From Streptomyces albogriseolus (lineage in GTDB: Bacteria; Actinomycetota; Actinomycetes; Streptomycetales; Streptomycetaceae): a DNA stretch of 64,000 bases. The translations under genes were made by a program, and so were the position numbers. A model generated the notes under the pieces. It saw only the letters and a program-made list of their open reading frames with translations. It was not told where the DNA came from and ran no database searches. The stretch is from the NCBI GenBank assembly GCA_014650475.1, contig BMVA01000020.1:1-64000 (forward strand), in the 5' to 3' direction. Every line of letters begins with the position of its first letter. The first letter of the stretch is position 1. Positions 1 through 64,000 of the stretch are shown here, piece after piece.

Positions 1-10
1 CTCTCCGTGA
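1..10 (-). rRNA. rrs: 16S rRNA, first bases only (5' edge, runs off left)
   Basis: Read on the minus strand, the first bases of the window give TCACGGAGAG, which I recognise as the start of actinobacterial 16S rRNA just before the TTTGATCCTGGCTCAG segment. Only about ten nucleotides are present; the rest lies beyond position 1. The exact mature 5' end is not certain to a few bases. The typical Streptomyces rRNA leader precedes it at 11-500. Confidence 0.85.
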
Positions 11-505
11 ATGTTTACCCGTGATCGGGTGCACACATCACGAGAGCGGAACATCGGGAGGAATAATCCCGACGTTCACAGCGTCCTCGCTGTGTTTTCT
101 TCAAAGGAACCTCGACCATCCGAAACCGGATGGACGGGGTATCAACATATCTGGCGTTGACTTTTGGCACGCTGTTGAGTTCTCAAGGAACGGTCGCTTC
201 CTTTGTACTCACCCTCTCGGGCTTTCCTCCGGGCGCTTCCCTTCGGTCTTGCGTTTCCGACTCTATCAGACCCTTTCGGCTCCGATTCCCGGTCGGCGGG
301 ATGTCGTTGAGCTTTGGGCTTTCGCCCGTCGGCCTTTCGACATTCACTACGTTAACCGATCTCCCCGCCCGATTCATAATCGGGGCCGGCGGCTTCGAAT
401 TCGGGCATGAGGACACGCCGAATTCGACCCCGCTGAAGGGGTGGTCGTAGGTAGTGGGTTGGCCGCCTCCGGATGCGGACGAATGCCCTGCCCGGCTCAA
501 GCGGC
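11..505 (-). promoter_or_regulatory. rRNA operon leader with antitermination/processing signals
   Basis: This stretch without protein genes is the transcribed leader of the rRNA operon, read leftward. At 166-189 the minus strand reads TGAGAACTCAACAGCGTGCC, matching the boxA-like antitermination/RNase III region conserved before actinobacterial 16S genes. Other visible structure: a 7-bp hairpin at 368-384 (CCCGATT, 3-nt loop, AATCGGG) and a small GGGC-GAAA-GCCC hairpin near 320-331. A TAGAGT element near 263-268 on the minus strand resembles a -10 box, but its -35 is weak. Streptomyces rRNA operons usually have several tandem promoters; only the distal one is convincing here. Confidence 0.8.
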
Positions 506-512
506 TCGGGCT

Positions 513-541
513 ACATTACGCATCTTCCGCCGACGAGTCAA
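513..541 (-). promoter_or_regulatory. Distal rRNA promoter (TTGACT / 17 bp / TAATGT)
   Basis: On the minus strand there is a -35 element TTGACT (536-541), a 17-bp spacer and a -10 element TAATGT (513-518), giving a start near 505. This is a near-consensus housekeeping sigma promoter, facing the 16S gene. The -35 hexamer contains the TGA stop codon of the upstream DNA glycosylase gene. Confidence 0.7.
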
Positions 542-1179
542 CTTCGGCGGCGGCGCGGCACGTGCGCCCGGTACGGGCTGACCGTCGGGTCGTCGGCGAC
601 CCAGTACCGCCAGGGGTGCACGGCGCCCTCGCCGGAGACGCCGGTGCGCGGCCCGGTGCGCACGTGGGCGGAGCCGACGGGCGCGCCGTGGAGAATCCGC
701 AGCGGGGTGGCGCCCTTGGCGCAGGCGTCCGTGCCATTGAGGGAGCGGTCGACGTCCAGGGCCGTGGCGAGGCGGGCCGGGCCCTTGGCCAGCTCTTTGT
801 CGTTGCGGGCGGCGAGCCGGCGGGTGCGGGCGAGCTCCGCGCCCTCCACGATCTCTCCCGCGCGCAGCAGGACCGCGCTCGCCCGGCCCTGGGGTCCGCA
901 GACCAGGTTCATGCAGAACCACATGCCGTAGGTGAAGTAGACGTACACATGGCCGGGCGCACCGAACATCACCTCGTTGCGGGCCGTGCGGCCGCGATAG
1001 GCGTGCGAACCGGGGTCGTTCTGTCCGTCGTAGGCCTCGACCTCGGTCAGGCGGAGGGTGATCGGTCCGTCCGGGGTGGCGCGGACGAGGAGGCGGCCGA
1101 GGAGATCGGGGGCAACCTCGAGGACGGGCCGGTCGAAGAACTCTCTCGGCAGGGGCGTACGGTCGGGGCTCGCGATCAT
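538..1179 (-). CDS. 3-methyladenine DNA glycosylase (AAG/MPG family)
   Basis: A 213-residue protein that should remove alkylated purines such as 3-methyladenine in base excision repair, in the cytoplasm. It matches the AAG/MPG fold family: [18 protein letters not shown] near the N-terminus, [20 protein letters not shown] with the catalytic Glu region, and [16 protein letters not shown] in the core. Length is normal for bacterial members. I chose the ATG at 1179 because homology begins there. No Shine-Dalgarno sequence is visible, but TACCCT lies 8 nt upstream (complement 1188-1193), suggesting a nearly leaderless mRNA. The gene is transcribed toward the rRNA operon, and its stop codon sits inside the distal rRNA promoter. 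Confidence 0.9.
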
Positions 1180-1368
1180 GCCGTCCGAGGGTACTGGAGG
1201 CGGGTGGACCACGGGCTGGTCACGCCGGCGCCGCGGTGGCCAGGGTGAGGGGCACACGGAACCGGCCGCGGCCGGATCGCGTTGTTAGGGATCGGAGTCC
1301 GGCGCACGAGGTGCTGCGGGCCGGTGGATCAGGTGTGGCCCGCTGGGGTCGCCTGGAGAGGGAGAGAC

Positions 1369-2151
1369 ATGGCGTTCAAGAAGCTGCTGGCGAGTCTGGG
1401 GGCCGGCGGGGCCTCGGTCGAGACGGTGCTGCACGAGGTCAACGTCGTTCCTGGGGGCGTGGTCCAGGGCGAGGTGCGGATCCAGGGCGGGTCCGTGAAC
1501 CAGCAGATCGAGGGGCTGTCGGTCGGTCTTCAGGCCAAGGTCGAGGTGGAGAGCGGCGACCAGGAGTACAAGCAGAACATCGAGTTCACCAAGCAGCAGC
1601 TGGGGGGCGCCTTCGAACTGCAGGCGGGCGCGGTGCACGCCGTGCAGTTCGGGCTGGAGATCCCGTGGGAGACGCCGATCACGATGATCGACGGTCAGCC
1701 GCTGCGCGGGATGGACATCGGTGTGACCACCGAGCTGGCGATCGCGCGGGCCGTGGACTCCGGTGACCTCGACCCGGTGAACGTGCACCCGCTGCCGGCG
1801 CAGAAGGCGATCCTGGACGCGTTCATCCAGCTCGGCTTCCGCTTCAAGAACGCGGACATGGAGCGGGGCCAGATCCGGGGTACGCGGCAGAGGCTGCCGT
1901 TCTACCAGGAGATCGAGTTCTTCCCGCCGTCTCAGTACCGCGGGCTGCACCAGGTGGAGCTGAGCTTCGTCGCCGACGCGCAGGCGATGGACGTCGTGCT
2001 GGAGATGGACAAGAAGCCGGGTCTGTTCAGCGAGGGCAGCGACACGTTCCGCTCCTTCCAGGTGGGGCTGAACGACTACCAGGGGACCGACTGGGCGGCG
2101 TACCTGAACCAGTGGCTGTCGGAGGTCGGCTCCAAGCGCAACTGGTTCTAG
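1369..2151 (+). CDS. Spo0M/SpoOM-like sporulation-associated protein
   Basis: A 260-residue cytoplasmic protein of the Spo0M family (arrestin-like fold). In Bacillus, Spo0M affects sporulation; the role in Streptomyces is not settled. The family pattern is visible: [21 protein letters not shown] at the N-terminus, then [17 protein letters not shown], the WETPIT segment, and the C-terminal [15 protein letters not shown]. The ATG at 1369 is preceded by GGAGAGGGAGAG. It is followed 41 bp later by the PEBP-like gene on the same strand, so the two may be co-transcribed. No signal peptide is seen. Confidence 0.85.
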
Positions 2152-2192
2152 GCTCGTCCGCGACTGAACGTCATCGATCAGGAGGTACCGAG

Positions 2193-2732
2193 GTGACCGA
2201 GCACAAGCGGCGGCCGCTCCCCCATGACTTCCATCCGCCCGTTCCGTCGTTCACGGTGACGAGCGACGATGTGACGGAGGGGGCGGCGCTCAAGGACGCT
2301 CAGGTCCACGCGGCGGGCAACACGTCGCCGCATCTGCGGTGGGAGGGTTTCCCGCCGGAGACCAAGAGCTTCGCCGTGACCTGCTACGACCCGGACGCCC
2401 CGACGGGCAGCGGGTTCTGGCACTGGGTGGTGTTCGACATCCCGGCCTCGGTGACCGAGCTGCCGGCCGGCGCCGGCAGCGGCTCGTTCGAGGGGCTTCC
2501 AGCGGGCGCCGTCCACGCGCGGAACGACTACGGCACCAAGGAGTTCGACGGTGCCGCGCCGCCGCCCGGGGACGGTCCGCACCGGTACGTGTTCACGGTG
2601 TACGCGGTGGACCAGGAGAAGCTGGGTCCGGACGCGGACGCCTCTCCCGCCGTGGTCGGTTTCAACCTGCGGTTCCACACGCTCGCGCGGGCGCAGCTGA
2701 TCGGTGAGTACGAGGTGCCCGCGGAGTCCTGA
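2193..2732 (+). CDS. YbhB/YbcL family (PEBP / Raf kinase inhibitor-like) protein
   Basis: A 179-residue protein of the phosphatidylethanolamine-binding protein superfamily, bacterial YbhB/YbcL branch. Visible family segments are [42 protein letters not shown], which carries the conserved DPDAP and W-H-W pocket residues, and [13 protein letters not shown] further on. The ligand is unknown. The GTG at 2193 was chosen over an upstream in-frame ATG because AGGAGGT lies 7 nt before it. It follows the Spo0M-like gene and ends before a strong intrinsic terminator at 2769-2811. No signal peptide, so probably cytoplasmic. Confidence 0.88.
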
Positions 2733-2768
2733 GTCCTCCGCGTGACGCCGGACGTTCCCGGAACGTTT

Positions 2769-2811
2769 GCCCGCCCCTGGTCCTGGAATTGATCAGGGGC
2801 GGGCATTTTTT
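2769..2811 (+). terminator. Intrinsic terminator after PEBP-like gene
   Basis: Perfect 11-bp stem GCCCGCCCCTG (2769-2779) with CAGGGGCGGGC (2794-2804), followed by ATTTTTT. This is a classical Rho-independent terminator, unusual for its long T run in such GC-rich DNA. Confidence 0.85.
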
Positions 2812-2940
2812 CCGCCGGGGTCCCCCGGGAGGCGTCTTCCGGGGGAGCAGCGGATATTGCGTTGTCCCTCCCGGCGCGCCCGGCCAGAGTTGTTCCAGCT
2901 CGCCGAGGGGCGGGCCGGTGCGCACGGGAGGTGGGCTGGT

Positions 2941-3447
2941 ATGCGGGACACGCTGGTGCTGAACGCGAGCTTCGAGCCGTTGTCGACGGTGACGCTGAAC
3001 CGAGCTGTCGTTCTGGTGCTGCAGGACAAGGCCGTCGTCGAGCAGGCCCATCCCGAACTGCGGATGCGGGGAGCCGCGGTCGACATACCGGCGCCCCGGG
3101 TGATCAGGCTCTGCCGGTATGTGCGGGTGCCGTTCCGCAGACGTGCGCCGTGGTCGAGGCGGGGTGTGCTGGTGAGGGACCGGCACCGGTGCGCGTACTG
3201 CGGCCGGAGGGCGACGACGGTCGACCATGTGGTGCCGCGGTCGCTCGGCGGGCAGGACACCTGGCTGAACACGGTGGCGTCGTGCGCCGAGGACAACCAC
3301 CGCAAGGCCGACCGGACACCGGAGCAGGCGGGGATGCCGCTGCTGCGTGAGCCGTACGAGCCGACGCCGGCGGACGCGATGCTGTTGGCTCTCGCCCGGG
3401 ATGAATTCGAGGCGCTGCCGGAGTGGCTGGCGTTGGACGCCGCGTGA
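2941..3447 (+). CDS. HNH endonuclease family protein
   Basis: A 168-residue protein with an HNH nuclease domain. The zinc-type knuckle CAYCG is at about residues 84-88, followed by TTVDHVVPRSLGG and NTVASCAEDNHRKADRT, which supply the H, N and H residues of the motif. The N-terminal half (RDTLVLNASFEPLSTVTLNRAVVLVL) is typical of a widespread actinobacterial HNH family whose biological role is unknown. ATG 2941 is preceded by GGGAGGT. The gene stands alone between a terminator at 2769 and a bidirectional terminator at 3509. It lacks any restriction-modification partner nearby, so a restriction function is not supported. Confidence 0.88.
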   Translation: MRDTLVLNASFEPLSTVTLNRAVVLVLQDKAVVEQAHPELRMRGAAVDIPAPRVIRLCRYVRVPFRRRAPWSRRGVLVRDRHRCAYCGRRATTVDHVVPRSLGGQDTWLNTVASCAEDNHRKADRTPEQAGMPLLREPYEPTPADAMLLALARDEFEALPEWLALDAA

Positions 3448-3508
3448 CGGCTCGCCGTAGGGACTGAGTTGACCGCCCCCGTGCGGGTTGTTCGTGGTTG
3501 ATCGCGCA

Positions 3509-3541
3509 GTTCCCCGCGCCCCTTCAGGGGGCGCGGGGAAC
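3509..3541. terminator. Bidirectional terminator (Streptomyces-type palindrome)
   Basis: A perfect 14-bp inverted repeat, GTTCCCCGCGCCCC (3509-3522) with GGGGCGCGGGGAAC (3528-3541), between the converging HNH and stomatin-like genes. Palindromes of this composition are very common between converging genes in Streptomyces genomes. Confidence 0.8.
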
Positions 3542-3560
3542 GCGTGTTTTCTGGGCGCTC

Positions 3561-4505
3561 TCAGTCGATCGAGGGGTTCTCGCGGCGTTCCTGGGCGGGG
3601 ACGTTCGCCGTGGTGCCGTTGCCACCCAGGCTGGAGCCGAAGTTGCCGACGGCGCCGGAGAGGCCCTTGAGGGCGTCGCCGATCTCGCTGGGGACGATCC
3701 ACAGCTTGTTGGCGTCGCCCTCGGCGATCTTCGGGAGCATCTGGAGGTACTGGTAGGAGAGCAGCTTCTGGTCCGGGTCGCCGGCGTGGATGGCCTCGAA
3801 GACCGTGCGGACGGCCTGGGCCTCGCCCTCGGCGCGCAGCGCGGCGGCCTTGGCCTCGCCTTCGGCGCGCAGGATCTGGGACTGCTTCTCGCCCTCGGCG
3901 CGCAGGATCTCGGACTGCCGGACGCCCTCGGCCTGGAGGATGGCGGCGCGCTTGTCGCGGTCGGCGCGCATCTGCTTCTCCATCGAGTCCTGGATGGAGG
4001 TGGGCGGTTCGATGGCCTTGAGCTCGACGCGGTTGACGCGGATGCCCCACTTGCCGGTGGCTTCGTCGAGGACGCCGCGCAGGGCCGCGTTGATCTCCTC
4101 GCGGGAGGTGAGGGTGCGCTCGAGGTCCATGCCGCCGATGATGTTGCGCAGGGTGGTGACGGTGAGCTGCTCGATGGCCTGGATGTAGCTGGCGACCTCG
4201 TAGGTCGCGGCCCGGGCGTCGGTCACCTGGTAGTAGATGACGGTGTCGATGTTGACGACCAGGTTGTCCTGGGTGATCACCGGCTGCGGCGGGAAGGGGA
4301 CGACCTGCTCGCGGAGGTCGATGCGGTTGCGGATGGTGTCGATGAACGGGACGACGATGTTGAGGCCCGCGTTGAGCGTCCGCGTGTAGCGGCCGAAGCG
4401 CTCGACGATGGCGGCGCTGGCCTGTGGGATGACTTGGATCGTCTTGATCAGGGCGATGAAGACCAACACCACCAGGATGATCAGGACGATGATGACCGGT
4501 TCCAT
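3561..4505 (-). CDS. SPFH/Band 7 (stomatin-like) membrane protein
   Basis: A 314-residue slipin/stomatin homologue. Residues 1-20 form a membrane anchor (MEPVIIVLIILVVLVFIALI). The Band 7 domain follows (QASAAIVERFGRYTRTLNAG through RVNRVELKAIEPPTSI). The second half is a long helical, Ala/Glu/Arg-rich coiled coil with recurring ILRAEGE units. It should assemble ring-like membrane scaffolds. It is downstream of an NfeD-type gene on the same strand (158 bp apart), the classic stomatin-NfeD pairing. GGGGAA lies 6 nt before the ATG at 4505. The C-terminus is short and Gly/Asn-rich. A membrane quality-control role is inferred only. Confidence 0.9.
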   Translation of the reverse strand: MEPVIIVLIILVVLVFIALIKTIQVIPQASAAIVERFGRYTRTLNAGLNIVVPFIDTIRNRIDLREQVVPFPPQPVITQDNLVVNIDTVIYYQVTDARAATYEVASYIQAIEQLTVTTLRNIIGGMDLERTLTSREEINAALRGVLDEATGKWGIRVNRVELKAIEPPTSIQDSMEKQMRADRDKRAAILQAEGVRQSEILRAEGEKQSQILRAEGEAKAAALRAEGEAQAVRTVFEAIHAGDPDQKLLSYQYLQMLPKIAEGDANKLWIVPSEIGDALKGLSGAVGNFGSSLGGNGTTANVPAQERRENPSID

Positions 4506-4663
4506 CGTCGGTTCCCCGAACCCTTCTTAGCCTCGGCGCCTACGGCAGGTCGTGTGTGCCTGTGCACGGTCGTGCGGTTGTAGATCTTGCTGGTCGAGTC
4601 TGTCAGACCGCGGGCCCAACCGGGGGCGTGTTCGCGCCGGTTGTTCGCACGGGAGGTGCGGGA

Positions 4664-5104
4664 TCACATGATGATCGCGGTGGCCCCCTCGATGTCCACG
4701 ACGTCGACCTCCTGGCCGGCCTCGTAGGAGCGGCCGGTGTCGAGGGCGCGGGCCGACCAGACCTCGCCCGCCAGTTTGATGCGGCCGCCGCTGCCGTCGA
4801 CGCGTTCGAGGACGACGGCCTGCTTCCCCTTCAGGGCGTCGACGCCGGTGGCGAGTTCGGGCCTTTGGGAGCGGTGTCTGCGGGCGATGGGGCGGACGAC
4901 GGCGATCAGCGCGGTCGAGACGACGGCGAAGACCGCGACCTGGGCGACTGCTCCGCCGCCGAAGATGCCGGAGACCACTGCGGCGGCGACGGCGCCCACC
5001 GCGAGCATGCCGAGTTCGGGCATCGCGGTGATCACCAGCCCGATGCCGAGTGCCGTCGCGCCGATCAGCCACCACAGCCATGCGTCGATGTCCACACGGG
5101 TCAT
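4664..5104 (-). CDS. NfeD family membrane protein
   Basis: A 146-residue NfeD-type protein of the short class lacking the serine protease domain. Residues about 7-75 contain three or four hydrophobic segments (WLWWLIGATALGIGLVITA, LAVGAVAAAVVSGIFGG, VAVFAVVSTALIAVV). Residues about 90-146 form the OB-fold domain (GKQAVVLERVDGSGGRIKLAGEVWSARA) that family members use as a stomatin-interacting module. It sits upstream of the SPFH gene. The start at 5104 fits the family; an ATG at 5119 is possible. Neither has a clear Shine-Dalgarno sequence. Confidence 0.85.
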   Translation of the reverse strand: MTRVDIDAWLWWLIGATALGIGLVITAMPELGMLAVGAVAAAVVSGIFGGGAVAQVAVFAVVSTALIAVVRPIARRHRSQRPELATGVDALKGKQAVVLERVDGSGGRIKLAGEVWSARALDTGRSYEAGQEVDVVDIEGATAIIM

Positions 5105-5191
5105 GGTAGAACCGCGCACCCGGTCACGGACAGGGCGCGGTCGGTCGAACGGGCCCCGTGGTGCCGGGTGTTGTGCGGGGGGGGTGCGGCG

Positions 5192-5989
<798 letters not shown>

Positions 5990-6141
5990 GAGCGCCTTGT
6001 CTCCCCTTGCAGTGTGGCCGGTCTCGGCTGTCGCGTACGCCTTGTGGGTCGGTCCGCCGCACCCGTGGGCGGGAGCCCCTCATGAAATCTACGCCACCGG
6101 CCGACCCGGACATTCCATCGGTCCGGCTTCCGGGCGCTGTC

Positions 6142-6154
6142 TAGGGTGTACGCA
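6142..6154 (+). promoter_or_regulatory. Leaderless -10 element (TAGGGT, 6 nt before ATG)
   Basis: TAGGGT at 6142-6147 lies 6 nt before the ATG at 6154, with no Shine-Dalgarno sequence. This spacing puts the transcription start on the start codon. The -35 is not recognisable. Confidence 0.5.
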
Positions 6155-6942
6155 TGCTTTCGGAACCACGCTCCGGTCGTCTCGCCGCTTGGGGCAATGC
6201 CCTTCTTGCCGGACTTGTCTCTCCCGACGAGGCGGTGCTCGCCGTGGTCGGGGAGGACGCGGTGCACCGTGTGGAGGGGGTGACCGGGGAGTCCGCGCCG
6301 GTGGGGCTGACGCTGGCCCTGGGGCGGCTGCGGGGGCTCGGGGTGTCGGGGCTGCGGGTGGCGCTGCCGGCGCCGGGGCATCCGCTGGGGCTGAGCGGCC
6401 CGCCGGAGTTCAACGCGCGGGCGCTGGAGGCCGAGGAGGCCGTGGTGTGCCAGGGGGCGGCGCTGGGGCTGGTGCCGGAGGTGACGGAGGCCGGGCCCGA
6501 GGGCGATGTGCATGTGGAGGTCCTCTGGCACTGTCTGCCGGTGCGGGAGGCGCCGCCGGCGGACGTGCCGTCGCTGGGTGAGGCGGAGCGGGAGCTGGCG
6601 GAGGCGCTGCGGGAGGCGACGGAGGCGCTGACCCGGCTGGACGTGGCCGGGTCGGGTCCGGTCGCGGAGGCGGCGATCGACGCGTACCGGGCGCGGGCCA
6701 CGGCGTCGCGCGGGCGGGACGTGCTGGCGCCGGGGTATCCGCCGCGTGCCGTGCGGGTGCTGGAGCTGGCGCAGCGGGTGGGCGCGCTGGTGTCGCTGGC
6801 GACGGCGCACGGGCACGGTGGCGCGGTGAGCGCGTCGGAGATGTCGGCGCGGGCGCTGGCGCTGCGGCCGGTGGAGCGGACGGCCCGGCGGGCGCAGGTG
6901 GCCGCGTACAACGCGTTCGTGGAGGAGCGCGGGGCGCGCTGA
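6154..6942 (+). CDS. Conserved hypothetical actinobacterial protein
   Basis: A 262-residue soluble protein that I do not recognise beyond its being typical of Streptomyces. It is rich in Ala, Leu, Glu and Arg. It begins with SGRLAAWGNALLAGLVSPDEA, has a middle part with alternating strands (GVSGLRVALPAPGHPLGL), and ends with helices (RAVRVLELAQRVGALVSLATAHGHGGAVSASEM). No signal peptide or membrane segment is visible. The start is supported by a leaderless-type -10 element. It is divergent from the ABC ATPase gene and is followed by a terminator-like hairpin at 6969-7011. Confidence 0.7.
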   Translation: MLSEPRSGRLAAWGNALLAGLVSPDEAVLAVVGEDAVHRVEGVTGESAPVGLTLALGRLRGLGVSGLRVALPAPGHPLGLSGPPEFNARALEAEEAVVCQGAALGLVPEVTEAGPEGDVHVEVLWHCLPVREAPPADVPSLGEAERELAEALREATEALTRLDVAGSGPVAEAAIDAYRARATASRGRDVLAPGYPPRAVRVLELAQRVGALVSLATAHGHGGAVSASEMSARALALRPVERTARRAQVAAYNAFVEERGAR

Positions 6943-6968
6943 ACCCGGCCCCGGGCCTCAAGGGCAGG

Positions 6969-7011
6969 GACGAGCCCCGGCGCCGGGTGGGGCGGGCGGC
7001 CGGGGCTTGTC
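6969..7011. terminator. Bidirectional terminator between converging genes
   Basis: A 13-bp stem (6969-6981 with 6999-7011, one G-U pair) lies between the gene ending at 6942 and the chaplin gene ending at 7030 on the other strand. There is no T run, which is usual in Streptomyces. Confidence 0.65.
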
Positions 7012-7029
7012 GTCTGGTGCCGTCGGTCG

Positions 7030-7275
7030 TCAGTCGTTGACGGCGACGTTGCCGAAGGCCGGGTTCAGCACGCCGATGACGTTGATGCTGTTGCCCGACA
7101 CGTTGACCGGGACGTCGACCGGGACCTGGACGAGGTTGCCGGAGACGACGCCCGGGGAGCCCACGGCCTCGCCGTGCGCGTGGCTGCCCTCGGTGGCGGA
7201 GGCCATGCCCGCACCGGCGGCGAGCAGACCGCCCGCCACCATCGTCACGGCGGCTGCCTTCTTCAGGTTCTTCAC
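7030..7275 (-). CDS. chpE: Short chaplin without cysteines (ChpE type)
   Basis: An 81-residue secreted protein. Residues 1-27 are a signal peptide (KNLKKAAAVTMVAGGLLAAG, then cleavage after ASA). One chaplin domain follows, with the family pattern SGNLVQVPVDVPVNVSGN and the LNPAFGN motif. Chaplins assemble into amyloid-like films that coat aerial hyphae and spores. The two cysteines usual in this domain are absent, as in S. coelicolor ChpE; this matches my recollection that chpE sits in this neighbourhood. GTG 7275 has a perfect AAGGAGG ahead of it. A 9-bp GC hairpin at 7298-7319 in the leader lies just upstream of that site. Confidence 0.9.
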   Translation of the reverse strand: MKNLKKAAAVTMVAGGLLAAGAGMASATEGSHAHGEAVGSPGVVSGNLVQVPVDVPVNVSGNSINVIGVLNPAFGNVAVND

Positions 7276-7297
7276 TTTCCGTTCCCCTCCTTGCGAC

Positions 7298-7319
7298 GAC
7301 CGCGGCGAGCGCCGCGGTC
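7298..7319 (-). other. Hairpin in chaplin 5' leader
   Basis: A perfect 9-bp stem (7298-7306 with 7311-7319, 4-nt loop) lies 7 nt upstream of the AAGGAGG ribosome-binding site of the chaplin gene. It may stabilise the mRNA or influence translation; nothing more can be said from sequence. Confidence 0.45.
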
Positions 7320-7431
7320 CGCACTGGGCAACGCACGGCACGGGCCGGGGATACGGAACCCGGGGGCCATTCCCCCTACGGTATGAATCTCGCACCGGAG
7401 GGGAACCTTCCGGGTGATGGCGCAGCGGCGG

Positions 7432-8073
7432 TCAGCCGCTGATCCCGTGCCGTACGGCCCACAGCGCGGCCTGGGTGCGGTCCGCCAGGTCGAGCTTCAT
7501 CAGGATGTTCGACACGTGTGTCTTCACCGTCTTCTCGGAGAGCACGAGGGCGCGGGCGATCTCCCGGTTGGCGCGGCCGTCCGCGATCAGCCCGAGCACC
7601 TCGCGCTCCCGCTCGGTGAGGGAGCCCGCGCGTCCCGCGCCGGAACCGCTCTCCTCCTGGGACAGCAGCGCGCCCGCCACCTCCGGCTGCAGCAGCACGT
7701 GCCCGGCGTGCACGGAGCGGATGGCGCCGGCCAGCGCGTCGGGGTCGATGTCCTTGTACACGTAGCCGGCGGCGCCCGCGCGGAGGGCGGGGATCACCGT
7801 GCGCTGCTCGGTGAAGCTGGTGACGACCAGCACCCGGGCGCGGTGGTCCAGCTCGCGCAGCCGGCGCAGCGCCTCCACGCCGTCCATGCCGGGCATCTTG
7901 ATGTCCATGAGGACGACGTCGGGCTGGAGCTCGCCGGCCAGGGCGACCCCCTCCGCGCCGTCCGCGGCCTCGCCGACGACCTCGATGTCGTCCTGCACCT
8001 CCAGGAAGGTGCGCAGACCACGCCGGACCACCTGGTGGTCGTCGACCAGCAGCACCTTGATCGCGTCAGCCAC
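7432..8073 (-). CDS. LuxR-family response regulator (NarL type)
   Basis: A 213-residue two-component response regulator. Receiver domain at residues 5-120 with the acidic pair D11-D12, phospho-acceptor D57 in VVLMDIKMPG, and the conserved Lys in YVYKD. The C-terminal HTH is at about 150-208 (LTEREREVLGLIADGRANREIARALVLSEKTVKTHV). It should be phosphorylated by the kinase encoded just upstream, whose last codons overlap its start by 8 bp, implying translational coupling. Targets are unknown. The chaplin gene lies 156 bp downstream on the same strand and could be read through. Confidence 0.93.
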   Translation of the reverse strand: MADAIKVLLVDDHQVVRRGLRTFLEVQDDIEVVGEAADGAEGVALAGELQPDVVLMDIKMPGMDGVEALRRLRELDHRARVLVVTSFTEQRTVIPALRAGAAGYVYKDIDPDALAGAIRSVHAGHVLLQPEVAGALLSQEESGSGAGRAGSLTEREREVLGLIADGRANREIARALVLSEKTVKTHVSNILMKLDLADRTQAALWAVRHGISG

Positions 8074-9211
8074 CGGGGACCTCCATCTCGATGGTGGTGC
8101 CCTTGCCGGGCGCCGATTCCACGGTCAGCCTGCCGCCGACCCCGCTCGCCCGGTCCCGCATGGAGACCAGGCCCAGATGGCGGCCCGCACGGCGGACGGT
8201 GTGCGGGTCGAAGCCGCGTCCGTCGTCGCCGACCCGCAGCACCGCGCCGTTGCCGCGCCGCTCCAGGGACACGTCGACGTGTGTCCCGCCGGAGTGGCGC
8301 AGGGCGTTGTGCAGCGCCTCCTGGGCGACCCGCAGCACCGCCTCCTCCTGGGCCGCGGGCAGGGCCCGCACACCGTGGCCGGTGAAGGTGACGCGCGCGC
8401 TGTGGGCGCGGTCGAGCACCTGCACCTGGGTGCGCAGGGTGGCGGCCAGCCCGTCCTCGTCGAGGGCGGCGGGGCGCAGTTCGACGACCGCCGCGCGCAG
8501 TTCGTCGGCGGCCTCGGCGGCCAGCTCCGCCACCTGCTGCAGCTCGCCCTTGGCGCGGGCCGGGTCGCGGTCCACGAGACGGGCGGCGGCCTGGGCGGTG
8601 AGACGCAGGGAGAACAGCTTCTGGCTGACGGCGTCGTGCAGTTCGTGGGCCAGGCGGGAGCGCTCCTCGGCGATGGTCAGCTCGCGGCTGCGTTCGTAGA
8701 GGCGGGCGTTGGTCAGGGCGATGGCGGCGTGCTGGGCCAGGATGCCGAGCAGTTCCTCGTCGTCCTCGGTGAAGCCGCAGGCGCCGTCCGGCTTCGGGCA
8801 GTTCTTGTTCGCGAGGAACAGGGCGCCGAGCACCTCGTCGCCGTCGCGGATGGGCAGGCCCAGGAAGTCGACGAGGTCGGGGTGGGCGCTGGGCCAGCCC
8901 TCGAAGCGGGGGTCGCGGCGCACGTCGGCGAGGCGCTGCGGGGCGGCGTCGTCGAGCATCGCGGCGAGGATGCCGTGCCGGCGCGGCAGGGGGCCGATGG
9001 CCTTCCACTGCTCGTCGCTGACGCCGTCCACCACGAACTGGGCGAAGCCTCCGTGGTCGTCGGGCACGCCGAGGGCGGCGTACTGGGCGTCGAGGAGTTC
9101 GCGGGCGGAGACGACGATCGTCTTGAGGACGTCGCGCACCTCGAGATGCCTGCTCATGGCCAGCAACGCGGAACTCACCGCGGCGAGGCCGGACCGGGGG
9201 CCGTGGCTCAT
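8066..9211 (-). CDS. GAF-domain sensor histidine kinase (DosS/DevS-like GAF, HisKA_3)
   Basis: A 381-residue cytoplasmic sensor kinase with no membrane segment. One GAF domain (about 10-172) has the DosS/DevS-type pattern: FVVDGVSDEQWKAIGPLP, then H110-P in a WPSAHPDLVDFLGLPIR segment, then LGALFLANK. HisKA_3 follows with phospho-His H192 in AHELHDAVSQ, then the ATPase domain (EALHNALRHS, VGDDGRGFD, GLVSMRDRA). C138 and C145 lie in a loop after the NK motif. In DosS-type kinases this fold binds haem or a cofactor, so gas or redox sensing is possible but inferred. ATG 9211 is preceded 6 nt earlier by TACCGT, a leaderless layout. Confidence 0.9.
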   Translation of the reverse strand: MSHGPRSGLAAVSSALLAMSRHLEVRDVLKTIVVSARELLDAQYAALGVPDDHGGFAQFVVDGVSDEQWKAIGPLPRRHGILAAMLDDAAPQRLADVRRDPRFEGWPSAHPDLVDFLGLPIRDGDEVLGALFLANKNCPKPDGACGFTEDDEELLGILAQHAAIALTNARLYERSRELTIAEERSRLAHELHDAVSQKLFSLRLTAQAAARLVDRDPARAKGELQQVAELAAEAADELRAAVVELRPAALDEDGLAATLRTQVQVLDRAHSARVTFTGHGVRALPAAQEEAVLRVAQEALHNALRHSGGTHVDVSLERRGNGAVLRVGDDGRGFDPHTVRRAGRHLGLVSMRDRASGVGGRLTVESAPGKGTTIEMEVPGG

Positions 9212-9223
9212 GCCGTCACGGTA
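9211..9223 (-). promoter_or_regulatory. Leaderless -10 element for the sensor kinase gene
   Basis: TACCGT at complement 9218-9223 stands exactly 6 nt before the ATG at 9211, with no Shine-Dalgarno sequence between. Confidence 0.5.
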
Positions 9224-9464
9224 CCGGCGGGACGCGGGCCCGCGGATCGGACCGCTGTCCGCCCCTGTCCCCCGTCGCTGGTCCTAGGTCCCGGGCCCGG
9301 GTCCGGCCGTCGCGGCCTAGGGCGCGGGGCGGGGGCGTCCCGGCGTAGGCCGAAGGGACCCGGGCGGCTGCGTCCCGCGCCCGAGGCGGCGTCCCGGCCC
9401 GGCTTCCTACGTTGATCACACGCCGACAGGGCGGGACGACACGACGGACGAGGGGACGGTTGTC

Positions 9465-10163
9465 ATGCCGGTTGCGATCATCACGGGAGCCTCGAAGGGG
9501 CTCGGACGGGCACTGGCCGTGGGGCTGGCGGAGCGGGGCTGGGATCTGGTGCTCGACGCGCGGGGCGCGGACCGCCTGGCCGAGACGGTGGTGCTGGCGT
9601 CGGCGCACGGCACGCGCGTGACGGCGGTGCCCGGGGACGTCACGGACCCCGCGCACCGGGCGGAGCTGGTGGCGGCGGCCTGGCGTCTTGGCGGGGTGGA
9701 CCTGCTGGTGCACAACGCGAGCGCGCTGGGCGCCGAGCCGCTGGTGCGGCTGGCGGAGCTGCCGCTGGAGGGGCTGCGGCGGGCGCTGGAGGTGAACCTG
9801 GTGGCGGCGCTGGGTCTGGTGCAGGAGGCGCTGCCGCTGCTGCGGGCCGCCGAGGCGGGCGCGGTGCTGGTGGTGAGCTCGGACGCCGCCGCGGAGGCGT
9901 ACCCGACATGGGGCGGCTACGGCGCGTCCAAGGCGGGCCTCGACCGGCTGGCTGCGGTGCTGGCGGAGGAGGAGCCGGGGCTGCGGGTGTGGTCGGTCGA
10001 CCCCGGGGACATGGCGACGGAGCTGTACGCGGCGGCCGTGCCGGACGACGACGATCCGCGGCCGGAGCCCAAGACGGTGGTGCCGGGGTTCCTGCGGCTG
10101 CTGGAGGAGCGGCCGGCCAGTGGCCGCTACGGCGCCCCGGCGCTGCTGGAGGGACGGCGGTGA
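9465..10163 (+). CDS. Short-chain dehydrogenase/reductase (SDR)
   Basis: A 232-residue classical SDR. The NAD(P) motif is TGASKGLG (about 7-14), followed by the NAS motif in LLVHNAS, the catalytic Ser region LVVSSDAAA, and YGASK with the Tyr/Lys pair. Substrate unknown. Its TGA overlaps the GTG start of the following QueA-like gene (GTGA), so the two are translationally coupled, and its product may act with it. The start ATG at 9465 has GGGGACGG upstream. The C-terminal third (PDDDDPRPEPKTVVPGFLRLLEE) is an extra tail common in actinobacterial members. Confidence 0.88.
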   Translation: MPVAIITGASKGLGRALAVGLAERGWDLVLDARGADRLAETVVLASAHGTRVTAVPGDVTDPAHRAELVAAAWRLGGVDLLVHNASALGAEPLVRLAELPLEGLRRALEVNLVAALGLVQEALPLLRAAEAGAVLVVSSDAAAEAYPTWGGYGASKAGLDRLAAVLAEEEPGLRVWSVDPGDMATELYAAAVPDDDDPRPEPKTVVPGFLRLLEERPASGRYGAPALLEGRR

Positions 10164-11203
10164 CGGTCACTTTCCAGGTGCCGGCGGAGCTGTCGGCGCG
10201 GGTGCCGGCGGAGCTGCGGGCGCCCGGCCGGGACCGGGACGCGGTACGGCTGCTGGTGTCGCGGGGCGCCGAGGTGTCCCACCACGCCTTCGCGGAGCTG
10301 CCGCTGCTGCTGCGCGCGGGCGACCTCCTGGTGGTGAACACCTCGCCCACGCTGGCGGCTGCCGTCGACGGCCGGATCGGCGACGCGCGCGTGGTGGTGC
10401 ACTTCTCCACCCGCGGCGACGACGGCCGCTGGGCGGTCGAGCTGCGTGATCCGGACGGGCGCGGCACCACGCGCGTGCGCGCGGGCACGCGTGCGGGTAC
10501 AGGGGTGCGGCTGTCCGGGGGTGCGCGGCTGAGGGTCGAGGAGCCGCTGAGCGCGGGGGCGTCACGGCTGTGGTGGGCGCGGGTGTCGCGGGACGTGCCC
10601 GGGCTGCTACGGGAGCACGGGCGGCCGATCCGGTACGCGTACACGGAGCGGGACCAGCCGCTGTCGGCGTACCAGACGGTGTTCGCGCTGCCGTCGCGGG
10701 ACGGCTCGGGGAGCGCGGAGATGCCGAGCGCGGGGCGTCCGTTCACCGCGCGGACGGTGACGGAGCTGGTGAGCCGCGGGGTGCAGTTCGCGCCGGTGCG
10801 GCTGGACACGGGGGTGGCGTCGGCGGACGCGCACGAGCCGCCGTACCCGGAGCGGTTCGCGGTGCCGGAGGCGTCGGCGCGGCTGATCGGCGCGGTGCGG
10901 GCGGGCGGCGGCCGGGTGATCGCGGTGGGGACGACGGCGGTACGGGCGCTGGAGTCGGCGGCCGGTCCCGACGGGGCGGTGCGGGCCCGTGCGGGGTGGA
11001 CGGACCTGGTGGTGACCCCGGAGCGGGGGGTGCGGGTGGTGAACGGGCTGCTGACCGGGCTGCACGAGCCGGAGGCGTCGCACCTGCTGATGCTGGAGGC
11101 GGTCGCGGGGCGGGAGGCGGTCGCGCGGGGCTACGAGGAAGCGCTGCGCGGGCGTTACCTGTGGCACGAGTTCGGGGACGTGCACCTGCTGCTGCCGCCC
11201 TGA
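10160..11203 (+). CDS. Divergent QueA-like protein (SAM:tRNA ribosyltransferase-isomerase family)
   Basis: A 347-residue member of the QueA family. Canonical QueA transfers and isomerises the ribosyl part of SAM onto 7-aminomethyl-7-deazaguanine tRNA to make epoxyqueuosine. Recognisable segments: AGDLLVVNTSPTLAA, YQTVFALPSRDGSGSAEMPSAGRPFT, VGTTAVRALES, a final LLTGLHEPEASHLLML and WHEFGDVHLLL. Several conserved places differ from canonical QueA: NFHLP is GLHEP, and the TAG-HFT motif is SAG-PFT. No tgt, queF or queG gene is in the window. It overlaps the SDR by 4 nt. It may act on something other than a queuosine precursor. Confidence 0.75.
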   Translation: MTVTFQVPAELSARVPAELRAPGRDRDAVRLLVSRGAEVSHHAFAELPLLLRAGDLLVVNTSPTLAAAVDGRIGDARVVVHFSTRGDDGRWAVELRDPDGRGTTRVRAGTRAGTGVRLSGGARLRVEEPLSAGASRLWWARVSRDVPGLLREHGRPIRYAYTERDQPLSAYQTVFALPSRDGSGSAEMPSAGRPFTARTVTELVSRGVQFAPVRLDTGVASADAHEPPYPERFAVPEASARLIGAVRAGGGRVIAVGTTAVRALESAAGPDGAVRARAGWTDLVVTPERGVRVVNGLLTGLHEPEASHLLMLEAVAGREAVARGYEEALRGRYLWHEFGDVHLLLPP

Positions 11204-11556
11204 CCGAGGACGCGGAACTCCTCACCCAGCGCGTTGCGCCAGCAACACACGGTAAGGAGGGCGGGGGTCCGGTGTGAGGCCGGGCATAGGGCGCACATCA
11301 CGTACGAAGCGGAGTAGGAGACACATAACCCCCCATACGAGCGGGGCGAACAGTCCGATCTGCCCGGTTTCCCACCCCCCTGATCCACTATCCGGCTTCG
11401 TAGGTCACATCTTTGCCGAGCGATTTTGCGGCCGCTAACAATGGCTGCGTCGCTCAGCGCCGTGGGCTTTCCGCCCGCGGCGTTCGCGTGCCGAAGAAGC
11501 ACCGGTCCCACCGGACATCGAGCGACCTCCGCGCTATTCGAAGAGGTCCGTTTCGC
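11204..11556 (+). other. 353-bp intergenic region and leader of transglycosylase gene
   Basis: No protein gene is visible here. A possible promoter is TTGCCG (11413-11418), 17 bp, TAACAA (11436-11441), predicting a leader of about 110 nt before the ATG at 11557. Within that leader is a 9-bp hairpin (11459-11467 with 11473-11481, one G-U pair) and a smaller one around 11502-11514. I looked for the c-di-AMP (ydaO) riboswitch known before cell-wall hydrolase genes and could not match its conserved blocks. Confidence 0.45.
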
Positions 11557-12297
11557 ATGCCCAAGCACATCCTCACCCGTGGTCATGGTCGAGCCCTGAG
11601 TCGTCACCACAAGGTCGCCGCCGCGGGCGTCGCCGCTCTCGGCGCCGCCGCCATCGGCCTCTCGGCGGTCCCGAGCAACGCCTCGACGACGACCACGGCC
11701 GAGGCTCCCGCCGAGACGGCGAAGGTGGCCTACAGCACCCAGCAGATCCAGGGCGTCGAGCCCGACGTCAACAGCCAGTTCGCCGCCGCCGGCCTGAAGG
11801 TCGAGCAGATCGCGGCGAAGAAGCAGGCCGCCGCCGAGGCCGCCGCGAAGAAGCAGGCAGCCGCGGAGAAGAAGGCGGCCGCCGAGGCCAAGGCCGCGAA
11901 GGCCCGCCAGGCCGCTGAGTCGGCGAGCCGTTCCGCCGAGCGCGCCGAGGTGAAGAAGGCCGCTCCGAAGAAGTACGGCGACAACCTCGACGGCTGGATC
12001 CGCGAGGCCATGTCCATCATGAAGAAGCACGGGATCCCCGGCTCCTACGAGGGCATCCACCGCAACATCATGCGCGAGTCCTCCGGCAACCCGCAGGCGA
12101 TCAACCTCTGGGACATCAACGCCCAGAACGGCATCCCCTCCAAGGGGCTGCTCCAGGTGATCCCGCCGACCTTCGAGGCGTACCACGTCAAGGGCACCCC
12201 GAAGGACATCTACGACCCGGTCGCCAACATCGTCGCCGCCTGCAACTACGCGGCCGACAAGTACGGCACCATGGACAACGTCGACAGCGCGTACTGA
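11557..12297 (+). CDS. Secreted lytic transglycosylase-like (SLT) protein
   Basis: A 246-residue exported protein. Residues 1-43 form a signal peptide (Arg/His-rich start, AAAGVAALGAAAIGLSAVPSNAS). Residues 80-135 are a charged Ala/Lys/Glu coiled coil (KKQAAAEAAAKKQAAAEKKA). The SLT domain spans about 145-246, with catalytic Glu in the NIMRESSGNPQAIN segment, SKGLLQVIPPTFEAY and NIVAACNYAADKYG. It should cleave or bind peptidoglycan outside the membrane. The start at 11557 fits the signal peptide. A strong 15-bp terminator follows at 12335-12372. Confidence 0.9.
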   Translation: MPKHILTRGHGRALSRHHKVAAAGVAALGAAAIGLSAVPSNASTTTTAEAPAETAKVAYSTQQIQGVEPDVNSQFAAAGLKVEQIAAKKQAAAEAAAKKQAAAEKKAAAEAKAAKARQAAESASRSAERAEVKKAAPKKYGDNLDGWIREAMSIMKKHGIPGSYEGIHRNIMRESSGNPQAINLWDINAQNGIPSKGLLQVIPPTFEAYHVKGTPKDIYDPVANIVAACNYAADKYGTMDNVDSAY

Positions 12298-12334
12298 GAG
12301 GTCGGCGCGGACCTCTCCTGCCGCACACAGACGC

Positions 12335-12372
12335 CGAAGGGCGGCACCCTCCTGACGGGGTGCCGCCCTTCG
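12335..12372. terminator. Bidirectional terminator, 15-bp perfect stem
   Basis: CGAAGGGCGGCACCC (12335-12349) pairs perfectly with 12358-12372. It separates the transglycosylase gene from the converging FHA-ABC gene. Confidence 0.8.
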
Positions 12373-12388
12373 GGATCGTACGGCGGTA

Positions 12389-14929
12389 CTACTTGCGCAT
12401 GACCTCGGGCTCGTGGCGGCGCAGGAAGCGTGCCACGAAGAAGCCGCAGACCACGCCGAGCGCGAGCAGCGCGCCCATGTCCGTCGCCCACGCGGCGGCC
12501 GTGTGCTCCCACAGCGGGTCGGCGCTGTCTCCCTTGGCCGGCGGGCTGATGTTGTTGAAGTCCAGCGTCGCGCCCGCGGCGGCGACCGCCCAGCGCGACG
12601 GCATCAGGTACGACAGCTCGTTCACGCCGACCGAGTTGGCCAGCGGGAACAGGCAGCCGGTGAAGACGACCTGGACGATCGCGAACATCACCAGCAGCGG
12701 CATCGTCTTCTCGGCGGTCTTCACCAGGGCCGAGATGATCAGGCCGAACATCATCGCGGTGAAGCCCAGCGCCATGATCGGGATGCACAGTTCCAGCAGG
12801 ATCTGGCCGCCGAGGACGAGACCCTCGTCGGGCACCGTGCGGCTGGAGAAGCCGATCACGCCGATCATCAGGCCCTGGATCATGGTGATCAGGCCGAGCA
12901 CGAAGACCTTCGACATCAGGTACGCCGAGCGGGACAGGCCGGTGGCGCGCTCCCGCTCGTAGATCACGCGTTCCTTGATCAGCTCACGGACGGAGTTGGC
13001 GGCGCCGGCGAAGCACGCGCCCACCGCGAGGATGAGCAGCACCGTGAGCGCGGTGCCGTTGGCGACGGGCCGGCCCGTTCTCGGGTTGATCTCCGTGTTG
13101 ACCAGCAGGTCCTTCCCCTGGTCGATGAGCAGGCTGACCGAGCCGAGGACCAGCGGCAGGATGATCGACAGGGCGAGGAAGCCCTTGTCGGAGGCGATTA
13201 CCGACACGTACCGGCGCACCAGGGTGGAGAACTGCGACGCCCAGCCCTGCGGCTTCGGCGGCTTCATCGCCTGCATCGCGGGGACCTGGACGGACTGCGG
13301 GGCGACGGCGTCGATGTCCGCGGCGTACATCTGGTAGTGCTGCGAGCCCTTCCAGCGGCCCGCCCAGTCGTAGTCGCGGTAGTTCTCGAAGGCGGAGAAG
13401 ACGTCGGCCCAGGTGTCGTAGCCGAAGAAGTTCAGCGCCTCCTCGGGCGGGCCGAAGTAGGCGACGGAACCGCCCGGCGCCATCACCAGCAGCTTGTCGC
13501 AGATCGCCAGCTCGGCCACCGAGTGGGTGACGACGAGGACGGTGCGGCCGTCGTCGGCGAGGCCGCGCAGCAGCTGCATGACGTCCCGGTCCATGCCCGG
13601 GTCGAGGCCGGAGGTCGGCTCGTCCAGGAAGATCAGCGACGGCTTGGTGAGCAGCTCCAGCGCCACCGACACGCGCTTGCGCTGGCCGCCGGACAGGGAC
13701 GTGACCTTCTTGTCCTTGTGGATGTCCAGCTTCAGCTCGCGCAGCACCTCGTCGATGCGGGCCTCGCGCTCGGCCGCCGTGGTGTCGGCGGGGAAGCGCA
13801 GCTTGGCCGCGTACTTCAGGGCCCGCTTGACGGTCAGCTCCTTGTGCAGGATGTCGTCCTGCGGGACCAGACCGATGCGCTGGCGCAGCTCGGCGAACTG
13901 CTTGTACAGATTGCGGTTGTCGTACAGCACCTCGCCCTGGTTGGCGGGCCGGTAGCCGGTGAGCGCCTTGAGCAGCGTCGACTTGCCGGAGCCGGACGGG
14001 CCGATGACCGCGATCAGGGACTTCTCCGGGACGCCGAAGGAGACGTCCTTCAGGATCTGCTTGCCGCCGTCGACCGTGACGGTGAGGTGGCGGGCGGAGA
14101 AGGACACCTCACCGGTGTCGACGAACTCCTCGAGCCGGTCGCCGACGATCCGGAACGTCGAGTGACCGACGCCCACGATGTCGGTGGGGCCGAGCAGTTG
14201 CGAGCCGCCCTTGGGGATCGGCTGGCCGTTGACGTACGTGCCGTTGTGCGAACCCAGGTCGCGGATCTCCATGCGCCCGTCGGGCGTCGAGTGGAACTCC
14301 GCGTGGTTGCGGGACACCTGGAGGTCGGAGACCACCAGGTCGTTCTCCAGGGCACGGCCGATGCGCATCACGCGGCCGAGCGAGAACTGGTGGAACGTCG
14401 TGGGACTGCGGTCGCCGTAGACCGGCGGCGCCCCCGCGCCACCACCGGGTCCCTGCTGCTGGGGGATGTGCGGCGCGTTCTGCTGCGCGACGCCCTGCTG
14501 CTGCGGCTGCTGCCAGCCCTGCTGGGCGGGCGGCTGCTGCTGGGCGGGCGGCTGCTGCGCCCAGCCGGCGCCCGCGCCCTGGGCGGCGTACGGCTGCTGC
14601 GGCTGGGCCTGCGGCACGGCGGCGCCGACACCGGACAGCGTCACGCGCGGCCCGTCGTTCGCGTTGCCCAGGTTGAGCACCGTGTCGGCGGTGAACTCCA
14701 GGTGGTGGATCCGCTGCCCCTGCACGAAGGTGCCGTTGGTGCTGCCGTGGTCCTCGATCACCCAACCGCGGCCGTTGAAGCTGACCGTGGCGTGACGCCA
14801 GGACACCCTGGCGTCGTCGAGGACGACGTCGCCCTGCGGGTCACGTCCCAGGGTGTAGGACCTGGACGGATCGAGCGTCCAGGTGCGTCCGTTTGATTCC
14901 AGTACGAGTTCCGGCACTCCATGCCCCAC
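12389..14929 (-). CDS. FHA-domain ABC transporter (ABCG-like, fused ATPase and permease)
   Basis: An 846-residue fusion from the GTG at 14929. Order: FHA domain 1 (SYTLGRDPQGDVVLDDARVSWRH ... DHGSTNGTFVQG), a Gln/Pro/Ala-rich linker, FHA domain 2 (MRIGRALENDLVVSDLQVSRNHAEF), ATPase domain (GPSGSGKST, LSGGQRKR, LIFLDEPTSGLDPG), and a C-terminal ABC2-type membrane domain with about six helices. FHA domains bind phosphothreonine, so activity is probably controlled by Ser/Thr kinases. Similar fusions exist across actinobacteria. Other in-frame starts are the GTG at 14917 and an ATG at 14983; GGGGGAA lies before 14929. Exported substrate unknown. Confidence 0.88.
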   Translation of the reverse strand: MGHGVPELVLESNGRTWTLDPSRSYTLGRDPQGDVVLDDARVSWRHATVSFNGRGWVIEDHGSTNGTFVQGQRIHHLEFTADTVLNLGNANDGPRVTLSGVGAAVPQAQPQQPYAAQGAGAGWAQQPPAQQQPPAQQGWQQPQQQGVAQQNAPHIPQQQGPGGGAGAPPVYGDRSPTTFHQFSLGRVMRIGRALENDLVVSDLQVSRNHAEFHSTPDGRMEIRDLGSHNGTYVNGQPIPKGGSQLLGPTDIVGVGHSTFRIVGDRLEEFVDTGEVSFSARHLTVTVDGGKQILKDVSFGVPEKSLIAVIGPSGSGKSTLLKALTGYRPANQGEVLYDNRNLYKQFAELRQRIGLVPQDDILHKELTVKRALKYAAKLRFPADTTAAEREARIDEVLRELKLDIHKDKKVTSLSGGQRKRVSVALELLTKPSLIFLDEPTSGLDPGMDRDVMQLLRGLADDGRTVLVVTHSVAELAICDKLLVMAPGGSVAYFGPPEEALNFFGYDTWADVFSAFENYRDYDWAGRWKGSQHYQMYAADIDAVAPQSVQVPAMQAMKPPKPQGWASQFSTLVRRYVSVIASDKGFLALSIILPLVLGSVSLLIDQGKDLLVNTEINPRTGRPVANGTALTVLLILAVGACFAGAANSVRELIKERVIYERERATGLSRSAYLMSKVFVLGLITMIQGLMIGVIGFSSRTVPDEGLVLGGQILLELCIPIMALGFTAMMFGLIISALVKTAEKTMPLLVMFAIVQVVFTGCLFPLANSVGVNELSYLMPSRWAVAAAGATLDFNNISPPAKGDSADPLWEHTAAAWATDMGALLALGVVCGFFVARFLRRHEPEVMRK

Positions 14930-15160
14930 TGAGTTGTTCCCCCGAATTTCCCCCGTCGCAGGGAGTCTAGGGATGTCGAACATCGGGGGGAACTATTTCA
15001 GGCCCGGCCCTCCGACCGAAAGTCGGCCCTGTCACGACCCCGCGACAAGACGTCTACGGCTCTGCCCGGACGGGGGTTGAAATCCCCTCGGAGAGTGGTA
15101 AACCCCGCGAGGGGGACATGTGCGGCCTGCCGGGCCGCTCCGCGGATCGGGGGGTCTGCC

Positions 15161-16972
15161 ATGAGTACTGCCACAGGCTCCGCAGGGCCGGGACGCGACG
15201 CCGGTGTGCCGTGGGCGGACGTGGTGATGTCCGCGGTCGCCGCGGTGAGCTGGGCGCTGATCGGGATGGCGGGGACGGCGGCGCTGGGACTGCATCTGCT
15301 GGACGCGGACACGGCGGGATCGTTGGCGCCGATGACCGCCGCGGTGGTGGCGCTGGCGGTGGGCGGTTCGGTCACGCCGACGGGAGACGTGTCGGTGTTC
15401 GGGCTGTCCGGGGCCGAGGCGGAGACGGCGGTCGGCGTGATGCCGCTCGGCGTGGGGCTGGTGGGGGCGCTGCTGCTCTCCCTCATCTTCCTGAAGTCCT
15501 TACGGGCGGCGGGAGTTGTGGTGTCCGGCCGTGAACTCGCCGCGCGGGCGGGCGCGGTGGTCGCGCTGTCCGTGGCGACGGCGGGCGGGCTGGTGTGGGC
15601 GGGCCACGACGTGATCACCGTCGATATGGCCGCGCTCGGTGTGGACGGTCTGCCCGGCTCGGACGGCGGCGGGGGGCTGGTCGTCCCGGGGCTGGGCAAC
15701 ATCGGGGAGCTGCTGCCGGACCGGGTGGGGGACCTGGCCGGCGCGGAGGTGACGGTGGGGTTCACCGTCGACACGGCGCCGACGCTGCTGGCCGGCCTCG
15801 GCTGGCCGGCGGGCGTGCTGCTGATCGCCCTGCTGGCGTCCCGCCGCACTCCCCTGCCGCGCGGCTGGGACGCCCTGCACCGGGTGGTGCGGCCGGCGGT
15901 CTCGTCGCTCGTCGCGGTGCTGCTGGTCGCTGTGGCGGCGGGGTTCGCCGCCGCGGGGTACGCGGCGATCGGCGACGACCACCCCCGGCGGATCGCCGGG
16001 GCCGCGCTGCTGGGAGCGCCGAACGGTGTGTGGCTGGGGGTGTCGGCCGGGCTGTTCGTCCCGTGGGACGCCCAGGGGAACGGGGCGCTCCTGGGGGTCT
16101 TGCCCCATCCCCTGGACGATCTGCTGCGGAGGGGGACGGAGGAGCCGGTCACTCTGGGTGCGCTGGCCGGGCTGGACGGGCGGGTGTGGCTGCTGGGGGT
16201 GGCCGCGGCGACGGCGATGCTGCTGGTGGGCGTGGAGACGGGGGTGCGGACGCCGGTGGTGAGGAGTACGCCGGGGGCGGGTGGTTTCGCGGGGCGGTGT
16301 GCGGTGCGGCTGAGCGCCGCCGCGGCGGTGACACTGCCGGTGCTGGTGTGGCTCACCGAGGTGTCCGTGGGCGGCTCGCTGTCCGTGCTGGGGTACGACG
16401 TCTTCGACGCGGGGCTGGACCTGCGCGGGCGCCTCGGCGCATCGGCGCTGCTCGGCGCGGTGTGGGGCGCGGGGGCGGGCGCGGCGGGGGCTCTGCTGGC
16501 GTGGGTGTGCGGGGTGGCGGGGACGCGGGTGGCGGTACTGGCACGGGGTGCCGAAGGCTTGCCGACGTCGGCGCCCTCGGGGCCCTACCGGCCGGGGACG
16601 CCGTACCGCCCGCCCCACCCGGAGACCAATCCGTACCTACGGCTGCCGGGGGCGCGGACGGAACGGGCCTCCCCCGAGGACGCGGTGCCGGGACGGGGCA
16701 CGCCTGCGGGGTCCGCGCGCTCGCCGGCACCGGGGAACGGGGCGGACGACGTGGCCGCGGCCCCCACGGTCATCAGCCCCACCCCGCCACCACGCCCACC
16801 CCGCCCGGACCGCCGACGCCTGTGGCCGGACAAGGTCCCGCCGCCTCCCCCGCCTCCTCCTCCGGCGCCCCGCCCCTCGGGAGTACGCGAGCCCGAGCGA
16901 CGAGACCCGGACGGCAGGGAGCCGCGCGGGAGGAACGGGGAGGGGGACGGCCGGGGGCCGGTAGGACGGTAG
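15161..16972 (+). CDS. Streptophobe-type integral membrane protein with a TTA codon
   Basis: A 603-residue membrane protein. Residues 20-480 contain roughly nine to ten hydrophobic stretches (VALAVGGSVTP, VGLVGALLLSLIFLKSL, VLLVAVAAGFAAAGYAA and others). The last 120 residues are a Pro/Arg-rich cytoplasmic tail with a run of nine prolines. It resembles the Streptomyces-restricted streptophobe family; function unknown. Codon 114 (15500-15502) is TTA, the rare leucine codon read by the bldA tRNA, so full translation probably depends on developmental bldA expression. ATG 15161 has GGGGGGT upstream. It faces away from the FHA-ABC gene and ends before a 747-bp gap. Confidence 0.75.
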   Translation: MSTATGSAGPGRDAGVPWADVVMSAVAAVSWALIGMAGTAALGLHLLDADTAGSLAPMTAAVVALAVGGSVTPTGDVSVFGLSGAEAETAVGVMPLGVGLVGALLLSLIFLKSLRAAGVVVSGRELAARAGAVVALSVATAGGLVWAGHDVITVDMAALGVDGLPGSDGGGGLVVPGLGNIGELLPDRVGDLAGAEVTVGFTVDTAPTLLAGLGWPAGVLLIALLASRRTPLPRGWDALHRVVRPAVSSLVAVLLVAVAAGFAAAGYAAIGDDHPRRIAGAALLGAPNGVWLGVSAGLFVPWDAQGNGALLGVLPHPLDDLLRRGTEEPVTLGALAGLDGRVWLLGVAAATAMLLVGVETGVRTPVVRSTPGAGGFAGRCAVRLSAAAAVTLPVLVWLTEVSVGGSLSVLGYDVFDAGLDLRGRLGASALLGAVWGAGAGAAGALLAWVCGVAGTRVAVLARGAEGLPTSAPSGPYRPGTPYRPPHPETNPYLRLPGARTERASPEDAVPGRGTPAGSARSPAPGNGADDVAAAPTVISPTPPPRPPRPDRRRLWPDKVPPPPPPPPPAPRPSGVREPERRDPDGREPRGRNGEGDGRGPVGR

Positions 16973-17719
16973 GGGGCCGGTAGGACAGTAGGGGCGGGCC
17001 GAGCCCGGACCCGGCTGCGGCGCCGGGGCGGCGCCCAGAGCGGCCGGGCGGGCCGGGGCAGGCGCGCCGGGGCAGGCGCGCCATCACCGGAGCCGGTGCG
17101 ACCGGGAGCGCGTGACGGCCCGGCGGGCTGCGGCTGAGCCCGACCTGGCCTCGCCTGGCCTGGCCTGGCCTGGCCGGACAAGATGCGGCCGCAGCGCCGG
17201 TGCGGGCGGCGCCGTGCAGCCGTGCAGCCGTGCGCAAACGGCGGGGTGGCACTCGGGCCGCAGGCCGGGAGCAGACCGGGGCTCCGTCGCCGGGCAGGGG
17301 CCGGGGGCATCGGGGGTCGGCGGGGCCGGGCCCGGGCACGTGTCCTCGGCTGCGCCGGGGGTCAACGGTATGCGCTGGGCCGGCATCGGACCTGGCCGGT
17401 GCCCGCCGGGCCGCACGCCGGGAGCAGGCTGGGGTGTCCGACGCCGGGTCGGGGGCCGGGGCATCGGGGATCCGCGGTGCCAGGCCCGGTTCACGTGTCC
17501 TCGGCTACGCCGGGGAAACCGCTGTGCGCCAAGTGACGCAGGGCGCGTGGGCCGACCGGGCCGGACGGATCCGGGCGCACGACGCCGGACCCTGGGGCCG
17601 GTCCGTGTGTTCACGGCTGGGGCGAGACGGGGGCGCGGCTCCGGACGGGGCGGTGGGGGTGTCCGGAGGGCGGACCGCGCGGGCGCGGGGCACTGGGTGC
17701 CGGATACGGTGGGAACACC
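16973..17719. other. 747-bp intergenic region with an imperfect direct repeat
   Basis: No convincing gene is present; the ORFs here are GC-rich frames without family character. Contents: a short tandem run of TGGCC pentamers at about 17150-17173, a repeated GCCGGGGCAGGCGC at about 17052-17082, and two related blocks at 17255-17376 and 17408-17528 offset by 153-155 bp. TACGGT at 17705-17710 is a likely -10 for the following serB gene. Confidence 0.6.
17255..17528 (+). repeat. Two imperfect direct repeats of about 120 bp
   Basis: Block A (17255-17376) and block B (17408-17528) share the same order of landmarks: GGGCCGCA-GCCGGGAGCAG, a GGGGCATCGGGG segment, and CACGTGTCCTCGGCT-CGCCGGGG near the end. 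The blocks differ by small indels. Neither carries a clear ORF. This looks like an old local duplication. Confidence 0.55.
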
Positions 17720-18928
17720 ATGAGCGCATCGCAGACCTCCGACGTTCCCACCCTCCTGGTCAAGATCTTCGGCAAGGACAGGCCGGGCATCACGGCCGGC
17801 CTCTTCGACACCCTCGCCGCCTACTCCGTCGACGTGGTCGACATCGAGCAGGTCGTCACCCGTGGTCGCATCGTGCTGTGCGCGCTCGTGACCCAGCCCC
17901 CGGCGGGGATGGAGGGCGACCTGCGGGCGACCGTCCACAGCTGGGCGGATTCGATCAAGCTGCAGGCGGAGATCATCTCGGGCAAGGGCGACAACCGCCC
18001 CCGCGGTCTCGGCAGGTCCCTGGTGACCGTGCTGGGCCACCCCCTCACCTCGGAGGCGACGGCGGCGGTCGCCGCGCGGATAACCAAGGCCGGCGGCAAC
18101 ATCGACCGTATCTTCCGGCTCGCCAAGTACCCGGTGACCGCCGTGGAGTTCGCGGTGTCCGGCGTGGAGACGGAGGTGCTGCGCACCGCGCTGGTGACGG
18201 ACGCGGCCCGGTTCCGGGTCGACATCGCGGTGGTCGCGGCGGGGCTGTACCGCAGGGCGCAGCGCCTGGTGGTGATGGACGTGGACTCCACGCTCATCCA
18301 GGACGAGGTGATCGAGCTCTTCGCGGCGCACGCCGGCTGTGAGGACCAGGTCGCCGAGGTGACGGCGGCGGCGATGCGCGGGGAGCTGGACTTCGAGCAG
18401 TCGCTGCACGCGCGGGTGGCGCTGCTGGAGGGGCTCGACGCCTCCGTGATCGACAAGGTGCGCAGCGAGGTGCGTCTGACGCCGGGCGCCCGCACCCTGA
18501 TCCGTACGCTCAAGCGGCTCGGCTACCAGGTGGGCGTGGTGTCGGGCGGCTTCACCCAGGTCACCGACGATCTGAAGGAGCGCCTCGGTCTGGACTTCGC
18601 CCAGGCGAACACGCTGGAGATCGTCGACGGCAAGCTGACCGGCCGGGTGACCGGCGAGATCGTGGACCGGGCGGGCAAGGCCCGGCTGCTGCGCCGGTTC
18701 GCGGCCGAGGCGGGGGTGCCGCTGTCGCAGACGGTGGCGATCGGTGACGGCGCGAACGACCTGGACATGCTGAACGCGGCGGGTCTCGGTGTCGCCTTCA
18801 ACGCCAAGCCGGTGGTGCGCGAGGCGGCCCACACGGCCGTGAACGTCCCCTTCCTGGACACCGTCCTCTATCTGCTGGGCATCACGCGGGAAGAGGTCGA
18901 GGCCGCGGACACGCTCGCGGGCGACTGA
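17720..18928 (+). CDS. serB: Phosphoserine phosphatase with N-terminal ACT domains
   Basis: A 402-residue enzyme making L-serine from O-phosphoserine in the last step of serine synthesis. Two ACT-like domains occupy residues 9-175 (VKIFGKDRPGITAGLFDTLA and VTVLGHPLTSEATAAVAARI), probably for amino-acid control. The HAD domain begins with the catalytic DVDST (D187, D189), followed by VVSGGF (motif II), GKARLLRRF with the motif III Lys, and IGDGANDLDML (motif IV). Length agrees with actinobacterial SerB. A -10-like TACGGT lies 9 nt before the ATG. A terminator follows at 18957-18989. Confidence 0.95.
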   Translation: MSASQTSDVPTLLVKIFGKDRPGITAGLFDTLAAYSVDVVDIEQVVTRGRIVLCALVTQPPAGMEGDLRATVHSWADSIKLQAEIISGKGDNRPRGLGRSLVTVLGHPLTSEATAAVAARITKAGGNIDRIFRLAKYPVTAVEFAVSGVETEVLRTALVTDAARFRVDIAVVAAGLYRRAQRLVVMDVDSTLIQDEVIELFAAHAGCEDQVAEVTAAAMRGELDFEQSLHARVALLEGLDASVIDKVRSEVRLTPGARTLIRTLKRLGYQVGVVSGGFTQVTDDLKERLGLDFAQANTLEIVDGKLTGRVTGEIVDRAGKARLLRRFAAEAGVPLSQTVAIGDGANDLDMLNAAGLGVAFNAKPVVREAAHTAVNVPFLDTVLYLLGITREEVEAADTLAGD

Positions 18929-18956
18929 GCCGCGCGGACCGGCCGTGACGACGGAC

Positions 18957-18989
18957 GGGCCCGGCGCCGACAGGGTCGGTGCCGGGCCC
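18957..18989. terminator. Bidirectional terminator after serB
   Basis: A 15-bp stem with one G-U pair (18957-18971 with 18975-18989, 3-nt loop) separates serB from the converging phosphatase gene. Confidence 0.75.
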
Positions 18990-19021
18990 CTGGCGTGCCG
19001 GGCGGGTCAGTCAGCCGGGGG

Positions 19022-19540
19022 TCACTCGGTGGGCGCCCAGTAGTCGGCCAGGGTGGCGGTGCCGGGCTCCAGGGACTTCCAGGGGCCGCTGAAGGTCAGG
19101 ACCGCGAAGGCGGCGGCCGGGAAGCCGCGCCGCGTCATGCGCTCGCGGGCGTCGCCCTCGGACGCGCCGGCCAGGATGTCGGCCAGCCCCTGCACGCCCG
19201 GGTTGTGTCCGATCAGCAGGACGTTCTGCGCGTCGTCGGGGGTCTCGTTGAGCAGGGCGATCAGCTCGCCGGGCGAGGCCTCGTAGATCCGCTCCTCGTA
19301 GACGGTCTTCGGCCGCTTCGGGAACTCGTGGACCGCGAGCTTCCAGGTCTCGCGGGTGCGGACCGCCGTGGAGCACAGGGCCAGGCCGAAGGCGACGCCG
19401 GTGTCGGCCAGCTTGCGGCCGGCGGCCGCGGCGTCCAGGCGGCCTCGCTCGGCGAGGGGCCGCTCGTGGTCGGACACCGGAGGCCAGTCGGCTTTCGCAT
19501 GCCGGAAAAGGACAATCCTGCGGGGTTCTGCGACGCTCAT
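19022..19540 (-). CDS. SixA-like histidine phosphatase
   Basis: A 172-residue member of the histidine phosphatase superfamily, SixA branch. The catalytic RHAKADW motif is at residues 13-19 with nucleophile H14. The second His is in VLLIGHNPGVQ, and TRETW follows the STAVR segment. SixA-type proteins dephosphorylate phosphohistidine in signalling or phosphotransfer proteins; here the substrate is unknown. The enzyme is cytoplasmic, with no signal peptide. It converges on serB across a terminator and is upstream of nothing co-directional within 60 bp. Confidence 0.9.
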   Translation of the reverse strand: MSVAEPRRIVLFRHAKADWPPVSDHERPLAERGRLDAAAAGRKLADTGVAFGLALCSTAVRTRETWKLAVHEFPKRPKTVYEERIYEASPGELIALLNETPDDAQNVLLIGHNPGVQGLADILAGASEGDARERMTRRGFPAAAFAVLTFSGPWKSLEPGTATLADYWAPTE

Positions 19541-19603
19541 GGCACCCAGCTTCGCATGAAACAGGCCACAGGGCGCAGGGAGTTGACCGGCGCCTCGGCG
19601 CGT

Positions 19604-19810
19604 TCAGCGGGCTATGAGCTGCTGCGCCCGCTCGACGAGGAGGGTGAGCGCGGGCTCACCGGCGGTCGCGTGCGCGTCGGAGGGGTTGAGGACGAGGGCG
19701 AGCAGGGCCACGAAGGCGAGGGCGGGGAGGGCCAGGGCCCACCACGGCAGCCGGGTGGCGGCACCGCCCCGGGGGGCCGGAACGGGCCGGGAGTGCGTGC
19801 GCGCCGACAT
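19604..19810 (-). CDS. Small single-pass membrane protein (68 aa)
   Basis: A 68-residue protein. The Arg-rich N-terminus (about 1-20) precedes one hydrophobic helix at 21-41 (LPWWALALPALAFVALLALVL). A short exterior tail of 27 residues ends in LVERAQQLIAR. GGAGG lies 5 nt before the ATG at 19810. I do not recognise a named family. It could be an uncleaved signal-anchor. It lies downstream of the small SGM_5486-like gene and MFS exporter on the same strand, so it may belong to their transcription unit. Confidence 0.6.
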   Translation of the reverse strand: MSARTHSRPVPAPRGGAATRLPWWALALPALAFVALLALVLNPSDAHATAGEPALTLLVERAQQLIAR

Positions 19811-19982
19811 GGGGCCTCCGCTCTTCGAGTGCTCCGTGGCCGCCGCTCGCGGCCACATCTCGAAGGTACGGATCGGCGGGGCGCCAACCCATCCGGTGAT
19901 CCACCCACTTGACCCTGAGCCTGGCCCCCTAGGGGACAGGGGTGCCAGCACCACCCTCAGGGCACGGAACCGGCCACCGCGC

Positions 19983-20099
19983 TCAGGGCGCGAGCACCGT
20001 CGCGATGACGCCGATGACGATGAAGATCGCGAAGAACGCGCCGAAGACGAGCAGCATCTTCTTCTGGCCGTTCTGCGGGTTCGGGTCGAGGACTGGCAT
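19983..20099 (-). CDS. SGM_5486-type small membrane protein (38 aa)
   Basis: A 38-residue protein, MPVLDPNPQNGQKKMLLVF at the start followed by one transmembrane helix (LLVFGAFFAIFIVIGVIATVL). It matches my memory of the SGM_5486 family, named transporter-associated because it sits beside MFS genes in Streptomyces. Here it is 80 bp downstream of the MFS gene on the same strand. It could be a small accessory subunit; function not demonstrated. Ribosome-binding site weak. Confidence 0.7.
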   Translation of the reverse strand: MPVLDPNPQNGQKKMLLVFGAFFAIFIVIGVIATVLAP

Positions 20100-20179
20100 G
20101 GGGAAAGTGTCGCACCCTTCCCGCCCGGCACCGGCCACGGGGTGCCCGGCGGGCGCGGCGGCACCCCGGACCGTACGCC

Positions 20180-21508
20180 TCAGCGCGCCGCCTCGTCCTC
20201 CACCGTGCGGTCCCGCCCGGCCACCACCCCGACGATCATCTGCGGGACCATCAGCCCCGCCATCAGCGCGATCGGCAGCCCCCAGCCCCCGCTGTGCTGG
20301 TACAGCACGCCCACCAGCAGAGGCCCGGGGATGGAGATCAGATAGCCGGTGCTCTGCGCGAACGCGGACAGCTGGGCCACGCCCGCGCCCGTCCGCGCCC
20401 GCATGCCGACCATGGTGAGCGCGAGCGGGAAGGCGCAGTTGGCGATGCCCACCAGCACCGCCCAGGCCCACGCGCCGGCGGCCGGGGCGAAGTAGAGGCC
20501 GGCGTATCCGAGCAGGCCGCTGACGCCCAGCACGAGCACGATCGGGCCTTGGCGGGGCAGCCGGGCGGCGAGGCGCGGGATGACGAACGCCAGGGGGACG
20601 CCCATCACCATGGTGACGGCGAGCAGCAGTCCGGCCCGGCCCGCGGGGACGCCCGCGTCACGGAAGATCTGCGCCATCCAGCCCATGCTGATGTAGGCGG
20701 CGGTGGCCTGGAGCCCGAAGAACACGGCCAGCGCCCACGCCGTGCGACTGCGGGTGATGCGCAGCACCGGCGCCTGCCCGGCGGGCCGCTCCTCCGGCCG
20801 CACGCCCCCCTGCCGCGACGCCGGCGCGCCCTCCCCCGGGGCCGAGGCGCCGCGGTCCCGTACGAAGGCGAGCCAGGGCAGGACGGCGGCCGCGGCGAGG
20901 GCCGCCCAGACGGCGAGCCCTGCCTGCCAGTCGCCGCCGAGCGCGTCGGTCACCGGGACGGTCACGGCCGCCGCCGAGGCGGTGCCCAGGGCGAGGGCCA
21001 TCGAGTACAGGCCGGTCATGGAGCCGACCCGGTCGGGGAACCAGCGCTTGACGATGACGGGCATCAGCACGTTGCTGACGGCTATGCCGCCGAGCGCGAG
21101 GCCGCTGGCGAGGAGGAAGGCGGCCGTGCTGCCGACGAAGGGCCGGACGAGCAGGCCGGTGGCGATGGCGGCCATGCCGGCGCACACCACGGCGCCGGGG
21201 CCGAAGCGGCGGGCCAGGCGGGGCGCGGTGACGCCGAGGACGGCGAAACACAGCGCGGGCAGGGAGGTGAGCAGCCCGGCCACGCTGCCGCTCATGCCGA
21301 GCCCGTCGCGCACCTCTTCGAGCAGGGCGCCGAAGCTGGTGATGGCGGGGCGCAGGTTCAGGGCGGCCAGCACGATGCCGACGACGAGCAGCCGTGTCCG
21401 CCACGCGCGCGTGGAGGCACCGGGGCGTTCCGGGCGCGCGGTCGTGGCGGGCGTACGGGCGGCGGCGGACGCGGTCGTCCGGGTCTCGTCACCAGTCATA
21501 CGAGTCAT
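20180..21508 (-). CDS. MFS transporter, CynX/NimT family
   Basis: A 442-residue inner-membrane transporter with twelve predicted helices in two bundles joined by a Pro/Gly/Arg-rich cytoplasmic loop (RDRGASAPGEGAPASRQGG). The start of helix 1 reads LNLRPAITSFGALLEEV, characteristic of the CynX/NimT (2-nitroimidazole or cyanate type) MFS branch. Substrate cannot be fixed. I chose ATG 21508 because a perfect -10 TATGAT (complement 21516-21521) ends 7 nt earlier, giving a leaderless transcript. Longer starts are possible only into the divergent GntR gene's promoter. Likely controlled by that GntR regulator. Confidence 0.88.
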   Translation of the reverse strand: MTRMTGDETRTTASAAARTPATTARPERPGASTRAWRTRLLVVGIVLAALNLRPAITSFGALLEEVRDGLGMSGSVAGLLTSLPALCFAVLGVTAPRLARRFGPGAVVCAGMAAIATGLLVRPFVGSTAAFLLASGLALGGIAVSNVLMPVIVKRWFPDRVGSMTGLYSMALALGTASAAAVTVPVTDALGGDWQAGLAVWAALAAAAVLPWLAFVRDRGASAPGEGAPASRQGGVRPEERPAGQAPVLRITRSRTAWALAVFFGLQATAAYISMGWMAQIFRDAGVPAGRAGLLLAVTMVMGVPLAFVIPRLAARLPRQGPIVLVLGVSGLLGYAGLYFAPAAGAWAWAVLVGIANCAFPLALTMVGMRARTGAGVAQLSAFAQSTGYLISIPGPLLVGVLYQHSGGWGLPIALMAGLMVPQMIVGVVAGRDRTVEDEAAR

Positions 21509-21512
21509 GCGA

Positions 21513-21540
21513 CCCATCATAGAATCATGGGATGATTGGG
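21513..21540. promoter_or_regulatory. Candidate GntR operator overlapping MFS -10
   Basis: The AT-rich segment contains ATCAT (21516-21520), ATCAT (21524-21528) and ATGAT (21532-21536); the last two form the perfect inverted repeat ATCAT-GGG-ATGAT. It overlaps the TATGAT -10 of the MFS gene and lies 80 bp before the divergent GntR gene. Binding by that regulator is inferred from position. Confidence 0.5.
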
Positions 21541-21620
21541 TGTCCATGTTGTCCATGTCATGGGCGTCGGCGTTGGCGTCACCGGCGCCGTACGCGGCCT
21601 CTGCCGTGCGAAGGTGAAGC

Positions 21621-22313
21621 ATGCCTCTGAGCCATCCGCGCCGATCCGCGCTGTCCGAACAGGTCATCGCCGCCCTGCGGGCCCAGATCGCCTCCGGCGA
21701 GTGGCCGGTCGGCTCACGCATCCCCACCGAGCCGGAGCTGGTGGAGCAGCTGGGGGTGGCGCGCAACACGGTCCGTGAGGCGGTGCGCGCGCTGGCGCAC
21801 AACGGGCTGCTCGACATCCGCCAGGGCTCGGGCACCTATGTGGTCGCCACCAGCGAGCTGGCGGGCGTGATGCACCGCCGCTTCGCCGGCGCCGACCCCC
21901 GCCACATCGCCGAGCTGCGCTCCTCCCTGGAGTCCTGGGCGGCGCGGCTGGCGGCGCGGCGGCGTACGGAGAAGGACCTCAAGCAGCTCGACGCGCTGCT
22001 GCTGCGCCGCGAGGAGGCCTGGGAGTCGCGCGACGCGGAGGCGTTCGTGACGGCGGACGCGACGTTCCACATGGCGGTCGTGGCGGCCTCGCACAACGAC
22101 GTGATGACCGCGCTGTACGCGGACCTGGGCGAGGTGCTGCGGGACTGGCTGCGCGACGACGTGGGCGGGGACATGTCGCCGGAGACGCACATGGACCACA
22201 GCCGGCTGGTGGACGCGATCCGCGCGGGCGACGAGGCGACGGCGGCCGAGGAGGCCGCCGCCTACCCCCTGGCGTGCAAGCCGGGGCGGTTCACGGCCTC
22301 CGCGGGCGACTGA
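21621..22313 (+). CDS. GntR-family regulator, FadR subfamily (FCD domain)
   Basis: A 230-residue repressor-type protein. The winged-helix domain is at residues 9-77 (LSEQVIAALRAQIASGEW ... RNTVREAVRALAHNGLLDIRQGSGTYV). The FCD effector domain is at about 85-220, with the likely metal-binding residues in DATFHMAVV and ETHMDHSRLVDAI. FCD regulators sense small carboxylates or similar ligands. It is divergently oriented to the MFS exporter, and the shared region contains an inverted repeat, so it probably controls that gene and itself. GAAGGTGA precedes the ATG. A 16-bp terminator follows. Confidence 0.9.
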   Translation: MPLSHPRRSALSEQVIAALRAQIASGEWPVGSRIPTEPELVEQLGVARNTVREAVRALAHNGLLDIRQGSGTYVVATSELAGVMHRRFAGADPRHIAELRSSLESWAARLAARRRTEKDLKQLDALLLRREEAWESRDAEAFVTADATFHMAVVAASHNDVMTALYADLGEVLRDWLRDDVGGDMSPETHMDHSRLVDAIRAGDEATAAEEAAAYPLACKPGRFTASAGD

Positions 22314-22332
22314 GCGCCCTTCCGGACATACG

Positions 22333-22368
22333 CGAGGGCCCGCGTCCCCTGGGGGACGCGGGCCCTCG
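22333..22368. terminator. Bidirectional terminator, 16-bp stem
   Basis: CGAGGGCCCGCGTCCC (22333-22348) pairs perfectly with 22353-22368 through a 4-nt loop, between the converging GntR and enoyl-reductase genes. Confidence 0.8.
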
Positions 22369-22380
22369 TGAGGCGTACGG

Positions 22381-23148
22381 TCAGGCGCCGACGGCGTGCA
22401 GACCGCCGTCCACGTGGACGATCTCGCCCGTGGTCTTCGGGAACCAGTCGCTCAGCAGGGCGACGACACCGCGGCCGGCCGGCTCCGGGTCCTTCAGGTC
22501 CCACTCCAGCGGGGCGCGGTTGTCCCACACCGAGGCCAGCTCGCCGAAGCCCGGGATGGACTTGGCGGCCATGGAACCGAGCGGGCCCGCGGAGATCAGG
22601 TTGCAGCGGATGTTCTGCTTGCCCAGGTCGCGCGCCATGTAGCGGCTGGTCGCCTCCAGGGCGGCCTTCGCCGGGCCCATCCAGTCGTACTGCGGCCAGG
22701 CGTACTGCGCGTCGAAGGTGAGGCCGACGACGGAGCCGCCGTTCTGCATCAGCGGCAGGCAGGCCATGGTCAGCGACTTCAGCGAGAACGCCGAGACGTG
22801 CATGGCCGTGGCGACCGACTCGAACGGCGTGTTGAGGAAGTTGCCGCCGAGGGCGTCCTGCGGCGCGAAGCCGATGGAGTGCACGACGCCGTCGAGGCCG
22901 CCGAGCTCCTCGCCGACGACGTCGGCCAGGCGGCCCAGGTGCTCGTCGTTGGTGACGTCGAGCTCGATGACCTTGGCGGGCTTGGGCAGCTTCTTGGCGA
23001 TGCGCTCGGTCAGGGTGGGCCGGGGAAACGCGGTGAGGATGACCTCGGCGCCCTGCTCCTGGGCCAGCTTGGCGGTGTGGAAGGCGATGGACGCCTCCGT
23101 CAGCACACCGGTGATCAGGACGCGCTTGCCCTCGAGAATTCCGCTCAT
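22381..23148 (-). CDS. fabI: Enoyl-[acyl-carrier-protein] reductase, FabI/InhA type
   Basis: A 255-residue NADH-dependent enoyl-ACP reductase, the last step of the type II fatty acid elongation cycle. Cofactor region ITGVLTEASIAFHTAK is of FabI/InhA type. VVHSIGFAP follows, and the catalytic YDWMGPAKAALE carries the Tyr-(X)-Lys arrangement seen in InhA (Y-x6-K). The C-terminal NLISAGPLGSMAAKSIPG is the substrate-binding loop. It lies 5 bp downstream of fabG, the same order as mabA-inhA in mycobacteria. This is the InhA branch targeted by triclosan and isoniazid in relatives; sensitivity here is not known. Confidence 0.95.
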   Translation of the reverse strand: MSGILEGKRVLITGVLTEASIAFHTAKLAQEQGAEVILTAFPRPTLTERIAKKLPKPAKVIELDVTNDEHLGRLADVVGEELGGLDGVVHSIGFAPQDALGGNFLNTPFESVATAMHVSAFSLKSLTMACLPLMQNGGSVVGLTFDAQYAWPQYDWMGPAKAALEATSRYMARDLGKQNIRCNLISAGPLGSMAAKSIPGFGELASVWDNRAPLEWDLKDPEPAGRGVVALLSDWFPKTTGEIVHVDGGLHAVGA

Positions 23149-23153
23149 GTGTG

Positions 23154-23930
<777 letters not shown>

Positions 23931-24171
23931 CTATCGGGCCCGGTCCGCCTCGGGACATCGGGGCACCGACAGTGGCCGGGGAGCGGCTCTGTCGGGTCCC
24001 TACAGAAAGAACCCGGCCGGGCGACGGCGGTCACCTGCCCGGTGACGCGAATACGGCGAGGCTCGCCGCAAAGGTGTGGTCCCGGTCCGGCCCGGCGCGA
24101 CATGATGCGCCGCAGCGCCGACTCGACGCAGCGACAACCGAACGATTCGAACCCGACAGGAAGAGACGTAG

Positions 24172-25695
24172 GTGTCTCATAGCATTGACGAAGCCTTCAC
24201 AGCCCTGCCGCTACGCCCCCTCGCCGACGCCGCGCTGGCCCGGGCGCGGGCGCTCGGGGCGGAGCACGCGGACTTCCGTCTGGAGCGGGTGCGCAGCGCC
24301 TCCTGGCGGCTGAGGGACGCCAGGCCCGCCGGTTCGTCGGACACCACCGACCTGGGGTACGCGGTCCGGGTGGTGCACGGCGGCGCCTGGGGCTTCGCGT
24401 CCGGGGTGGACCTCACCCTCGACGCCGCCGCGAAGGTCGCCTCCCAGGCGGTGGCCATGGCGAAGCTGTCCGCGCAGGTGATCAGGGCGGCCGGCAGCCA
24501 GGAGCGTGTGGAGCTGGCCGACGAGCCGGTGCACACCGAGAAGACCTGGGTGTCGTCGTACGGGATCGACCCGTTCACCGTGCCCGACGAGGAGAAGGCC
24601 GGGCTGCTGGCCGAGTGGAGCCGGCGGCTCCTCGCGGCGAACGGCGTGGACCACGTGGACGCCTCACTGCTCACCGTGCACGAGAACAAGTTCTACGCGG
24701 ACACCGCCGGGACCGTGACCACGCAGCAGCGCGTCCGGCTGCACCCGGTGCTGACGGCGGTGTCCGTCGACGATTCCAGCGGCGAGTTCGACTCGATGCG
24801 CACCCTCGCACCGCCGGCTGGCCGCGGCTGGGAGTATCTGACGGGCACCGGCTGGGACTGGGACGACGAGCTGGCGCGGATCCCCGAGCTGCTCGCCGAG
24901 AAGATGCGCGCGCCGAGCGTCGAGCCGGGGCTGTACGACCTGGTGGTGGACCCGTCCAACCTGTGGCTCACCATCCACGAGTCGATCGGGCACGCCACCG
25001 AGCTGGACCGCGCCCTCGGCTACGAGGCCGCCTACGCGGGCACCTCGTTCGCCACCTTCGACCAGCTCGGCAAGCTGCGGTACGGCTCCGAGCTGATGAA
25101 CGTCACCGGCGACCGCACCGCCGAGCACGGCCTCGCGACCGTCGGCTACGACGACGAGGGTGTCGAGGCGCAGTCCTGGGATTTGGTGAAGGACGGGACG
25201 CTGGTCGGCTACCAGCTGGACCGGCGGATCGCGAAGCTCACCGGGTTCGAGCGGTCCAACGGGTGTGCGTTCGCCGACTCCCCCGGGCATGTGCCGGTGC
25301 AGCGCATGGCCAACGTGTCGCTGCGGCCGGATCCGGCGGGGATGTCCACGGAGGACCTGATCGGGGGCGTCGACCGGGGCATCTACGTGGTCGGCGACCG
25401 TTCGTGGAGCATCGACATGCAGCGCTACAACTTCCAGTTCACCGGACAGCGGTTCTACCGCATCGAGAACGGGCGGCTCGCCGGACAGCTCCGGGACGTC
25501 GCCTACCAGGCGACGACCACCGACTTCTGGGGCTCGATGGCCGCCGTAGGCGGTCCGCAGACGTACGTCCTGGGCGGCGCCTTCAACTGCGGCAAGGCCC
25601 AGCCGGGCCAGGTCGCGGCGGTCTCCCACGGCTGCCCGTCCGCCCTGTTCAAGGGAGTCAACATCCTCAACACCACGCAGGAGGCCGGGCGATGA
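24172..25695 (+). CDS. tldD: TldD-type metallopeptidase
   Basis: A 507-residue catalytic subunit of the TldD/TldE protease. The zinc motif HESIGH (H269, E270, H274) is present. C-terminal residues include GHVPVQRMANVSLRPDPAG and the Cys-containing SHGCPSALFKG. With TldE it cleaves unstructured peptides and in other bacteria matures microcins or modulates gyrase. The GTG at 24172 follows GGAAGAG. Its stop overlaps the TldE start (ATGA), so the subunits are coupled. No peptide substrate gene is seen close by. Confidence 0.93.
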   Translation: MSHSIDEAFTALPLRPLADAALARARALGAEHADFRLERVRSASWRLRDARPAGSSDTTDLGYAVRVVHGGAWGFASGVDLTLDAAAKVASQAVAMAKLSAQVIRAAGSQERVELADEPVHTEKTWVSSYGIDPFTVPDEEKAGLLAEWSRRLLAANGVDHVDASLLTVHENKFYADTAGTVTTQQRVRLHPVLTAVSVDDSSGEFDSMRTLAPPAGRGWEYLTGTGWDWDDELARIPELLAEKMRAPSVEPGLYDLVVDPSNLWLTIHESIGHATELDRALGYEAAYAGTSFATFDQLGKLRYGSELMNVTGDRTAEHGLATVGYDDEGVEAQSWDLVKDGTLVGYQLDRRIAKLTGFERSNGCAFADSPGHVPVQRMANVSLRPDPAGMSTEDLIGGVDRGIYVVGDRSWSIDMQRYNFQFTGQRFYRIENGRLAGQLRDVAYQATTTDFWGSMAAVGGPQTYVLGGAFNCGKAQPGQVAAVSHGCPSALFKGVNILNTTQEAGR

Positions 25696-27095
25696 GCGCG
25701 CGCACCACCAAGCCGCACGAGATCGTCGAGCGGGCGCTGGAGCTGTCCCGGTCCGACGGCTGTGTCGTGATCGCCGACGAGCACTCCTCCGCCAACCTCC
25801 GCTGGGCGGGCAACGCGCTCACCACGAACGGGGTCACCCGAGGGCGCACCCTCACCGTGATCGCCACGGTGGACGGCGCCCAGGGCACGGCGTCCGGGGT
25901 GGTGTCCCGGTCCGCGGTGACCCTGGACGAGCTGGAGCCGCTGGTGCGGGCCGCCGAGGCCGCCGCGCGCGGCGCCGGGCCGGCCGAGGACGCGCAGCCG
26001 CTGGTCACGGGGGTGGACCCGTCGCCCGAGTTCACCGAGGCGCCCGCCGAGACGACCTCCGCGGTGTTCGCCGACTTCGCCCCGGCGCTGGGCGAGGCGT
26101 TCGCCCGGGCACGGGCCGGCGGCCGGGAGCTGTACGGCTTCGCGAACCACGAGATGGTGTCCACGTACCTGGGCACGTCGACGGGGCTGCGGCTGCGGCA
26201 CGACCAGCCCAACGGCACGCTGGAGATCAACGCCAAGTCCCCGGACCGCACCCGGTCGGCGTGGGCGGGCCGCTCGACCCGCGACTTCAAGGACGTCGAC
26301 CCGGGCGCGCTGGATGCCGAGCTGGCGGTGCGGCTGGGCTGGGCGGAACGCCGCCTCGACCTGCCGGCGGGCCGCTACGAGACGCTGCTGCCGCCCACCG
26401 CGGTGGCGGACCTGCTGATCTACCAGCTCTGGTCGGCGTCCGGCCGGGACGCGGCGGAGGGCCGCACGGTGTTCTCCGAGCCGGGCGGCGGCACCCGCGT
26501 CGGCGAGCGGCTGACCGAGCTGCCGCTGACGCTGCGCAGCGACCCGAACGAGCCGGGTCTCGAGTCGGCGCCGTTCGTGATCGCGCACTCCTCCGGCGGC
26601 GACCAGTCGGTGTTCGACAACGGGCTGCCGCTGTCGGCGACGGACTGGGTGCGCGAGGGCGAGCTGCACCGGCTGACCACCAGCCGGCACAGCGCGGGCC
26701 TGACCGGCCTGCCGACCGCGCCCGCCGTCGACAACCTGATCCTGGACGGCGGCGAGGACCGCTCGCTGGAGGAGATGGTCGCGGCCACGGACCGTCGCGG
26801 GCCCTGCCTGCTGCTGACCTGCCTGTGGTACATCCGCGAGGTGGACCCGGCGACGCTGCTGCTCACCGGGCTGACCCGGGACGGCGTCTACCTGGTGGAG
26901 AACGGCGAGGTGACGGGTGAGGTGAACAACTTCCGGTTCAACGAGTCGCCGGTGGACCTGCTGGGCCGGGCAACCGAGGCGGGCCGTACGGAGAAGACGC
27001 TGCCCCGGGAGTGGAGCGACTGGTTCACCCGGGCCGCGATGCCCGCGCTGCGCATCCCCGATTTCCATATGAGCTCGGTCAGCCGGGGCGTATAA
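25692..27095 (+). CDS. tldE: TldE/PmbA-family subunit of TldD/TldE protease
   Basis: A 467-residue partner of TldD, lacking the HExxxH motif as expected of this subunit. Family segments include SDGCVVIADEHSSANLRWAGN, TSTGLRLRHDQPNGTLEINAK, the long FVIAHSSGGDQSV region and NNFRFNESPVDLLGRA near the end. TldE shapes the peptide channel of the heterodimer. It begins in the last codon of tldD (ATGA overlap). The gene ends 66 bp before tyrS on the same strand. Confidence 0.92.
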   Translation: MSARTTKPHEIVERALELSRSDGCVVIADEHSSANLRWAGNALTTNGVTRGRTLTVIATVDGAQGTASGVVSRSAVTLDELEPLVRAAEAAARGAGPAEDAQPLVTGVDPSPEFTEAPAETTSAVFADFAPALGEAFARARAGGRELYGFANHEMVSTYLGTSTGLRLRHDQPNGTLEINAKSPDRTRSAWAGRSTRDFKDVDPGALDAELAVRLGWAERRLDLPAGRYETLLPPTAVADLLIYQLWSASGRDAAEGRTVFSEPGGGTRVGERLTELPLTLRSDPNEPGLESAPFVIAHSSGGDQSVFDNGLPLSATDWVREGELHRLTTSRHSAGLTGLPTAPAVDNLILDGGEDRSLEEMVAATDRRGPCLLLTCLWYIREVDPATLLLTGLTRDGVYLVENGEVTGEVNNFRFNESPVDLLGRATEAGRTEKTLPREWSDWFTRAAMPALRIPDFHMSSVSRGV

Positions 27096-27161
27096 CCTCG
27101 TAGGCGTTCGCAGCAGGCCGTCGCCCGTACGGCCGCAGATCACCGAGGAGACACGAGAACC

Positions 27162-28430
27162 GTGACGGACATCGTCGACGAGCTGAAGTGGCGCGGGCTG
27201 TTCGCCCAGTCCACTGACGAGGACGCTTTGCGCAAGGCGCTCGCGGACGGTCCCGTCACGTTCTATTGCGGCTTCGACCCGACCGCGCCATCGCTGCACG
27301 TGGGGCATCTGGTGCAGGTGCTCACCGTGCGCCGGCTCCAGCAGGCCGGTCACCGGCCGCTGGCGCTGGTCGGCGGCGCGACCGGGCAGATCGGCGACCC
27401 CCGGCCGACGGCCGAGCGCACGCTGAACTCGCCGGAGACGGTCGCGGGCTGGGTGGAGCGGCTGCGCGGCCAGATCGAGCCGTTCCTGTCCTTCGAGGGC
27501 GAGAACGCGGCCGTCATGGTCAACAACCTCGACTGGACGGCGAACCTGTCCGCGATCGAGTTCCTGCGGGACATCGGCAAGCACTTCCGGGTCAACAAGA
27601 TGCTGACGAAGGACTCCGTCGCCCGGCGTCTGGAGTCCTCCGAGGGAATCAGCTACACGGAGTTCAGCTACCAGCTGCTCCAGGCGATGGACTTCCTCCA
27701 GCTGTACCGCCGCTACGGCTGCGTCCTGCAGCAGGGCGGCAGCGACCAGTGGGGCAACCTCACGGCCGGACTCGACCTGATCCACCGGCTGGAGCCGGAC
27801 GCCGAGGTCCACGCCTACGCGACGCCGCTGATGACGAAGGCGGACGGCACCAAGTTCGGCAAGACCGAGGGCGGGGCCGTCTGGCTGGACCCGGAGATGA
27901 CCACGCCGTACGCGTTCTACCAGTTCTGGCTGAACGTGGACGACCGGGACATCTCGGGGTACATGCGGATCCTGTCCTTCAGGTCCCGTGAGGAGCTGGA
28001 GGAGCTGGAGCGGCAGACGGCGGAGCGTCCGCAGGCCCGGGCGGCGCAGCGGGCGCTGGCGGAGGAGCTGACGACGCTGGTGCACGGCGCCGGCCAGACG
28101 GCCGCCGTGATCGCCGCGTCGAAGGCCCTGTTCGGCCAGGGCGAGCTGGGTGAGCTGGACGAGCGCACGCTGGCGGCGGCGCTCTCCGAGGTGCCGCACA
28201 TGAAGGTGACCGAGCTCGGTCCGGTGGTGGACCTGTTCGCCGAGGTCGGCCTGGCGCCCAGCAAGTCGGCCGCGCGGCGCACGGTGAAGGAGGGCGGCGC
28301 CTACGTGAACAACGTCAAGGTCGCCGCCGAGGACGCCGTCCCCGCGAAGGAGGACCTGCTGCACGGGCGCTGGCTGGTGCTGCGCCGCGGCAAGAAGAAC
28401 CTGGCGGCCGTGGAGGTCGCGGCCGGCTGA
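27162..28430 (+). CDS. tyrS: Tyrosyl-tRNA synthetase
   Basis: A 422-residue class I aminoacyl-tRNA synthetase charging tRNA-Tyr. The Rossmann domain has [15 protein letters not shown] (HIGH motif), the tyrosine pocket [11 protein letters not shown] with [10 protein letters not shown], and KFGKTEGG as KMSKS motif. The C-terminal S4-like domain ([21 protein letters not shown]) ends the protein. It belongs to the TyrRS form common in bacteria. The GTG at 27162 has GAGGAG about 12 nt upstream, a long spacing. A terminator-like hairpin follows at 28445-28481. Confidence 0.96.
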
Positions 28431-28444
28431 GCCGGCGGCGTGTG

Positions 28445-28481
28445 AGGGGCGGGGCCCGGCCGCGGACCGGGAACCGCCCCT
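28445..28481. terminator. Terminator-like hairpin after tyrS
   Basis: AGGGGCGG (28445-28452) pairs with CCGCCCCT (28474-28481), with a nested CCCGG/CCGGG stem. It separates tyrS from the converging GlsB-like gene. Confidence 0.6.
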
Positions 28482-28501
28482 TCGCCGTCCCCGGGGCCGG
28501 G

Positions 28502-28786
28502 TCAGACCCGTCGGCGCTCGGACTTCCCGCGCTTCAAGGAGGTGTAGATCATCTCCCCGAGCAGGACGATGACGATGGCCGCGCCCAGCTGGAAGATGTG
28601 CCGCCCCCAGTCGAAACCCGGGGTTTCCTCGATCCCGAAACCCGCCGCCATGGCGTTGCCGATCACGGCGCCGATCATGCCGCAGATGGTGGCCAGCCAG
28701 AGCGGGAGGTGCTGCTTGCCGGGGATCAACGCCTTGGCGAGCAGGCCGAGCACGAATCCCACGATGATCGCCCACAACCAGCCCAT
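28502..28786 (-). CDS. GlsB/YeaQ/YmgE family small membrane protein
   Basis: A 94-residue membrane protein of the transglycosylase-associated (GlsB/YeaQ/YmgE) family. Helix 1 is WLWAIIVGFVLGLLAKAL, followed by the family motif IPGKQHLPLWLATICGMIGAVIGN, then a third helix LGAAIVIVLLGEMIYTSLKR. These proteins are stress-associated with no proven enzymatic activity. GAGGAGG precedes the ATG. The divergent region upstream contains a 15-bp palindrome at 28851-28865. Confidence 0.88.
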   Translation of the reverse strand: MGWLWAIIVGFVLGLLAKALIPGKQHLPLWLATICGMIGAVIGNAMAAGFGIEETPGFDWGRHIFQLGAAIVIVLLGEMIYTSLKRGKSERRRV

Positions 28787-28850
28787 GGCTGCCTCCTCGT
28801 ACTACTTGGCGCGAGCATTACGGCAAGTGTCGGCCCGGCCGCGGTACGCC

Positions 28851-28865
28851 GCATGTCGGACATGC
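28851..28865. promoter_or_regulatory. Palindrome in divergent promoter region
   Basis: GCATGTCGGACATGC is a perfect inverted repeat around one base. GTAC repeats flank it at 28844-28847 and 28867-28870. It lies between the divergent GlsB-like and DUF3099 genes and looks like a dimeric regulator site. Confidence 0.45.
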
Positions 28866-29031
28866 CGTACGCGGGGCGGCGCGGCCGGGCCGGCCCGGAG
28901 CGGGGTGACCTGCTCTCGTGACCGTGCGGGTCGCGGCGTACCGTTGGCGTTGTCCGGACCAGACGCCGCGGAGCGGGACACTGGTCGCCGGGCAAGGGAA
29001 AAGGTCCGATGCGGGCGGATGGTGGAATGTG

Positions 29032-29427
29032 ATGCGGAAGCAGCGTGGCGGCGGCGCTCAGGTGTTCCGGATCACGGGCGCCCGGGCGAGCCTGCATGAT
29101 GACGTGCGGGGGCGGCAGCGCCGGTATGTGATCTCGATGACCGTTCGCACGATCTCGGTCATCCTGGCGGCCACCCTGTGGAACGTGGAGCGGCATGTCG
29201 CGATCGTGGCGCTGGTGCTCGGGGCGGTCATCCCGTACATCGCCGTGGTGATCGCCAACGCGGGACGGGAGAACGCGCCGTCCTTGCCGTCGACCTTCGT
29301 CACGACCCCGATGAAACAGATGATCGCACCGCCGCGGACGAACGACGGTCCCGCGGAACCGGATGCGGAAGAAGTACCGTCGCAGACGGCGCCGGGCGCA
29401 CGATCCGAGGATCCGGGGCGCTCCTGA
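29032..29427 (+). CDS. DUF3099 membrane protein
   Basis: A 131-residue protein matching DUF3099, an actinobacterial family of unknown function. The segment QVFRITGARASLHDDVRGRQ leads into RRYVISMTVRTISVILAATLW, then VAIVALVLGAVIPYIAVVIANAG, giving two transmembrane helices. A charged tail rich in Pro, Glu and Asp follows (about residues 95-131). ATG 29032 was chosen; GTG 29029 is also possible. There is no strong Shine-Dalgarno site. Confidence 0.8.
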   Translation: MRKQRGGGAQVFRITGARASLHDDVRGRQRRYVISMTVRTISVILAATLWNVERHVAIVALVLGAVIPYIAVVIANAGRENAPSLPSTFVTTPMKQMIAPPRTNDGPAEPDAEEVPSQTAPGARSEDPGRS

Positions 29428-29529
29428 GCAGCGGAGGATGAGCGCGGGACGCCGGGAGGGGAAGTCACTTCCCGGCCAAGCTCAAAGAAACCTCAGATCA
29501 ATCCTGTTCTTTCGGTGCCGGGGGCGGGG

Positions 29530-29626
29530 TGACCCGTGACATACTTCGTACGCGCTCCGCATCCCCCGTCGGAGCGACGGACCGACGCCGGGCAGCTCCC
29601 CCCGTGGCTGCTCGGCGTCGCCTTTT
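29530..29626 (+). ncRNA. Candidate small RNA or leader with intrinsic terminator
   Basis: A gene-free stretch of 242 bp (29428-29669) holds two hairpins in series: CCGTCG-GAG-CGACGG (29566-29580) and a 14-bp stem (29583-29596 with 29607-29620, one G-U pair) followed by CCTTTT. A T-tailed terminator here ends no coding gene on the plus strand, since DUF3099 stops more than 150 bp earlier. A promoter may lie near 29530-29545 (GTGACATACT). It could be a small RNA, or an extended 3' end of the DUF3099 transcript. Confidence 0.4.
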
Positions 29627-29657
29627 CCCGTGGCGGAACGGCCCTTCGGGGACGGGT

Positions 29658-29670
29658 TAGGGTCGGACGG
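29658..29670 (+). promoter_or_regulatory. Leaderless -10 element (TAGGGT, 6 nt before GTG)
   Basis: TAGGGT at 29658-29663, then 6 nt, then GTG at 29670. No ribosome-binding site is seen. The layout is identical to that at 6142-6154. Confidence 0.5.
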
Positions 29671-29897
29671 TGATCAACCCTGACCCCGAGACGCCCATCT
29701 GCTCCGCGAAGGGCTGCCGCGCCCCCGCCGAGTGGGTGCTGGCCTGGAACAACCCCAAGATCCATACGCCGGAGCGGCGCAAGACATGGCTGGCCTGCGA
29801 GGAGCACCGGGAGCACCTGGCGCAGTTCCTCGGGGTGCGCGGCTTCCTGAAGGACGTGGTGCGCTTCGAGGAGTGGCAGGCCCCGGAGGGGGCCTGA
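29670..29897 (+). CDS. Small conserved protein, 75 aa, Cys/His-containing
   Basis: A 75-residue acetone-soluble-type small protein of unknown family, widely seen in actinobacteria as a hypothetical. It contains CSAKGC (about residues 11-16) and LACEEHREH (about 46-54), so two Cys and a Cys/His set could bind a metal like a zinc finger. It is rich in Trp (four residues). The start GTG at 29670 is supported by a leaderless -10 element. It converges with moaA, 36 bp apart, across no clear terminator. Role cannot be inferred. Confidence 0.7.
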   Translation: MINPDPETPICSAKGCRAPAEWVLAWNNPKIHTPERRKTWLACEEHREHLAQFLGVRGFLKDVVRFEEWQAPEGA

Positions 29898-29933
29898 GCC
29901 CGCGGCCGGAATCTCTCCCGGCCGGCCGGCCGC

Positions 29934-30923
29934 TCAGCCGCCGATGGCGGACATCGGGCGGTCCGGCTGGACGAAGGACGGGTCGTCCAGGCCCGCGCCG
30001 GCCTTCTTGCCCCACATGGCGAGCTTCCAGATGCGGGCGATCTCCTCGTCGTCCGCGCCGGAGCGCAGGGCCGCCCGCAGGTCGGTCTCCTCGGTGGCGA
30101 ACAGACAGGTGCGGACCTGTCCGTCGGCGGTGAGGCGGGTGCGGTCGCAGGCGGCGCAGAAGGGCCGGGTGACGGAGGCGATGACGCCGACCCGGTGCGG
30201 GCCGCCGTCGACCAGCCAGCGCTCGGCGGGGGCGGAGCCGCGCTTCTCCTTGCCCTCGGGGGTCAGCTCGAACCGGGTGCGCAGGGAGGCGAGGATGTCC
30301 CCCGCGGTGATCATGCCGTCGCGCTTCCAGCCGTGCTGGGCGTCCAGCGGCATCTGCTCGATGAACCGCAGCTCGTAGTCGTGCTCCACGGCCCAGGCGA
30401 GCAGGTCGGGGGCCTCGTCGTCGTTGAGCCCCGGCATCAGGACCGAGTTGACCTTCACGGGCGTCAGGCCGGCCTCGTGGGCCGCGTCCAGGCCGTCCAG
30501 GACGTCCTGGTGGCGGTCGCGGCGGGTGAGGGTCTTGAAGACGTCGGGGCGGAGCGTGTCGAGGGAGACGTTGACCCGGTCCAGGCCGGCCGCCTTCAGG
30601 GCGCTCGCCGTACGGCGCAGCCCGATGCCGTTGGTGGTGAGGGACATCTGGGGGCGGGGCTCGAGGGCGGCGACCCGCTCGACGATGCCGACCAGTCCGG
30701 GGCGGAGCAGGGGCTCGCCACCGGTGAAGCGCACCTCCTCGATGCCCAGGGAGGTGACCGCGATGTCGATGAGCCGGACGATCTCGTCGTCGGTGAGCAG
30801 ATCGGGCTTGGCCAGCCACTGCAGCCCTTCCTCGGGCATGCAGTACGTGCAGCGCAGGTTGCACCGGTCGGTCAGCGAGACCCGCAGGTCGGTCGCCACC
30901 CGGCCGTAGGTGTCGATGAGCAC
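29934..30923 (-). CDS. moaA: GTP 3',8-cyclase (molybdenum cofactor step 1)
   Basis: A 329-residue radical SAM enzyme that converts GTP to 3',8-cyclo-GTP, the first committed step of molybdopterin synthesis. The SAM cluster is C21-x3-C25-x2-C28 in TDRCNLRCTYC. FTGGEPLLRP follows. The second cluster lies in PFCAACDRTRLTADGQVRTC at about residues 258-275. The protein ends in the essential Gly-Gly. GTG 30923 has GGAGGG upstream. No other moa gene is in the window. Confidence 0.96.
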   Translation of the reverse strand: MLIDTYGRVATDLRVSLTDRCNLRCTYCMPEEGLQWLAKPDLLTDDEIVRLIDIAVTSLGIEEVRFTGGEPLLRPGLVGIVERVAALEPRPQMSLTTNGIGLRRTASALKAAGLDRVNVSLDTLRPDVFKTLTRRDRHQDVLDGLDAAHEAGLTPVKVNSVLMPGLNDDEAPDLLAWAVEHDYELRFIEQMPLDAQHGWKRDGMITAGDILASLRTRFELTPEGKEKRGSAPAERWLVDGGPHRVGVIASVTRPFCAACDRTRLTADGQVRTCLFATEETDLRAALRSGADDEEIARIWKLAMWGKKAGAGLDDPSFVQPDRPMSAIGG

Positions 30924-31018
30924 GTAGGGCCCTCCCTGTACGCCGATCACTGTGTCCGGTACTTGCGAGCGTACGTGACGCCGCCGACATCACCCAGCGA
31001 CGTGATGTGACGATATGC

Positions 31019-31068
31019 CGACGGCCGCGTCGTAGGGACCTACGAGGGTCCCTACGACGCGGCCGTCG
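31019..31068. terminator. Very strong hairpin, 22-bp perfect stem
   Basis: The 22 bases 31019-31040 pair without mismatch with 31047-31068, loop TACGAG. It lies just after the stop of the acetate symporter gene and before moaA (both minus strand), so it should insulate moaA from the symporter operon. Confidence 0.8.
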
Positions 31069-31081
31069 CGCGGGGGTCGCG

Positions 31082-32710
31082 TCAGTGGGCGCCGGTGCCG
31101 GTGAGGGACCGGACCTCCAGCTCCGCGTACTTCTTGGTGTCGGGCTCCTCCTTCGACAGGACGGTGCCCAGCCAGCCCATCAGGAAGCCGAACGGGATGG
31201 AGATGATGCCCGGGTTCTTCAGCGGGAACCAGGCGAAGTCGACGTCCGGGAACATCGCCTTCGGGTCGCCGGAGACGACCGGCGAGAACAGCACCAGGCC
31301 GACGGCGACGATCAGACCGCCGTAGATCGACCACAGCGCGCCCTGGGTGGTGAACCGCTTCCAGAACAGGCTGTAGAGGATGGTCGGCAGGTTGGCCGAG
31401 GCGGCGACCGCGAAGGCCAGGGCGACCAGGCCGGCCACGTTCAGGTCGCGGGCGAGGGCGCCGAGCGCGATGGAGACGATGCCGATGAGGACGGTCGCCC
31501 AGCGGGCCGCCTTCATCTCCTCCTTCTCGGTGGCGTTCCCCTTGCGGATGACGTTGGCGTAGATGTCGTGCGCGAAGGAGGACGACGAGGCCAGGGTAAG
31601 TCCGGCGACCACGGCGAGGATGGTGGCGAACGCGACCGCCGAGATGGTGGCGAGGAGGATCGCGCCCCAGGCCGAGTCGACGCCGCCGATGTGCAGGGCA
31701 AGCAGCGGCGCGGCCGTGTTGCCCGACGGGTTGGACGCGATGATCTCGTCCTGCGAGATGAGTGCCGCCGCGCCGAAGCCCAGCGCGATGGTCATCAGGT
31801 AGAAGCCGCCGATGATGCCGATGGCCCAGTTCACGGACTTACGGGCGGCCTTGGCGTTCGGCACCGTGTAGAAGCGGATCAGGATGTGCGGCAGGCCGGC
31901 GGTGCCGAGCACCAGGGCGATGCCCAGGGAGAGGAAGTCCAGCTTGGTGAGGTTGTCGGCGCCGTACTGGAGGCCGGGCTCCAGGAAGGCGTCGCCCTTG
32001 CCGCTGTTCTCGGCGGCCTTGCCCAGCAGGTCGGAGATGTTGAAGTTGAACTTCAGCAGCACCAGGAAGGTGATGAGGATCGTGCCGCCGATGAGCAGCA
32101 CGGCCTTCACCATCTGGACCCAGGTGGTGCCCTTCATGCCGCCGATCGAGACGTACACGATCATCAGGAGGCCGACGAGGGCGACGATGAGGATCTTGCC
32201 GGCGTCGGAGGTGATGCCGAGCAGCAGCGACACCAGGACGCCCGCGCCGGCCATCTGGGCCAGCAGGTAGAAGATCGACACGACGATCGTGGAGGTGCCG
32301 GCGGCGGTGCGGACCGGGCGCTGGCGCATGCGGTAGGCGAGGACGTCGCCCATCGTGTAACGGCCGGAGTTGCGCAGCGGCTCGGCGACGAGCAGCAGGG
32401 CGACGAGCCAGGCGACCAGGAAGCCGATGGAGTAGAGGAAGCCGTCGTAACCGAAGAGGGCGATGGCGCCGGCGATGCCGAGGAAGGACGCGGCGGACAT
32501 GTAGTCGCCGGAGACGGCGAGTCCGTTCTGGAAGGCGCTGAACTGCCGTCCGCCCGCGTAGAAGTCGGCGGCGTCCTTGGTCTGCCGGCCGGCCCAGACG
32601 GTGATGCCGAGGGTGGCGACCACGAACAGCGCGAACAGCGTGATGATCAGCGGCCGGTGTTCGCTGGCCTCGTTGGCGGCAAGGGTGATGTGAGTGATCG
32701 CGGGGCTCAT
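31082..32710 (-). CDS. Cation/acetate symporter (SSS family, ActP-like)
   Basis: A 542-residue sodium:solute symporter with about thirteen transmembrane helices. It has the SSS signature around helix 2-3 (AVSGDYMSAASFLGIAGAIALFGYDGFLYSIGFLVAW) and the long ActP-type loop containing QYGADNLTKLDF. ActP imports acetate and other short carboxylates with sodium. It begins in the last codon of the DUF485 gene (ATGA overlap), an arrangement usual for ActP. Helix pattern and length fit the family. The mRNA ends at a 22-bp hairpin. Confidence 0.92.
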   Translation of the reverse strand: MSPAITHITLAANEASEHRPLIITLFALFVVATLGITVWAGRQTKDAADFYAGGRQFSAFQNGLAVSGDYMSAASFLGIAGAIALFGYDGFLYSIGFLVAWLVALLLVAEPLRNSGRYTMGDVLAYRMRQRPVRTAAGTSTIVVSIFYLLAQMAGAGVLVSLLLGITSDAGKILIVALVGLLMIVYVSIGGMKGTTWVQMVKAVLLIGGTILITFLVLLKFNFNISDLLGKAAENSGKGDAFLEPGLQYGADNLTKLDFLSLGIALVLGTAGLPHILIRFYTVPNAKAARKSVNWAIGIIGGFYLMTIALGFGAAALISQDEIIASNPSGNTAAPLLALHIGGVDSAWGAILLATISAVAFATILAVVAGLTLASSSSFAHDIYANVIRKGNATEKEEMKAARWATVLIGIVSIALGALARDLNVAGLVALAFAVAASANLPTILYSLFWKRFTTQGALWSIYGGLIVAVGLVLFSPVVSGDPKAMFPDVDFAWFPLKNPGIISIPFGFLMGWLGTVLSKEEPDTKKYAELEVRSLTGTGAH

Positions 32711-33063
32711 GCGCCGCCCTCCATACGGGTCTTGATGGCCTCGGCCTTGGGGTCGAGCTTGGCGGCGGCGTGCTTGGAGTACCACCAGGCGATGAGGAAG
32801 GTGCTGACGAACTGCAGCACGCCGAAGACGAAGGCGACGTTGATGTTGCCGACCAGCTTGGCGCCCATGAAGCCGCCCGCGTAGTTGGACAGCAGCACGT
32901 ACAGCAGGTACCAGACGATGAAGCCGATGGTCAGCGGGAAGGCGAATGAGCGGTAGGAGCGGCGTAGTTCACCGAACTCAGCGCTCTCCTGAACCTCGGT
33001 GAACTCCTCCGGCGTGGGGAGTTGGGCTTTCTCTGTCGAGGGGGGCGGTGCTTCGGCGGCCAC
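32707..33063 (-). CDS. DUF485 small membrane protein, symporter partner
   Basis: A 118-residue protein of the DUF485/YjcH family, with two transmembrane helices (about 53-75 and 87-107) and a charged N-terminal stretch. RSYRSFAFPLTIGFIVWYLLYVLL and VAFVFGVLQFVSTFLIAWWYSKHA carry the family motif. In E. coli, yjcH sits before actP, as here. The GTG at 33063 has GAGGAG upstream. It overlaps the symporter by 4 nt. The 267-bp upstream region (33064-33330) holds repeated CGGAAAA on the minus strand but no clear promoter. Confidence 0.9.
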   Translation of the reverse strand: MAAEAPPPSTEKAQLPTPEEFTEVQESAEFGELRRSYRSFAFPLTIGFIVWYLLYVLLSNYAGGFMGAKLVGNINVAFVFGVLQFVSTFLIAWWYSKHAAAKLDPKAEAIKTRMEGGA

Positions 33064-33330
33064 GGGGTCTCCTCGCGGTGCGGGTCGGTTCTTGCGTCGG
33101 CGAAAGGCGAGTGTCCTCGCGCTTCCTGCCCAAGGGCACGGCGCCACGCGAGGACCGGTTCAACTCGGCACGGTTCTTTTCCGTGGACGTTTTCCGAAGA
33201 CGTTGCCCGCAAATCATTGCTGGCCAGCGGACGGGCGGGATAGCTTCACCCTGCACCACCCGTCATGTACCTGCCCGGGCAGCCACCCCTGTCTCGGGCC
33301 GGTTTCGTTTCCGGATGATGTGGAGACCCC

Positions 33331-34866
33331 ATGGCTCATCTGCGTTCCAGACGCCGGCTCGCCCTCGCCGTGCCCGTCGTGCTGTCACTGACCGCCTCGC
33401 TCGGCTTCCTGCCCGCGGCGGCCTCGGCCGCGCCGGCCACGGCCACGGCCACGGAGGAGCAGGCGGCGGACGCGCCCGTCCTCACGTACGTCGTCAACAC
33501 CAAGGCGGACCACCGGACGATCGCCAAGGTGAAGCGGGCGATCGCCGCGGCGGACGGCGAGATCGTCATCGCGTACGAGAAGATCGGCGTCATCGTCGTC
33601 CGCTCCGCGAACGGCGACTTCGCGAAGACCCTCCGCGAGGTGCCCGGCGTGCAGTCGGCCGGCGCCACCCGCACCGCCCCGCTGGCCCCGGCCGGGACGA
33701 CGGACGCGGGCTCCGCCGAGTACCTGACGGCCGCCGACGCCGCGAAGCTGAAGGCCGCGTCGGCGGAGACACCGGGCAGCGAGCCGCTCGAGGCCGACCA
33801 GTGGGACCTGCGCGCCATCGGCGCCGACAAGGCCGCGAAGATCAACCCGGGCAGCGGGAACGTCACGGTCGCCGTCATCGACACCGGCGTCGACGACACC
33901 CACCCGGACCTCGCCCCGAACTTCTCGGCGTCCCAGTCCGCCAACTGCTTCGGCGGCACCCCGGACACCACCCCGGGCGCCTGGCGGCCGTACACCGCGG
34001 GCGACTACCACGGCACGCACGTGGCCGGTGAGATCGCCGCCGCCCGCAACGGCGTCGGCGTCGCCGGCGTCGCGCCCGGTGTGAAGGTCTCGGCGATCAA
34101 CGTCACCGACCCCGCCAGCGGGCTGTTCTACGCGGAGGCCGTCGTCTGCGCGTTCGTGTTCGCCGCCGACCACGGCGTGGAGATCACGAACAACAGCTAC
34201 TACGTCGACCCGTGGATGTACAACTGCATGGACGACCCGGACCAGCGGGCCATCGTCGACGCGGTCAACCGGGCCCAGCTGTACGCCCAGCGCAAGGGCA
34301 CCCTGCACCTCGCCTCGGCGGGCAACTCCAACCACGACCTGGCGTCCGACGCCATCGAGGACGCGTCCAGCCCGAACGACACCACTCCGGTGCCGCGCAC
34401 CATCGACCCGAGCGAGTGCTTCGACCTGCCCACGCAGCTCCCCGGCGTCGTCACGGTCAGCGCGACGGGCTCCGAGAACCTCAAGTCGTACTACTCCTCG
34501 TACGGCCAGGGCGTCGTCGACGTGGCCGCGCCGGGCGGCGACCGCCGCTACCAGCTGCCGGACACCCCGTCGAAGGACGGCCGCATCCTGTCCACGATGC
34601 CGAACGGCGAGTACGCCTGGCTGCAGGGCACCTCGATGGCCTCGCCGCACGCGGCCGGCGTCGCGGCGCTGCTGAAGTCCAAGCACCCGTGGCTGCCCCC
34701 GGCGGCCCTTCAGGCGCTGCTCAAGGCGCAGGCGAACAACCCGGGCTGCCCCGCGTCGTACGACCAGAACGGTGACGGAACGCAGGACGCGACATGCGAG
34801 GGCGGCCGGCTGGTCAACGGCTTCTACGGTCACGGCATCGTCGACGCGCTGCGCGCCGTCAAGTGA
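33331..34866 (+). CDS. Secreted S8 family (subtilisin-like) serine peptidase, copy 1
   Basis: A 511-residue secreted subtilase. Signal peptide at residues 1-34 (LALAVPVVLSLTASLGFLPAAASAA). An inhibitor-like prosegment at about 48-115 (LTYVVNTKADHRTIAKVKRAI ... YEKIGVIVVRSANGDF) probably folds the enzyme and is cut off. The catalytic triad is D184 (VIDTGVDDTHPD), H227 (HGTHVAGE) and S435 (GTSMASPH). Several Cys could form disulphides. GTGGAG precedes the ATG. It is immediately followed by a close paralogue, so the pair arose by tandem duplication. Protein substrates are unknown. Confidence 0.93.
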   Translation: MAHLRSRRRLALAVPVVLSLTASLGFLPAAASAAPATATATEEQAADAPVLTYVVNTKADHRTIAKVKRAIAAADGEIVIAYEKIGVIVVRSANGDFAKTLREVPGVQSAGATRTAPLAPAGTTDAGSAEYLTAADAAKLKAASAETPGSEPLEADQWDLRAIGADKAAKINPGSGNVTVAVIDTGVDDTHPDLAPNFSASQSANCFGGTPDTTPGAWRPYTAGDYHGTHVAGEIAAARNGVGVAGVAPGVKVSAINVTDPASGLFYAEAVVCAFVFAADHGVEITNNSYYVDPWMYNCMDDPDQRAIVDAVNRAQLYAQRKGTLHLASAGNSNHDLASDAIEDASSPNDTTPVPRTIDPSECFDLPTQLPGVVTVSATGSENLKSYYSSYGQGVVDVAAPGGDRRYQLPDTPSKDGRILSTMPNGEYAWLQGTSMASPHAAGVAALLKSKHPWLPPAALQALLKAQANNPGCPASYDQNGDGTQDATCEGGRLVNGFYGHGIVDALRAVK

Positions 34867-34927
34867 GCCGGGGACCCGCACATCCGCCGTACCGTCCGCA
34901 CGTCGAAGTGAACGAACTGGAGACTTC

Positions 34928-36454
34928 ATGACAGCGTCTCACCCGCGCCACCGCCGGGCGCTGGTCGTCCCGGCCGGCATGGCCCTGGCGACCGCGCTCG
35001 CGTTCCTGCCGAACACGGCCGCCACGGCCGCCCCCGCCCACCAGGGGGCCGCCTCCGCGGACGCCGCCTCGCTGAGCTACGTGGTCAACGTGCAGGGCGG
35101 GCACGGCGCGCCGGCACATGTGAAGAAGGCGATCGCCACGGCCGGCGGGACGATCGTGACGTCGTACGAGAAGATCGGCGTGATCGTCGTCCACTCGTCG
35201 AACGCCGACTTCGCGCAGACGATCCGCACGGTGCCGGGGGTGCAGTCGGCCGGCGCCACCCGCAACGCGCCGCTGCCGTCGGCGGTCACGACGGACCTGG
35301 GCTCCCCGAAGGTGCTCAGCGCCGCCGAGGTCGCCGAGGCGGCGGAGGAGGCCGCCGCGGACCAGGACCCGCTGCAGAACCTCCAGTGGGACCTGCCCGC
35401 CATCAAGGCGGACAAGGCGCACGAGACGTCGCTGGGCAGCTCCGAGGTGACCGTCGCCGTCATCGACACGGGCGTCGACGACACCCACCCCGACATCGCG
35501 CCCAACTTCGACCGGGCCGCGTCGGTGAACTGCGTGGCGGGCAAGCCCGACACCAGCGAGGGCGCGTGGCGTCCGGGCGCGGCCGAGAGCCCGCACGGCA
35601 CGCACGTCGCCGGTGAGATCGCCGCCGCGAAGAACGGCGTCGGCATGACCGGTGTCGCCCCCGGGGTGAAGGTCTCCGGCATCAAGGTGTCCAACCCGGA
35701 CGGCTACTTCTACACCGAGGCCGTGGTGTGCGGCTTCATGTGGGCGGCCGAGCACGGGGTCGACGTCACCAACAACAGCTATTACACCGACCCCTGGTAC
35801 TTCAACTGCACGGACGACCCGGACCAGAAGGCGCTCGTCGAGGCGGTCTCCCGGGCCACGCGGTACGCGGAGCGCAAGGGCGCGGTCAACGTGGCCGCGG
35901 CCGGCAACGAGAACTACGACCTCGCCGCCGACGAGATCACCGACCCGGTCTCCCCCAACGACGGCACCCCGTCGGACCGTGTGATCGACCCGTCCGAGTG
36001 CCTCGACATCCCGACCCAGCTGCCGGGTGTGGTGACGGTCGCGTCGACCGGCGCCAAGGGTCTCAAGTCGTCGTTCTCCAACTACGGCCGGGGTGTCATC
36101 GACATCGCCGCGCCCGGTGGGGACTCGACGGCCTATCAGACGCCCGCGCCGCCCGCCACCAGCGGTCTGATCCTGGGCACGCTGCCCGGCGGACGCTGGG
36201 GTTACATGGCCGGTACGTCGATGGCCTCCCCGCACGTCGCGGGCGTCGCCGCGCTGATCAAGTCGCAGCACCCGTACGCGCCGCCGGCGCTGGTGAAGGC
36301 CCTGCTGTACGCGCAGGCCGACGCCACCGCCTGCACCAAGCCGTACGACATCGACAACGACGGCAAGGCCGACGCGGTGTGCGAGGGCCCGAAGAACCGC
36401 AACGGCTTCTACGGCTGGGGCATGGCCGACGCGCTGGACGCGGTGACGCGGTAG
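34928..36454 (+). CDS. Secreted S8 family (subtilisin-like) serine peptidase, copy 2
   Basis: A 508-residue paralogue of the preceding gene, with the same layout: signal peptide (LVVPAGMALATALAFLPNTAATAA), prosegment (LSYVVNVQGGHGAPAHVKKAI), and triad D180, H223 and S431 (GTSMASPHVAGVAAL). Long segments are nearly identical to copy 1, for example VAVIDTGVDDTHPD and TQLPGVVTV. Differences concentrate in the prosegment and in the loop around residues 120-150. It starts 61 bp after copy 1, with CTGGAGA before the ATG. A 15-bp terminator follows. Both are likely exported and active. Confidence 0.93.
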   Translation: MTASHPRHRRALVVPAGMALATALAFLPNTAATAAPAHQGAASADAASLSYVVNVQGGHGAPAHVKKAIATAGGTIVTSYEKIGVIVVHSSNADFAQTIRTVPGVQSAGATRNAPLPSAVTTDLGSPKVLSAAEVAEAAEEAAADQDPLQNLQWDLPAIKADKAHETSLGSSEVTVAVIDTGVDDTHPDIAPNFDRAASVNCVAGKPDTSEGAWRPGAAESPHGTHVAGEIAAAKNGVGMTGVAPGVKVSGIKVSNPDGYFYTEAVVCGFMWAAEHGVDVTNNSYYTDPWYFNCTDDPDQKALVEAVSRATRYAERKGAVNVAAAGNENYDLAADEITDPVSPNDGTPSDRVIDPSECLDIPTQLPGVVTVASTGAKGLKSSFSNYGRGVIDIAAPGGDSTAYQTPAPPATSGLILGTLPGGRWGYMAGTSMASPHVAGVAALIKSQHPYAPPALVKALLYAQADATACTKPYDIDNDGKADAVCEGPKNRNGFYGWGMADALDAVTR

Positions 36455-36480
36455 TCGTCGTCGCTCCGTAGGGCGTTCCA

Positions 36481-36514
36481 GGGAGGGGCCGGGCGGATGC
36501 GCCCGGCCCCTCCC
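36481..36514. terminator. Terminator after the subtilase pair
   Basis: A perfect 15-bp stem: 36481-36495 pairs with 36500-36514, 4-nt loop. Confidence 0.75.
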
Positions 36515-36549
36515 GTCTGTCCGGCCGGACGGTGCCGCACAGTAAGGCC

Positions 36550-37911
36550 ATGGCTCGTCTCGCGTCCTTCTGGTCAGGTCTCGGCGGGGATCCCGCCCTG
36601 CTGTCGCGGGTGTCCGCCGTCGAGCGGCCCGGCGTGCTGCCGTCGCGGCTGCCGGTGCGGGAGTTCGCGGGGGCGTGCGTCGGCGTGTGCGCGCTGGCCG
36701 CCGCCGAGCTCGCGGCACGGCGCACGGGCGGCGGCGAGGTCCCGGCCGTGCGGGTGGACGACGGGGCGGTGGCCACCGCGTTCGTGAGCGAGCGTCACCT
36801 GCGGACCGACGGGCGGGCCGCCGAGAGCTTCGCCCCGCTGTCCCGGTTCTGGCGCACGGCGGACGGCTGGGTGCGCACCCACGCCAACTACCCGCACCAC
36901 CGGGCGCGGCTCCTCACCGCGCTCGGCGCGCCGGAGGACCCGGACGCGGTGGCCGCGGTGCTCGCGCGGAGGTCCGCGCGGGAGGTGGAGGAGACGGTCA
37001 CCGCGGCCGGCGGTCTGGCCGTCGCCCTGCGCACGCCCGAGGAGTGGGCGGCGCACGGGCAGGCGGCGGCGGTGGCGCGGCTGCCGCTGGTGGAGCGGGT
37101 ACGGCTGGACGCCGCGCCCGCGCGGGAGTTCACGGCGGCGGGCGGGGATCCGCTGCTGCCCGCCGCGGGGCTGCGGGTGCTGGACCTCACCCGGGTCGTC
37201 GCCGGGCCGGTCGCCACCCGCACGCTCGCCCTGCTCGGCGCGGACGTGCTGCGGCTGGACCCGCCGGGCCTGCCCGAACTGCCCGACCAGCACACCGACA
37301 CCGGCTTCGGGAAACGGTCGGCGCTGGTGGATCTGGCCTCCGGGCGGGAGGTGTTCGAGGAGCTGCTGGCGCGGGCGGACGTGGTCGTCACCGGGTACCG
37401 TCCCGGCTCTCTGGACCGCTTCGGGCTGAGCGCGGAGGCTCTGGCCGGGCGACGGCCGGGGGTCGTCGTGGCACAGCTGTCGGCGTGGGGCGCCGCCGGG
37501 CCGTGGGCGGCACGGCGCGGCTTCGACAGCCTGGTCCAGGTGGCGACGGGCATCGCCCACATCGAGGGAGACCACGGCCGCCCCGGCGCGCTGCCCGCCC
37601 AGGCCCTGGACCACGGCACGGGGTACCTGCTCGCGGCGGGGGTGCTGCGGGCCCTGTCGGACCAGGCGGACGCGGGTGGCGGCAGGCTCGTGCGGGTGGC
37701 TCTGGCCCGCACGGCGGCCGAGGTGCGGGCGGGGGCGGACGATTCCGCCGCCCACGGTGGCGAGGTGCCCGCCACGCCGTGGCTCGCGGAACGGAACAGC
37801 CCACTGGGGCGGTTGCGGTACGCCCTGCCCCCGGTGGACTTCGAGGGCGGGCCACGTGACTGGGCGCGGCCACCTGGGGCGTGGGGGGCGGACGCGGCGC
37901 GGTGGGTGTGA
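36550..37911 (+). CDS. CaiB/BaiF-type CoA-transferase with rearranged halves
   Basis: A 453-residue class III CoA-transferase-like protein. The segment that usually starts these enzymes, GLRVLDLTRVVAGPVATRTLALLGADVLRLD, begins only at about residue 210. It is preceded by a region resembling the usual C-terminal part (RTADGWVRTHANYPHHRARLLTALG ... AVALRTPEEWAAHGQ). The likely catalytic Asp is D354 in ALDHGTGYLLAAGVL. So the order appears C-half then N-half, a circular permutation or fusion. It may move CoA between organic acids; substrate unknown. The ATG at 36550 has TAAGG too close upstream to be a good ribosome site. Confidence 0.75.
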   Translation: MARLASFWSGLGGDPALLSRVSAVERPGVLPSRLPVREFAGACVGVCALAAAELAARRTGGGEVPAVRVDDGAVATAFVSERHLRTDGRAAESFAPLSRFWRTADGWVRTHANYPHHRARLLTALGAPEDPDAVAAVLARRSAREVEETVTAAGGLAVALRTPEEWAAHGQAAAVARLPLVERVRLDAAPAREFTAAGGDPLLPAAGLRVLDLTRVVAGPVATRTLALLGADVLRLDPPGLPELPDQHTDTGFGKRSALVDLASGREVFEELLARADVVVTGYRPGSLDRFGLSAEALAGRRPGVVVAQLSAWGAAGPWAARRGFDSLVQVATGIAHIEGDHGRPGALPAQALDHGTGYLLAAGVLRALSDQADAGGGRLVRVALARTAAEVRAGADDSAAHGGEVPATPWLAERNSPLGRLRYALPPVDFEGGPRDWARPPGAWGADAARWV

Positions 37912-37999
37912 GCGGCACGCCCGCCTCCGCCACGGCGGACAAAATCCGCATACCGTCCCGCACTTGCCCCGCTCTGTGCGATCTTGTGAAGATCCTGGG

Positions 38000-38992
38000 G
38001 TGACTCTGACGAAATCCAGGGACCGGGCGCCCCGTACGCGCGGCGGCCGGCGGCGGGCCGTGGCCGTGCTCGTCCTGGTGGCCCTCGGTGCGCTGATCCC
38101 CCTGCTCGGGCCGTCGCCCGCGCTGCACGGCACCGGGGAGGCGGACGCGCCCGGGACCGGGGGCATAGCCCTGCTGCGCACGGTGCTGTTCGCCGCGCTG
38201 GCCGTGCCCGTGGGCGAGCTGTTCGCCGTGCGGCTGGCGCGTGGACTCCCCGGCGCCCCGCCCGCCCTGCCGCGCAGTTGGTCGACCGTCGCCAACTCCG
38301 TCGGTCTCGTGGCCGCCCTCGGACTCGCCTCCGTGGTGGCGACCGGCAACCTCCTGCCCACGAGCCCCGCCGACATGGACCTGGGCGGCCTCTACGAGAC
38401 ACGGGACGGCAAGCTCGCCCTGCTGGAGGTCAACGGCTTCCTCGCGGCGGCCCTCTGCTCCGCGTCCCGCCGTCCCGTCACCCAGGTGCTGCCGCTGGCG
38501 GCGGTCGTCGTCGCCGAGGCGCTGCGCGCGCACCCGACGACGGAGTACGGCCCGCTCGTCGGCTCGGGGCTGACGCTGGTGCACCTGACGTGCGCGTCGC
38601 TGTGGGTGGGCGGCCTGCCGCACGTCCTGCGCACGCTGCGGCTGTGGGGGCACGCCGAGGCAGGCGCGGCGCTGCTGGGCCGCTACGCGCGCGTGGCGCT
38701 CGTCCTGCTCGCCGCCATCACCGCGACGGGGGTGTGCAGTTCACTGCGCCGGATGCCGTCCGGGACGATCCTGACGCAGCTGACGGACACCGCGTACGGG
38801 AGGGTGCTGCTCGCCAAGGTGGTCCTCATGGCCGGTGTCTCCGCGCTCGCCCTGTGGGCCCGGGTGCGGCTGGCGCGCGCGGCCGACCCGCTGACCGCGC
38901 GTTCACCCGCGCGGGCGGAGGTGTGCCTACTCGCCCTGGTGGTCGCGGTGTCGGGACTGCTGACCGCGCTGCCGGTGCCGATCCGCTGGTGA
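38000..38992 (+). CDS. CopD-like integral membrane protein
   Basis: A 330-residue protein with about eight transmembrane helices. The C-terminal part (VHLTCASLWVGGLPHVLRTLRLWG ... RYARVALVLLAAITATGVCSSLRR) matches the CopD domain, associated with copper resistance or copper import. A Cys/His set sits at helix ends. The N-terminus has a hydrophobic signal-like helix (AVLVLVALGALIPLLG). Start GTG 38000 gives the best fit; the region has no strong Shine-Dalgarno. Metal transport is inferred from the domain. A SURF1-like gene, connected to copper cofactor insertion in cytochrome oxidase, lies 1.1 kb downstream. Confidence 0.8.
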   Translation: MTLTKSRDRAPRTRGGRRRAVAVLVLVALGALIPLLGPSPALHGTGEADAPGTGGIALLRTVLFAALAVPVGELFAVRLARGLPGAPPALPRSWSTVANSVGLVAALGLASVVATGNLLPTSPADMDLGGLYETRDGKLALLEVNGFLAAALCSASRRPVTQVLPLAAVVVAEALRAHPTTEYGPLVGSGLTLVHLTCASLWVGGLPHVLRTLRLWGHAEAGAALLGRYARVALVLLAAITATGVCSSLRRMPSGTILTQLTDTAYGRVLLAKVVLMAGVSALALWARVRLARAADPLTARSPARAEVCLLALVVAVSGLLTALPVPIRW

Positions 38993-39090
38993 CCGCCCCG
39001 CGCGCCGTCACGCGCGCGTCGTGAACGGACGCGCCGCAGGGGGCACCTGACGGACAGGCCTGTCGGTAGCGGCCCGTATCCTCATGAACC

Positions 39091-40074
39091 ATGCTCGAAG
39101 ACCTCACCGCCGCAGCCGCCTCCCCCACCGCGTGGCCGGCCGCGTATCCGCAGGGATACGCGGTCGTCGACGTGGAGACGACGGGGCTGGCCCGGGACGA
39201 CCGCATCATCTCCGCGGCCGTCTACCGGCTGGACGCGCGCGGCGAGGTCGAGGACCACTGGTACACGGTGGTCAATCCGGAGCGCGACCCGGGCCCGGTG
39301 TGGATACACGGGCTGACGAGCGAGATGCTCGAGGGCGCGCCCCTCTTCGCGGACGTCGCGGCGGAGTTCGCGGCGCGCCTGGAGGACCGCGTCCTGGTGG
39401 CGCACAACGCGGTGTTCGACTGGCAGATGATCGCCCGCGAGTACGCCCGCGCGCGCAGCGAGGCCCCGGTGAGGCAACGGCTGTGCACCATCGCCCTGTC
39501 CAAGGAGCTGGGGCTGCCGCTGCCCAACCACAAGCTGGAGTCGCTCGCGGCGCACTTCGGCGTGGTGCAGCGCCGGGCGCACCACGCGCTGGACGACGCG
39601 CGTGTGCTGGCGGAGGCGTTCCGGCCCAGTCTGCGGGCCGCGGCGGCGGGCGGCGTACGGCTGCCGCTGCACGAGTGCCGGCCGCTCACCGAGTGGTCGG
39701 ACCGGCCGCGCATCGGGCAGCAGGCGTCCTACGGCGGGCGGACGCCCTCCAGTTGGCGCCCCTCCCGCAAAAGACCCGCATGCCCCTATCCCAACCCGGG
39801 CCGGTATGAACCGGGCAAACGTCTCAAGCAGGGCATGCGGGTGGCGTTCTCCGGGGACACGTCCACCGAGCGTGACCTCCTGGAGGACCGGGCGACCGAG
39901 GCGGGGCTGCACGTGGCGACGAGCCTGTCCCGGCTCACCAGCCTCCTGGTGACCAACGACCCGGACTCGGGCACGTCGAAGACGGTCAAGGCCCGCCAGT
40001 ACGGCACGCCGGTGGTCGACGAGGCCGCCTTCGGCCAGCTCCTCGCCAACGTGGAGCCCGCCTCGGAGTCCTGA
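39091..40074 (+). CDS. DnaQ-type 3'-5' exonuclease with C-terminal BRCT domain
   Basis: A 327-residue protein. Residues about 22-185 are a DEDDh exonuclease: VVDVETTG (motif I, D and E), VLVAHNAVFDWQM (motif II) and HHALDDARVLAEAF (motif III, H and D). A linker rich in Arg, Ser and Pro follows. Residues about 250-325 look like a BRCT domain (GMRVAFSGDTSTERDLLEDRATEAGLHVATSLSRLTSLLV). BRCT domains bind phosphopeptides or DNA ends, so a DNA repair role is likely. TATCCT lies 8 nt before the ATG, a near-leaderless layout. Similar proteins occur throughout Streptomyces. Confidence 0.9.
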   Translation: MLEDLTAAAASPTAWPAAYPQGYAVVDVETTGLARDDRIISAAVYRLDARGEVEDHWYTVVNPERDPGPVWIHGLTSEMLEGAPLFADVAAEFAARLEDRVLVAHNAVFDWQMIAREYARARSEAPVRQRLCTIALSKELGLPLPNHKLESLAAHFGVVQRRAHHALDDARVLAEAFRPSLRAAAAGGVRLPLHECRPLTEWSDRPRIGQQASYGGRTPSSWRPSRKRPACPYPNPGRYEPGKRLKQGMRVAFSGDTSTERDLLEDRATEAGLHVATSLSRLTSLLVTNDPDSGTSKTVKARQYGTPVVDEAAFGQLLANVEPASES

Positions 40075-40141
40075 CCGCCCTCCCGGGCGCGGGAGGACGT
40101 GCGGGGACGTACCCGGCGCGGAGCACCTCGCGCCCGGGTTG

Positions 40142-40154
40142 TACCTTCATGGGG
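40142..40154 (+). promoter_or_regulatory. Leaderless -10 element for SURF1 gene
   Basis: TACCTT at 40142-40147 followed by 6 nt and GTG at 40154. No Shine-Dalgarno sequence. This spacing decides the start codon. Confidence 0.5.
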
Positions 40155-40966
40155 TGTACCGCTTCCTGCTGTCCCGGCAATGGGTGACCCTCACGCTGGT
40201 CGCCCTGCTTCTCGTCCCCACGATGATCGCGCTGGGCATCTGGCAGATGAACCGCTACGAGGAGCGCTCCGCGCGTAACCAGCTGGTGACCGACGCGCTG
40301 GCCGCCGACCCGGTGCCGGTGGAGCGGCTCGCGGCTCCGGGCCACGCGGTGACCCGCGCCGAGCGGTACCGCACGGTGACCGCCACGGGCCGCTTCGACA
40401 CGGACGCCGAGGTCGTGGTGCGCCGCCGCACCAACGCCGACGAGGAGATCGGCTTCCACGTCCTGACCCCCTTCGTCCTGGACGACGGCAAGGTGCTGCT
40501 GGTCAACCGCGGCTGGATCCCCGCCGACGGCCCGAGCCAGACCGAGTTCCCGAAGGTCCCCGCGCCGCCGCGCGGCGAGACCACGATCACCGGCCGGCTG
40601 ATGCCGGACGAGACGACCGAGGCCAGCGGCATCAAGGACCTCGAAGGCCTGCCGGACCGGCAGATCATGCTGATCAACAGCGAGCGGGAGGCGGAGCGGC
40701 TGGACGCCGACGTGCTCGGCGGCTACGTGGCGCAGACCGCGCCCGAGCCCGCGAGCGGCCTCCCCCAGCAGCTCGGCAACCCGGGCAAGGAGAACGCGGC
40801 GCTGAACTACGCGTACGCGGTCCAGTGGTGGCTGTTCGCCGCCGCCGTCCCGGTCGGCTGGGCCGTGCTGGCCCGCCGCGAGGCGCGCGAGCGGGCGGCG
40901 AAGGCGGGCGAGGGCACGGACGCCGGGGCGCCCGGCGCCGCCCGCTCCGAGTCCGCGGCCGTCTGA
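40154..40966 (+). CDS. SURF1-family cytochrome c oxidase assembly protein
   Basis: A 270-residue SURF1 homologue, with an N-terminal helix (LTLVALLLVPTMIALGIWQMNRYEER) and a C-terminal helix (YAVQWWLFAAAVPVGWAVLARR). The central SURF1 domain has RYRTVTATGRFD, GFHVLTPFVLDDGKVLLVNRGWIPADG and RLMPDETTE, and ends with NPGKENAALNYAYAVQWW. SURF1 helps insert haem a or copper during cytochrome aa3 assembly in the membrane. The start at GTG 40154 is favoured by a leaderless -10. The C-terminus is a Gly/Ala-rich tail. Confidence 0.9.
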   Translation: MYRFLLSRQWVTLTLVALLLVPTMIALGIWQMNRYEERSARNQLVTDALAADPVPVERLAAPGHAVTRAERYRTVTATGRFDTDAEVVVRRRTNADEEIGFHVLTPFVLDDGKVLLVNRGWIPADGPSQTEFPKVPAPPRGETTITGRLMPDETTEASGIKDLEGLPDRQIMLINSEREAERLDADVLGGYVAQTAPEPASGLPQQLGNPGKENAALNYAYAVQWWLFAAAVPVGWAVLARREARERAAKAGEGTDAGAPGAARSESAAV

Positions 40967-41141
40967 CCGCACTCCCCCGCCTCCCCCTTCTCCCCGTTCG
41001 CCGGCTTCTGTGCGAGAGTGGCGCACCGGTCGGGCGTGTTGCCGAGGTGTTCCGGACACGGAACTGGCCGGTTTCCGTCATCCGGACGGGCCGTCCGCGC
41101 AACTCTTCCCCGAGGGCACAGCACACCAAGGGCGGTGATCC

Positions 41142-42698
41142 ATGGCCGGCGCAGCCATGACCACGACGTTCCTCGCCGTGATCGGCGGGGCGTCGCTGCT
41201 CGCCGTCACCGCGCGCCGGCTGCGCCCGAGCGACCGGCTGCCGTCCCTGGAGGGATGGGCGCTGGCCGACCGCAGCCTCGGCGCCGGCTGGACCTGGCTG
41301 CTGCTCGGCGGGACGATCTACACCGCGTACACCTTCACCGCCGTGCCGGGCCTGGCGTACGGCAACGGCGCGTCCGCCTTCTTCGCGGTGCCGTACACGG
41401 TGATCGTCTGCCCACTGGCGTTCGTGCTGCTCAGCCGGCTCTGGGACGTGGCCCGGCGGCACGGCTACGTCACGGCCGCCGACTTCGTGCGCGGCCGCTA
41501 CGGCTCGGCCCCGCTGGCCCTGGTCGTCGCGCTGACCGGCATCCTCGCGACGATGCCGTACCTGGCGCTCCAGCTGCTCGGCATCCGCGCGGTGCTCACC
41601 GCGGGCGGGCTGTACCCGCCGGGCGCCGCCGGCGATCTGGCGATGGTCGCGGTGTTCGCGGGGCTGGCGGTGGCCACCTACCGGCACGGACTGCGCGCCC
41701 CCACGGTGATCGCCGCGCTGAAGGCGGTGGCGGTGTTCGTGTCGCTGACCGCGGTCTGCTGGCTGGTCCTGGACCGGTTCGGCGGGCCCGGCGGGGTCTT
41801 CGACGGGGCCGCCCGCGCCCTCGGCGGCACCGACCCGGCGCACTCGCCGCTGGTGCTCACGCCCGGGCAGCAGCCCGCGTACGCGACGCTCGCGCTCGGC
41901 TCCGCGCTGGCGCTGCTGATGTACCCGCACGTGCTGACCGCCGGCTTCGCCGCCGACGGGACGCGCACCCTGCGCAAGGTGTCGGCGGGGCTGCCCGCCT
42001 GGACGGCGCTGCTCGCGCTGTTCGGCTTCCTCGGCATCGCGGCCCTCGCCGCCGGGGTGCGGGCGCCCGCGGGCGGCGCGGAGTCGGCGGTGCCGATGCT
42101 GGTCGACCGGCTGATGCCGGGCCCGCTCGCCGGGCTGGTGTTCGGCTCGATCGTGGTCGGCGCGCTGGTCCCGGCGGCGGTGATGTCCATCGCCGCGGCC
42201 ACCAGCTTCGTCCGCAACGTGTACGTCGAGTACGTCCATCCGACGGCCACGCCGAAACGGCAGGTGCGGGTCGCCAAGACGGTGTCGCTGACCGCGAAGC
42301 TCGGCGCGGTGGCGTTCGTGTTCGGGCTGCGCGACCAGGACGCGATCAACCTCCAGCTGCTCGGCGGGGTGTGGATCCTCCAGGTCTTCCCGGCGGTCGC
42401 CGTCGGGCTGTACACCCGGTGGCTGCACCCGCGGGCGCTGCTCGCCGGCTGGGCCGTGGGCATGGCCTCCGGGACGTACCTGGTGGTGCGCGAGGGCTTC
42501 TCCTCGATCGTGCCGCTCGTCGCCGGCTCGCCCGAGATCTACGCCGGGGTCGCCGCGCTGCTGCTGAACCTGGCCGTCGCGGTGGCCGTCACGCCCGTCC
42601 TCGCCCGCCTCGGCGTCCCGCGCGGCCCGGACGCCACCGACCTGCCGTCCCGCCCGCACGCCGGGCGACGTCCCCCGACGGGAGCGAACAACGCGTGA
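41142..42698 (+). CDS. Sodium:solute symporter (SSS family)
   Basis: A 518-residue transporter with about thirteen transmembrane helices. The opening LPSLEGWALADRSLGAGWTWLLLGGTIYTAYTFTAVPGLAYGNGASAFF carries the SSS N-terminal pattern, and AVMSIAAATSFVRNVYVEYV is near the C-terminal half. Substrate undetermined. It is not very similar to the ActP-like symporter at 31 kb. Its TGA overlaps the GTG of the sigma factor gene, so the two are coupled. A second ATG at 41157 is possible. It is the first gene of the likely five-gene operon extending to 46246. Confidence 0.85.
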   Translation: MAGAAMTTTFLAVIGGASLLAVTARRLRPSDRLPSLEGWALADRSLGAGWTWLLLGGTIYTAYTFTAVPGLAYGNGASAFFAVPYTVIVCPLAFVLLSRLWDVARRHGYVTAADFVRGRYGSAPLALVVALTGILATMPYLALQLLGIRAVLTAGGLYPPGAAGDLAMVAVFAGLAVATYRHGLRAPTVIAALKAVAVFVSLTAVCWLVLDRFGGPGGVFDGAARALGGTDPAHSPLVLTPGQQPAYATLALGSALALLMYPHVLTAGFAADGTRTLRKVSAGLPAWTALLALFGFLGIAALAAGVRAPAGGAESAVPMLVDRLMPGPLAGLVFGSIVVGALVPAAVMSIAAATSFVRNVYVEYVHPTATPKRQVRVAKTVSLTAKLGAVAFVFGLRDQDAINLQLLGGVWILQVFPAVAVGLYTRWLHPRALLAGWAVGMASGTYLVVREGFSSIVPLVAGSPEIYAGVAALLLNLAVAVAVTPVLARLGVPRGPDATDLPSRPHAGRRPPTGANNA

Positions 42699-43306
42699 GA
42701 CCCCGACACCGTCCTCCGGTCACCCTGCGCCCGGCCCCGGCGGCACCGCCGCCCGAGCCGCCGGGCCCGCCCGCCCCTCTCGCCGCCCCGGTCGCCGGCC
42801 CCGCAGACCTGGAGCGGGAAGCCGGTGTGGCCCGCCTCTTCGAGCTGCACTACTCCTCGATGCTGCGGCTCGCCGTGCTGCTCGGCGCGGACGACCCGGA
42901 GAACGTGGTCGCCGAGGCGTACTACCAGATCTACCGCCGGTGGCGGCGGCTGAAGGACGTGGCCGCGGCGGAGGCCTATCTGCGCTCCACGGTCTGCAAC
43001 CTGACCCGCATGCGGATACGCCACCTCCAGGTCGCCCGCCGGCACGAGGAGCAGCCGGCCTCCCCGCCCGAGCCCACCGTGGCGTCCGCCGAGAGCACCG
43101 CCTTGCTGCGGGAGGACCAGCGGGTGCTGATCGACGCGCTGCAGCAGCTCCCCGCCCGGCAGCGGGAGGCGCTGGTGCTGCGCCACTGGCTCGGGCTGAA
43201 GGAGGCCGAGATCGCCGCCGCAATGGGCATCTCCCGCGGCTCCGTCAAAACGCACACCTCACGCGGCATCGCCGCGCTGACCCAGGCCATGGAGGCCCGG
43301 CGATGA
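42695..43306 (+). CDS. ECF-type RNA polymerase sigma factor (SigE-like)
   Basis: A 203-residue sigma factor. The N-terminal 35 residues are Pro/Ala-rich. Region 2 is at about 45-100 (VARLFELHYSSMLRLAVLLGADDPENVVAEAYYQIYRRWRRL). Region 4 is at about 145-200 (LPARQREALVLRHWLGLKEAEIAAAMGISRGSVKTHTSRG). It resembles Streptomyces sigma factors that respond to envelope stress. The start GTG overlaps the symporter stop, and its own stop overlaps the next gene (ATGA). The downstream small membrane protein is the natural candidate for an anti-sigma factor. Confidence 0.85.
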   Translation: MRPRHRPPVTLRPAPAAPPPEPPGPPAPLAAPVAGPADLEREAGVARLFELHYSSMLRLAVLLGADDPENVVAEAYYQIYRRWRRLKDVAAAEAYLRSTVCNLTRMRIRHLQVARRHEEQPASPPEPTVASAESTALLREDQRVLIDALQQLPARQREALVLRHWLGLKEAEIAAAMGISRGSVKTHTSRGIAALTQAMEARR

Positions 43307-43668
43307 AGCATCACGATGCGACTCCGTCGCGTGGCACCAGCCAGGACCGCACCGGCCACGAGCGGTCCGAGCCGCCCCGGCCGCCCGACGCGGAGCGCAC
43401 CGAACGGGAGCTGGCCGACGCCCTGCACGCCCTGGCCGGCGGGGTGCTGCCCGACCCGGACGCCTACCGCACCGCGCGCGGCGAGTGGCTGCGCCGGGAG
43501 CGCCGCCGCCGGCTGGTGCTCACCGTGCTGGTCGCCGTCGTCTTCGCGCTGGCCACGCTGATCGGGCTGTGGGTGCTCAACCAGGCGCCCGCCGAACCCG
43601 GCGTGATCTTCTCCGGCGACGGCGCCGCCGCAGCCGACGGACCGTCACTCCCCCGGCTTCGGGGCTGA
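43303..43668 (+). CDS. One-pass membrane protein, possible anti-sigma factor
   Basis: A 121-residue protein. Its first 65 residues are charged and presumably cytoplasmic (ERELADALHALAGGVLPDPDAYRTARGEWLRRERRRR). One transmembrane helix follows (LVLTVLVAVVFALATLIGLWVL). A short Gly/Ala-rich external tail is last. Gene order directly after the sigma factor, and translational overlap (ATGA), support an anti-sigma role. No zinc-binding HxxxCxxC motif is seen, so it would belong to a non-ZAS type. Family not recognised. Confidence 0.65.
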   Translation: MKHHDATPSRGTSQDRTGHERSEPPRPPDAERTERELADALHALAGGVLPDPDAYRTARGEWLRRERRRRLVLTVLVAVVFALATLIGLWVLNQAPAEPGVIFSGDGAAAADGPSLPRLRG

Positions 43669-43701
43669 TTACGGCACCCGGCGGCCGGGAACCCGCACCC
43701 C

Positions 43702-45483
43702 GTGCTTCGTATCGAGGACTACGCGCTCATCGGCGACGAGCAGACCGCTGCCCTGGTGGGCACCGACGGTTCGGTCGACTGGCTCTGCCTGCCCCGCTTC
43801 GACTCGGCGGCCTGCTTCGCCCGGCTGCTCGGCGACGAGAGCAACGGGCACTGGCGCATCGCCCCGCCCGGCCAGGAGCGGTGCGCGCGCCGCGCCTACC
43901 GCGAGGACTCGCTGATCCTGGACACCGTGTGGGAGACGCCCGACGGCGCCGTGCAGGTCACCGATCTGATGCCGCAGCGGCACACGGCGCCGGACCTGGT
44001 GCGGATCGTGCAGGGGCTGAGCGGTGAGGTGACCGTGCGCAGCACGCTGCGGCTGCGCTTCGACTACGGCTCGGTCGTGCCGTGGGTGCGCAGGGAGGAC
44101 GGGCACCGGGTGGCGGTGGCCGGGCCCGACTCGGCGTGGCTGCGCAGCGTGCCGGAGGTGCACACCTGGGGCGAGGACCTGGGCACGCACTCGGAGTTCA
44201 CGGTGAAGAAGGGCGAGCGGGTCGCCTTCGTGCTCACCTGGCACCCCTCGCACGAGCCGCGGCCCGCGCTGATCGACCCGTACGCCTCGCTGCGGCACAG
44301 TCTGAAGGACTGGCAGGCATGGGCGTCCCGCTGCCGCTACCGGGGACCGCACCGGGACATGGTGATACGGTCCCTGATCACGCTGAAGGCCCTCACCTAC
44401 CGTCCCACCGGCGGGATCGTCGCCGCCCCCACCACCTCCCTGCCGGAGGAGCCGGGCGGCGTACGGAACTGGGACTACCGCTTCTGCTGGCTGCGCGACT
44501 CCACGCTCACCCTGACGGCGCTGCTCGCCGCCGGGTACGTGGAGGAGGCCGAGGCCTGGCGCAACTGGCTGCTCCGCGCGGTCGCCGGCGACCCGGCCGA
44601 CCTGCAGATCATGTACGGGCTCGCGGGCGAGCGGCGGCTGCCGGAGTTCGAACTGCCGTGGCTGGCGGGCTTCAACGGCGCCACCCCCGTCCGGGTCGGC
44701 AACGACGCCGTGAAGCAGCTCCAGCTCGACGTGTACGGGGAGGTCGTGGACTCCCTCGCGCTGGCCCGGCGCGCGGGGCTTTCGGCGCAGCCGGACGTGT
44801 GGGCGCTGCAGTCGGTGCTGCTGGACTTCCTGCGCACCGCGTGGCGGCAGCCGGACGAGGGCCTGTGGGAGGTGCGCGGCGGACGGCGCCACTTCGTGCA
44901 CTCCAAGGTGATGGTGTGGGTGGCCGTCGACCGTCTGGTGCGCGCGCTGGAGGAGTACCCGGAGCTGGACGGCGACCTGGACGGGTGGCGGGAGCTGCGC
45001 GACGAGGTGCACCGGGAGGTGTGCGAGAAGGGCTACGACCCGGAGCGCAACACGTTCACGCAGTCCTACGGTTCGCGTGAGCTGGACGCGGCGCTGCTGC
45101 TGATCCCCCGGGTCGGTTTCCTGCCGCCGGACGACCCCCGGGTGCTCGGCACCATCGACGCGATCCGGACGGAACTGGGCCAGGACGGTCTCGTACGCCG
45201 CTACACCGCGGACGCCGCCGAGCTGGACGGGCTGCCCGGGCAGGAGGGCGCGTTCCTCGCGTGCGCGTTCTGGCTCGTGGACGCGCTGCACATGACGGGC
45301 CGGACCCAGGAGGCCCGCGAGCTGTTCGAACGGCTGCTGGGCCTGGCGAACGACGTGGGGCTGCTGGCGGAGGAGTACGACACGGTGAACGGCCGGCTGC
45401 TGGGCAACTTCCCGCAGGCGTTCAGCCACATCGGCCTGGTGAACAGCGCCCTCACCCTGTTCGGCGACGAGGAGGCAGGATAG
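43702..45483 (+). CDS. GH15-family glycoside hydrolase (glucoamylase/trehalase-like)
   Basis: A 593-residue cytoplasmic enzyme of glycoside hydrolase family 15. The opening RIEDYALIGDEQTAALVGTDGSVDWLCLPRFDSAACFARLLGD is the standard start of bacterial GH15 trehalase/glucoamylases. The catalytic barrel has NWDYRFCWLRDSTLTLTALL, EGLWEVRG, and LLAEEYDTVNGRLLGNFPQAFSHIG. It probably hydrolyses trehalose or alpha-glucans, but the substrate cannot be fixed. No signal peptide is present. It starts 33 bp after the membrane protein and ends 4 bp before the SDR, so it is part of the operon. GTG 43702 has only a weak GGGA site. Confidence 0.88.
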   Translation: MLRIEDYALIGDEQTAALVGTDGSVDWLCLPRFDSAACFARLLGDESNGHWRIAPPGQERCARRAYREDSLILDTVWETPDGAVQVTDLMPQRHTAPDLVRIVQGLSGEVTVRSTLRLRFDYGSVVPWVRREDGHRVAVAGPDSAWLRSVPEVHTWGEDLGTHSEFTVKKGERVAFVLTWHPSHEPRPALIDPYASLRHSLKDWQAWASRCRYRGPHRDMVIRSLITLKALTYRPTGGIVAAPTTSLPEEPGGVRNWDYRFCWLRDSTLTLTALLAAGYVEEAEAWRNWLLRAVAGDPADLQIMYGLAGERRLPEFELPWLAGFNGATPVRVGNDAVKQLQLDVYGEVVDSLALARRAGLSAQPDVWALQSVLLDFLRTAWRQPDEGLWEVRGGRRHFVHSKVMVWVAVDRLVRALEEYPELDGDLDGWRELRDEVHREVCEKGYDPERNTFTQSYGSRELDAALLLIPRVGFLPPDDPRVLGTIDAIRTELGQDGLVRRYTADAAELDGLPGQEGAFLACAFWLVDALHMTGRTQEARELFERLLGLANDVGLLAEEYDTVNGRLLGNFPQAFSHIGLVNSALTLFGDEEAG

Positions 45484-45487
45484 GGCC

Positions 45488-46246
45488 ATGGATCTTGGAC
45501 TGAAGGACCGGGTGTACGTCGTCACCGGAGCCACCCGCGGGCTGGGCCACGCCTCCGCGCGGGCGCTCGCCGCCGAGGGCGCGAAGGTGGTCGTCACGGG
45601 GCGGAAGGAGGACGCGGTCGCGGAGGCCGTGTCCGCGCTGGGGCCGGACGCGGCGGCCGGGATGGCCGTGGACAACGCCGACCCCGCGGCCGCCGGGCGG
45701 CTGATCGCCACCGCGCGCGAGCGGTTCGGCCGCTTCGACGGCGTCCTCGTCAGCGTGGGCGGGCCTCCGCCGGGTTTCGTCGCCGACACCACCGACGAGC
45801 AGTGGCAGGCGGCGTTCGAGTCGGTGTTCCTCGGCGCGGTGCGGCTGGCCCGCGCGGCCGCCGCGGAGCTGGGCGAGGGAGGTGTCATCGGCTTCGTGCT
45901 GTCCGGCTCGGTGCACGAGCCGATCCCCGGCCTGACCATCTCCAACGGGCTGCGCCCGGGGCTGGCCGGCTTCGCCAAGTCCCTCGCCGACGAACTGGGC
46001 CCGCGCGGCATCCGCGTCGTGGGCCTGCTGCCCGGCCGCGTCGACACCGACCGGGTCCGCGAACTGGACTCCCTGTCCGCCGACCCGGAGGCCACCCGCC
46101 AGGCGGCCGAGTCCCGTATCCCCCTCCGCCGCTACGGCACCCCGGAGGAGTTCGGCCGCACGGCGGCGTTCCTCCTCTCCCCGGCGGCGTCGTACGTCAC
46201 GGGCGTGATGCTGCCGGTGGACGGCGGGTCGCGGCACGGGTTCTGA
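45488..46246 (+). CDS. SDR-family protein lacking the catalytic Tyr-Lys pair
   Basis: A 252-residue SDR with the cofactor motif TGATRGLGHASA and the C-terminal VTGVMLPVDGGSRHG. Where most SDRs carry Tyr-x-x-x-Lys, this protein reads SNGLRPGLAGFAKSLADEL after GSVHEPIPGLTI, so both Tyr and Lys are replaced. This matches an SDR subgroup in which a SN-x-x-R segment occupies that place. It may be an atypical oxidoreductase or a non-enzymatic scaffold. It closes the operon that starts with the symporter at 41142. AGGCAGGA and a 4-bp gap separate it from GH15. Confidence 0.85.
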   Translation: MDLGLKDRVYVVTGATRGLGHASARALAAEGAKVVVTGRKEDAVAEAVSALGPDAAAGMAVDNADPAAAGRLIATARERFGRFDGVLVSVGGPPPGFVADTTDEQWQAAFESVFLGAVRLARAAAAELGEGGVIGFVLSGSVHEPIPGLTISNGLRPGLAGFAKSLADELGPRGIRVVGLLPGRVDTDRVRELDSLSADPEATRQAAESRIPLRRYGTPEEFGRTAAFLLSPAASYVTGVMLPVDGGSRHGF

Positions 46247-46261
46247 ACCCGGACTCCGTGG

Positions 46262-46846
46262 TCAGGTGACGCGTTCCGGGCGGTGTTTCACCGCCCGGAG
46301 ACGGACCTCCGACGGGAGGGCCGGGAGGGCCGCGGCGTCGCGGGCGTGGGTCAGAGGGCCCGCGGTGAACGTGTCGAGGGCCGTGCCGGGGTCCACGTGG
46401 GGCTCCAGGAGCAGCACGACGCGGGTCCGCGGCGTGCCGCGGCGGCCGGCGAGGAGGACGCGGGCATCGGCGACGCCGTCCTGGCGGTCCGCCTCCTCGG
46501 CGAGCGCGTGCTCCAGGGCGCGGCCCCGCAGCGCCGCCCCCTCCCCGTCGCCGGTGGGGACGAGGATCTCGGACATGCGCCGCCTGCGGAGCACGGAGAC
46601 CAGCCACCACAGGCAGAGCAGGACCACCACGGCGAGCCCGGCGATCACCACCGGCCACCACCAGCCCTCGTCCCGCCACCGGGTCCGCTCGGCGTCGTCC
46701 AGCAGCACGTCGTTCCGGCCGTCGTGCAGCCACCAGGAGGGCGCGGGCGCGCCAAGGCCGATCGCCAGCACCGAGCCGCCCAGCACGAACAGCACCAGCC
46801 CGGCGAGGGCGAGCAGCACACGGTTGACGGTCGTGTTCACGGTCAC
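46262..46846 (-). CDS. AmaP-like envelope-stress membrane protein
   Basis: A 194-residue protein. Residues 1-35 are a hydrophobic segment (RVLLALAGLVLFVLGGSVLAIGLGAP), with a second helix at about 65-88 (WWWPVVIAGLAVVVLLCLWWLVSV). The cytoplasmic tail has a DPGTALDTFTAGPLTHARDAAAL stretch. The layout resembles AmaP proteins that anchor Asp23 to the membrane in Gram-positive bacteria. It is the last gene of the Asp23 cluster. GTG 46846 overlaps the preceding stop (GTGA). It is described by family resemblance only. Confidence 0.7.
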   Translation of the reverse strand: MTVNTTVNRVLLALAGLVLFVLGGSVLAIGLGAPAPSWWLHDGRNDVLLDDAERTRWRDEGWWWPVVIAGLAVVVLLCLWWLVSVLRRRRMSEILVPTGDGEGAALRGRALEHALAEEADRQDGVADARVLLAGRRGTPRTRVVLLLEPHVDPGTALDTFTAGPLTHARDAAALPALPSEVRLRAVKHRPERVT

Positions 46847-47469
46847 CGTCCCTTCCGGCCGGGCCGCCGCACGTGCAGCGACAGCGGGGACGGCCGCGCC
46901 AGGCCCAGCCCCCGGATCGCCGCCTCCAGCACGGCGGTCAGGTCGTCCCGTACGTCGTCCAGGTCGCGGAAGTGCGACACCGCCCGCACGTCCGTCTTCT
47001 TCCGTTTCACCGCCACCCGCACCGACTGCACACCGGCCACCTCGAGCGCCCGGTCCCGCAGCACCGTGGCGGCCGCGTCCCGGTCGAGGCCGGCACGGAC
47101 GTCGGGGTGGGCGCGGCGCATCGTCAGCACGGACCGCAGTCCCGGGGTGAGGGCCAGCACCAGCAGCCACAGGCCCAGCGCGGCGGCGACGGCCGCGCCG
47201 GTCAGCACCCACACGTCGTCGAGCTGCCGCTCGTCCAGTTGCCGGGCGAGGCCGTGCCGCCAGCTCATCCCCGGCCGGTGGGCGCGTACCGCCGCGATGT
47301 CGTACAGGAACAGGCCCGCGATCGCCAGGATCACCAGCGCCAGCAGGCCGGCCGGGACGCGGCGGGCCGACCAGAAGCGCCGGCGTCCGCCGCTCGCGCC
47401 GCCCATGGTCGCGCCGCCGTCCGCAGTCGGCACCGCCGGGCCGGCCGTCGTGTCCGGCGTCCCGCTCAT
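46843..47469 (-). CDS. DUF6286 membrane protein
   Basis: A 208-residue protein with two transmembrane helices (about 38-58 and 90-110) and a C-terminal cytoplasmic domain. The C-terminal RAHPDVRAGLDRDAAATVLRDRALEVAGVQSVRVAVKRKK fits the DUF6286 region often found with Asp23. It starts in the last codon of the second Asp23 gene (ATGA) and its stop overlaps the AmaP-like gene. Function unknown; it probably contributes to the envelope-stress complex of its neighbours. Confidence 0.8.
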   Translation of the reverse strand: MSGTPDTTAGPAVPTADGGATMGGASGGRRRFWSARRVPAGLLALVILAIAGLFLYDIAAVRAHRPGMSWRHGLARQLDERQLDDVWVLTGAAVAAALGLWLLVLALTPGLRSVLTMRRAHPDVRAGLDRDAAATVLRDRALEVAGVQSVRVAVKRKKTDVRAVSHFRDLDDVRDDLTAVLEAAIRGLGLARPSPLSLHVRRPGRKGR

Positions 47470-47864
47470 GGCGTCCTCCCGCCCACCGTGTCGGGGTGGG
47501 CGGCCAGATGCAGCCGCTCCACCTGCACGACGACCTCCGGTACGGACATCCCCGCGAGGTCGCGCACCCGGTCGACGATCCGCTTCCGCACCCGCGCGCA
47601 GCGGCCGCCGATGTCGCCCGGGTAGTCGAGTTCCACGTGCACCCGCACGCGCGCGCTGCCGTGCCGGACGACGACGCTCGCGTGCGGCGGCTCGGCGTCC
47701 GGCGGCAGCGCGCCGAGGGCCTCACGGGCCGCCTGGGACGCGATCTTCGCGACCACACGGTCGGCGACCGTGGTCTCCCCGCGCTCCGCCGGAGGGACGG
47801 TCCGCGGGACTCCGCCGAGCTCCACGGCCCCCGTGCCCACCCCGTCACCGCCGCCGTTCGTCAC
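47466..47864 (-). CDS. Asp23/Gls24 family protein, second copy
   Basis: A 132-residue member of the Asp23/Gls24 family. The VADRVVAKIASQAAREALGAL segment and RVRVHVELDYPGDIGGRCARVRKRIVDRVRDLAGMSVPEVVVQVERL are characteristic. The GTG start at 47864 lies inside the end of the DUF2273-like gene (20-nt overlap). A later GTG at 47840 is possible. It has no membrane helix. It likely forms a membrane-associated filament with the AmaP-like anchor. In firmicutes such proteins respond to alkaline or envelope stress. Confidence 0.82.
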   Translation of the reverse strand: MTNGGGDGVGTGAVELGGVPRTVPPAERGETTVADRVVAKIASQAAREALGALPPDAEPPHASVVVRHGSARVRVHVELDYPGDIGGRCARVRKRIVDRVRDLAGMSVPEVVVQVERLHLAAHPDTVGGRTP

Positions 47865-48030
47865 GGGGGCGGAAGAAGTCGCCGAGGTCCAGGTCGCCCT
47901 CGACCAGCCGGCCGATCACGAAACCCACCGCGCCCAGGGCCGCCACCAGCAGGAAAGCCCCGAATCCGCCGAAGTATCCGGCGAAGCCCAACGCCATGCC
48001 GGCGATCATGCCGACGACGGCCATCCTCAT
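47845..48030 (-). CDS. Small DUF2273-like membrane protein
   Basis: A 61-residue protein with two transmembrane helices (VVGMIAGMALGFAGYFGGFG and AFLLVAALGAVGFVIGRLVEG) and a short DFFRPRDERR tail. DUF2273 proteins occur in Asp23 operons of Gram-positive bacteria. It lies between the two Asp23 genes: 25 bp after the first and overlapping the second. A small membrane partner role is inferred from context. Confidence 0.75.
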   Translation of the reverse strand: MRMAVVGMIAGMALGFAGYFGGFGAFLLVAALGAVGFVIGRLVEGDLDLGDFFRPRDERRR

Positions 48031-48055
48031 GCCTCGCTCCTCCGCTCAGCGTGTC

Positions 48056-48550
48056 TCATTGCAGCCGGGTCTCGGTCTCGTCCTCCTCCTCGTCGGGCAG
48101 CTTCACGTCGCTGACCGCGATGTTGACCTCGACGACCTCGAGGCCGGTCATCCGCTCGACGGCCGCGATGACGTTCTCCCGCACGTCCCTGGCGACGTCG
48201 GCGATGGACACGCCGTAGTCGACGACGATCTCCAGGTCCAGCGCGGTCTGCACCTCGCCGACCTCGGCCTTCACCCCGCGCGTCGGCGACTTCGACCCGC
48301 CGGGCACCCGTTCGCGCATGGCGCCGAAGGTGCGGGAGATACCGCTGCCCATGGCGTGCACGCCCACCACGTCCCGCGTGGCCATACCGGCGATCTTCTC
48401 GACCACGCCGTCGGCGATGGTGGTCCGCCCCCGGTCGGCGGGGGCGCCGCCGCCGCGTCGCGTGCCCTGGCCCCGGCGGGCGCCGGAGTCGCCGAGCGTC
48501 TTGTCGGTGTCAGGAGCCCGTACCGAGCCGCCTTCGGTCATGTCGGTCAT
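48056..48550 (-). CDS. Asp23/Gls24 family protein, first copy
   Basis: A 164-residue Asp23/Gls24 protein with a charged N-terminal tail (about 1-45). The Asp23 domain runs over about 45-150: TIADGVVEKIAGMATRDVVGVHAMGSG, then LDLEIVVDYGVSIADVARDVRENVIAAVERMTGLEVVEVNIAV. It ends in an acidic tail (DEEEDETETR). It is the first gene of the cluster Asp23, DUF2273-like, Asp23, DUF6286, AmaP-like. AAGGGA precedes the ATG at 48550. Confidence 0.88.
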   Translation of the reverse strand: MTDMTEGGSVRAPDTDKTLGDSGARRGQGTRRGGGAPADRGRTTIADGVVEKIAGMATRDVVGVHAMGSGISRTFGAMRERVPGGSKSPTRGVKAEVGEVQTALDLEIVVDYGVSIADVARDVRENVIAAVERMTGLEVVEVNIAVSDVKLPDEEEDETETRLQ

Positions 48551-48636
48551 TGCCCTACGTCCCTTCGGTCGTCCTCCTTCGACCACCGTATGCGCGTTTG
48601 CCCCGATCCGCTCCGGCGATACGGCAGGCTGGAGGA

Positions 48637-49671
48637 ATGATGGCGGACCGATGGACGCGGATGGTGCGGCAACAGGTGGGGCTGGGCAGATTCCTGCCGC
48701 TGGGCGGGCCGTACGACGGGGCGTGGATCGCGGAACGGGCGGCGAGCGGGGTGCTGCGGGACGCGGCGGAACGGGAGGTGCCGGAGGTGCGCCTGGACGG
48801 GGTCCGCATCGGGCTCGCCGACCCCGGCGAGGCCGCCGAGCCGGCGGTGCCGGCCCCGCCCAGCGCCCTGCCCCCGGGCCCCCTGCGGCTCACCGCGGAG
48901 TTCGCGGCCACGGCGGCGTGGCCCCTCCCGGAAACGGCCTCCCGCCTGCGCACGGCCCTGGCGGTCACCGCGACGGAACGGATCGGCCTGGACCTGACGG
49001 AGGTCGACCTCCGGGTCACGGAACTCCTGGACACCGAGCCGCCGGCGTCCCGGCCCGGGACGCCGGAGACACGCGGAGGTACGGACACGTCCGGGGGCGC
49101 GGGTATGCCCGGGGCGGCGGACACGTCCGGGGCGGGCACGCCCGGGGATGCGGACACGCCCCGAGCGGCACGGACGCCCGGGGTCGCGGACACGTCCGGG
49201 GCGGCAGATACGGCCAGGGGTGCAGGCACACCCGAAACGGCGGACACACCCGGGGGTGCGGGCGCGTCCGGGGATGCGGACACGCCCGGGGATGCGGGCA
49301 TGCCCGGGAGCGCGGGCGCCTACGGAGCGGTGGAGCCGGAAGCGGCGCGGGCACCCGACTCGGCGGGTGGCTTCGGCGCGGCGGGGGTGGCGGGTGCCGT
49401 CGGGGGTGGCCCGGAGGCCGAGCGGGTCGCCGCCGTGGTGCTGCGGGTGCCCGGTGTGAGCCGGCTGACGGGCGTGTGGGGGCTGCCGGTGCGGCTCGGC
49501 GAGCAGGCGCCGGCATCCGGCGACGCCCTGCCGCGCCGCCACGCGCGCGTGGACCTCGCCGTCGCGGCGGGGTTCCGCCCGCTGGAGGTCGCACGTGCCG
49601 TGCGGGCCGCCGTGGCGGAGGCGTTGCCGGACCGGCCGACGGTGGCCGTCCTGGTCACCGACCTGGACTGA
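48637..49671 (+). CDS. Two-lobed Asp23-like protein with hexapeptide-repeat linker (P10-type)
   Basis: A 344-residue protein, often annotated in Streptomyces as nucleopolyhedrovirus P10 family. Its N-terminal lobe has LTAEFAATAAWPLPETASRLRTALAVTATERIGLDLTEVDLRVTELLD. The C-terminal lobe (about 265-344) has RVAAVVLRVPGVSRLTGVWG and RHARVDLAVAAGFRPLEVARAVRAAVAEALPD, which reads like the two halves of an Asp23 fold. Between them a low-complexity linker has about fourteen TPGxAD-like hexapeptides (49087-49329). GGAGGA abuts the ATG at 48637; the next ATG at 48640 may be the true start. It is divergent from the Asp23 cluster. Confidence 0.65.
   Translation: MMADRWTRMVRQQVGLGRFLPLGGPYDGAWIAERAASGVLRDAAEREVPEVRLDGVRIGLADPGEAAEPAVPAPPSALPPGPLRLTAEFAATAAWPLPETASRLRTALAVTATERIGLDLTEVDLRVTELLDTEPPASRPGTPETRGGTDTSGGAGMPGAADTSGAGTPGDADTPRAARTPGVADTSGAADTARGAGTPETADTPGGAGASGDADTPGDAGMPGSAGAYGAVEPEAARAPDSAGGFGAAGVAGAVGGGPEAERVAAVVLRVPGVSRLTGVWGLPVRLGEQAPASGDALPRRHARVDLAVAAGFRPLEVARAVRAAVAEALPDRPTVAVLVTDLD
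49087..49329 (+). repeat. 18-bp tandem repeats encoding TPGxAD-like hexapeptides
   Basis: About 13 to 14 degenerate 18-nt units in frame, coding TSGGAG, MPGAAD, TPGDAD, TPGVAD and similar, with one 15-nt unit. Such repeats are prone to length change. It probably forms a flexible linker. Confidence 0.7.
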
Positions 49672-49705
49672 CCCGGCGCCGTCGGCCGCTCACGGCCGGC
49701 CGCCC

Positions 49706-50509
49706 CTACTCGCCGAGGCCTGCCAGATCGCGCAGGCGGCGAGCCTGAGCCGCCCGCTCGGCGCCGCGCTGCTCGTCGTAGGTGCGGCCCTGGGCGCCGC
49801 GCAGCAGCGCCTTGGTCTCGATCACGGCGTCGCGCGGCGCGGCCAGCAGCGCCGCGGCCAGGTCCTGGACCGCCCCGTCGAGCTCGGCGGCGGGCACGGC
49901 GAGGTTGGCCAGGCCGATGTTCACCGATTCCTCGGCCGTGACGAAGCGCCCGGTCGCGCAGATCTCCAGCGCGCGGGCGTAGCCGACGAGGCCGACGAGG
50001 GGGTGCGTGCCGGTCAGGTCGGGCACCAGGCCGAGGCTGGTCTCGCGCATGGCGAACTGCACGTCGTCCGCGACGACGCGCAGGTCACAGGCGAGGGCCA
50101 GCTGGAACCCGGCCCCGATGGCGTGTCCCTGCACGGCGGCGATGGACACGATGTCGTTGCGCCGCCACCAGGCGAACGCGTCCTGGTAGCCGGCGATGGC
50201 GGCGTCCAGCGCGGCGTCGTCACTGCGCGCGAGGTCGACGAACGACGGCTCGCCGGGGATTCCCTCGGGCGAGAGCATCTGCCGGTCGAGCCCGGCGGAG
50301 AAGGACTTGCCCTCCCCGCGCAGCACCACGACCCGGACGGATCCGGGCAGCAGCTGCCCCGCCTCGGTCAGCGCCCGCCACAGAGCGGGACTCTGCGCGT
50401 TGCGCTTGGCCGGGTTGGTCAGCGTCACCGTGGCGATCGCGTCGTCGACGGTGAGCCGTACGCCGTCCTTGTCGAGAACCGGACCGAGGTCCTGGGGGGA
50501 CGAAGCCAT
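49706..50509 (-). CDS. Enoyl-CoA hydratase/isomerase (crotonase) family protein
   Basis: A 267-residue crotonase-fold enzyme. The first oxyanion-hole segment is RGEGKSFSAGLDRQML and the second is AAVQGHAIGAGFQLALACDLRVVADDVQFAMRETSLGLVPDLTG. The residue usually acting as catalytic Glu in hydratases (second Glu after GFGLP) is not obvious here, so the reaction may be isomerisation or another crotonase reaction. The start ATG 50509 has GGAGG. Upstream (50510-50615) is the terminator of gbn. No adjacent beta-oxidation genes. Confidence 0.88.
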   Translation of the reverse strand: MASSPQDLGPVLDKDGVRLTVDDAIATVTLTNPAKRNAQSPALWRALTEAGQLLPGSVRVVVLRGEGKSFSAGLDRQMLSPEGIPGEPSFVDLARSDDAALDAAIAGYQDAFAWWRRNDIVSIAAVQGHAIGAGFQLALACDLRVVADDVQFAMRETSLGLVPDLTGTHPLVGLVGYARALEICATGRFVTAEESVNIGLANLAVPAAELDGAVQDLAAALLAAPRDAVIETKALLRGAQGRTYDEQRGAERAAQARRLRDLAGLGE

Positions 50510-50554
50510 GGGGCGCCTCCGATGGGTGCGGTCGTCTAAGTGACTGCACAGTAA

Positions 50555-50586
50555 CCACCCAGCCGGTCGGACGGCCGACCGGGTGG
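50555..50586 (-). terminator. Hairpin downstream of gbn
   Basis: Minus-strand hairpin: 50575-50586 pairs with 50555-50570, a 12-bp stem interrupted by a 4-nt bulge. It lies between the gbn stop and the crotonase start on the same strand. Confidence 0.5.
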
Positions 50587-50615
50587 CCACCATCGGGTCT
50601 GCGGGGCTCCCGGGA

Positions 50616-50837
50616 TCAGGCCGACGGAGACTTCTTGCCCCGTGTCGCCCCGCCACGCCCTCGGAGCGTGACGCCCGACTCACTCAGCATGCGGTGCACG
50701 AATCCGTAGGAGCGGCCGGTCTCCTCGGCCAACGCCCGGATGCTCGCACCGGCGTCGTACTTCTTCTTCAGGTCTGCCGCGAGCTTGTCGCGCGCGGCGC
50801 CGGTCACCCGGCTGCCCTTCTTCAGAGTCTCGGCCAC
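50616..50837 (-). CDS. gbn: Small HTH nucleoid-associated protein (GATC-binding, Gbn type)
   Basis: A 73-residue, strongly basic protein made almost entirely of one helix-turn-helix (LAADLKKKYDAGASIRALAEETGRSYGFVHRMLSESGVTLRGRGG). The S. coelicolor homologue SCO1839 has been reported, to my recollection, as Gbn, a nucleoid-associated protein binding a GATC core and influencing development. GTG 50837 was chosen because GAGGAGG lies 8 nt upstream; an in-frame ATG at 50876 would add 13 unconserved residues. The upstream region contains an unusual GATC cluster at 51107-51174. Confidence 0.88.
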   Translation of the reverse strand: MAETLKKGSRVTGAARDKLAADLKKKYDAGASIRALAEETGRSYGFVHRMLSESGVTLRGRGGATRGKKSPSA

Positions 50838-51207
50838 CCGTGCCTCCTCATGGGAAGTGCGCTCTGGTCTCCTCATGATCACCCCTCCCGGGCCCGATGG
50901 CCACCCATTCGGCAAGGTCGATGAGACAACCTTGTGACGACGGGAGCGTGTCCCCACATCCGGAATGAGGAATTCCAAGCAGCTTCGGCGCGACCGCCGA
51001 ACGGGTTTCTCCGGGAATCCGCAGGTCAGAAAGGAGCGACGGCCGGACCCTCGTTCCGGGAGGGTCCGGCCGCGAAATCCGTGTAGGACACACCTCGGGA
51101 TGAGGAGATCTCACACGATTGATGGATCACCGATGGGCCGAATGATCCATACGCAGTGGATCACGTATTCGATCAAACACCGCTGACCCGCCGCAGGTCT
51201 GCGGAGG
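50838..51207 (-). promoter_or_regulatory. gbn upstream region: GATC cluster and ABC-F terminator
   Basis: A 370-bp gene-free region. A 12-bp hairpin at 51040-51072 ends the upstream ABC-F transcript. Between it and the ABC-F stop are five GATC tetramers at 51107, 51125, 51144, 51159 and 51171 (18, 19, 15 and 12 bp apart). One more GATC is at 50877, close to the gbn start. At this GC content one GATC is expected about every 400 bp. The promoter of gbn itself is not obvious. Confidence 0.6.
51040..51072. terminator. 12-bp terminator hairpin downstream of ABC-F gene
   Basis: CGGCCGGACCCT (51040-51051) pairs perfectly with AGGGTCCGGCCG (51061-51072), 9-nt loop. Confidence 0.8.
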
Positions 51208-52806
51208 TCAGGCGAGCGCGACCAGATCCGCGTAGTCGGAGCCCCACAGGTCCTCGACGCCGTCCGGCAGCAGGATGATCCGCTCCGGCTGGAGCGCCTC
51301 GACGGCGCCCTCGTCGTGGGTGACGAGGACGACCGCGCCCTTGTAGGTGCGCAGCGCGCCGAGGATCTCCTCACGGCTGGCCGGGTCGAGGTTGTTGGTG
51401 GGCTCGTCGAGCAGCAGGACGTTCGCCGAGGAGACGACGAGGGTCGCGAGCGCGAGACGGGTCTTCTCGCCGCCGGAGAGGACCCCGGCGGGCTTGTCGA
51501 CGTCGTCACCGGAGAACAGGAACGAGCCGAGCACCTTGCGGACCTCCACGAGGTCCATGTCGGGCGCGGCCGAGCGCATGTTCTCCAGGACCGTGCGGTC
51601 CGGGTCGAGGGTCTCGTGCTCCTGCGCGTAGTAGCCGAGCTTGAGGCCGTGGCCGGGGACGACGGCGCCCGTGTCGGGCTGCTCGACGCCGCCCAGGAGT
51701 CGCAGCAGGGTCGTCTTGCCGGCGCCGTTGAGGCCGAGGATGACGACCCGGGAGCCCTTGTCGATGGCCAGGCTGACGTCGGTGAAGATCTCCAGGGAGC
51801 CGTACGACTTCGACAGGCCCTCCGCCATCAGCGGGGTCTTGCCGCAGGGCGCGGGCTCGGGGAAGCGCAGCTTGGCGACCTTGTCGGACTGGCGCACCTC
51901 CTCCAGGCCGGACAGCAGCTTCTCCGCGCGGCGGGCCATGTTCTGCGCGGCGACCGTCTTCGTCGCCTTGGCGCGCATCTTGTCGGCCTGGGCGTTGAGC
52001 GCGGCGGCCTTCTTCTCGGCGTTCTGCCGCTCGCGGCGGCGGCGCTTCTCGTCGGCCTCGCGCTGCTGCTGGTAGAGCTTCCAGCCCATGTTGTAGACGT
52101 CGATCGTGGCGCGGTTGGCGTCCAGGTAGAACACCTTGTTGACGACCGTCTCGACCAGGTCGACGTCGTGGGAGATCACGATGAAGCCGCCGCGGTAGGT
52201 CTTCAGGTAGTCCCGCAGCCAGACGATGGAGTCGGCGTCGAGGTGGTTCGTGGGCTCGTCGAGCAAGAGGGTGTCGGCGTCCGAGAACAGGATGCGGGCG
52301 AGCTCCACGCGGCGGCGCTGACCGCCGGAGAGGGTGTGCAGCGGCTGGCCGAGCACCCGGTCGGGGAGGTTCAGCGCGGCGGCGATCGTGGCGGCCTCGG
52401 CCTCGGCGGCGTACCCGCCCTTGGTGAGGAACTCGGTCTCCTGGCGCTCGTACTGCCTCAGTGCCTTCTCACGGGTGGCGCCCTGGCCGCTCGCGATGCG
52501 CTGCTCGTTCTCGCGCATCTTGCGGATCAGTACGTCGAGGCCGCGGGCGGAGAGGATGCGGTCGCGGGCGAGGACGTCGAGGTCGCCGGTGCGGGGGTCC
52601 TGCGGCAGGTAACCGACCTCGCCGGAACGGGTGACCGTGCCGGCGGCGGGCAGGCCCTGGCCGGCGAGGACCTTGGTGAGGGTGGTCTTCCCCGCGCCGT
52701 TACGGCCGACCAGGCCGATGCGGTCGCCCTTGGCGACGCGGAAGGTGGCGCTTTCGATGAGGACGCGGGCACCGGCGCGCAGCTCGATACCGGAGGCGGA
52801 GATCAC
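51208..52806 (-). CDS. ABC-F family ATPase
   Basis: A 532-residue soluble protein with two ABC ATPase domains and no membrane part, hence ABC-F. Domain 1: GRNGAGKTT, LSGGQRRRVELARIL and DTLLLDEPTNHLD. The interdomain helical linker (about 240-300) is rich in Lys/Arg/Glu (EADEKRRRRERQNAEKKAAA). Domain 2: GLNGAGKTT, LSGGEKTRLALATLV and LLLDEPTNNLD. ABC-F proteins act on the ribosome to relieve stalling or regulate translation. GTG 52806 has GGAG upstream. A short ORF lies in the leader at 52864-52887. Confidence 0.93.
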   Translation of the reverse strand: MISASGIELRAGARVLIESATFRVAKGDRIGLVGRNGAGKTTLTKVLAGQGLPAAGTVTRSGEVGYLPQDPRTGDLDVLARDRILSARGLDVLIRKMRENEQRIASGQGATREKALRQYERQETEFLTKGGYAAEAEAATIAAALNLPDRVLGQPLHTLSGGQRRRVELARILFSDADTLLLDEPTNHLDADSIVWLRDYLKTYRGGFIVISHDVDLVETVVNKVFYLDANRATIDVYNMGWKLYQQQREADEKRRRRERQNAEKKAAALNAQADKMRAKATKTVAAQNMARRAEKLLSGLEEVRQSDKVAKLRFPEPAPCGKTPLMAEGLSKSYGSLEIFTDVSLAIDKGSRVVILGLNGAGKTTLLRLLGGVEQPDTGAVVPGHGLKLGYYAQEHETLDPDRTVLENMRSAAPDMDLVEVRKVLGSFLFSGDDVDKPAGVLSGGEKTRLALATLVVSSANVLLLDEPTNNLDPASREEILGALRTYKGAVVLVTHDEGAVEALQPERIILLPDGVEDLWGSDYADLVALA

Positions 52807-52863
52807 GGACAGACTCCAGGGCAGTGGGAAGTGGCGGTGGGCGGCTGAGGGCGTTCCCGCCGT

Positions 52864-52887
52864 CTAATGCGCGAGGAGAATGGCCAT
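52864..52887 (-). CDS. Possible leader peptide MAILLAH before ABC-F gene
   Basis: In the ABC-F leader the minus strand has ATG at 52887 and TAG at 52864-52866, coding MAILLAH. TAGAAT (complement 52895-52900) ends 7 nt before this ATG, so transcription should begin at or next to it, giving a leaderless 7-codon ORF. An earlier ATG at 52896 would give ten codons. Ribosome-mediated attenuation via such peptides is known for other ABC-F genes; here it is only inferred. Confidence 0.4.
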   Translation of the reverse strand: MAILLAH

Positions 52888-52894
52888 GCGAGCC

Positions 52895-52900
52895 ATTCTA
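52895..52900 (-). promoter_or_regulatory. -10 element TAGAAT of ABC-F transcript
   Basis: TAGAAT on the minus strand, 7 nt before the leader-peptide ATG. Only a weak -35 can be proposed. Confidence 0.45.
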
Positions 52901-53020
52901 ACGGGGCGGGGCAAGCGCTTTTCCGCGTGCGGTTTCCTCCCGGCGGTTGTCGGTGGCCGGTGTCACACTGGCCTGTGACCAGACATCCCGGTGCACTCCG
53001 GACACGAGGAAGTGATCACC

Positions 53021-53440
53021 ATGGCAGGCACGGGCAGTGGCAGCTCGCGGCCGGGCGTCGTCCCGGCGCTGTTGTACGCGGACGCGAAGGCGGCGATCCG
53101 TCAGCTGACGGAGGGCCTCGGCTTCACGGAGGTGTCGGTCTACGAGGGGGAGGACGGCACCGTGGAGCATGCCGAACTGGCCCAGGGCAACGGGGTGGTG
53201 ATGCTGGGGTCCAAGGGGCGTGGAGGGGTCTTCGACACGGCGATGAAGGATGCGGGGCCGGCGGGGGTGTACGTCGTCGTGGACGACGTGGACGCGCATC
53301 ACCGGCGGGCGGTGGAGCAGGGGGTGGAGGTGCTGATGCCTCCGACGGACCAGGACTACGGGTCGCGGGACTACATGGTGCGGGATGTCGAGGGCAACGT
53401 GTGGACCTTCGGCACGTACGCGCCGGAGGTCGGCGCCTGA
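53021..53440 (+). CDS. VOC/glyoxalase-fold protein
   Basis: A 139-residue vicinal oxygen chelate protein. It opens with PALLYADAKAAIRQLTEGLGFTEV, then EHAELAQGNGVVMLGS, then VYVVVDDVDAHHRRAVEQGVEVLMPPTDQDYGSRDYMVRDVEGNVWTFGTY. The last segment carries the metal-binding Asp/Glu region typical of the PhnB-like branch. Reaction unknown. GAGGAAGTGAT lies before the ATG. It diverges from the ABC-F gene and is followed by an 11-bp hairpin. Confidence 0.85.
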   Translation: MAGTGSGSSRPGVVPALLYADAKAAIRQLTEGLGFTEVSVYEGEDGTVEHAELAQGNGVVMLGSKGRGGVFDTAMKDAGPAGVYVVVDDVDAHHRRAVEQGVEVLMPPTDQDYGSRDYMVRDVEGNVWTFGTYAPEVGA

Positions 53441-53526
53441 TCCGCCGCGCCCTGCGAGGCGCCGTCGCGCCCACCCGTGCCGCCCCTGCGGCACGACTGC
53501 CCGCGACGGCGGCGGGATCTCGCGCG

Positions 53527-53553
53527 ACGGCGCCCCGCCCCGCGGGGCGCCGT
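53527..53553. terminator. Hairpin between converging genes
   Basis: ACGGCGCCCCG (53527-53537) pairs with CGGGGCGCCGT (53543-53553), 5-nt loop; located between the VOC gene and the converging gene at 53556. Confidence 0.65.
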
Positions 53554-53555
53554 GG

Positions 53556-54971
53556 TCAGCCGCCCGTGTGGACCTGGAAGGCCGCTCTTCGGACCGCCTT
53601 GGCGAAGGCCGGGTCCGGGTGGGCCGCCGCCAGGGCCACCAGGACCTGGACCGTGCGGGGGTGCCCCACCGCGCGGACCTCGTCCAGGAGGGCCGGCACC
53701 GTGGGCTGGACCGCCGTCTCCAGATGACGGAGGAGCAGCGGCGCCTCGCCGTGGTCCGCGACCGCCGCCGCCGTGTCCACCCACAGCCAGGTCGCCTCCT
53801 CCCGGGTGAGCACCTCGTGCGCGTCCTCGGGGTCCACCCCGTCGTGCTCGGCCAGCCACAGCAGGGCGTACGGCCGCAGCGTGGGCTCGTCGAGGGCGGC
53901 GCGCACCTCCGGCTCGGCGGGGCCGCCGACCACCCGCAGCGCCTCGAAGGCGAGGCCCCGCAGCAGGGCGTCCTCGCCGCGGGCGGCGGCGATCAGCTCG
54001 GTGACGGCGCTGCCGACCGGCCGGGCGGCGAGCCAGGCACGGTACTCGGCGCGGGCCGCGGCCGGACGGAGCCGCGCGCACCCGCGCAGCATGTCCTCCG
54101 CGCCCTGCTCGATGTTGCCCGCCGGGCTCTGCGCGGCGACGCAGATCTGCTCCAGCTTGACCCACACCGCCCAGCTGCCGAGCGGGGTGAGGGTGGCCTG
54201 GCCGTCGCCGTAGGTGAGCGCGCCGACGGAGGCGAGGGCGCGCAGCGCCCAGTCGAGAAGTGGCCGCAGCGGAGCGTCCACGGCGGGCGCGGGGCGCGGC
54301 TCCGGGGCGACGGCGGGCGTGTCGGGCCGCGGCCCGTAGTCCACCTCGCAGCGCTCCGTGCGCAGTTCGGTGACCCGCTGCTCGAGCAGGTCGAGCAGCT
54401 GGGGCACGGGCACCGGCCCGGCGGACAGCTGGAGGAAGGACAGCACCTGCGGCATGGCCGTCACGACCTCGGCCACGGCGGCGGGCTCGTAGTCCTCGGG
54501 TTCGGGGCAGGCGAGCGACCAGGCGTCGCAGAGGGCGACCCAGCCGCGCAGCACGGCGCTGTCGTCGCGGTCCCAGGCGCGCAGCCGCCAGCCGGGGCGG
54601 GCGCTGTCGCCGTGCACCTCGATGAGGCCGGCCAGCCGGGCGGTGTCCCAGTCGGCACAGACCTGATCGACGGTCAGGCCGAGGGCGTCGGCGGCCCTGC
54701 GGGCGGTCGCGTCGGACAGGGTGGCCTTGCCGTCGGCGGTGGCGCTGTCGCCGCCGGGGCCGAGGGCGCGGTCGGCCCAGCGGGCCACGCGGGCGGCCGC
54801 GGCCAGGACGGAGCGTGCCATTCCGGCCAGCTCGGCAGGTGCGGGCGTGCCCTCCGGGGGGCGTGGCGCGGGGCGGCGCACACGCCGCTGCTCGATCGCG
54901 GCGGGGGCGGCGGCCAGGGGTCGCGGGCGGACGAGTCGAAGCCTGGAGTCGCGCGGGATACGGGACGTCAC
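53556..54971 (-). CDS. Conserved protein of unknown function, HEAT-like helical C-half
   Basis: A 471-residue soluble protein not assigned to a known enzyme family. The N-terminal third contains VTSRIPRDSRLRLV and an Ala-rich segment around LSDATARRAADALGLTVDQVC. The C-terminal half alternates short helices and turns (AVTELIAAARGEDALLRGLAFEALRVV, EPEVRAALDEPTLRPYALLWLAEHD) with HEAT-like spacing, suggesting a helical solenoid that binds partners. GTG 54971 has GGAAGA upstream. No neighbouring gene gives a hint of role. Confidence 0.65.
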   Translation of the reverse strand: MTSRIPRDSRLRLVRPRPLAAAPAAIEQRRVRRPAPRPPEGTPAPAELAGMARSVLAAAARVARWADRALGPGGDSATADGKATLSDATARRAADALGLTVDQVCADWDTARLAGLIEVHGDSARPGWRLRAWDRDDSAVLRGWVALCDAWSLACPEPEDYEPAAVAEVVTAMPQVLSFLQLSAGPVPVPQLLDLLEQRVTELRTERCEVDYGPRPDTPAVAPEPRPAPAVDAPLRPLLDWALRALASVGALTYGDGQATLTPLGSWAVWVKLEQICVAAQSPAGNIEQGAEDMLRGCARLRPAAARAEYRAWLAARPVGSAVTELIAAARGEDALLRGLAFEALRVVGGPAEPEVRAALDEPTLRPYALLWLAEHDGVDPEDAHEVLTREEATWLWVDTAAAVADHGEAPLLLRHLETAVQPTVPALLDEVRAVGHPRTVQVLVALAAAHPDPAFAKAVRRAAFQVHTGG

Positions 54972-55175
54972 GGGTGCAGTCTTCCGGTTGACGGTCCGAA
55001 AACCCAAACGGAATGCCGGGGGACGCCTCGGCGGCCGTCGCCGTCCCGGCCCGGACGGTGCCGGAGGGGCCTGATCAAGCCAGCGGTCCGACCGTAAACG
55101 GAATCCTCTGCACCGCCCGCCGCTCCCCTCCACGGACGGGCCCGCCGACGTGGCCGGCGCGCGGCGCGCGCCCGC

Positions 55176-56294
55176 TCACATCAGCGGCACGAGGAACCGT
55201 CGCAGCGACTCCTCGTACCTGGCCGGGTCGGCGTTCCACATCGCGGCGTGCGGGGCGCCCCTGACGGTCTGCAGGGTGACCGTGTCGGGGTGGGCGGCGG
55301 CGAGGCGGCGGGAGAACCGCCAGGGGGCCACCGTGTCGTCGGGGCCGTGGAAGATCTGCGTCGGGATCGCGACGTTGTCGAGGCGCACCGCGCCGGGCCG
55401 GTGGTCGCCGTACAGGCCGGTGCGGCCCTGGGCGGCGCGGACGGCGAGCGGCAGGAGCACACCGGGGGTGCGGCGGGCGCCGGCGAGGGCGCGCAGGGTG
55501 GACTCCCAGTCGAGCACGGGGGAGTCCAGGAGCAGCCCGGCGACGCGTTCGCGCAGCTCCGAGCGGGCGGCGGCGCGCAGCGCCATGGTCGCGCCGGTGG
55601 ACCAGCCGTAGAGCACCACCTTGCGGGCGCCGGAGTCGACGGCGTGCCGCAGCACGGCGTCGAGGTCGCGCCACTCGGTCTCGCCGAGGTGGTTGAGCCC
55701 GTCCGGGGACCGGGGCGCCTCCGGGTCGCCCCGGTAGGCGGGGACCAGGACCGGGAACTGGTTGCGGCGCAGGGCGTCGAGGACGTTGAGGACGTGTTCG
55801 CGGGTGGCGCCGAGGCCGTGCACGGCGATCACCCAGGTGTCCCGGGCGCCGGGCACGAACCAGGCGGGCAGCGGCCCGAGTTCGCCCGGTACGTCGAGGA
55901 CGGTGTGGTCGACGCCGAGCGCGGTGCCCGGGTCGCCGACATGGACGTTCGGGGTGAAGCGGGCCCGGTCGCCGGGTTCGGGCGTCCCGTAGGTGACGCG
56001 TTCGAGGCGGCGTACGACGGTGTCGGCGGAGTGCGCCGTACCGGCCAGGACGGGTCCCACGACCGCGTGGAAGCGCTCGCCGACGAGGCCGTAGCGGCCG
56101 GGCCGCAGGGCGGCGAGGTCACGGGTGAGGGTGACCTGGCCGGCGGCGGTGGCGTGGACGGTGAGCCCGGGCTCGGTGGGCAGGGGCCGGCCCGGGGGGA
56201 TCCTCAGGGCGGCGTCGCTGGCGAACCGGCCGACGGCCACCGCGGCGGCGCCGGCCCCGATCACGGCGGTGACGGCTGCTGCCGTCGCAGTCAC
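55176..56294 (-). CDS. Alpha/beta hydrolase with N-terminal membrane or signal segment
   Basis: A 372-residue alpha/beta hydrolase. A hydrophobic N-terminus (AAAVTAVIGAGAAAVAVGRFA) may be a signal anchor. The hydrolase domain has the oxyanion-hole GLGATRE region, the nucleophile elbow GWSTG, the acid in IFHGPDDTV, and the His in RGAPHAAMW. Substrate unknown. GGGAGG lies 10 nt before GTG 56294 and only 1 nt before GTG 56303, so 56294 is the likelier start. It is transcribed away from its right-hand neighbour by 190 bp. Confidence 0.85.
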   Translation of the reverse strand: MTATAAAVTAVIGAGAAAVAVGRFASDAALRIPPGRPLPTEPGLTVHATAAGQVTLTRDLAALRPGRYGLVGERFHAVVGPVLAGTAHSADTVVRRLERVTYGTPEPGDRARFTPNVHVGDPGTALGVDHTVLDVPGELGPLPAWFVPGARDTWVIAVHGLGATREHVLNVLDALRRNQFPVLVPAYRGDPEAPRSPDGLNHLGETEWRDLDAVLRHAVDSGARKVVLYGWSTGATMALRAAARSELRERVAGLLLDSPVLDWESTLRALAGARRTPGVLLPLAVRAAQGRTGLYGDHRPGAVRLDNVAIPTQIFHGPDDTVAPWRFSRRLAAAHPDTVTLQTVRGAPHAAMWNADPARYEESLRRFLVPLM

Positions 56295-56492
56295 AGTGCG
56301 CACGCCTCCCAGTGTCGGGTCCGGACGCGGACCCGGCCAGTGGACGCGTGGCCCGGGACCGTCCGGACGCGGTCGGCCTCACGGCCGCGTCAGCGGTGGG
56401 CCGGGCGCTTCACCCGGCCTCCGGAAGGGTTCCCCGTGAGCCGGTCATGACACCCGGCGGCCGGACTCGGCGGCCGCCGGGCCGACGAACGC

Positions 56493-57224
56493 TCACCCCC
56501 GCTGCCCGTACCCCCGCAGCCGCTCCCCCGCCTCCGCGAGCTGGTCCGGGGTGAGCAGGGTCGGGGTCAGGCCCGGTACCGAGGAGGCCGTGAGCCAGAC
56601 GCGGCACATCCACTCCAGCTGGGCCGTGCGGTCGTACGCCTGGGCGAGGGTGGCGCCGTGGGTGAGGGTGCCGTGGTTGCGCATCAGGCAGCCGGTGCGG
56701 CCGTCGAGGGCGTGCAGGGTGTTCCCGGCCAGTTCCGGCGTGCCGTAGGTGGCGTAGCGGGCCACGCGGACGGGGCCGCCCAGGGCCGCGGTCATGTAGT
56801 GGATCGCCGGGAGCTCGTCGACGAGCGTGGAGACCGCGGTGGCGTGCACGGCGTGCGTGTGGACGACGGCGCGCGCGCCGGTCGTGCGGTACACGGCCAG
56901 GTGGAGGGGCAGCTCGCTGGTCGGGACCAGCGTGCCGATCACCTGCCGGCCCGTGAGGTCCACCCCCGTCACGTCGGCCGGGGCGAGCCGGTCGTACGGG
57001 ACGCCCGAGGGTGTCACGAGGACGGTGTCGTCGACCCGTACGGAGACGTTGCCGGAGGTGCCGACGACGAGGCCGTCGGCGACGGTGCGGCGGGCCGTCG
57101 CGACGAGCTCCGCCCAGGCGTCCGCCACCTCCTCGCCCGGCCCCGCGGAGCCCTCACCGCGCGTGCCCGGGACGCCACGCACAGCGCCCTCCGCTTCCTG
57201 TCCGGTCCGGTACTGGTCGGTCAT
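56493..57224 (-). CDS. Class II aldolase/adducin family protein
   Basis: A 243-residue class II aldolase-type protein. The zinc-binding His set is seen in VVHTHAVHATAVS and RNHGTLTHGATL. GTSGNVSVRVDD begins the domain and YDRLAPADVTGVD follows. These enzymes act on sugar phosphates such as fuculose- or ribulose-phosphate, or as related epimerases. Substrate not determinable. The first 30 residues are Gly/Glu-rich. It diverges from the phosphate transporter gene. Ribosome-binding site only GGAT. Confidence 0.88.
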   Translation of the reverse strand: MTDQYRTGQEAEGAVRGVPGTRGEGSAGPGEEVADAWAELVATARRTVADGLVVGTSGNVSVRVDDTVLVTPSGVPYDRLAPADVTGVDLTGRQVIGTLVPTSELPLHLAVYRTTGARAVVHTHAVHATAVSTLVDELPAIHYMTAALGGPVRVARYATYGTPELAGNTLHALDGRTGCLMRNHGTLTHGATLAQAYDRTAQLEWMCRVWLTASSVPGLTPTLLTPDQLAEAGERLRGYGQRG

Positions 57225-57310
57225 GTGGAGATCCTGCCAGGAGCCCCGGCCGTGTGGGCTGGACGGCGGAGCGCACACCCCCTCTTCCGGTCACCGCGAT
57301 GCCCGTTCCA

Positions 57311-57343
57311 GTTCATCTTCCGTTCACCCTGGTTACCTACGTT
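57311..57343 (+). promoter_or_regulatory. PhoP-box-like 11-nt direct repeats before the phosphate transporter
   Basis: GTTCATCTTCC (57311-57321) is followed directly by GTTCACCCTGG (57322-57332) and a weaker third unit TTACCTACGTT (57333-57343). Streptomyces PhoP boxes consist of 11-nt repeats starting with GTTCACC-like heptamers. The repeats end 37 bp before the ATG of the phosphate transporter gene. Confidence 0.7.
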
Positions 57344-57379
57344 CGACCAGCCAATGACCTCGAACGATTGCCTGGGTAA

Positions 57380-58624
57380 ATGGAAAGCTTCTCGCTGATC
57401 CTCGCGATTGTGGTGGTAACCGCACTCGCGTTCGATTTCACGAACGGTTTCCACGACACCGCGAACGCGATGGCAACGACCATTTCGACCGGTGCGCTGA
57501 GGCCCAAGGTCGCGGTGGCCATGTCCGCCGTGCTGAACCTTGTCGGCGCTTTTCTCTCGGTGGAGGTCGCCAACACGATCTCCAAGGGCCTCGTCGACGA
57601 GGCCGGTATCCGTCCCGAGGTCATCTTCGCCGCGTTGGTCGGCGCGATCCTCTGGAACCTCCTGACCTGGCTGGTCGGCCTGCCGTCCAGCTCCTCGCAC
57701 GCCCTCATGGGCGGTCTGATCGGCGCCACGGTCGCCTCCGCCGGCTTCGGCGCGGTCCACGGCGACGTCCTGGTCACCAAGGTCCTGATCCCCGCGATCG
57801 CCGCCCCGCTGGTGGCCGGCCTCGCCGCGATGTTCGCGACCCGGCTCACCTACCGCATGGGCAGGAACGCCGACGCCAAGGCCTCGGAGAAGGGCTACCG
57901 CGCCGGGCAGATCGCCTCGGCCGGCCTGGTCTCCCTGGCGCACGGCACCAACGACGCCCAGAAGACGATGGGCATCATCACCCTCGCCCTGGTGGCCGGC
58001 GGCACCCTCGCTCCCGACTCGGACCCGCCCATGTGGGTCATCCTCTCGGCGGGCATCGCCATCGCGCTCGGCACCTACCTCGGCGGCTGGCGCATCATCC
58101 GCACCATGGGCAAGGGCCTGACCGACCTCCAGCCGCAGCAGGGCTTCGCCGCCCAGACCAGCGCCGCGACGGTCATCCTGGCCTCCTCCCACCTCGGCTT
58201 CTCCCTCTCCACCACGCATTCCGTCTCCGGTTCCGTGATGGGCGCGGGCCTGGGCCGCAAGGGCGGTGTCGTCCGCTGGTCGACCGCCACCCGGATGTTC
58301 GTCGCCTGGGGTCTGACCCTGCCGGCCGCCGCCCTGGTCGCGGCGATCGCCGAGTGGGTGTGCGGCTTCGGAAGCTGGGGCACCGCCGTCGTGGCCGTCT
58401 TCCTGATCGCGTCCAGCGCGGCCATCTGGAAGATCTCCCGGCGCGAGGTCGTCGACCACACCAACGTCAACGACCACGAGGCCCCCGGCGCGGAGCCGGC
58501 CGGCGTGGTGACGCAGGCGATGGCCGCGGTGACCCCGCCCCCGGCGGGCACCGTGAGCGACGAACTCGCGGCCACGATCCCGGCCCCCAACGACCCGGCC
58601 TCACCGGCCAGGACCTCCGTCTGA
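57380..58624 (+). CDS. pitH2: Inorganic phosphate transporter, PiT family
   Basis: A 414-residue membrane protein of the PiT family that imports inorganic phosphate as metal-phosphate with protons. Family signatures: FTNGFHDTANAMATTISTGAL near the N-terminus, and the paired LAHGTNDAQKTMGIITLAL motif. About ten helices. Upstream is a PhoP-like box. Its S. coelicolor counterpart is, to my memory, pitH2, reported to be under PhoP control. A small membrane-protein gene follows 34 bp later. No strong Shine-Dalgarno precedes the ATG at 57380. Confidence 0.9.
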   Translation: MESFSLILAIVVVTALAFDFTNGFHDTANAMATTISTGALRPKVAVAMSAVLNLVGAFLSVEVANTISKGLVDEAGIRPEVIFAALVGAILWNLLTWLVGLPSSSSHALMGGLIGATVASAGFGAVHGDVLVTKVLIPAIAAPLVAGLAAMFATRLTYRMGRNADAKASEKGYRAGQIASAGLVSLAHGTNDAQKTMGIITLALVAGGTLAPDSDPPMWVILSAGIAIALGTYLGGWRIIRTMGKGLTDLQPQQGFAAQTSAATVILASSHLGFSLSTTHSVSGSVMGAGLGRKGGVVRWSTATRMFVAWGLTLPAAALVAAIAEWVCGFGSWGTAVVAVFLIASSAAIWKISRREVVDHTNVNDHEAPGAEPAGVVTQAMAAVTPPPAGTVSDELAATIPAPNDPASPARTSV

Positions 58625-58658
58625 CCGCGACGGCCCGGAACGAAGGAAGAAGAGCACC

Positions 58659-58880
58659 ATGAAGATCGACTGGGCGGCCCTCGGTTCCGTCTTCGGCGTC
58701 AGCCTCGTGGTCACCGTCGCCCTGGTGGCCCTGTTCACCCTCGGCATCACCGGCCTGTCCCGCCGCGAGCGTGCCGCGGCCCAGGGCCAGTCCGCGGCCC
58801 TGGCGGTCACCGGCGCCTACGCCTGCTTCGCGGCGTGCGCGGCGGCGGTGGGCTACGGGATCTACCTGATCATGGCCTGA
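58659..58880 (+). CDS. Small membrane protein linked to the phosphate transporter
   Basis: A 73-residue protein with two transmembrane helices: GVSLVVTVALVALFTLGITGL, and a second near AVTGAYACFAACAAAVGYGIYLIM. GGAAGAAGAG precedes the ATG. It is 34 bp downstream of the PiT gene and should be co-transcribed. Small partners of this sort are common next to pit in Streptomyces, but no function is established. Confidence 0.72.
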   Translation: MKIDWAALGSVFGVSLVVTVALVALFTLGITGLSRRERAAAQGQSAALAVTGAYACFAACAAAVGYGIYLIMA

Positions 58881-59034
58881 CCGCAGATCGTCCCCGTCCG
58901 GCGGGCGGTGCGGGAGCCCCGGCTCCCGCACCGCCCGCCGACGTGTGCGCGCCGTCCACCGGCCGTTCACGGCGTTCACCCACGTGAGCCCCTCTGTGGG
59001 CCTCGGCACACTTCAGCCCCGCAGGTCAACGGCA

Positions 59035-59218
59035 AGTTGACGGCCCTTCCAGGGGCATGGTGGACTGCCTCCGCCAATACGGCGGCAGGAGAGGAAGCCG
59101 GTGCGAATCCGGCGCGGTCCCGCCACTGTCACCGGGGTGTCCACCCCGGAAGCCAGGAACTCTCGCCGCCGGTCTCGTCGAACCAGGGCGCGGACACCCT
59201 GAGTGAGGACATATCGCC
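59035..59218 (+). promoter_or_regulatory. Cobalamin (B12) riboswitch
   Basis: The B12 box lies at 59095-59129 (GCCGGTGCGAATCCGG, then GCCACTGT). P5 stem CCGGGG (59132-59137) with CCCCGG (59144-59149) has loop TGTCCA. P13 stem CAGGG (59184-59188) with CCCTG (59197-59201) has loop CGCGGACA. TGTCC of the first loop and GGACA of the second are complementary, forming the L5-L13 kissing contact. The ribosome-binding site GTGAGGA (about 59204-59209) directly follows P13, so ligand binding should block translation of the 26-codon ORF starting at 59219. Confidence 0.92.
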
Positions 59219-59299
59219 ATGCGCGGCAGCCTGCCGAGGTCGACCAGCGACACCCCACCCCCCTTCGGGGCCGTAACCTCCGGATCCGTCACCGGCTGA
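59219..59299 (+). CDS. 26-codon ORF between the riboswitch and cobD
   Basis: An ORF of 26 codons (M R G S L P R S T S D T, then Pro-rich, ending G S V T G) begins 9 nt after GTGAGGA at 59204-59209, the only good ribosome-binding site near the riboswitch. Its TGA (59297-59299) lies 4 nt before the cobD ATG at 59304, which itself has no Shine-Dalgarno site. So cobD is probably translated by reinitiation. It could also be an uncharacterised leader that sets coupling. No homology is recognised. Confidence 0.5.
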   Translation: MRGSLPRSTSDTPPPFGAVTSGSVTG

Positions 59300-59303
59300 A
59301 CCC

Positions 59304-60245
59304 ATGGGTGCCGATCGCGTGTTCGCGTACGGCGCCGCCGCCGGCCTCCTCGGCGACCTGCTGCTCGGCGATCCCCGCCGTGGGCATCCGGTCGCCGCGT
59401 TCGGGCGGGCCGCGGCTGCCGTGGAGCGGGTGCTGTGGCGGGACGACCGGGGCCGCGGGGCCGTGCACACCGCCGTGTGCGTCGGCGGCGCCGTCGCCCT
59501 CGGGAGCCTGGCCGCCCGCGCCGTACGCCGCTCCCCCGCCGCTTCCGTCGCCCTGACCGGCGTCGCCACCTGGGCCGTCGTCGGCGGGACCTCGCTGGCC
59601 CGGGAGGCGCGTGCCATCGCCCAGGCGCTGGAGGCCGGTGACGTCGAGGCCGCCCGGGAGCGGCTGCCGCACCTGTGCGGACGTGACCCGCAGGCCCTGG
59701 ACGCCGACGGCATCGCCCGCGCCGTCGTGGAGTCCGTCGCCGAGAACACCTCCGACGCCGTGGTGGGCGCCCTGGTGTGGGGCGCGGTCGCCGGGGTGCC
59801 GGGTCTGGTGGGCTTCCGGGCCGTCAACACCCTGGACGCGATGGTGGGGCACAAGTCGCCCCGTCACCGCCGCTACGGCTGGGCGTCCGCCCGTCTCGAC
59901 GACGTCGCCGGCTGGCCGGGCGCGCGTCTGACGGCCGTCCTGGCCGCGCTCACCGGGCCGAACCCGCGCGGTGCGGTACGGGCCTGGCGCGCGGACGCGG
60001 GCAAGCACCCCAGCCCCAACGCCGGTCCCGTGGAGGCGTCCTTCGCGGGCGCGCTCGGCGTGCGGCTCGGCGGGACCCTCTCCTACGGCGGGCGGGTCGA
60101 GCACCGGCCCGTCCTCAACGGCGGCGGACGCCCCGTCGCCGTCACCGACATCGACCGGGCGGTGCGCCTGTCGCGGCGCGTCGGCTGGCTGGCGCTGGCG
60201 GCCGGTGTGGCCGCGCGGCGCGTGCTGAAGGGACGTGCCACATGA
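59304..60245 (+). CDS. cobD: Adenosylcobinamide-phosphate synthase (CobD/CbiB)
   Basis: A 313-residue integral membrane enzyme that attaches aminopropanol (or its phosphate) to adenosylcobyric acid. Visible family segments are [62 protein letters not shown] and [19 protein letters not shown]. About five helices. The start at 59304 is preceded by a short ORF, not a ribosome site. The stop overlaps the cobQ ATG (ATGA). Controlled by the B12 riboswitch. Confidence 0.93.
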
Positions 60246-61749
60246 GCGGTGGCGGACTGCTGGTCGCCGGGACCACCTCGGACGCCGGCAAGAGCGTGGT
60301 CACCGCCGGGATCTGCCGGTGGCTGGTGCGCCAGGGGGTGAAGGCCGCGCCGTTCAAGGCGCAGAACATGTCGCTGAACTCGTTCGTCACCCGCGAGGGC
60401 GCCGAGATCGGCCGCGCCCAGGCCATGCAGGCCCAGGCGTGCCGGGTGGAGCCGACTGCGCTGATGAACCCGGTGCTGCTGAAGCCGGGCGGCGAACGAT
60501 CCAGCCAGGTGGTGCTGATGGGCCGCCCGGTCGGCGAGATGAGCGCCCGCGGCTATCACGGGGGCCGTCAGGAACGGCTCCTCGGCACCGTCCTGGACTG
60601 CCTGGAGCAGCTGCGGAACCAGTACGACGCGGTGATCTGCGAGGGCGCCGGGAGCCCGGCGGAGATCAACCTGCGCCGCACCGACATCGTGAACATGGGC
60701 GTCGCCCGCAACGCCGGTCTGCCGGTGCTCGTCGTCGGCGACATCGACCGGGGCGGCGTCTTCGCCTCCTTCTTCGGCACGGTCGCCCTGCTCTCCCCCG
60801 AGGACCAGGAGCTGGTCGCCGGGTTCCTGGTGAACAAGTTTCGCGGGGACGTCTCGCTGCTGGAACCGGGCCTGGAGATGCTGCACGGACTGACCGGGCG
60901 GCGCACCTACGGCGTGCTGCCCTTCCAGCACGGGCTGGGCATCGACGAGGAGGACGGTCTCAGGGTGTCGCTGCGGGGCGCCGTGCGGGAGTCCGCGGTG
61001 GCCGCGCCGGCCGGCGAGGAGCTGCTGCGGGTCGCGGTGTGCGCGGTGCCGCTGATGTCCAACTTCACCGACGTGGACGCGCTGGCCGCCGAGCCGGGTG
61101 TCGTGGTGCGGTTCGTGGACCGGCCGGACGAACTCGCCGACGCCGACCTGGTGGTCGTGCCGGGCACCCGCGGGACCGTACGCGCGCTGCGCTGGCTGCG
61201 CGAACGCGGACTGGCGGACGCGCTGGTGCGGCGGGCCGCCGAGGGCCGGCCGCTGCTGGGCGTCTGCGGCGGCTTCCAGCTCCTCGGCGAGCACATCGAG
61301 GACGACGTGGAGAGCCGCGCGGGCCGCGTGGACGGGCTCGGCGTGCTGCCCGTACGGGTGCGGTTCGCGCGTGAGAAGACCCTGGCCCGCCCGGCCGGCG
61401 AGGCCCTGGGTGAGCGCGTCGAGGGGTACGAGATCCATCACGGGGTCGCCGAAGTGCTCGGCGGGGAAGCCTTCCTGGACGGCTGCCGGGTCGGCTCCAC
61501 CTGGGGCACGCACTGGCACGGCGCGCTGGAGTCGGACGGGTTCCGGCGGGCGTTCCTGCGCGCGGTCGCCGAACGCGCGGGACGCCGTTTCGTGCCGGCC
61601 CCCGACACCTCCTTCGCCGCGCTGCGCGAGGAGCAGCTCGACCGGCTCGGCGACCTGATCGAACAGCACGCGGACACGGACGCGCTGTGGCGGCTCATCG
61701 AGTCCGGCGCGCCACCAGGACTGCCCTTCATTCCACCGGGAGCGCCCGC

Positions 61750-61753
<4 letters not shown>
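60242..61753 (+). CDS. cobQ: Cobyric acid synthase
   Basis: A 503-residue ATP- and glutamine-dependent amidotransferase adding four amides to adenosylcobyrinate a,c-diamide. The N-terminal P-loop [13 protein letters not shown] binds [15 protein letters not shown] and [26 protein letters not shown] follow. The glutaminase half has [13 protein letters not shown] with the catalytic Cys, and the His in [13 protein letters not shown]. Length is normal for CobQ. It overlaps cobD (ATGA) and its stop overlaps cobN (ATGA). Confidence 0.95.

Positions 61754-64000
<2,247 letters not shown>

Follow-up and report, generated by a model that had tools for sequence, protein, structure and literature searches.

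The cobalamin riboswitch upstream of cobD in Streptomyces albogriseolus raises the question of which start codon it controls. The window, i.e., the whole 64,000-nt stretch of contig BMVA01000020.1 that was analysed, carries a short upstream open reading frame (uORF) between the riboswitch and cobD. The first-pass annotation had claimed that the switch acts on this short frame, and that translation of cobD, cobQ and cobN depends on reinitiation. A precedent is reported from M. tuberculosis, in which the B12 switch of ppe2 acts on uPPE2, and PPE2 needs the translation of uPPE2, mainly through termination-reinitiation at an AUGA overlap (Kipkorir 2024, PMC11260477). The evidence described there comes from reporters and blots, and the ppe2 operon includes cobQ and cobU (PMC11260477). 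The mechanism is named a translational relay in the available part of a review (PMC12713380).

The features of the leader and the operon are listed in Table 1. The layout given in the first-pass annotation agrees with the sequence: the Shine-Dalgarno sequence (SD; GTGAGGA) ends at 59209, the uORF begins 9 nt on with the ATG at 59219 and ends with the TGA at 59297-59299, and the cobD ATG lies at 59304. The riboswitch is likewise real, being a complete aptamer that scores above the gathering cut-off of its Rfam family, whereas the start assigned to it (59132) is wrong, as RF00174 begins approximately 90 nt earlier. The L5-L13 kissing contact had been placed at TGTCC (59138-59142). This was a misassignment, since the site is the loop of the P6 extension, in which TGTCC is found anywhere in 3 of the 131 loci with a parsable aptamer (L024 did not match the aptamer pattern). 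It was rejected as L5 in favour of GGTCCC, which lies within GCGGTCCCGC in all 131. The GGTCCC loop is what we take to be L5, based on the Rfam structure line and on the known architecture of this riboswitch class. Its GTCC (59117-59120) is complementary to the GGAC of L13, and complementarity is the evidence for the kissing contact, as covariation cannot prove the pairing of two sides that are both nearly invariant.

Table 1. Features of the cobD leader and operon in the window.
Feature	Position	Strand	Basis
Cobalamin riboswitch aptamer, predicted (RF00174)	59044..59184	+	cmscan covariance-model score 45.7 bits, gathering cut-off 31.5
L5 loop GGTCCC, likely kissing partner of L13	59116..59121	+	within GCGGTCCCGC in 131/131 loci
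TGTCC, loop of P6 extension	59138..59142	+	in 3/131 loci
B12 box region AGCCAGGAACTCTC	59151..59164	+	sequence and Rfam alignment
P13 hairpin CAGGG-CGCGGACA-CCCTG, L13 motif GGAC at 59192-59195	59184..59201	+	consensus helix
Shine-Dalgarno GAGTGAGGA, 3' foot of P13	59201..59209	+	exact motif by which 183 uORF loci and 31 direct loci were called; duplex -7.7 kcal/mol
uORF, 26 codons, ATG to TGA	59219..59299	+	start, stop and frame conserved
Spacer, stop-to-start, 4 nt	59300..59303	+	4 nt in 116/183 loci, 3 in 29/183, 5 in 26/183
cobD (CobD/CbiB, PF03186), ATG start	59304..60245	+	Pfam 304.5 bits
cobQ	60242..61753	+	Pfam GATase_3 and CbiA; start overlaps cobD stop as ATGA
cobN, continues past window end	61750..64000	+	Pfam CobN-Mg_chel 683 bits; ATGA overlap with cobQ stop

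Both internal junctions of the operon are ATGA stop-start overlaps (60242-60245 for cobD-cobQ, and 61750-61753 for cobQ-cobN). The predicted SD of cobQ is strong (duplex energy -12.4 kcal/mol) and that of cobN is moderate (-6.6 kcal/mol). The proposed dependence of cobQ on reinitiation is unsupported, as cobQ has this strong SD of its own besides the ATGA overlap, so that a relay need not govern how strongly the operon as a whole is expressed. As both downstream genes carry their own SDs, the relay considered here would apply to cobD alone. No intrinsic terminator-like site, as a transcription attenuator would require, was found within 58880-59420, and a search for the sigma-70 consensus found no internal promoter. 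Upstream of the leader are a gene for a PHO4-family phosphate transporter (57380-58624) and an ORF of 73 aa that matches no Pfam family (58659-58880).

The leader was compared across relatives, and loci were classed by the SD and then by the start codon that follows it, either as uORF loci or as direct loci, in which a similar SD lies straight on cobD. The sets with the exact SD comprise 183 uORF loci (173 distinct uORF sequences) and 31 direct loci; nine further loci, in which the SD differs from GAGTGAGGA or sits elsewhere, were labelled by motif and translation. Within the genus, 101 genomes were drawn evenly (98 with cobD and 3 without), and 6 fragments or contig-end matches were left out; the genus and the family are taken to be Streptomyces and Streptomycetaceae from the named loci among the nearest relatives by cobD. 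The 92 genomes examined consist of 71 uORF, 20 direct and one without a riboswitch. The family draw, likewise even (61 genomes, 3 without a cobD match), yielded 42 uORF, 10 direct and 6 without a riboswitch among 58 genomes with cobD. The class draw gave a cobD match in 76 of 148 cases, and 58 loci were retained after leaving out 11 in the window's family and 7 that were weak or fragmentary; an Rfam riboswitch is present in 6 of these 58 out-of-family loci, with the uORF form in L206, L207 and L228, the direct form in L155 and L156, and an unclear form in L151, where only a CTG is found at the junction. The window's own genome is in every draw, and another six are common to the genus and family draws. 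A separate set of 80 loci was taken by closeness of cobD and is not a random sample (best 80 of at least 463 confirmed, with at least 594 stretches matched); it contains 79 uORF and 1 direct, or 80 and 1 of 81 when the window is added. Every riboswitch-bearing locus is thus uORF or direct with none left over, the junction of L151 being unclear. A sequence pattern served to call the aptamer both in these 80 loci and in those of the genus draw; in an Rfam check of 20 of 85 genus loci, 19 matched and L316 did not. In L316, cobD is in two pieces and the riboswitch is absent upstream. Six genomes from two genera of the window's family (L185-L190) have a cobD without a recognised riboswitch in approximately 700 nt upstream.

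The strength of ribosome entry differs between the two starts of the leader. Duplex energies were calculated with the sequence of the 16S end. The median is -7.7 kcal/mol for the uORF, -4.9 for cobD in uORF loci, -4.3 for shuffles and -7.7 for cobD in direct loci (medians over 119, 120 and 12 loci, the 12 being the direct loci known by then). The leader SD serves the uORF, and cobD in the same loci has an SD strength near shuffle level. In the window, the SD before cobD is weak (-3.8 vs. -7.7 kcal/mol for the uORF). P13 is the sole consensus helix of the expression platform among 170 distinct sequences, with a UA-to-CG exchange in 2 and UG in 2, and a consensus helix over the SD was sought in this set and not found. 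The stem reads CGGGG/CCCCG in 3 of 223 loci and CGAGG/CCTCG in 2, while L192 and L207 did not match the P13 stem pattern (2/223). In a sample of every fourth locus, the SD core GAGGA is approximately half paired in the free ensemble (mean paired probability 0.53 in 47 uORF loci and 0.49 in 7 direct loci). In a separate folding run, forcing P13 left the SD similarly paired (mean 0.68 vs. 0.58 unforced). Plain folding did not reveal how B12 would close the SD.

The first-pass annotation had asked for a conservation check, and start, stop, frame and stop-to-start spacing are all preserved within the genus and in further genera as well. In the loci with the exact SD, the uORF starts with ATG and stops with TGA in 183 of 183, begins 7-11 nt after the SD, and is 14-47 codons long (median 20). 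For 181 of the 183 loci (182 with a scorable start), the stop falls between -4 and +7 nt relative to where cobD starts. The same interval catches 0/182 and 5/182 stops in frames +1 and +2, controls from which L173, without an in-frame ATG/GTG/TTG start, was omitted. With identical uORFs removed, the stop is at the cobD start in 171 of 173 distinct sequences. A smaller earlier set, scored from -4 to +6, gave 118/119 in the uORF frame, and 0 and 3 in the other frames. Besides the 4-, 3- and 5-nt spacings in Table 1, the stop overlaps the cobD start by 4 nt in 5 loci, and 7 have other arrangements. The two misfits are a gap of 13 nt and a locus without an ATG/GTG/TTG start. The length of the uORF was altered at least 66 times on the tree, and its frame ends at cobD nonetheless; by comparison, branch-disjoint length differences in the P6 extension, which is non-coding and served as a control, are divisible by three in 8 of 49 cases. 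The location of the uORF stop at the cobD start is not due to chance. At the junction of L173 (16-codon uORF) and L151 (35-codon uORF), the stop lies over a CTG as CTGA, and no ATG/GTG/TTG is found nearby in the cobD frame. The arrangement hints at a CTG start that would be fed by reinitiation.

With the SD at the foot of P13 and the uORF stop abutting the cobD start, the switch likely controls the access of ribosomes to the uORF. Comparison of these leaders makes it probable that ribosomes finishing the uORF reinitiate on cobD and so translate it, in support of the switch-on-short-ORF reading of the first-pass annotation: the geometry of the frame is kept, its peptide appears unselected, and relatives of the direct form have the SD on cobD. 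Two steps come from the comparison, namely that the order of SD, ATG, open frame, stop and cobD is kept with a peptide that changes as if unselected, and that riboswitch-bearing relatives without the uORF carry the SD directly on cobD. From what is known of the riboswitch class, bound cobalamin would dock the GGAC of L13 onto the GGTCCC of L5, and P13 would be held against the SD, lowering initiation at the uORF as an OFF switch. Without cobalamin, ribosomes would pass through the uORF, terminate in most species 3-5 nt short of cobD, and restart; in a few species, the uORF stop overlaps the cobD start.

Gating could alternatively operate through Rho, with ribosomes on the uORF protecting a C-rich stretch when B12 is absent, and bare RNA being terminated before cobD when B12 is present. 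Rho-linked termination is reported to accompany translational riboswitches of M. tuberculosis (PMC12810186, PMC11260477), the uORF is C-rich and its product rich in Pro, Arg and Ala, and no intrinsic terminator-like site occurs in the leader region. Shielding from Rho nevertheless leaves unexplained both the weak SD of cobD and the placing of the stop (181 of 183 loci) within a few nucleotides of the cobD start. As a replacement for reinitiation it is improbable, although it can coexist with the relay and could add to it.

Highly unlikely is a second alternative, in which the uORF is a bystander and cobD initiates independently, either without an SD or from an internal promoter. Leaderless transcripts make up 17% of those in S. 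lividans and are described as common in Streptomyces (PMC8079986), and an internal promoter is conceivable given that the search covered the sigma-70 consensus. Under independent initiation, however, neither the stop-start geometry nor the frame would be expected to be conserved, and an SD shortly before cobD in the riboswitch loci without a uORF would not be predicted. Where a direct locus has the exact SD (31 loci), this distance is 5-13 nt; it is partly set by definition, as the class window is 4-15 nt, yet no locus is left over. That riboswitch-bearing relatives without the uORF have the SD on cobD is as the relay predicts. No other in-frame start is found near the canonical cobD start in 25 of the 31, and in one direct clade the canonical start is 12-13 nt after the SD. 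On a FastTree phylogeny of 223 CobD proteins (189 uORF, 34 direct), the architecture changed between uORF and direct at least 12 times, a parsimony count on a single-protein tree that gives no direction and treats L151 as uORF. In direct loci L276, L277, L279, L284, L287 and L294, the N-terminus of CobD is a short MPGR segment similar to those of uORF products; a former uORF start may have become that of cobD, through fusion of the two frames.

The uORF could also encode a leader peptide that acts by its sequence, e.g., by stalling on a signal. Such an explanation is suggested by the recurrence of certain first residues (MRGC, MPGR, MPGC, MLAC) and last residues (TAG, TAV). The GC content by codon position (0.63, 0.79 and 0.82; the third above a shuffle mean of 0.75) is only mildly gene-like, a point against the relay reading, and because it is weak as a coding test, the frame controls and substitution tests were used instead. 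Among 287 differences in 40 branch-disjoint pairs, 99 were synonymous, against 92.5 expected from placing those base changes at random in the frame (z 0.85), so that the purifying selection characteristic of a regulatory leader peptide was not detected in a test of limited power against weak constraint. In 30 cobD codons of the same pairs, synonymous changes numbered 184 vs. 81.1 expected (z 14). Changes in the uORF are alike at the three codon positions (99, 91 and 97), and they are random-like at its two ends (z 0.25 for the first four codons, 0.08 for the last four) and in between (z 0.57), which speaks against recurrent terminal residues that matter as peptide. Nonsense changes, with just 2.9 expected among the 287 differences, were too few to test. 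A prior run on 136 overlapping pairs (217 synonymous and 547 nonsynonymous changes vs. 232 and 532 expected) is superseded by the 40 disjoint pairs. The length range of 14 to 47 codons and the absence of the uORF from 34 of 223 loci likewise count against a peptide acting by sequence, which is even a little less likely than independent initiation. With the frame kept and synonymous changes as frequent as expected, the peptide looks free; it probably does nothing, and being translated is likely the function of the uORF. The last bases before the uORF stop (ACGGCCGGCTGA consensus; 59288-59299 in the window) are moderately conserved as DNA, as are the first few. These 3' bases are possibly part of the cobD initiation region.

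The cobD frame takes all three positions relative to the uORF (119, 32 and 31 of 182 loci), which fits reinitiation and not fusion; a frameshift or stop readthrough leading to an N-terminally extended CobD, for which the minor fusion product reported for ppe2 (PMC11260477) would be the parallel, is scarcely credible, since no single frame change would serve all three.

Like the ppe2 leader, the cobD leader combines a compact B12 aptamer with an SD and a uORF that follow it at once, a main gene whose own SD is not obvious, and a stop-start junction, and the uORF stop is conserved at the main start (181/183 within -4 to +7 nt). Unlike ppe2, in which the AUGA overlap precedes a PPE gene, the cobD leaders are mostly spaced by 3-5 nt (171/183). 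The window itself has a 4-nt spacer, and the ppe2-like 4-base overlap is confined to 5 of 183 loci (L175, L177, L178, L181 and L312). Further differences are that the cobD leaders have cobD as the first gene, that selection on their uORF peptide was not detected, and that relatives alternate between the uORF and direct forms. Mbox-pe20, a translational riboswitch of M. tuberculosis, is also reported to act first on a uORF; it differs in its Mg2+ ligand, its highly conserved peptide and the Rho-dependent termination shown for it (PMC12810186). Directly coupled translational cobalamin riboswitches, represented here by 34 of 223 loci, have the same aptamer family and SD position, and differ in that there is no uORF and the SD serves cobD itself (at 5-13 nt in the exact-SD loci). 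The nrdABS switch, the subject of a 2006 paper by Borovok, is likewise a B12 riboswitch in Streptomyces and reportedly differs by controlling transcription, as its title has it.

In S. lividans, a cobalamin riboswitch is listed before cobD-cobQ-cobN, and 21 of the 22 listed elements are transcribed; the available part of that study names no uORF for the cobD leader (PMC8079986). Cobalamin riboswitches are merely listed in the available part of PMC8388888, the word cobalamin is absent from the main texts of PMC8780764, PMC8269248 and PMC11109978, and the term uORF is absent from PMC8914203. No paper describing a uORF relay under a B12 riboswitch of Streptomyces was found by title or abstract among the matches listed, a coverage with most subscription journals outside it.

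Comparison supports a relay at cobD. It would be a variant of that at ppe2, found widely in Streptomyces and interchangeable with direct forms. That more than one family has such a leader at cobD suggests that relays of this type need no PPE insertion event, and that the arrangement demonstrated for ppe2 is a common solution in Streptomyces and occurs in a few other actinomycete families. The relay may well be swappable in actinomycetes under the cobD B12 switch, with an irrelevant peptide and a uORF that was added or removed at least 12 times and selected only for translation and stop position, so that a gene without its own ribosome-binding site could be gated. Related species with and without the uORF below the same switch offer a natural experiment, and the uORF provides an example of a bacterial frame apparently under selection for translation alone. 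In high-GC genomes, mistaking such uORFs for untranslated leader may lead to a wrong assignment of the first target of a riboswitch.

The window's own genome has five other B12 riboswitches, none of which, judged by eye and from a loose ORF list, is followed by a strong SD, a uORF and an SD-less gene. Small frames occur behind two of them: a 6-codon GTG frame that ends 3 nt before the ATG of its gene (L002), and a 16-codon GTG frame with an ATGA overlap with the next ORF (L005). Both frames may be due to chance, as the genes have their own SD-like GGAGAGGG or GGGAGAGG.
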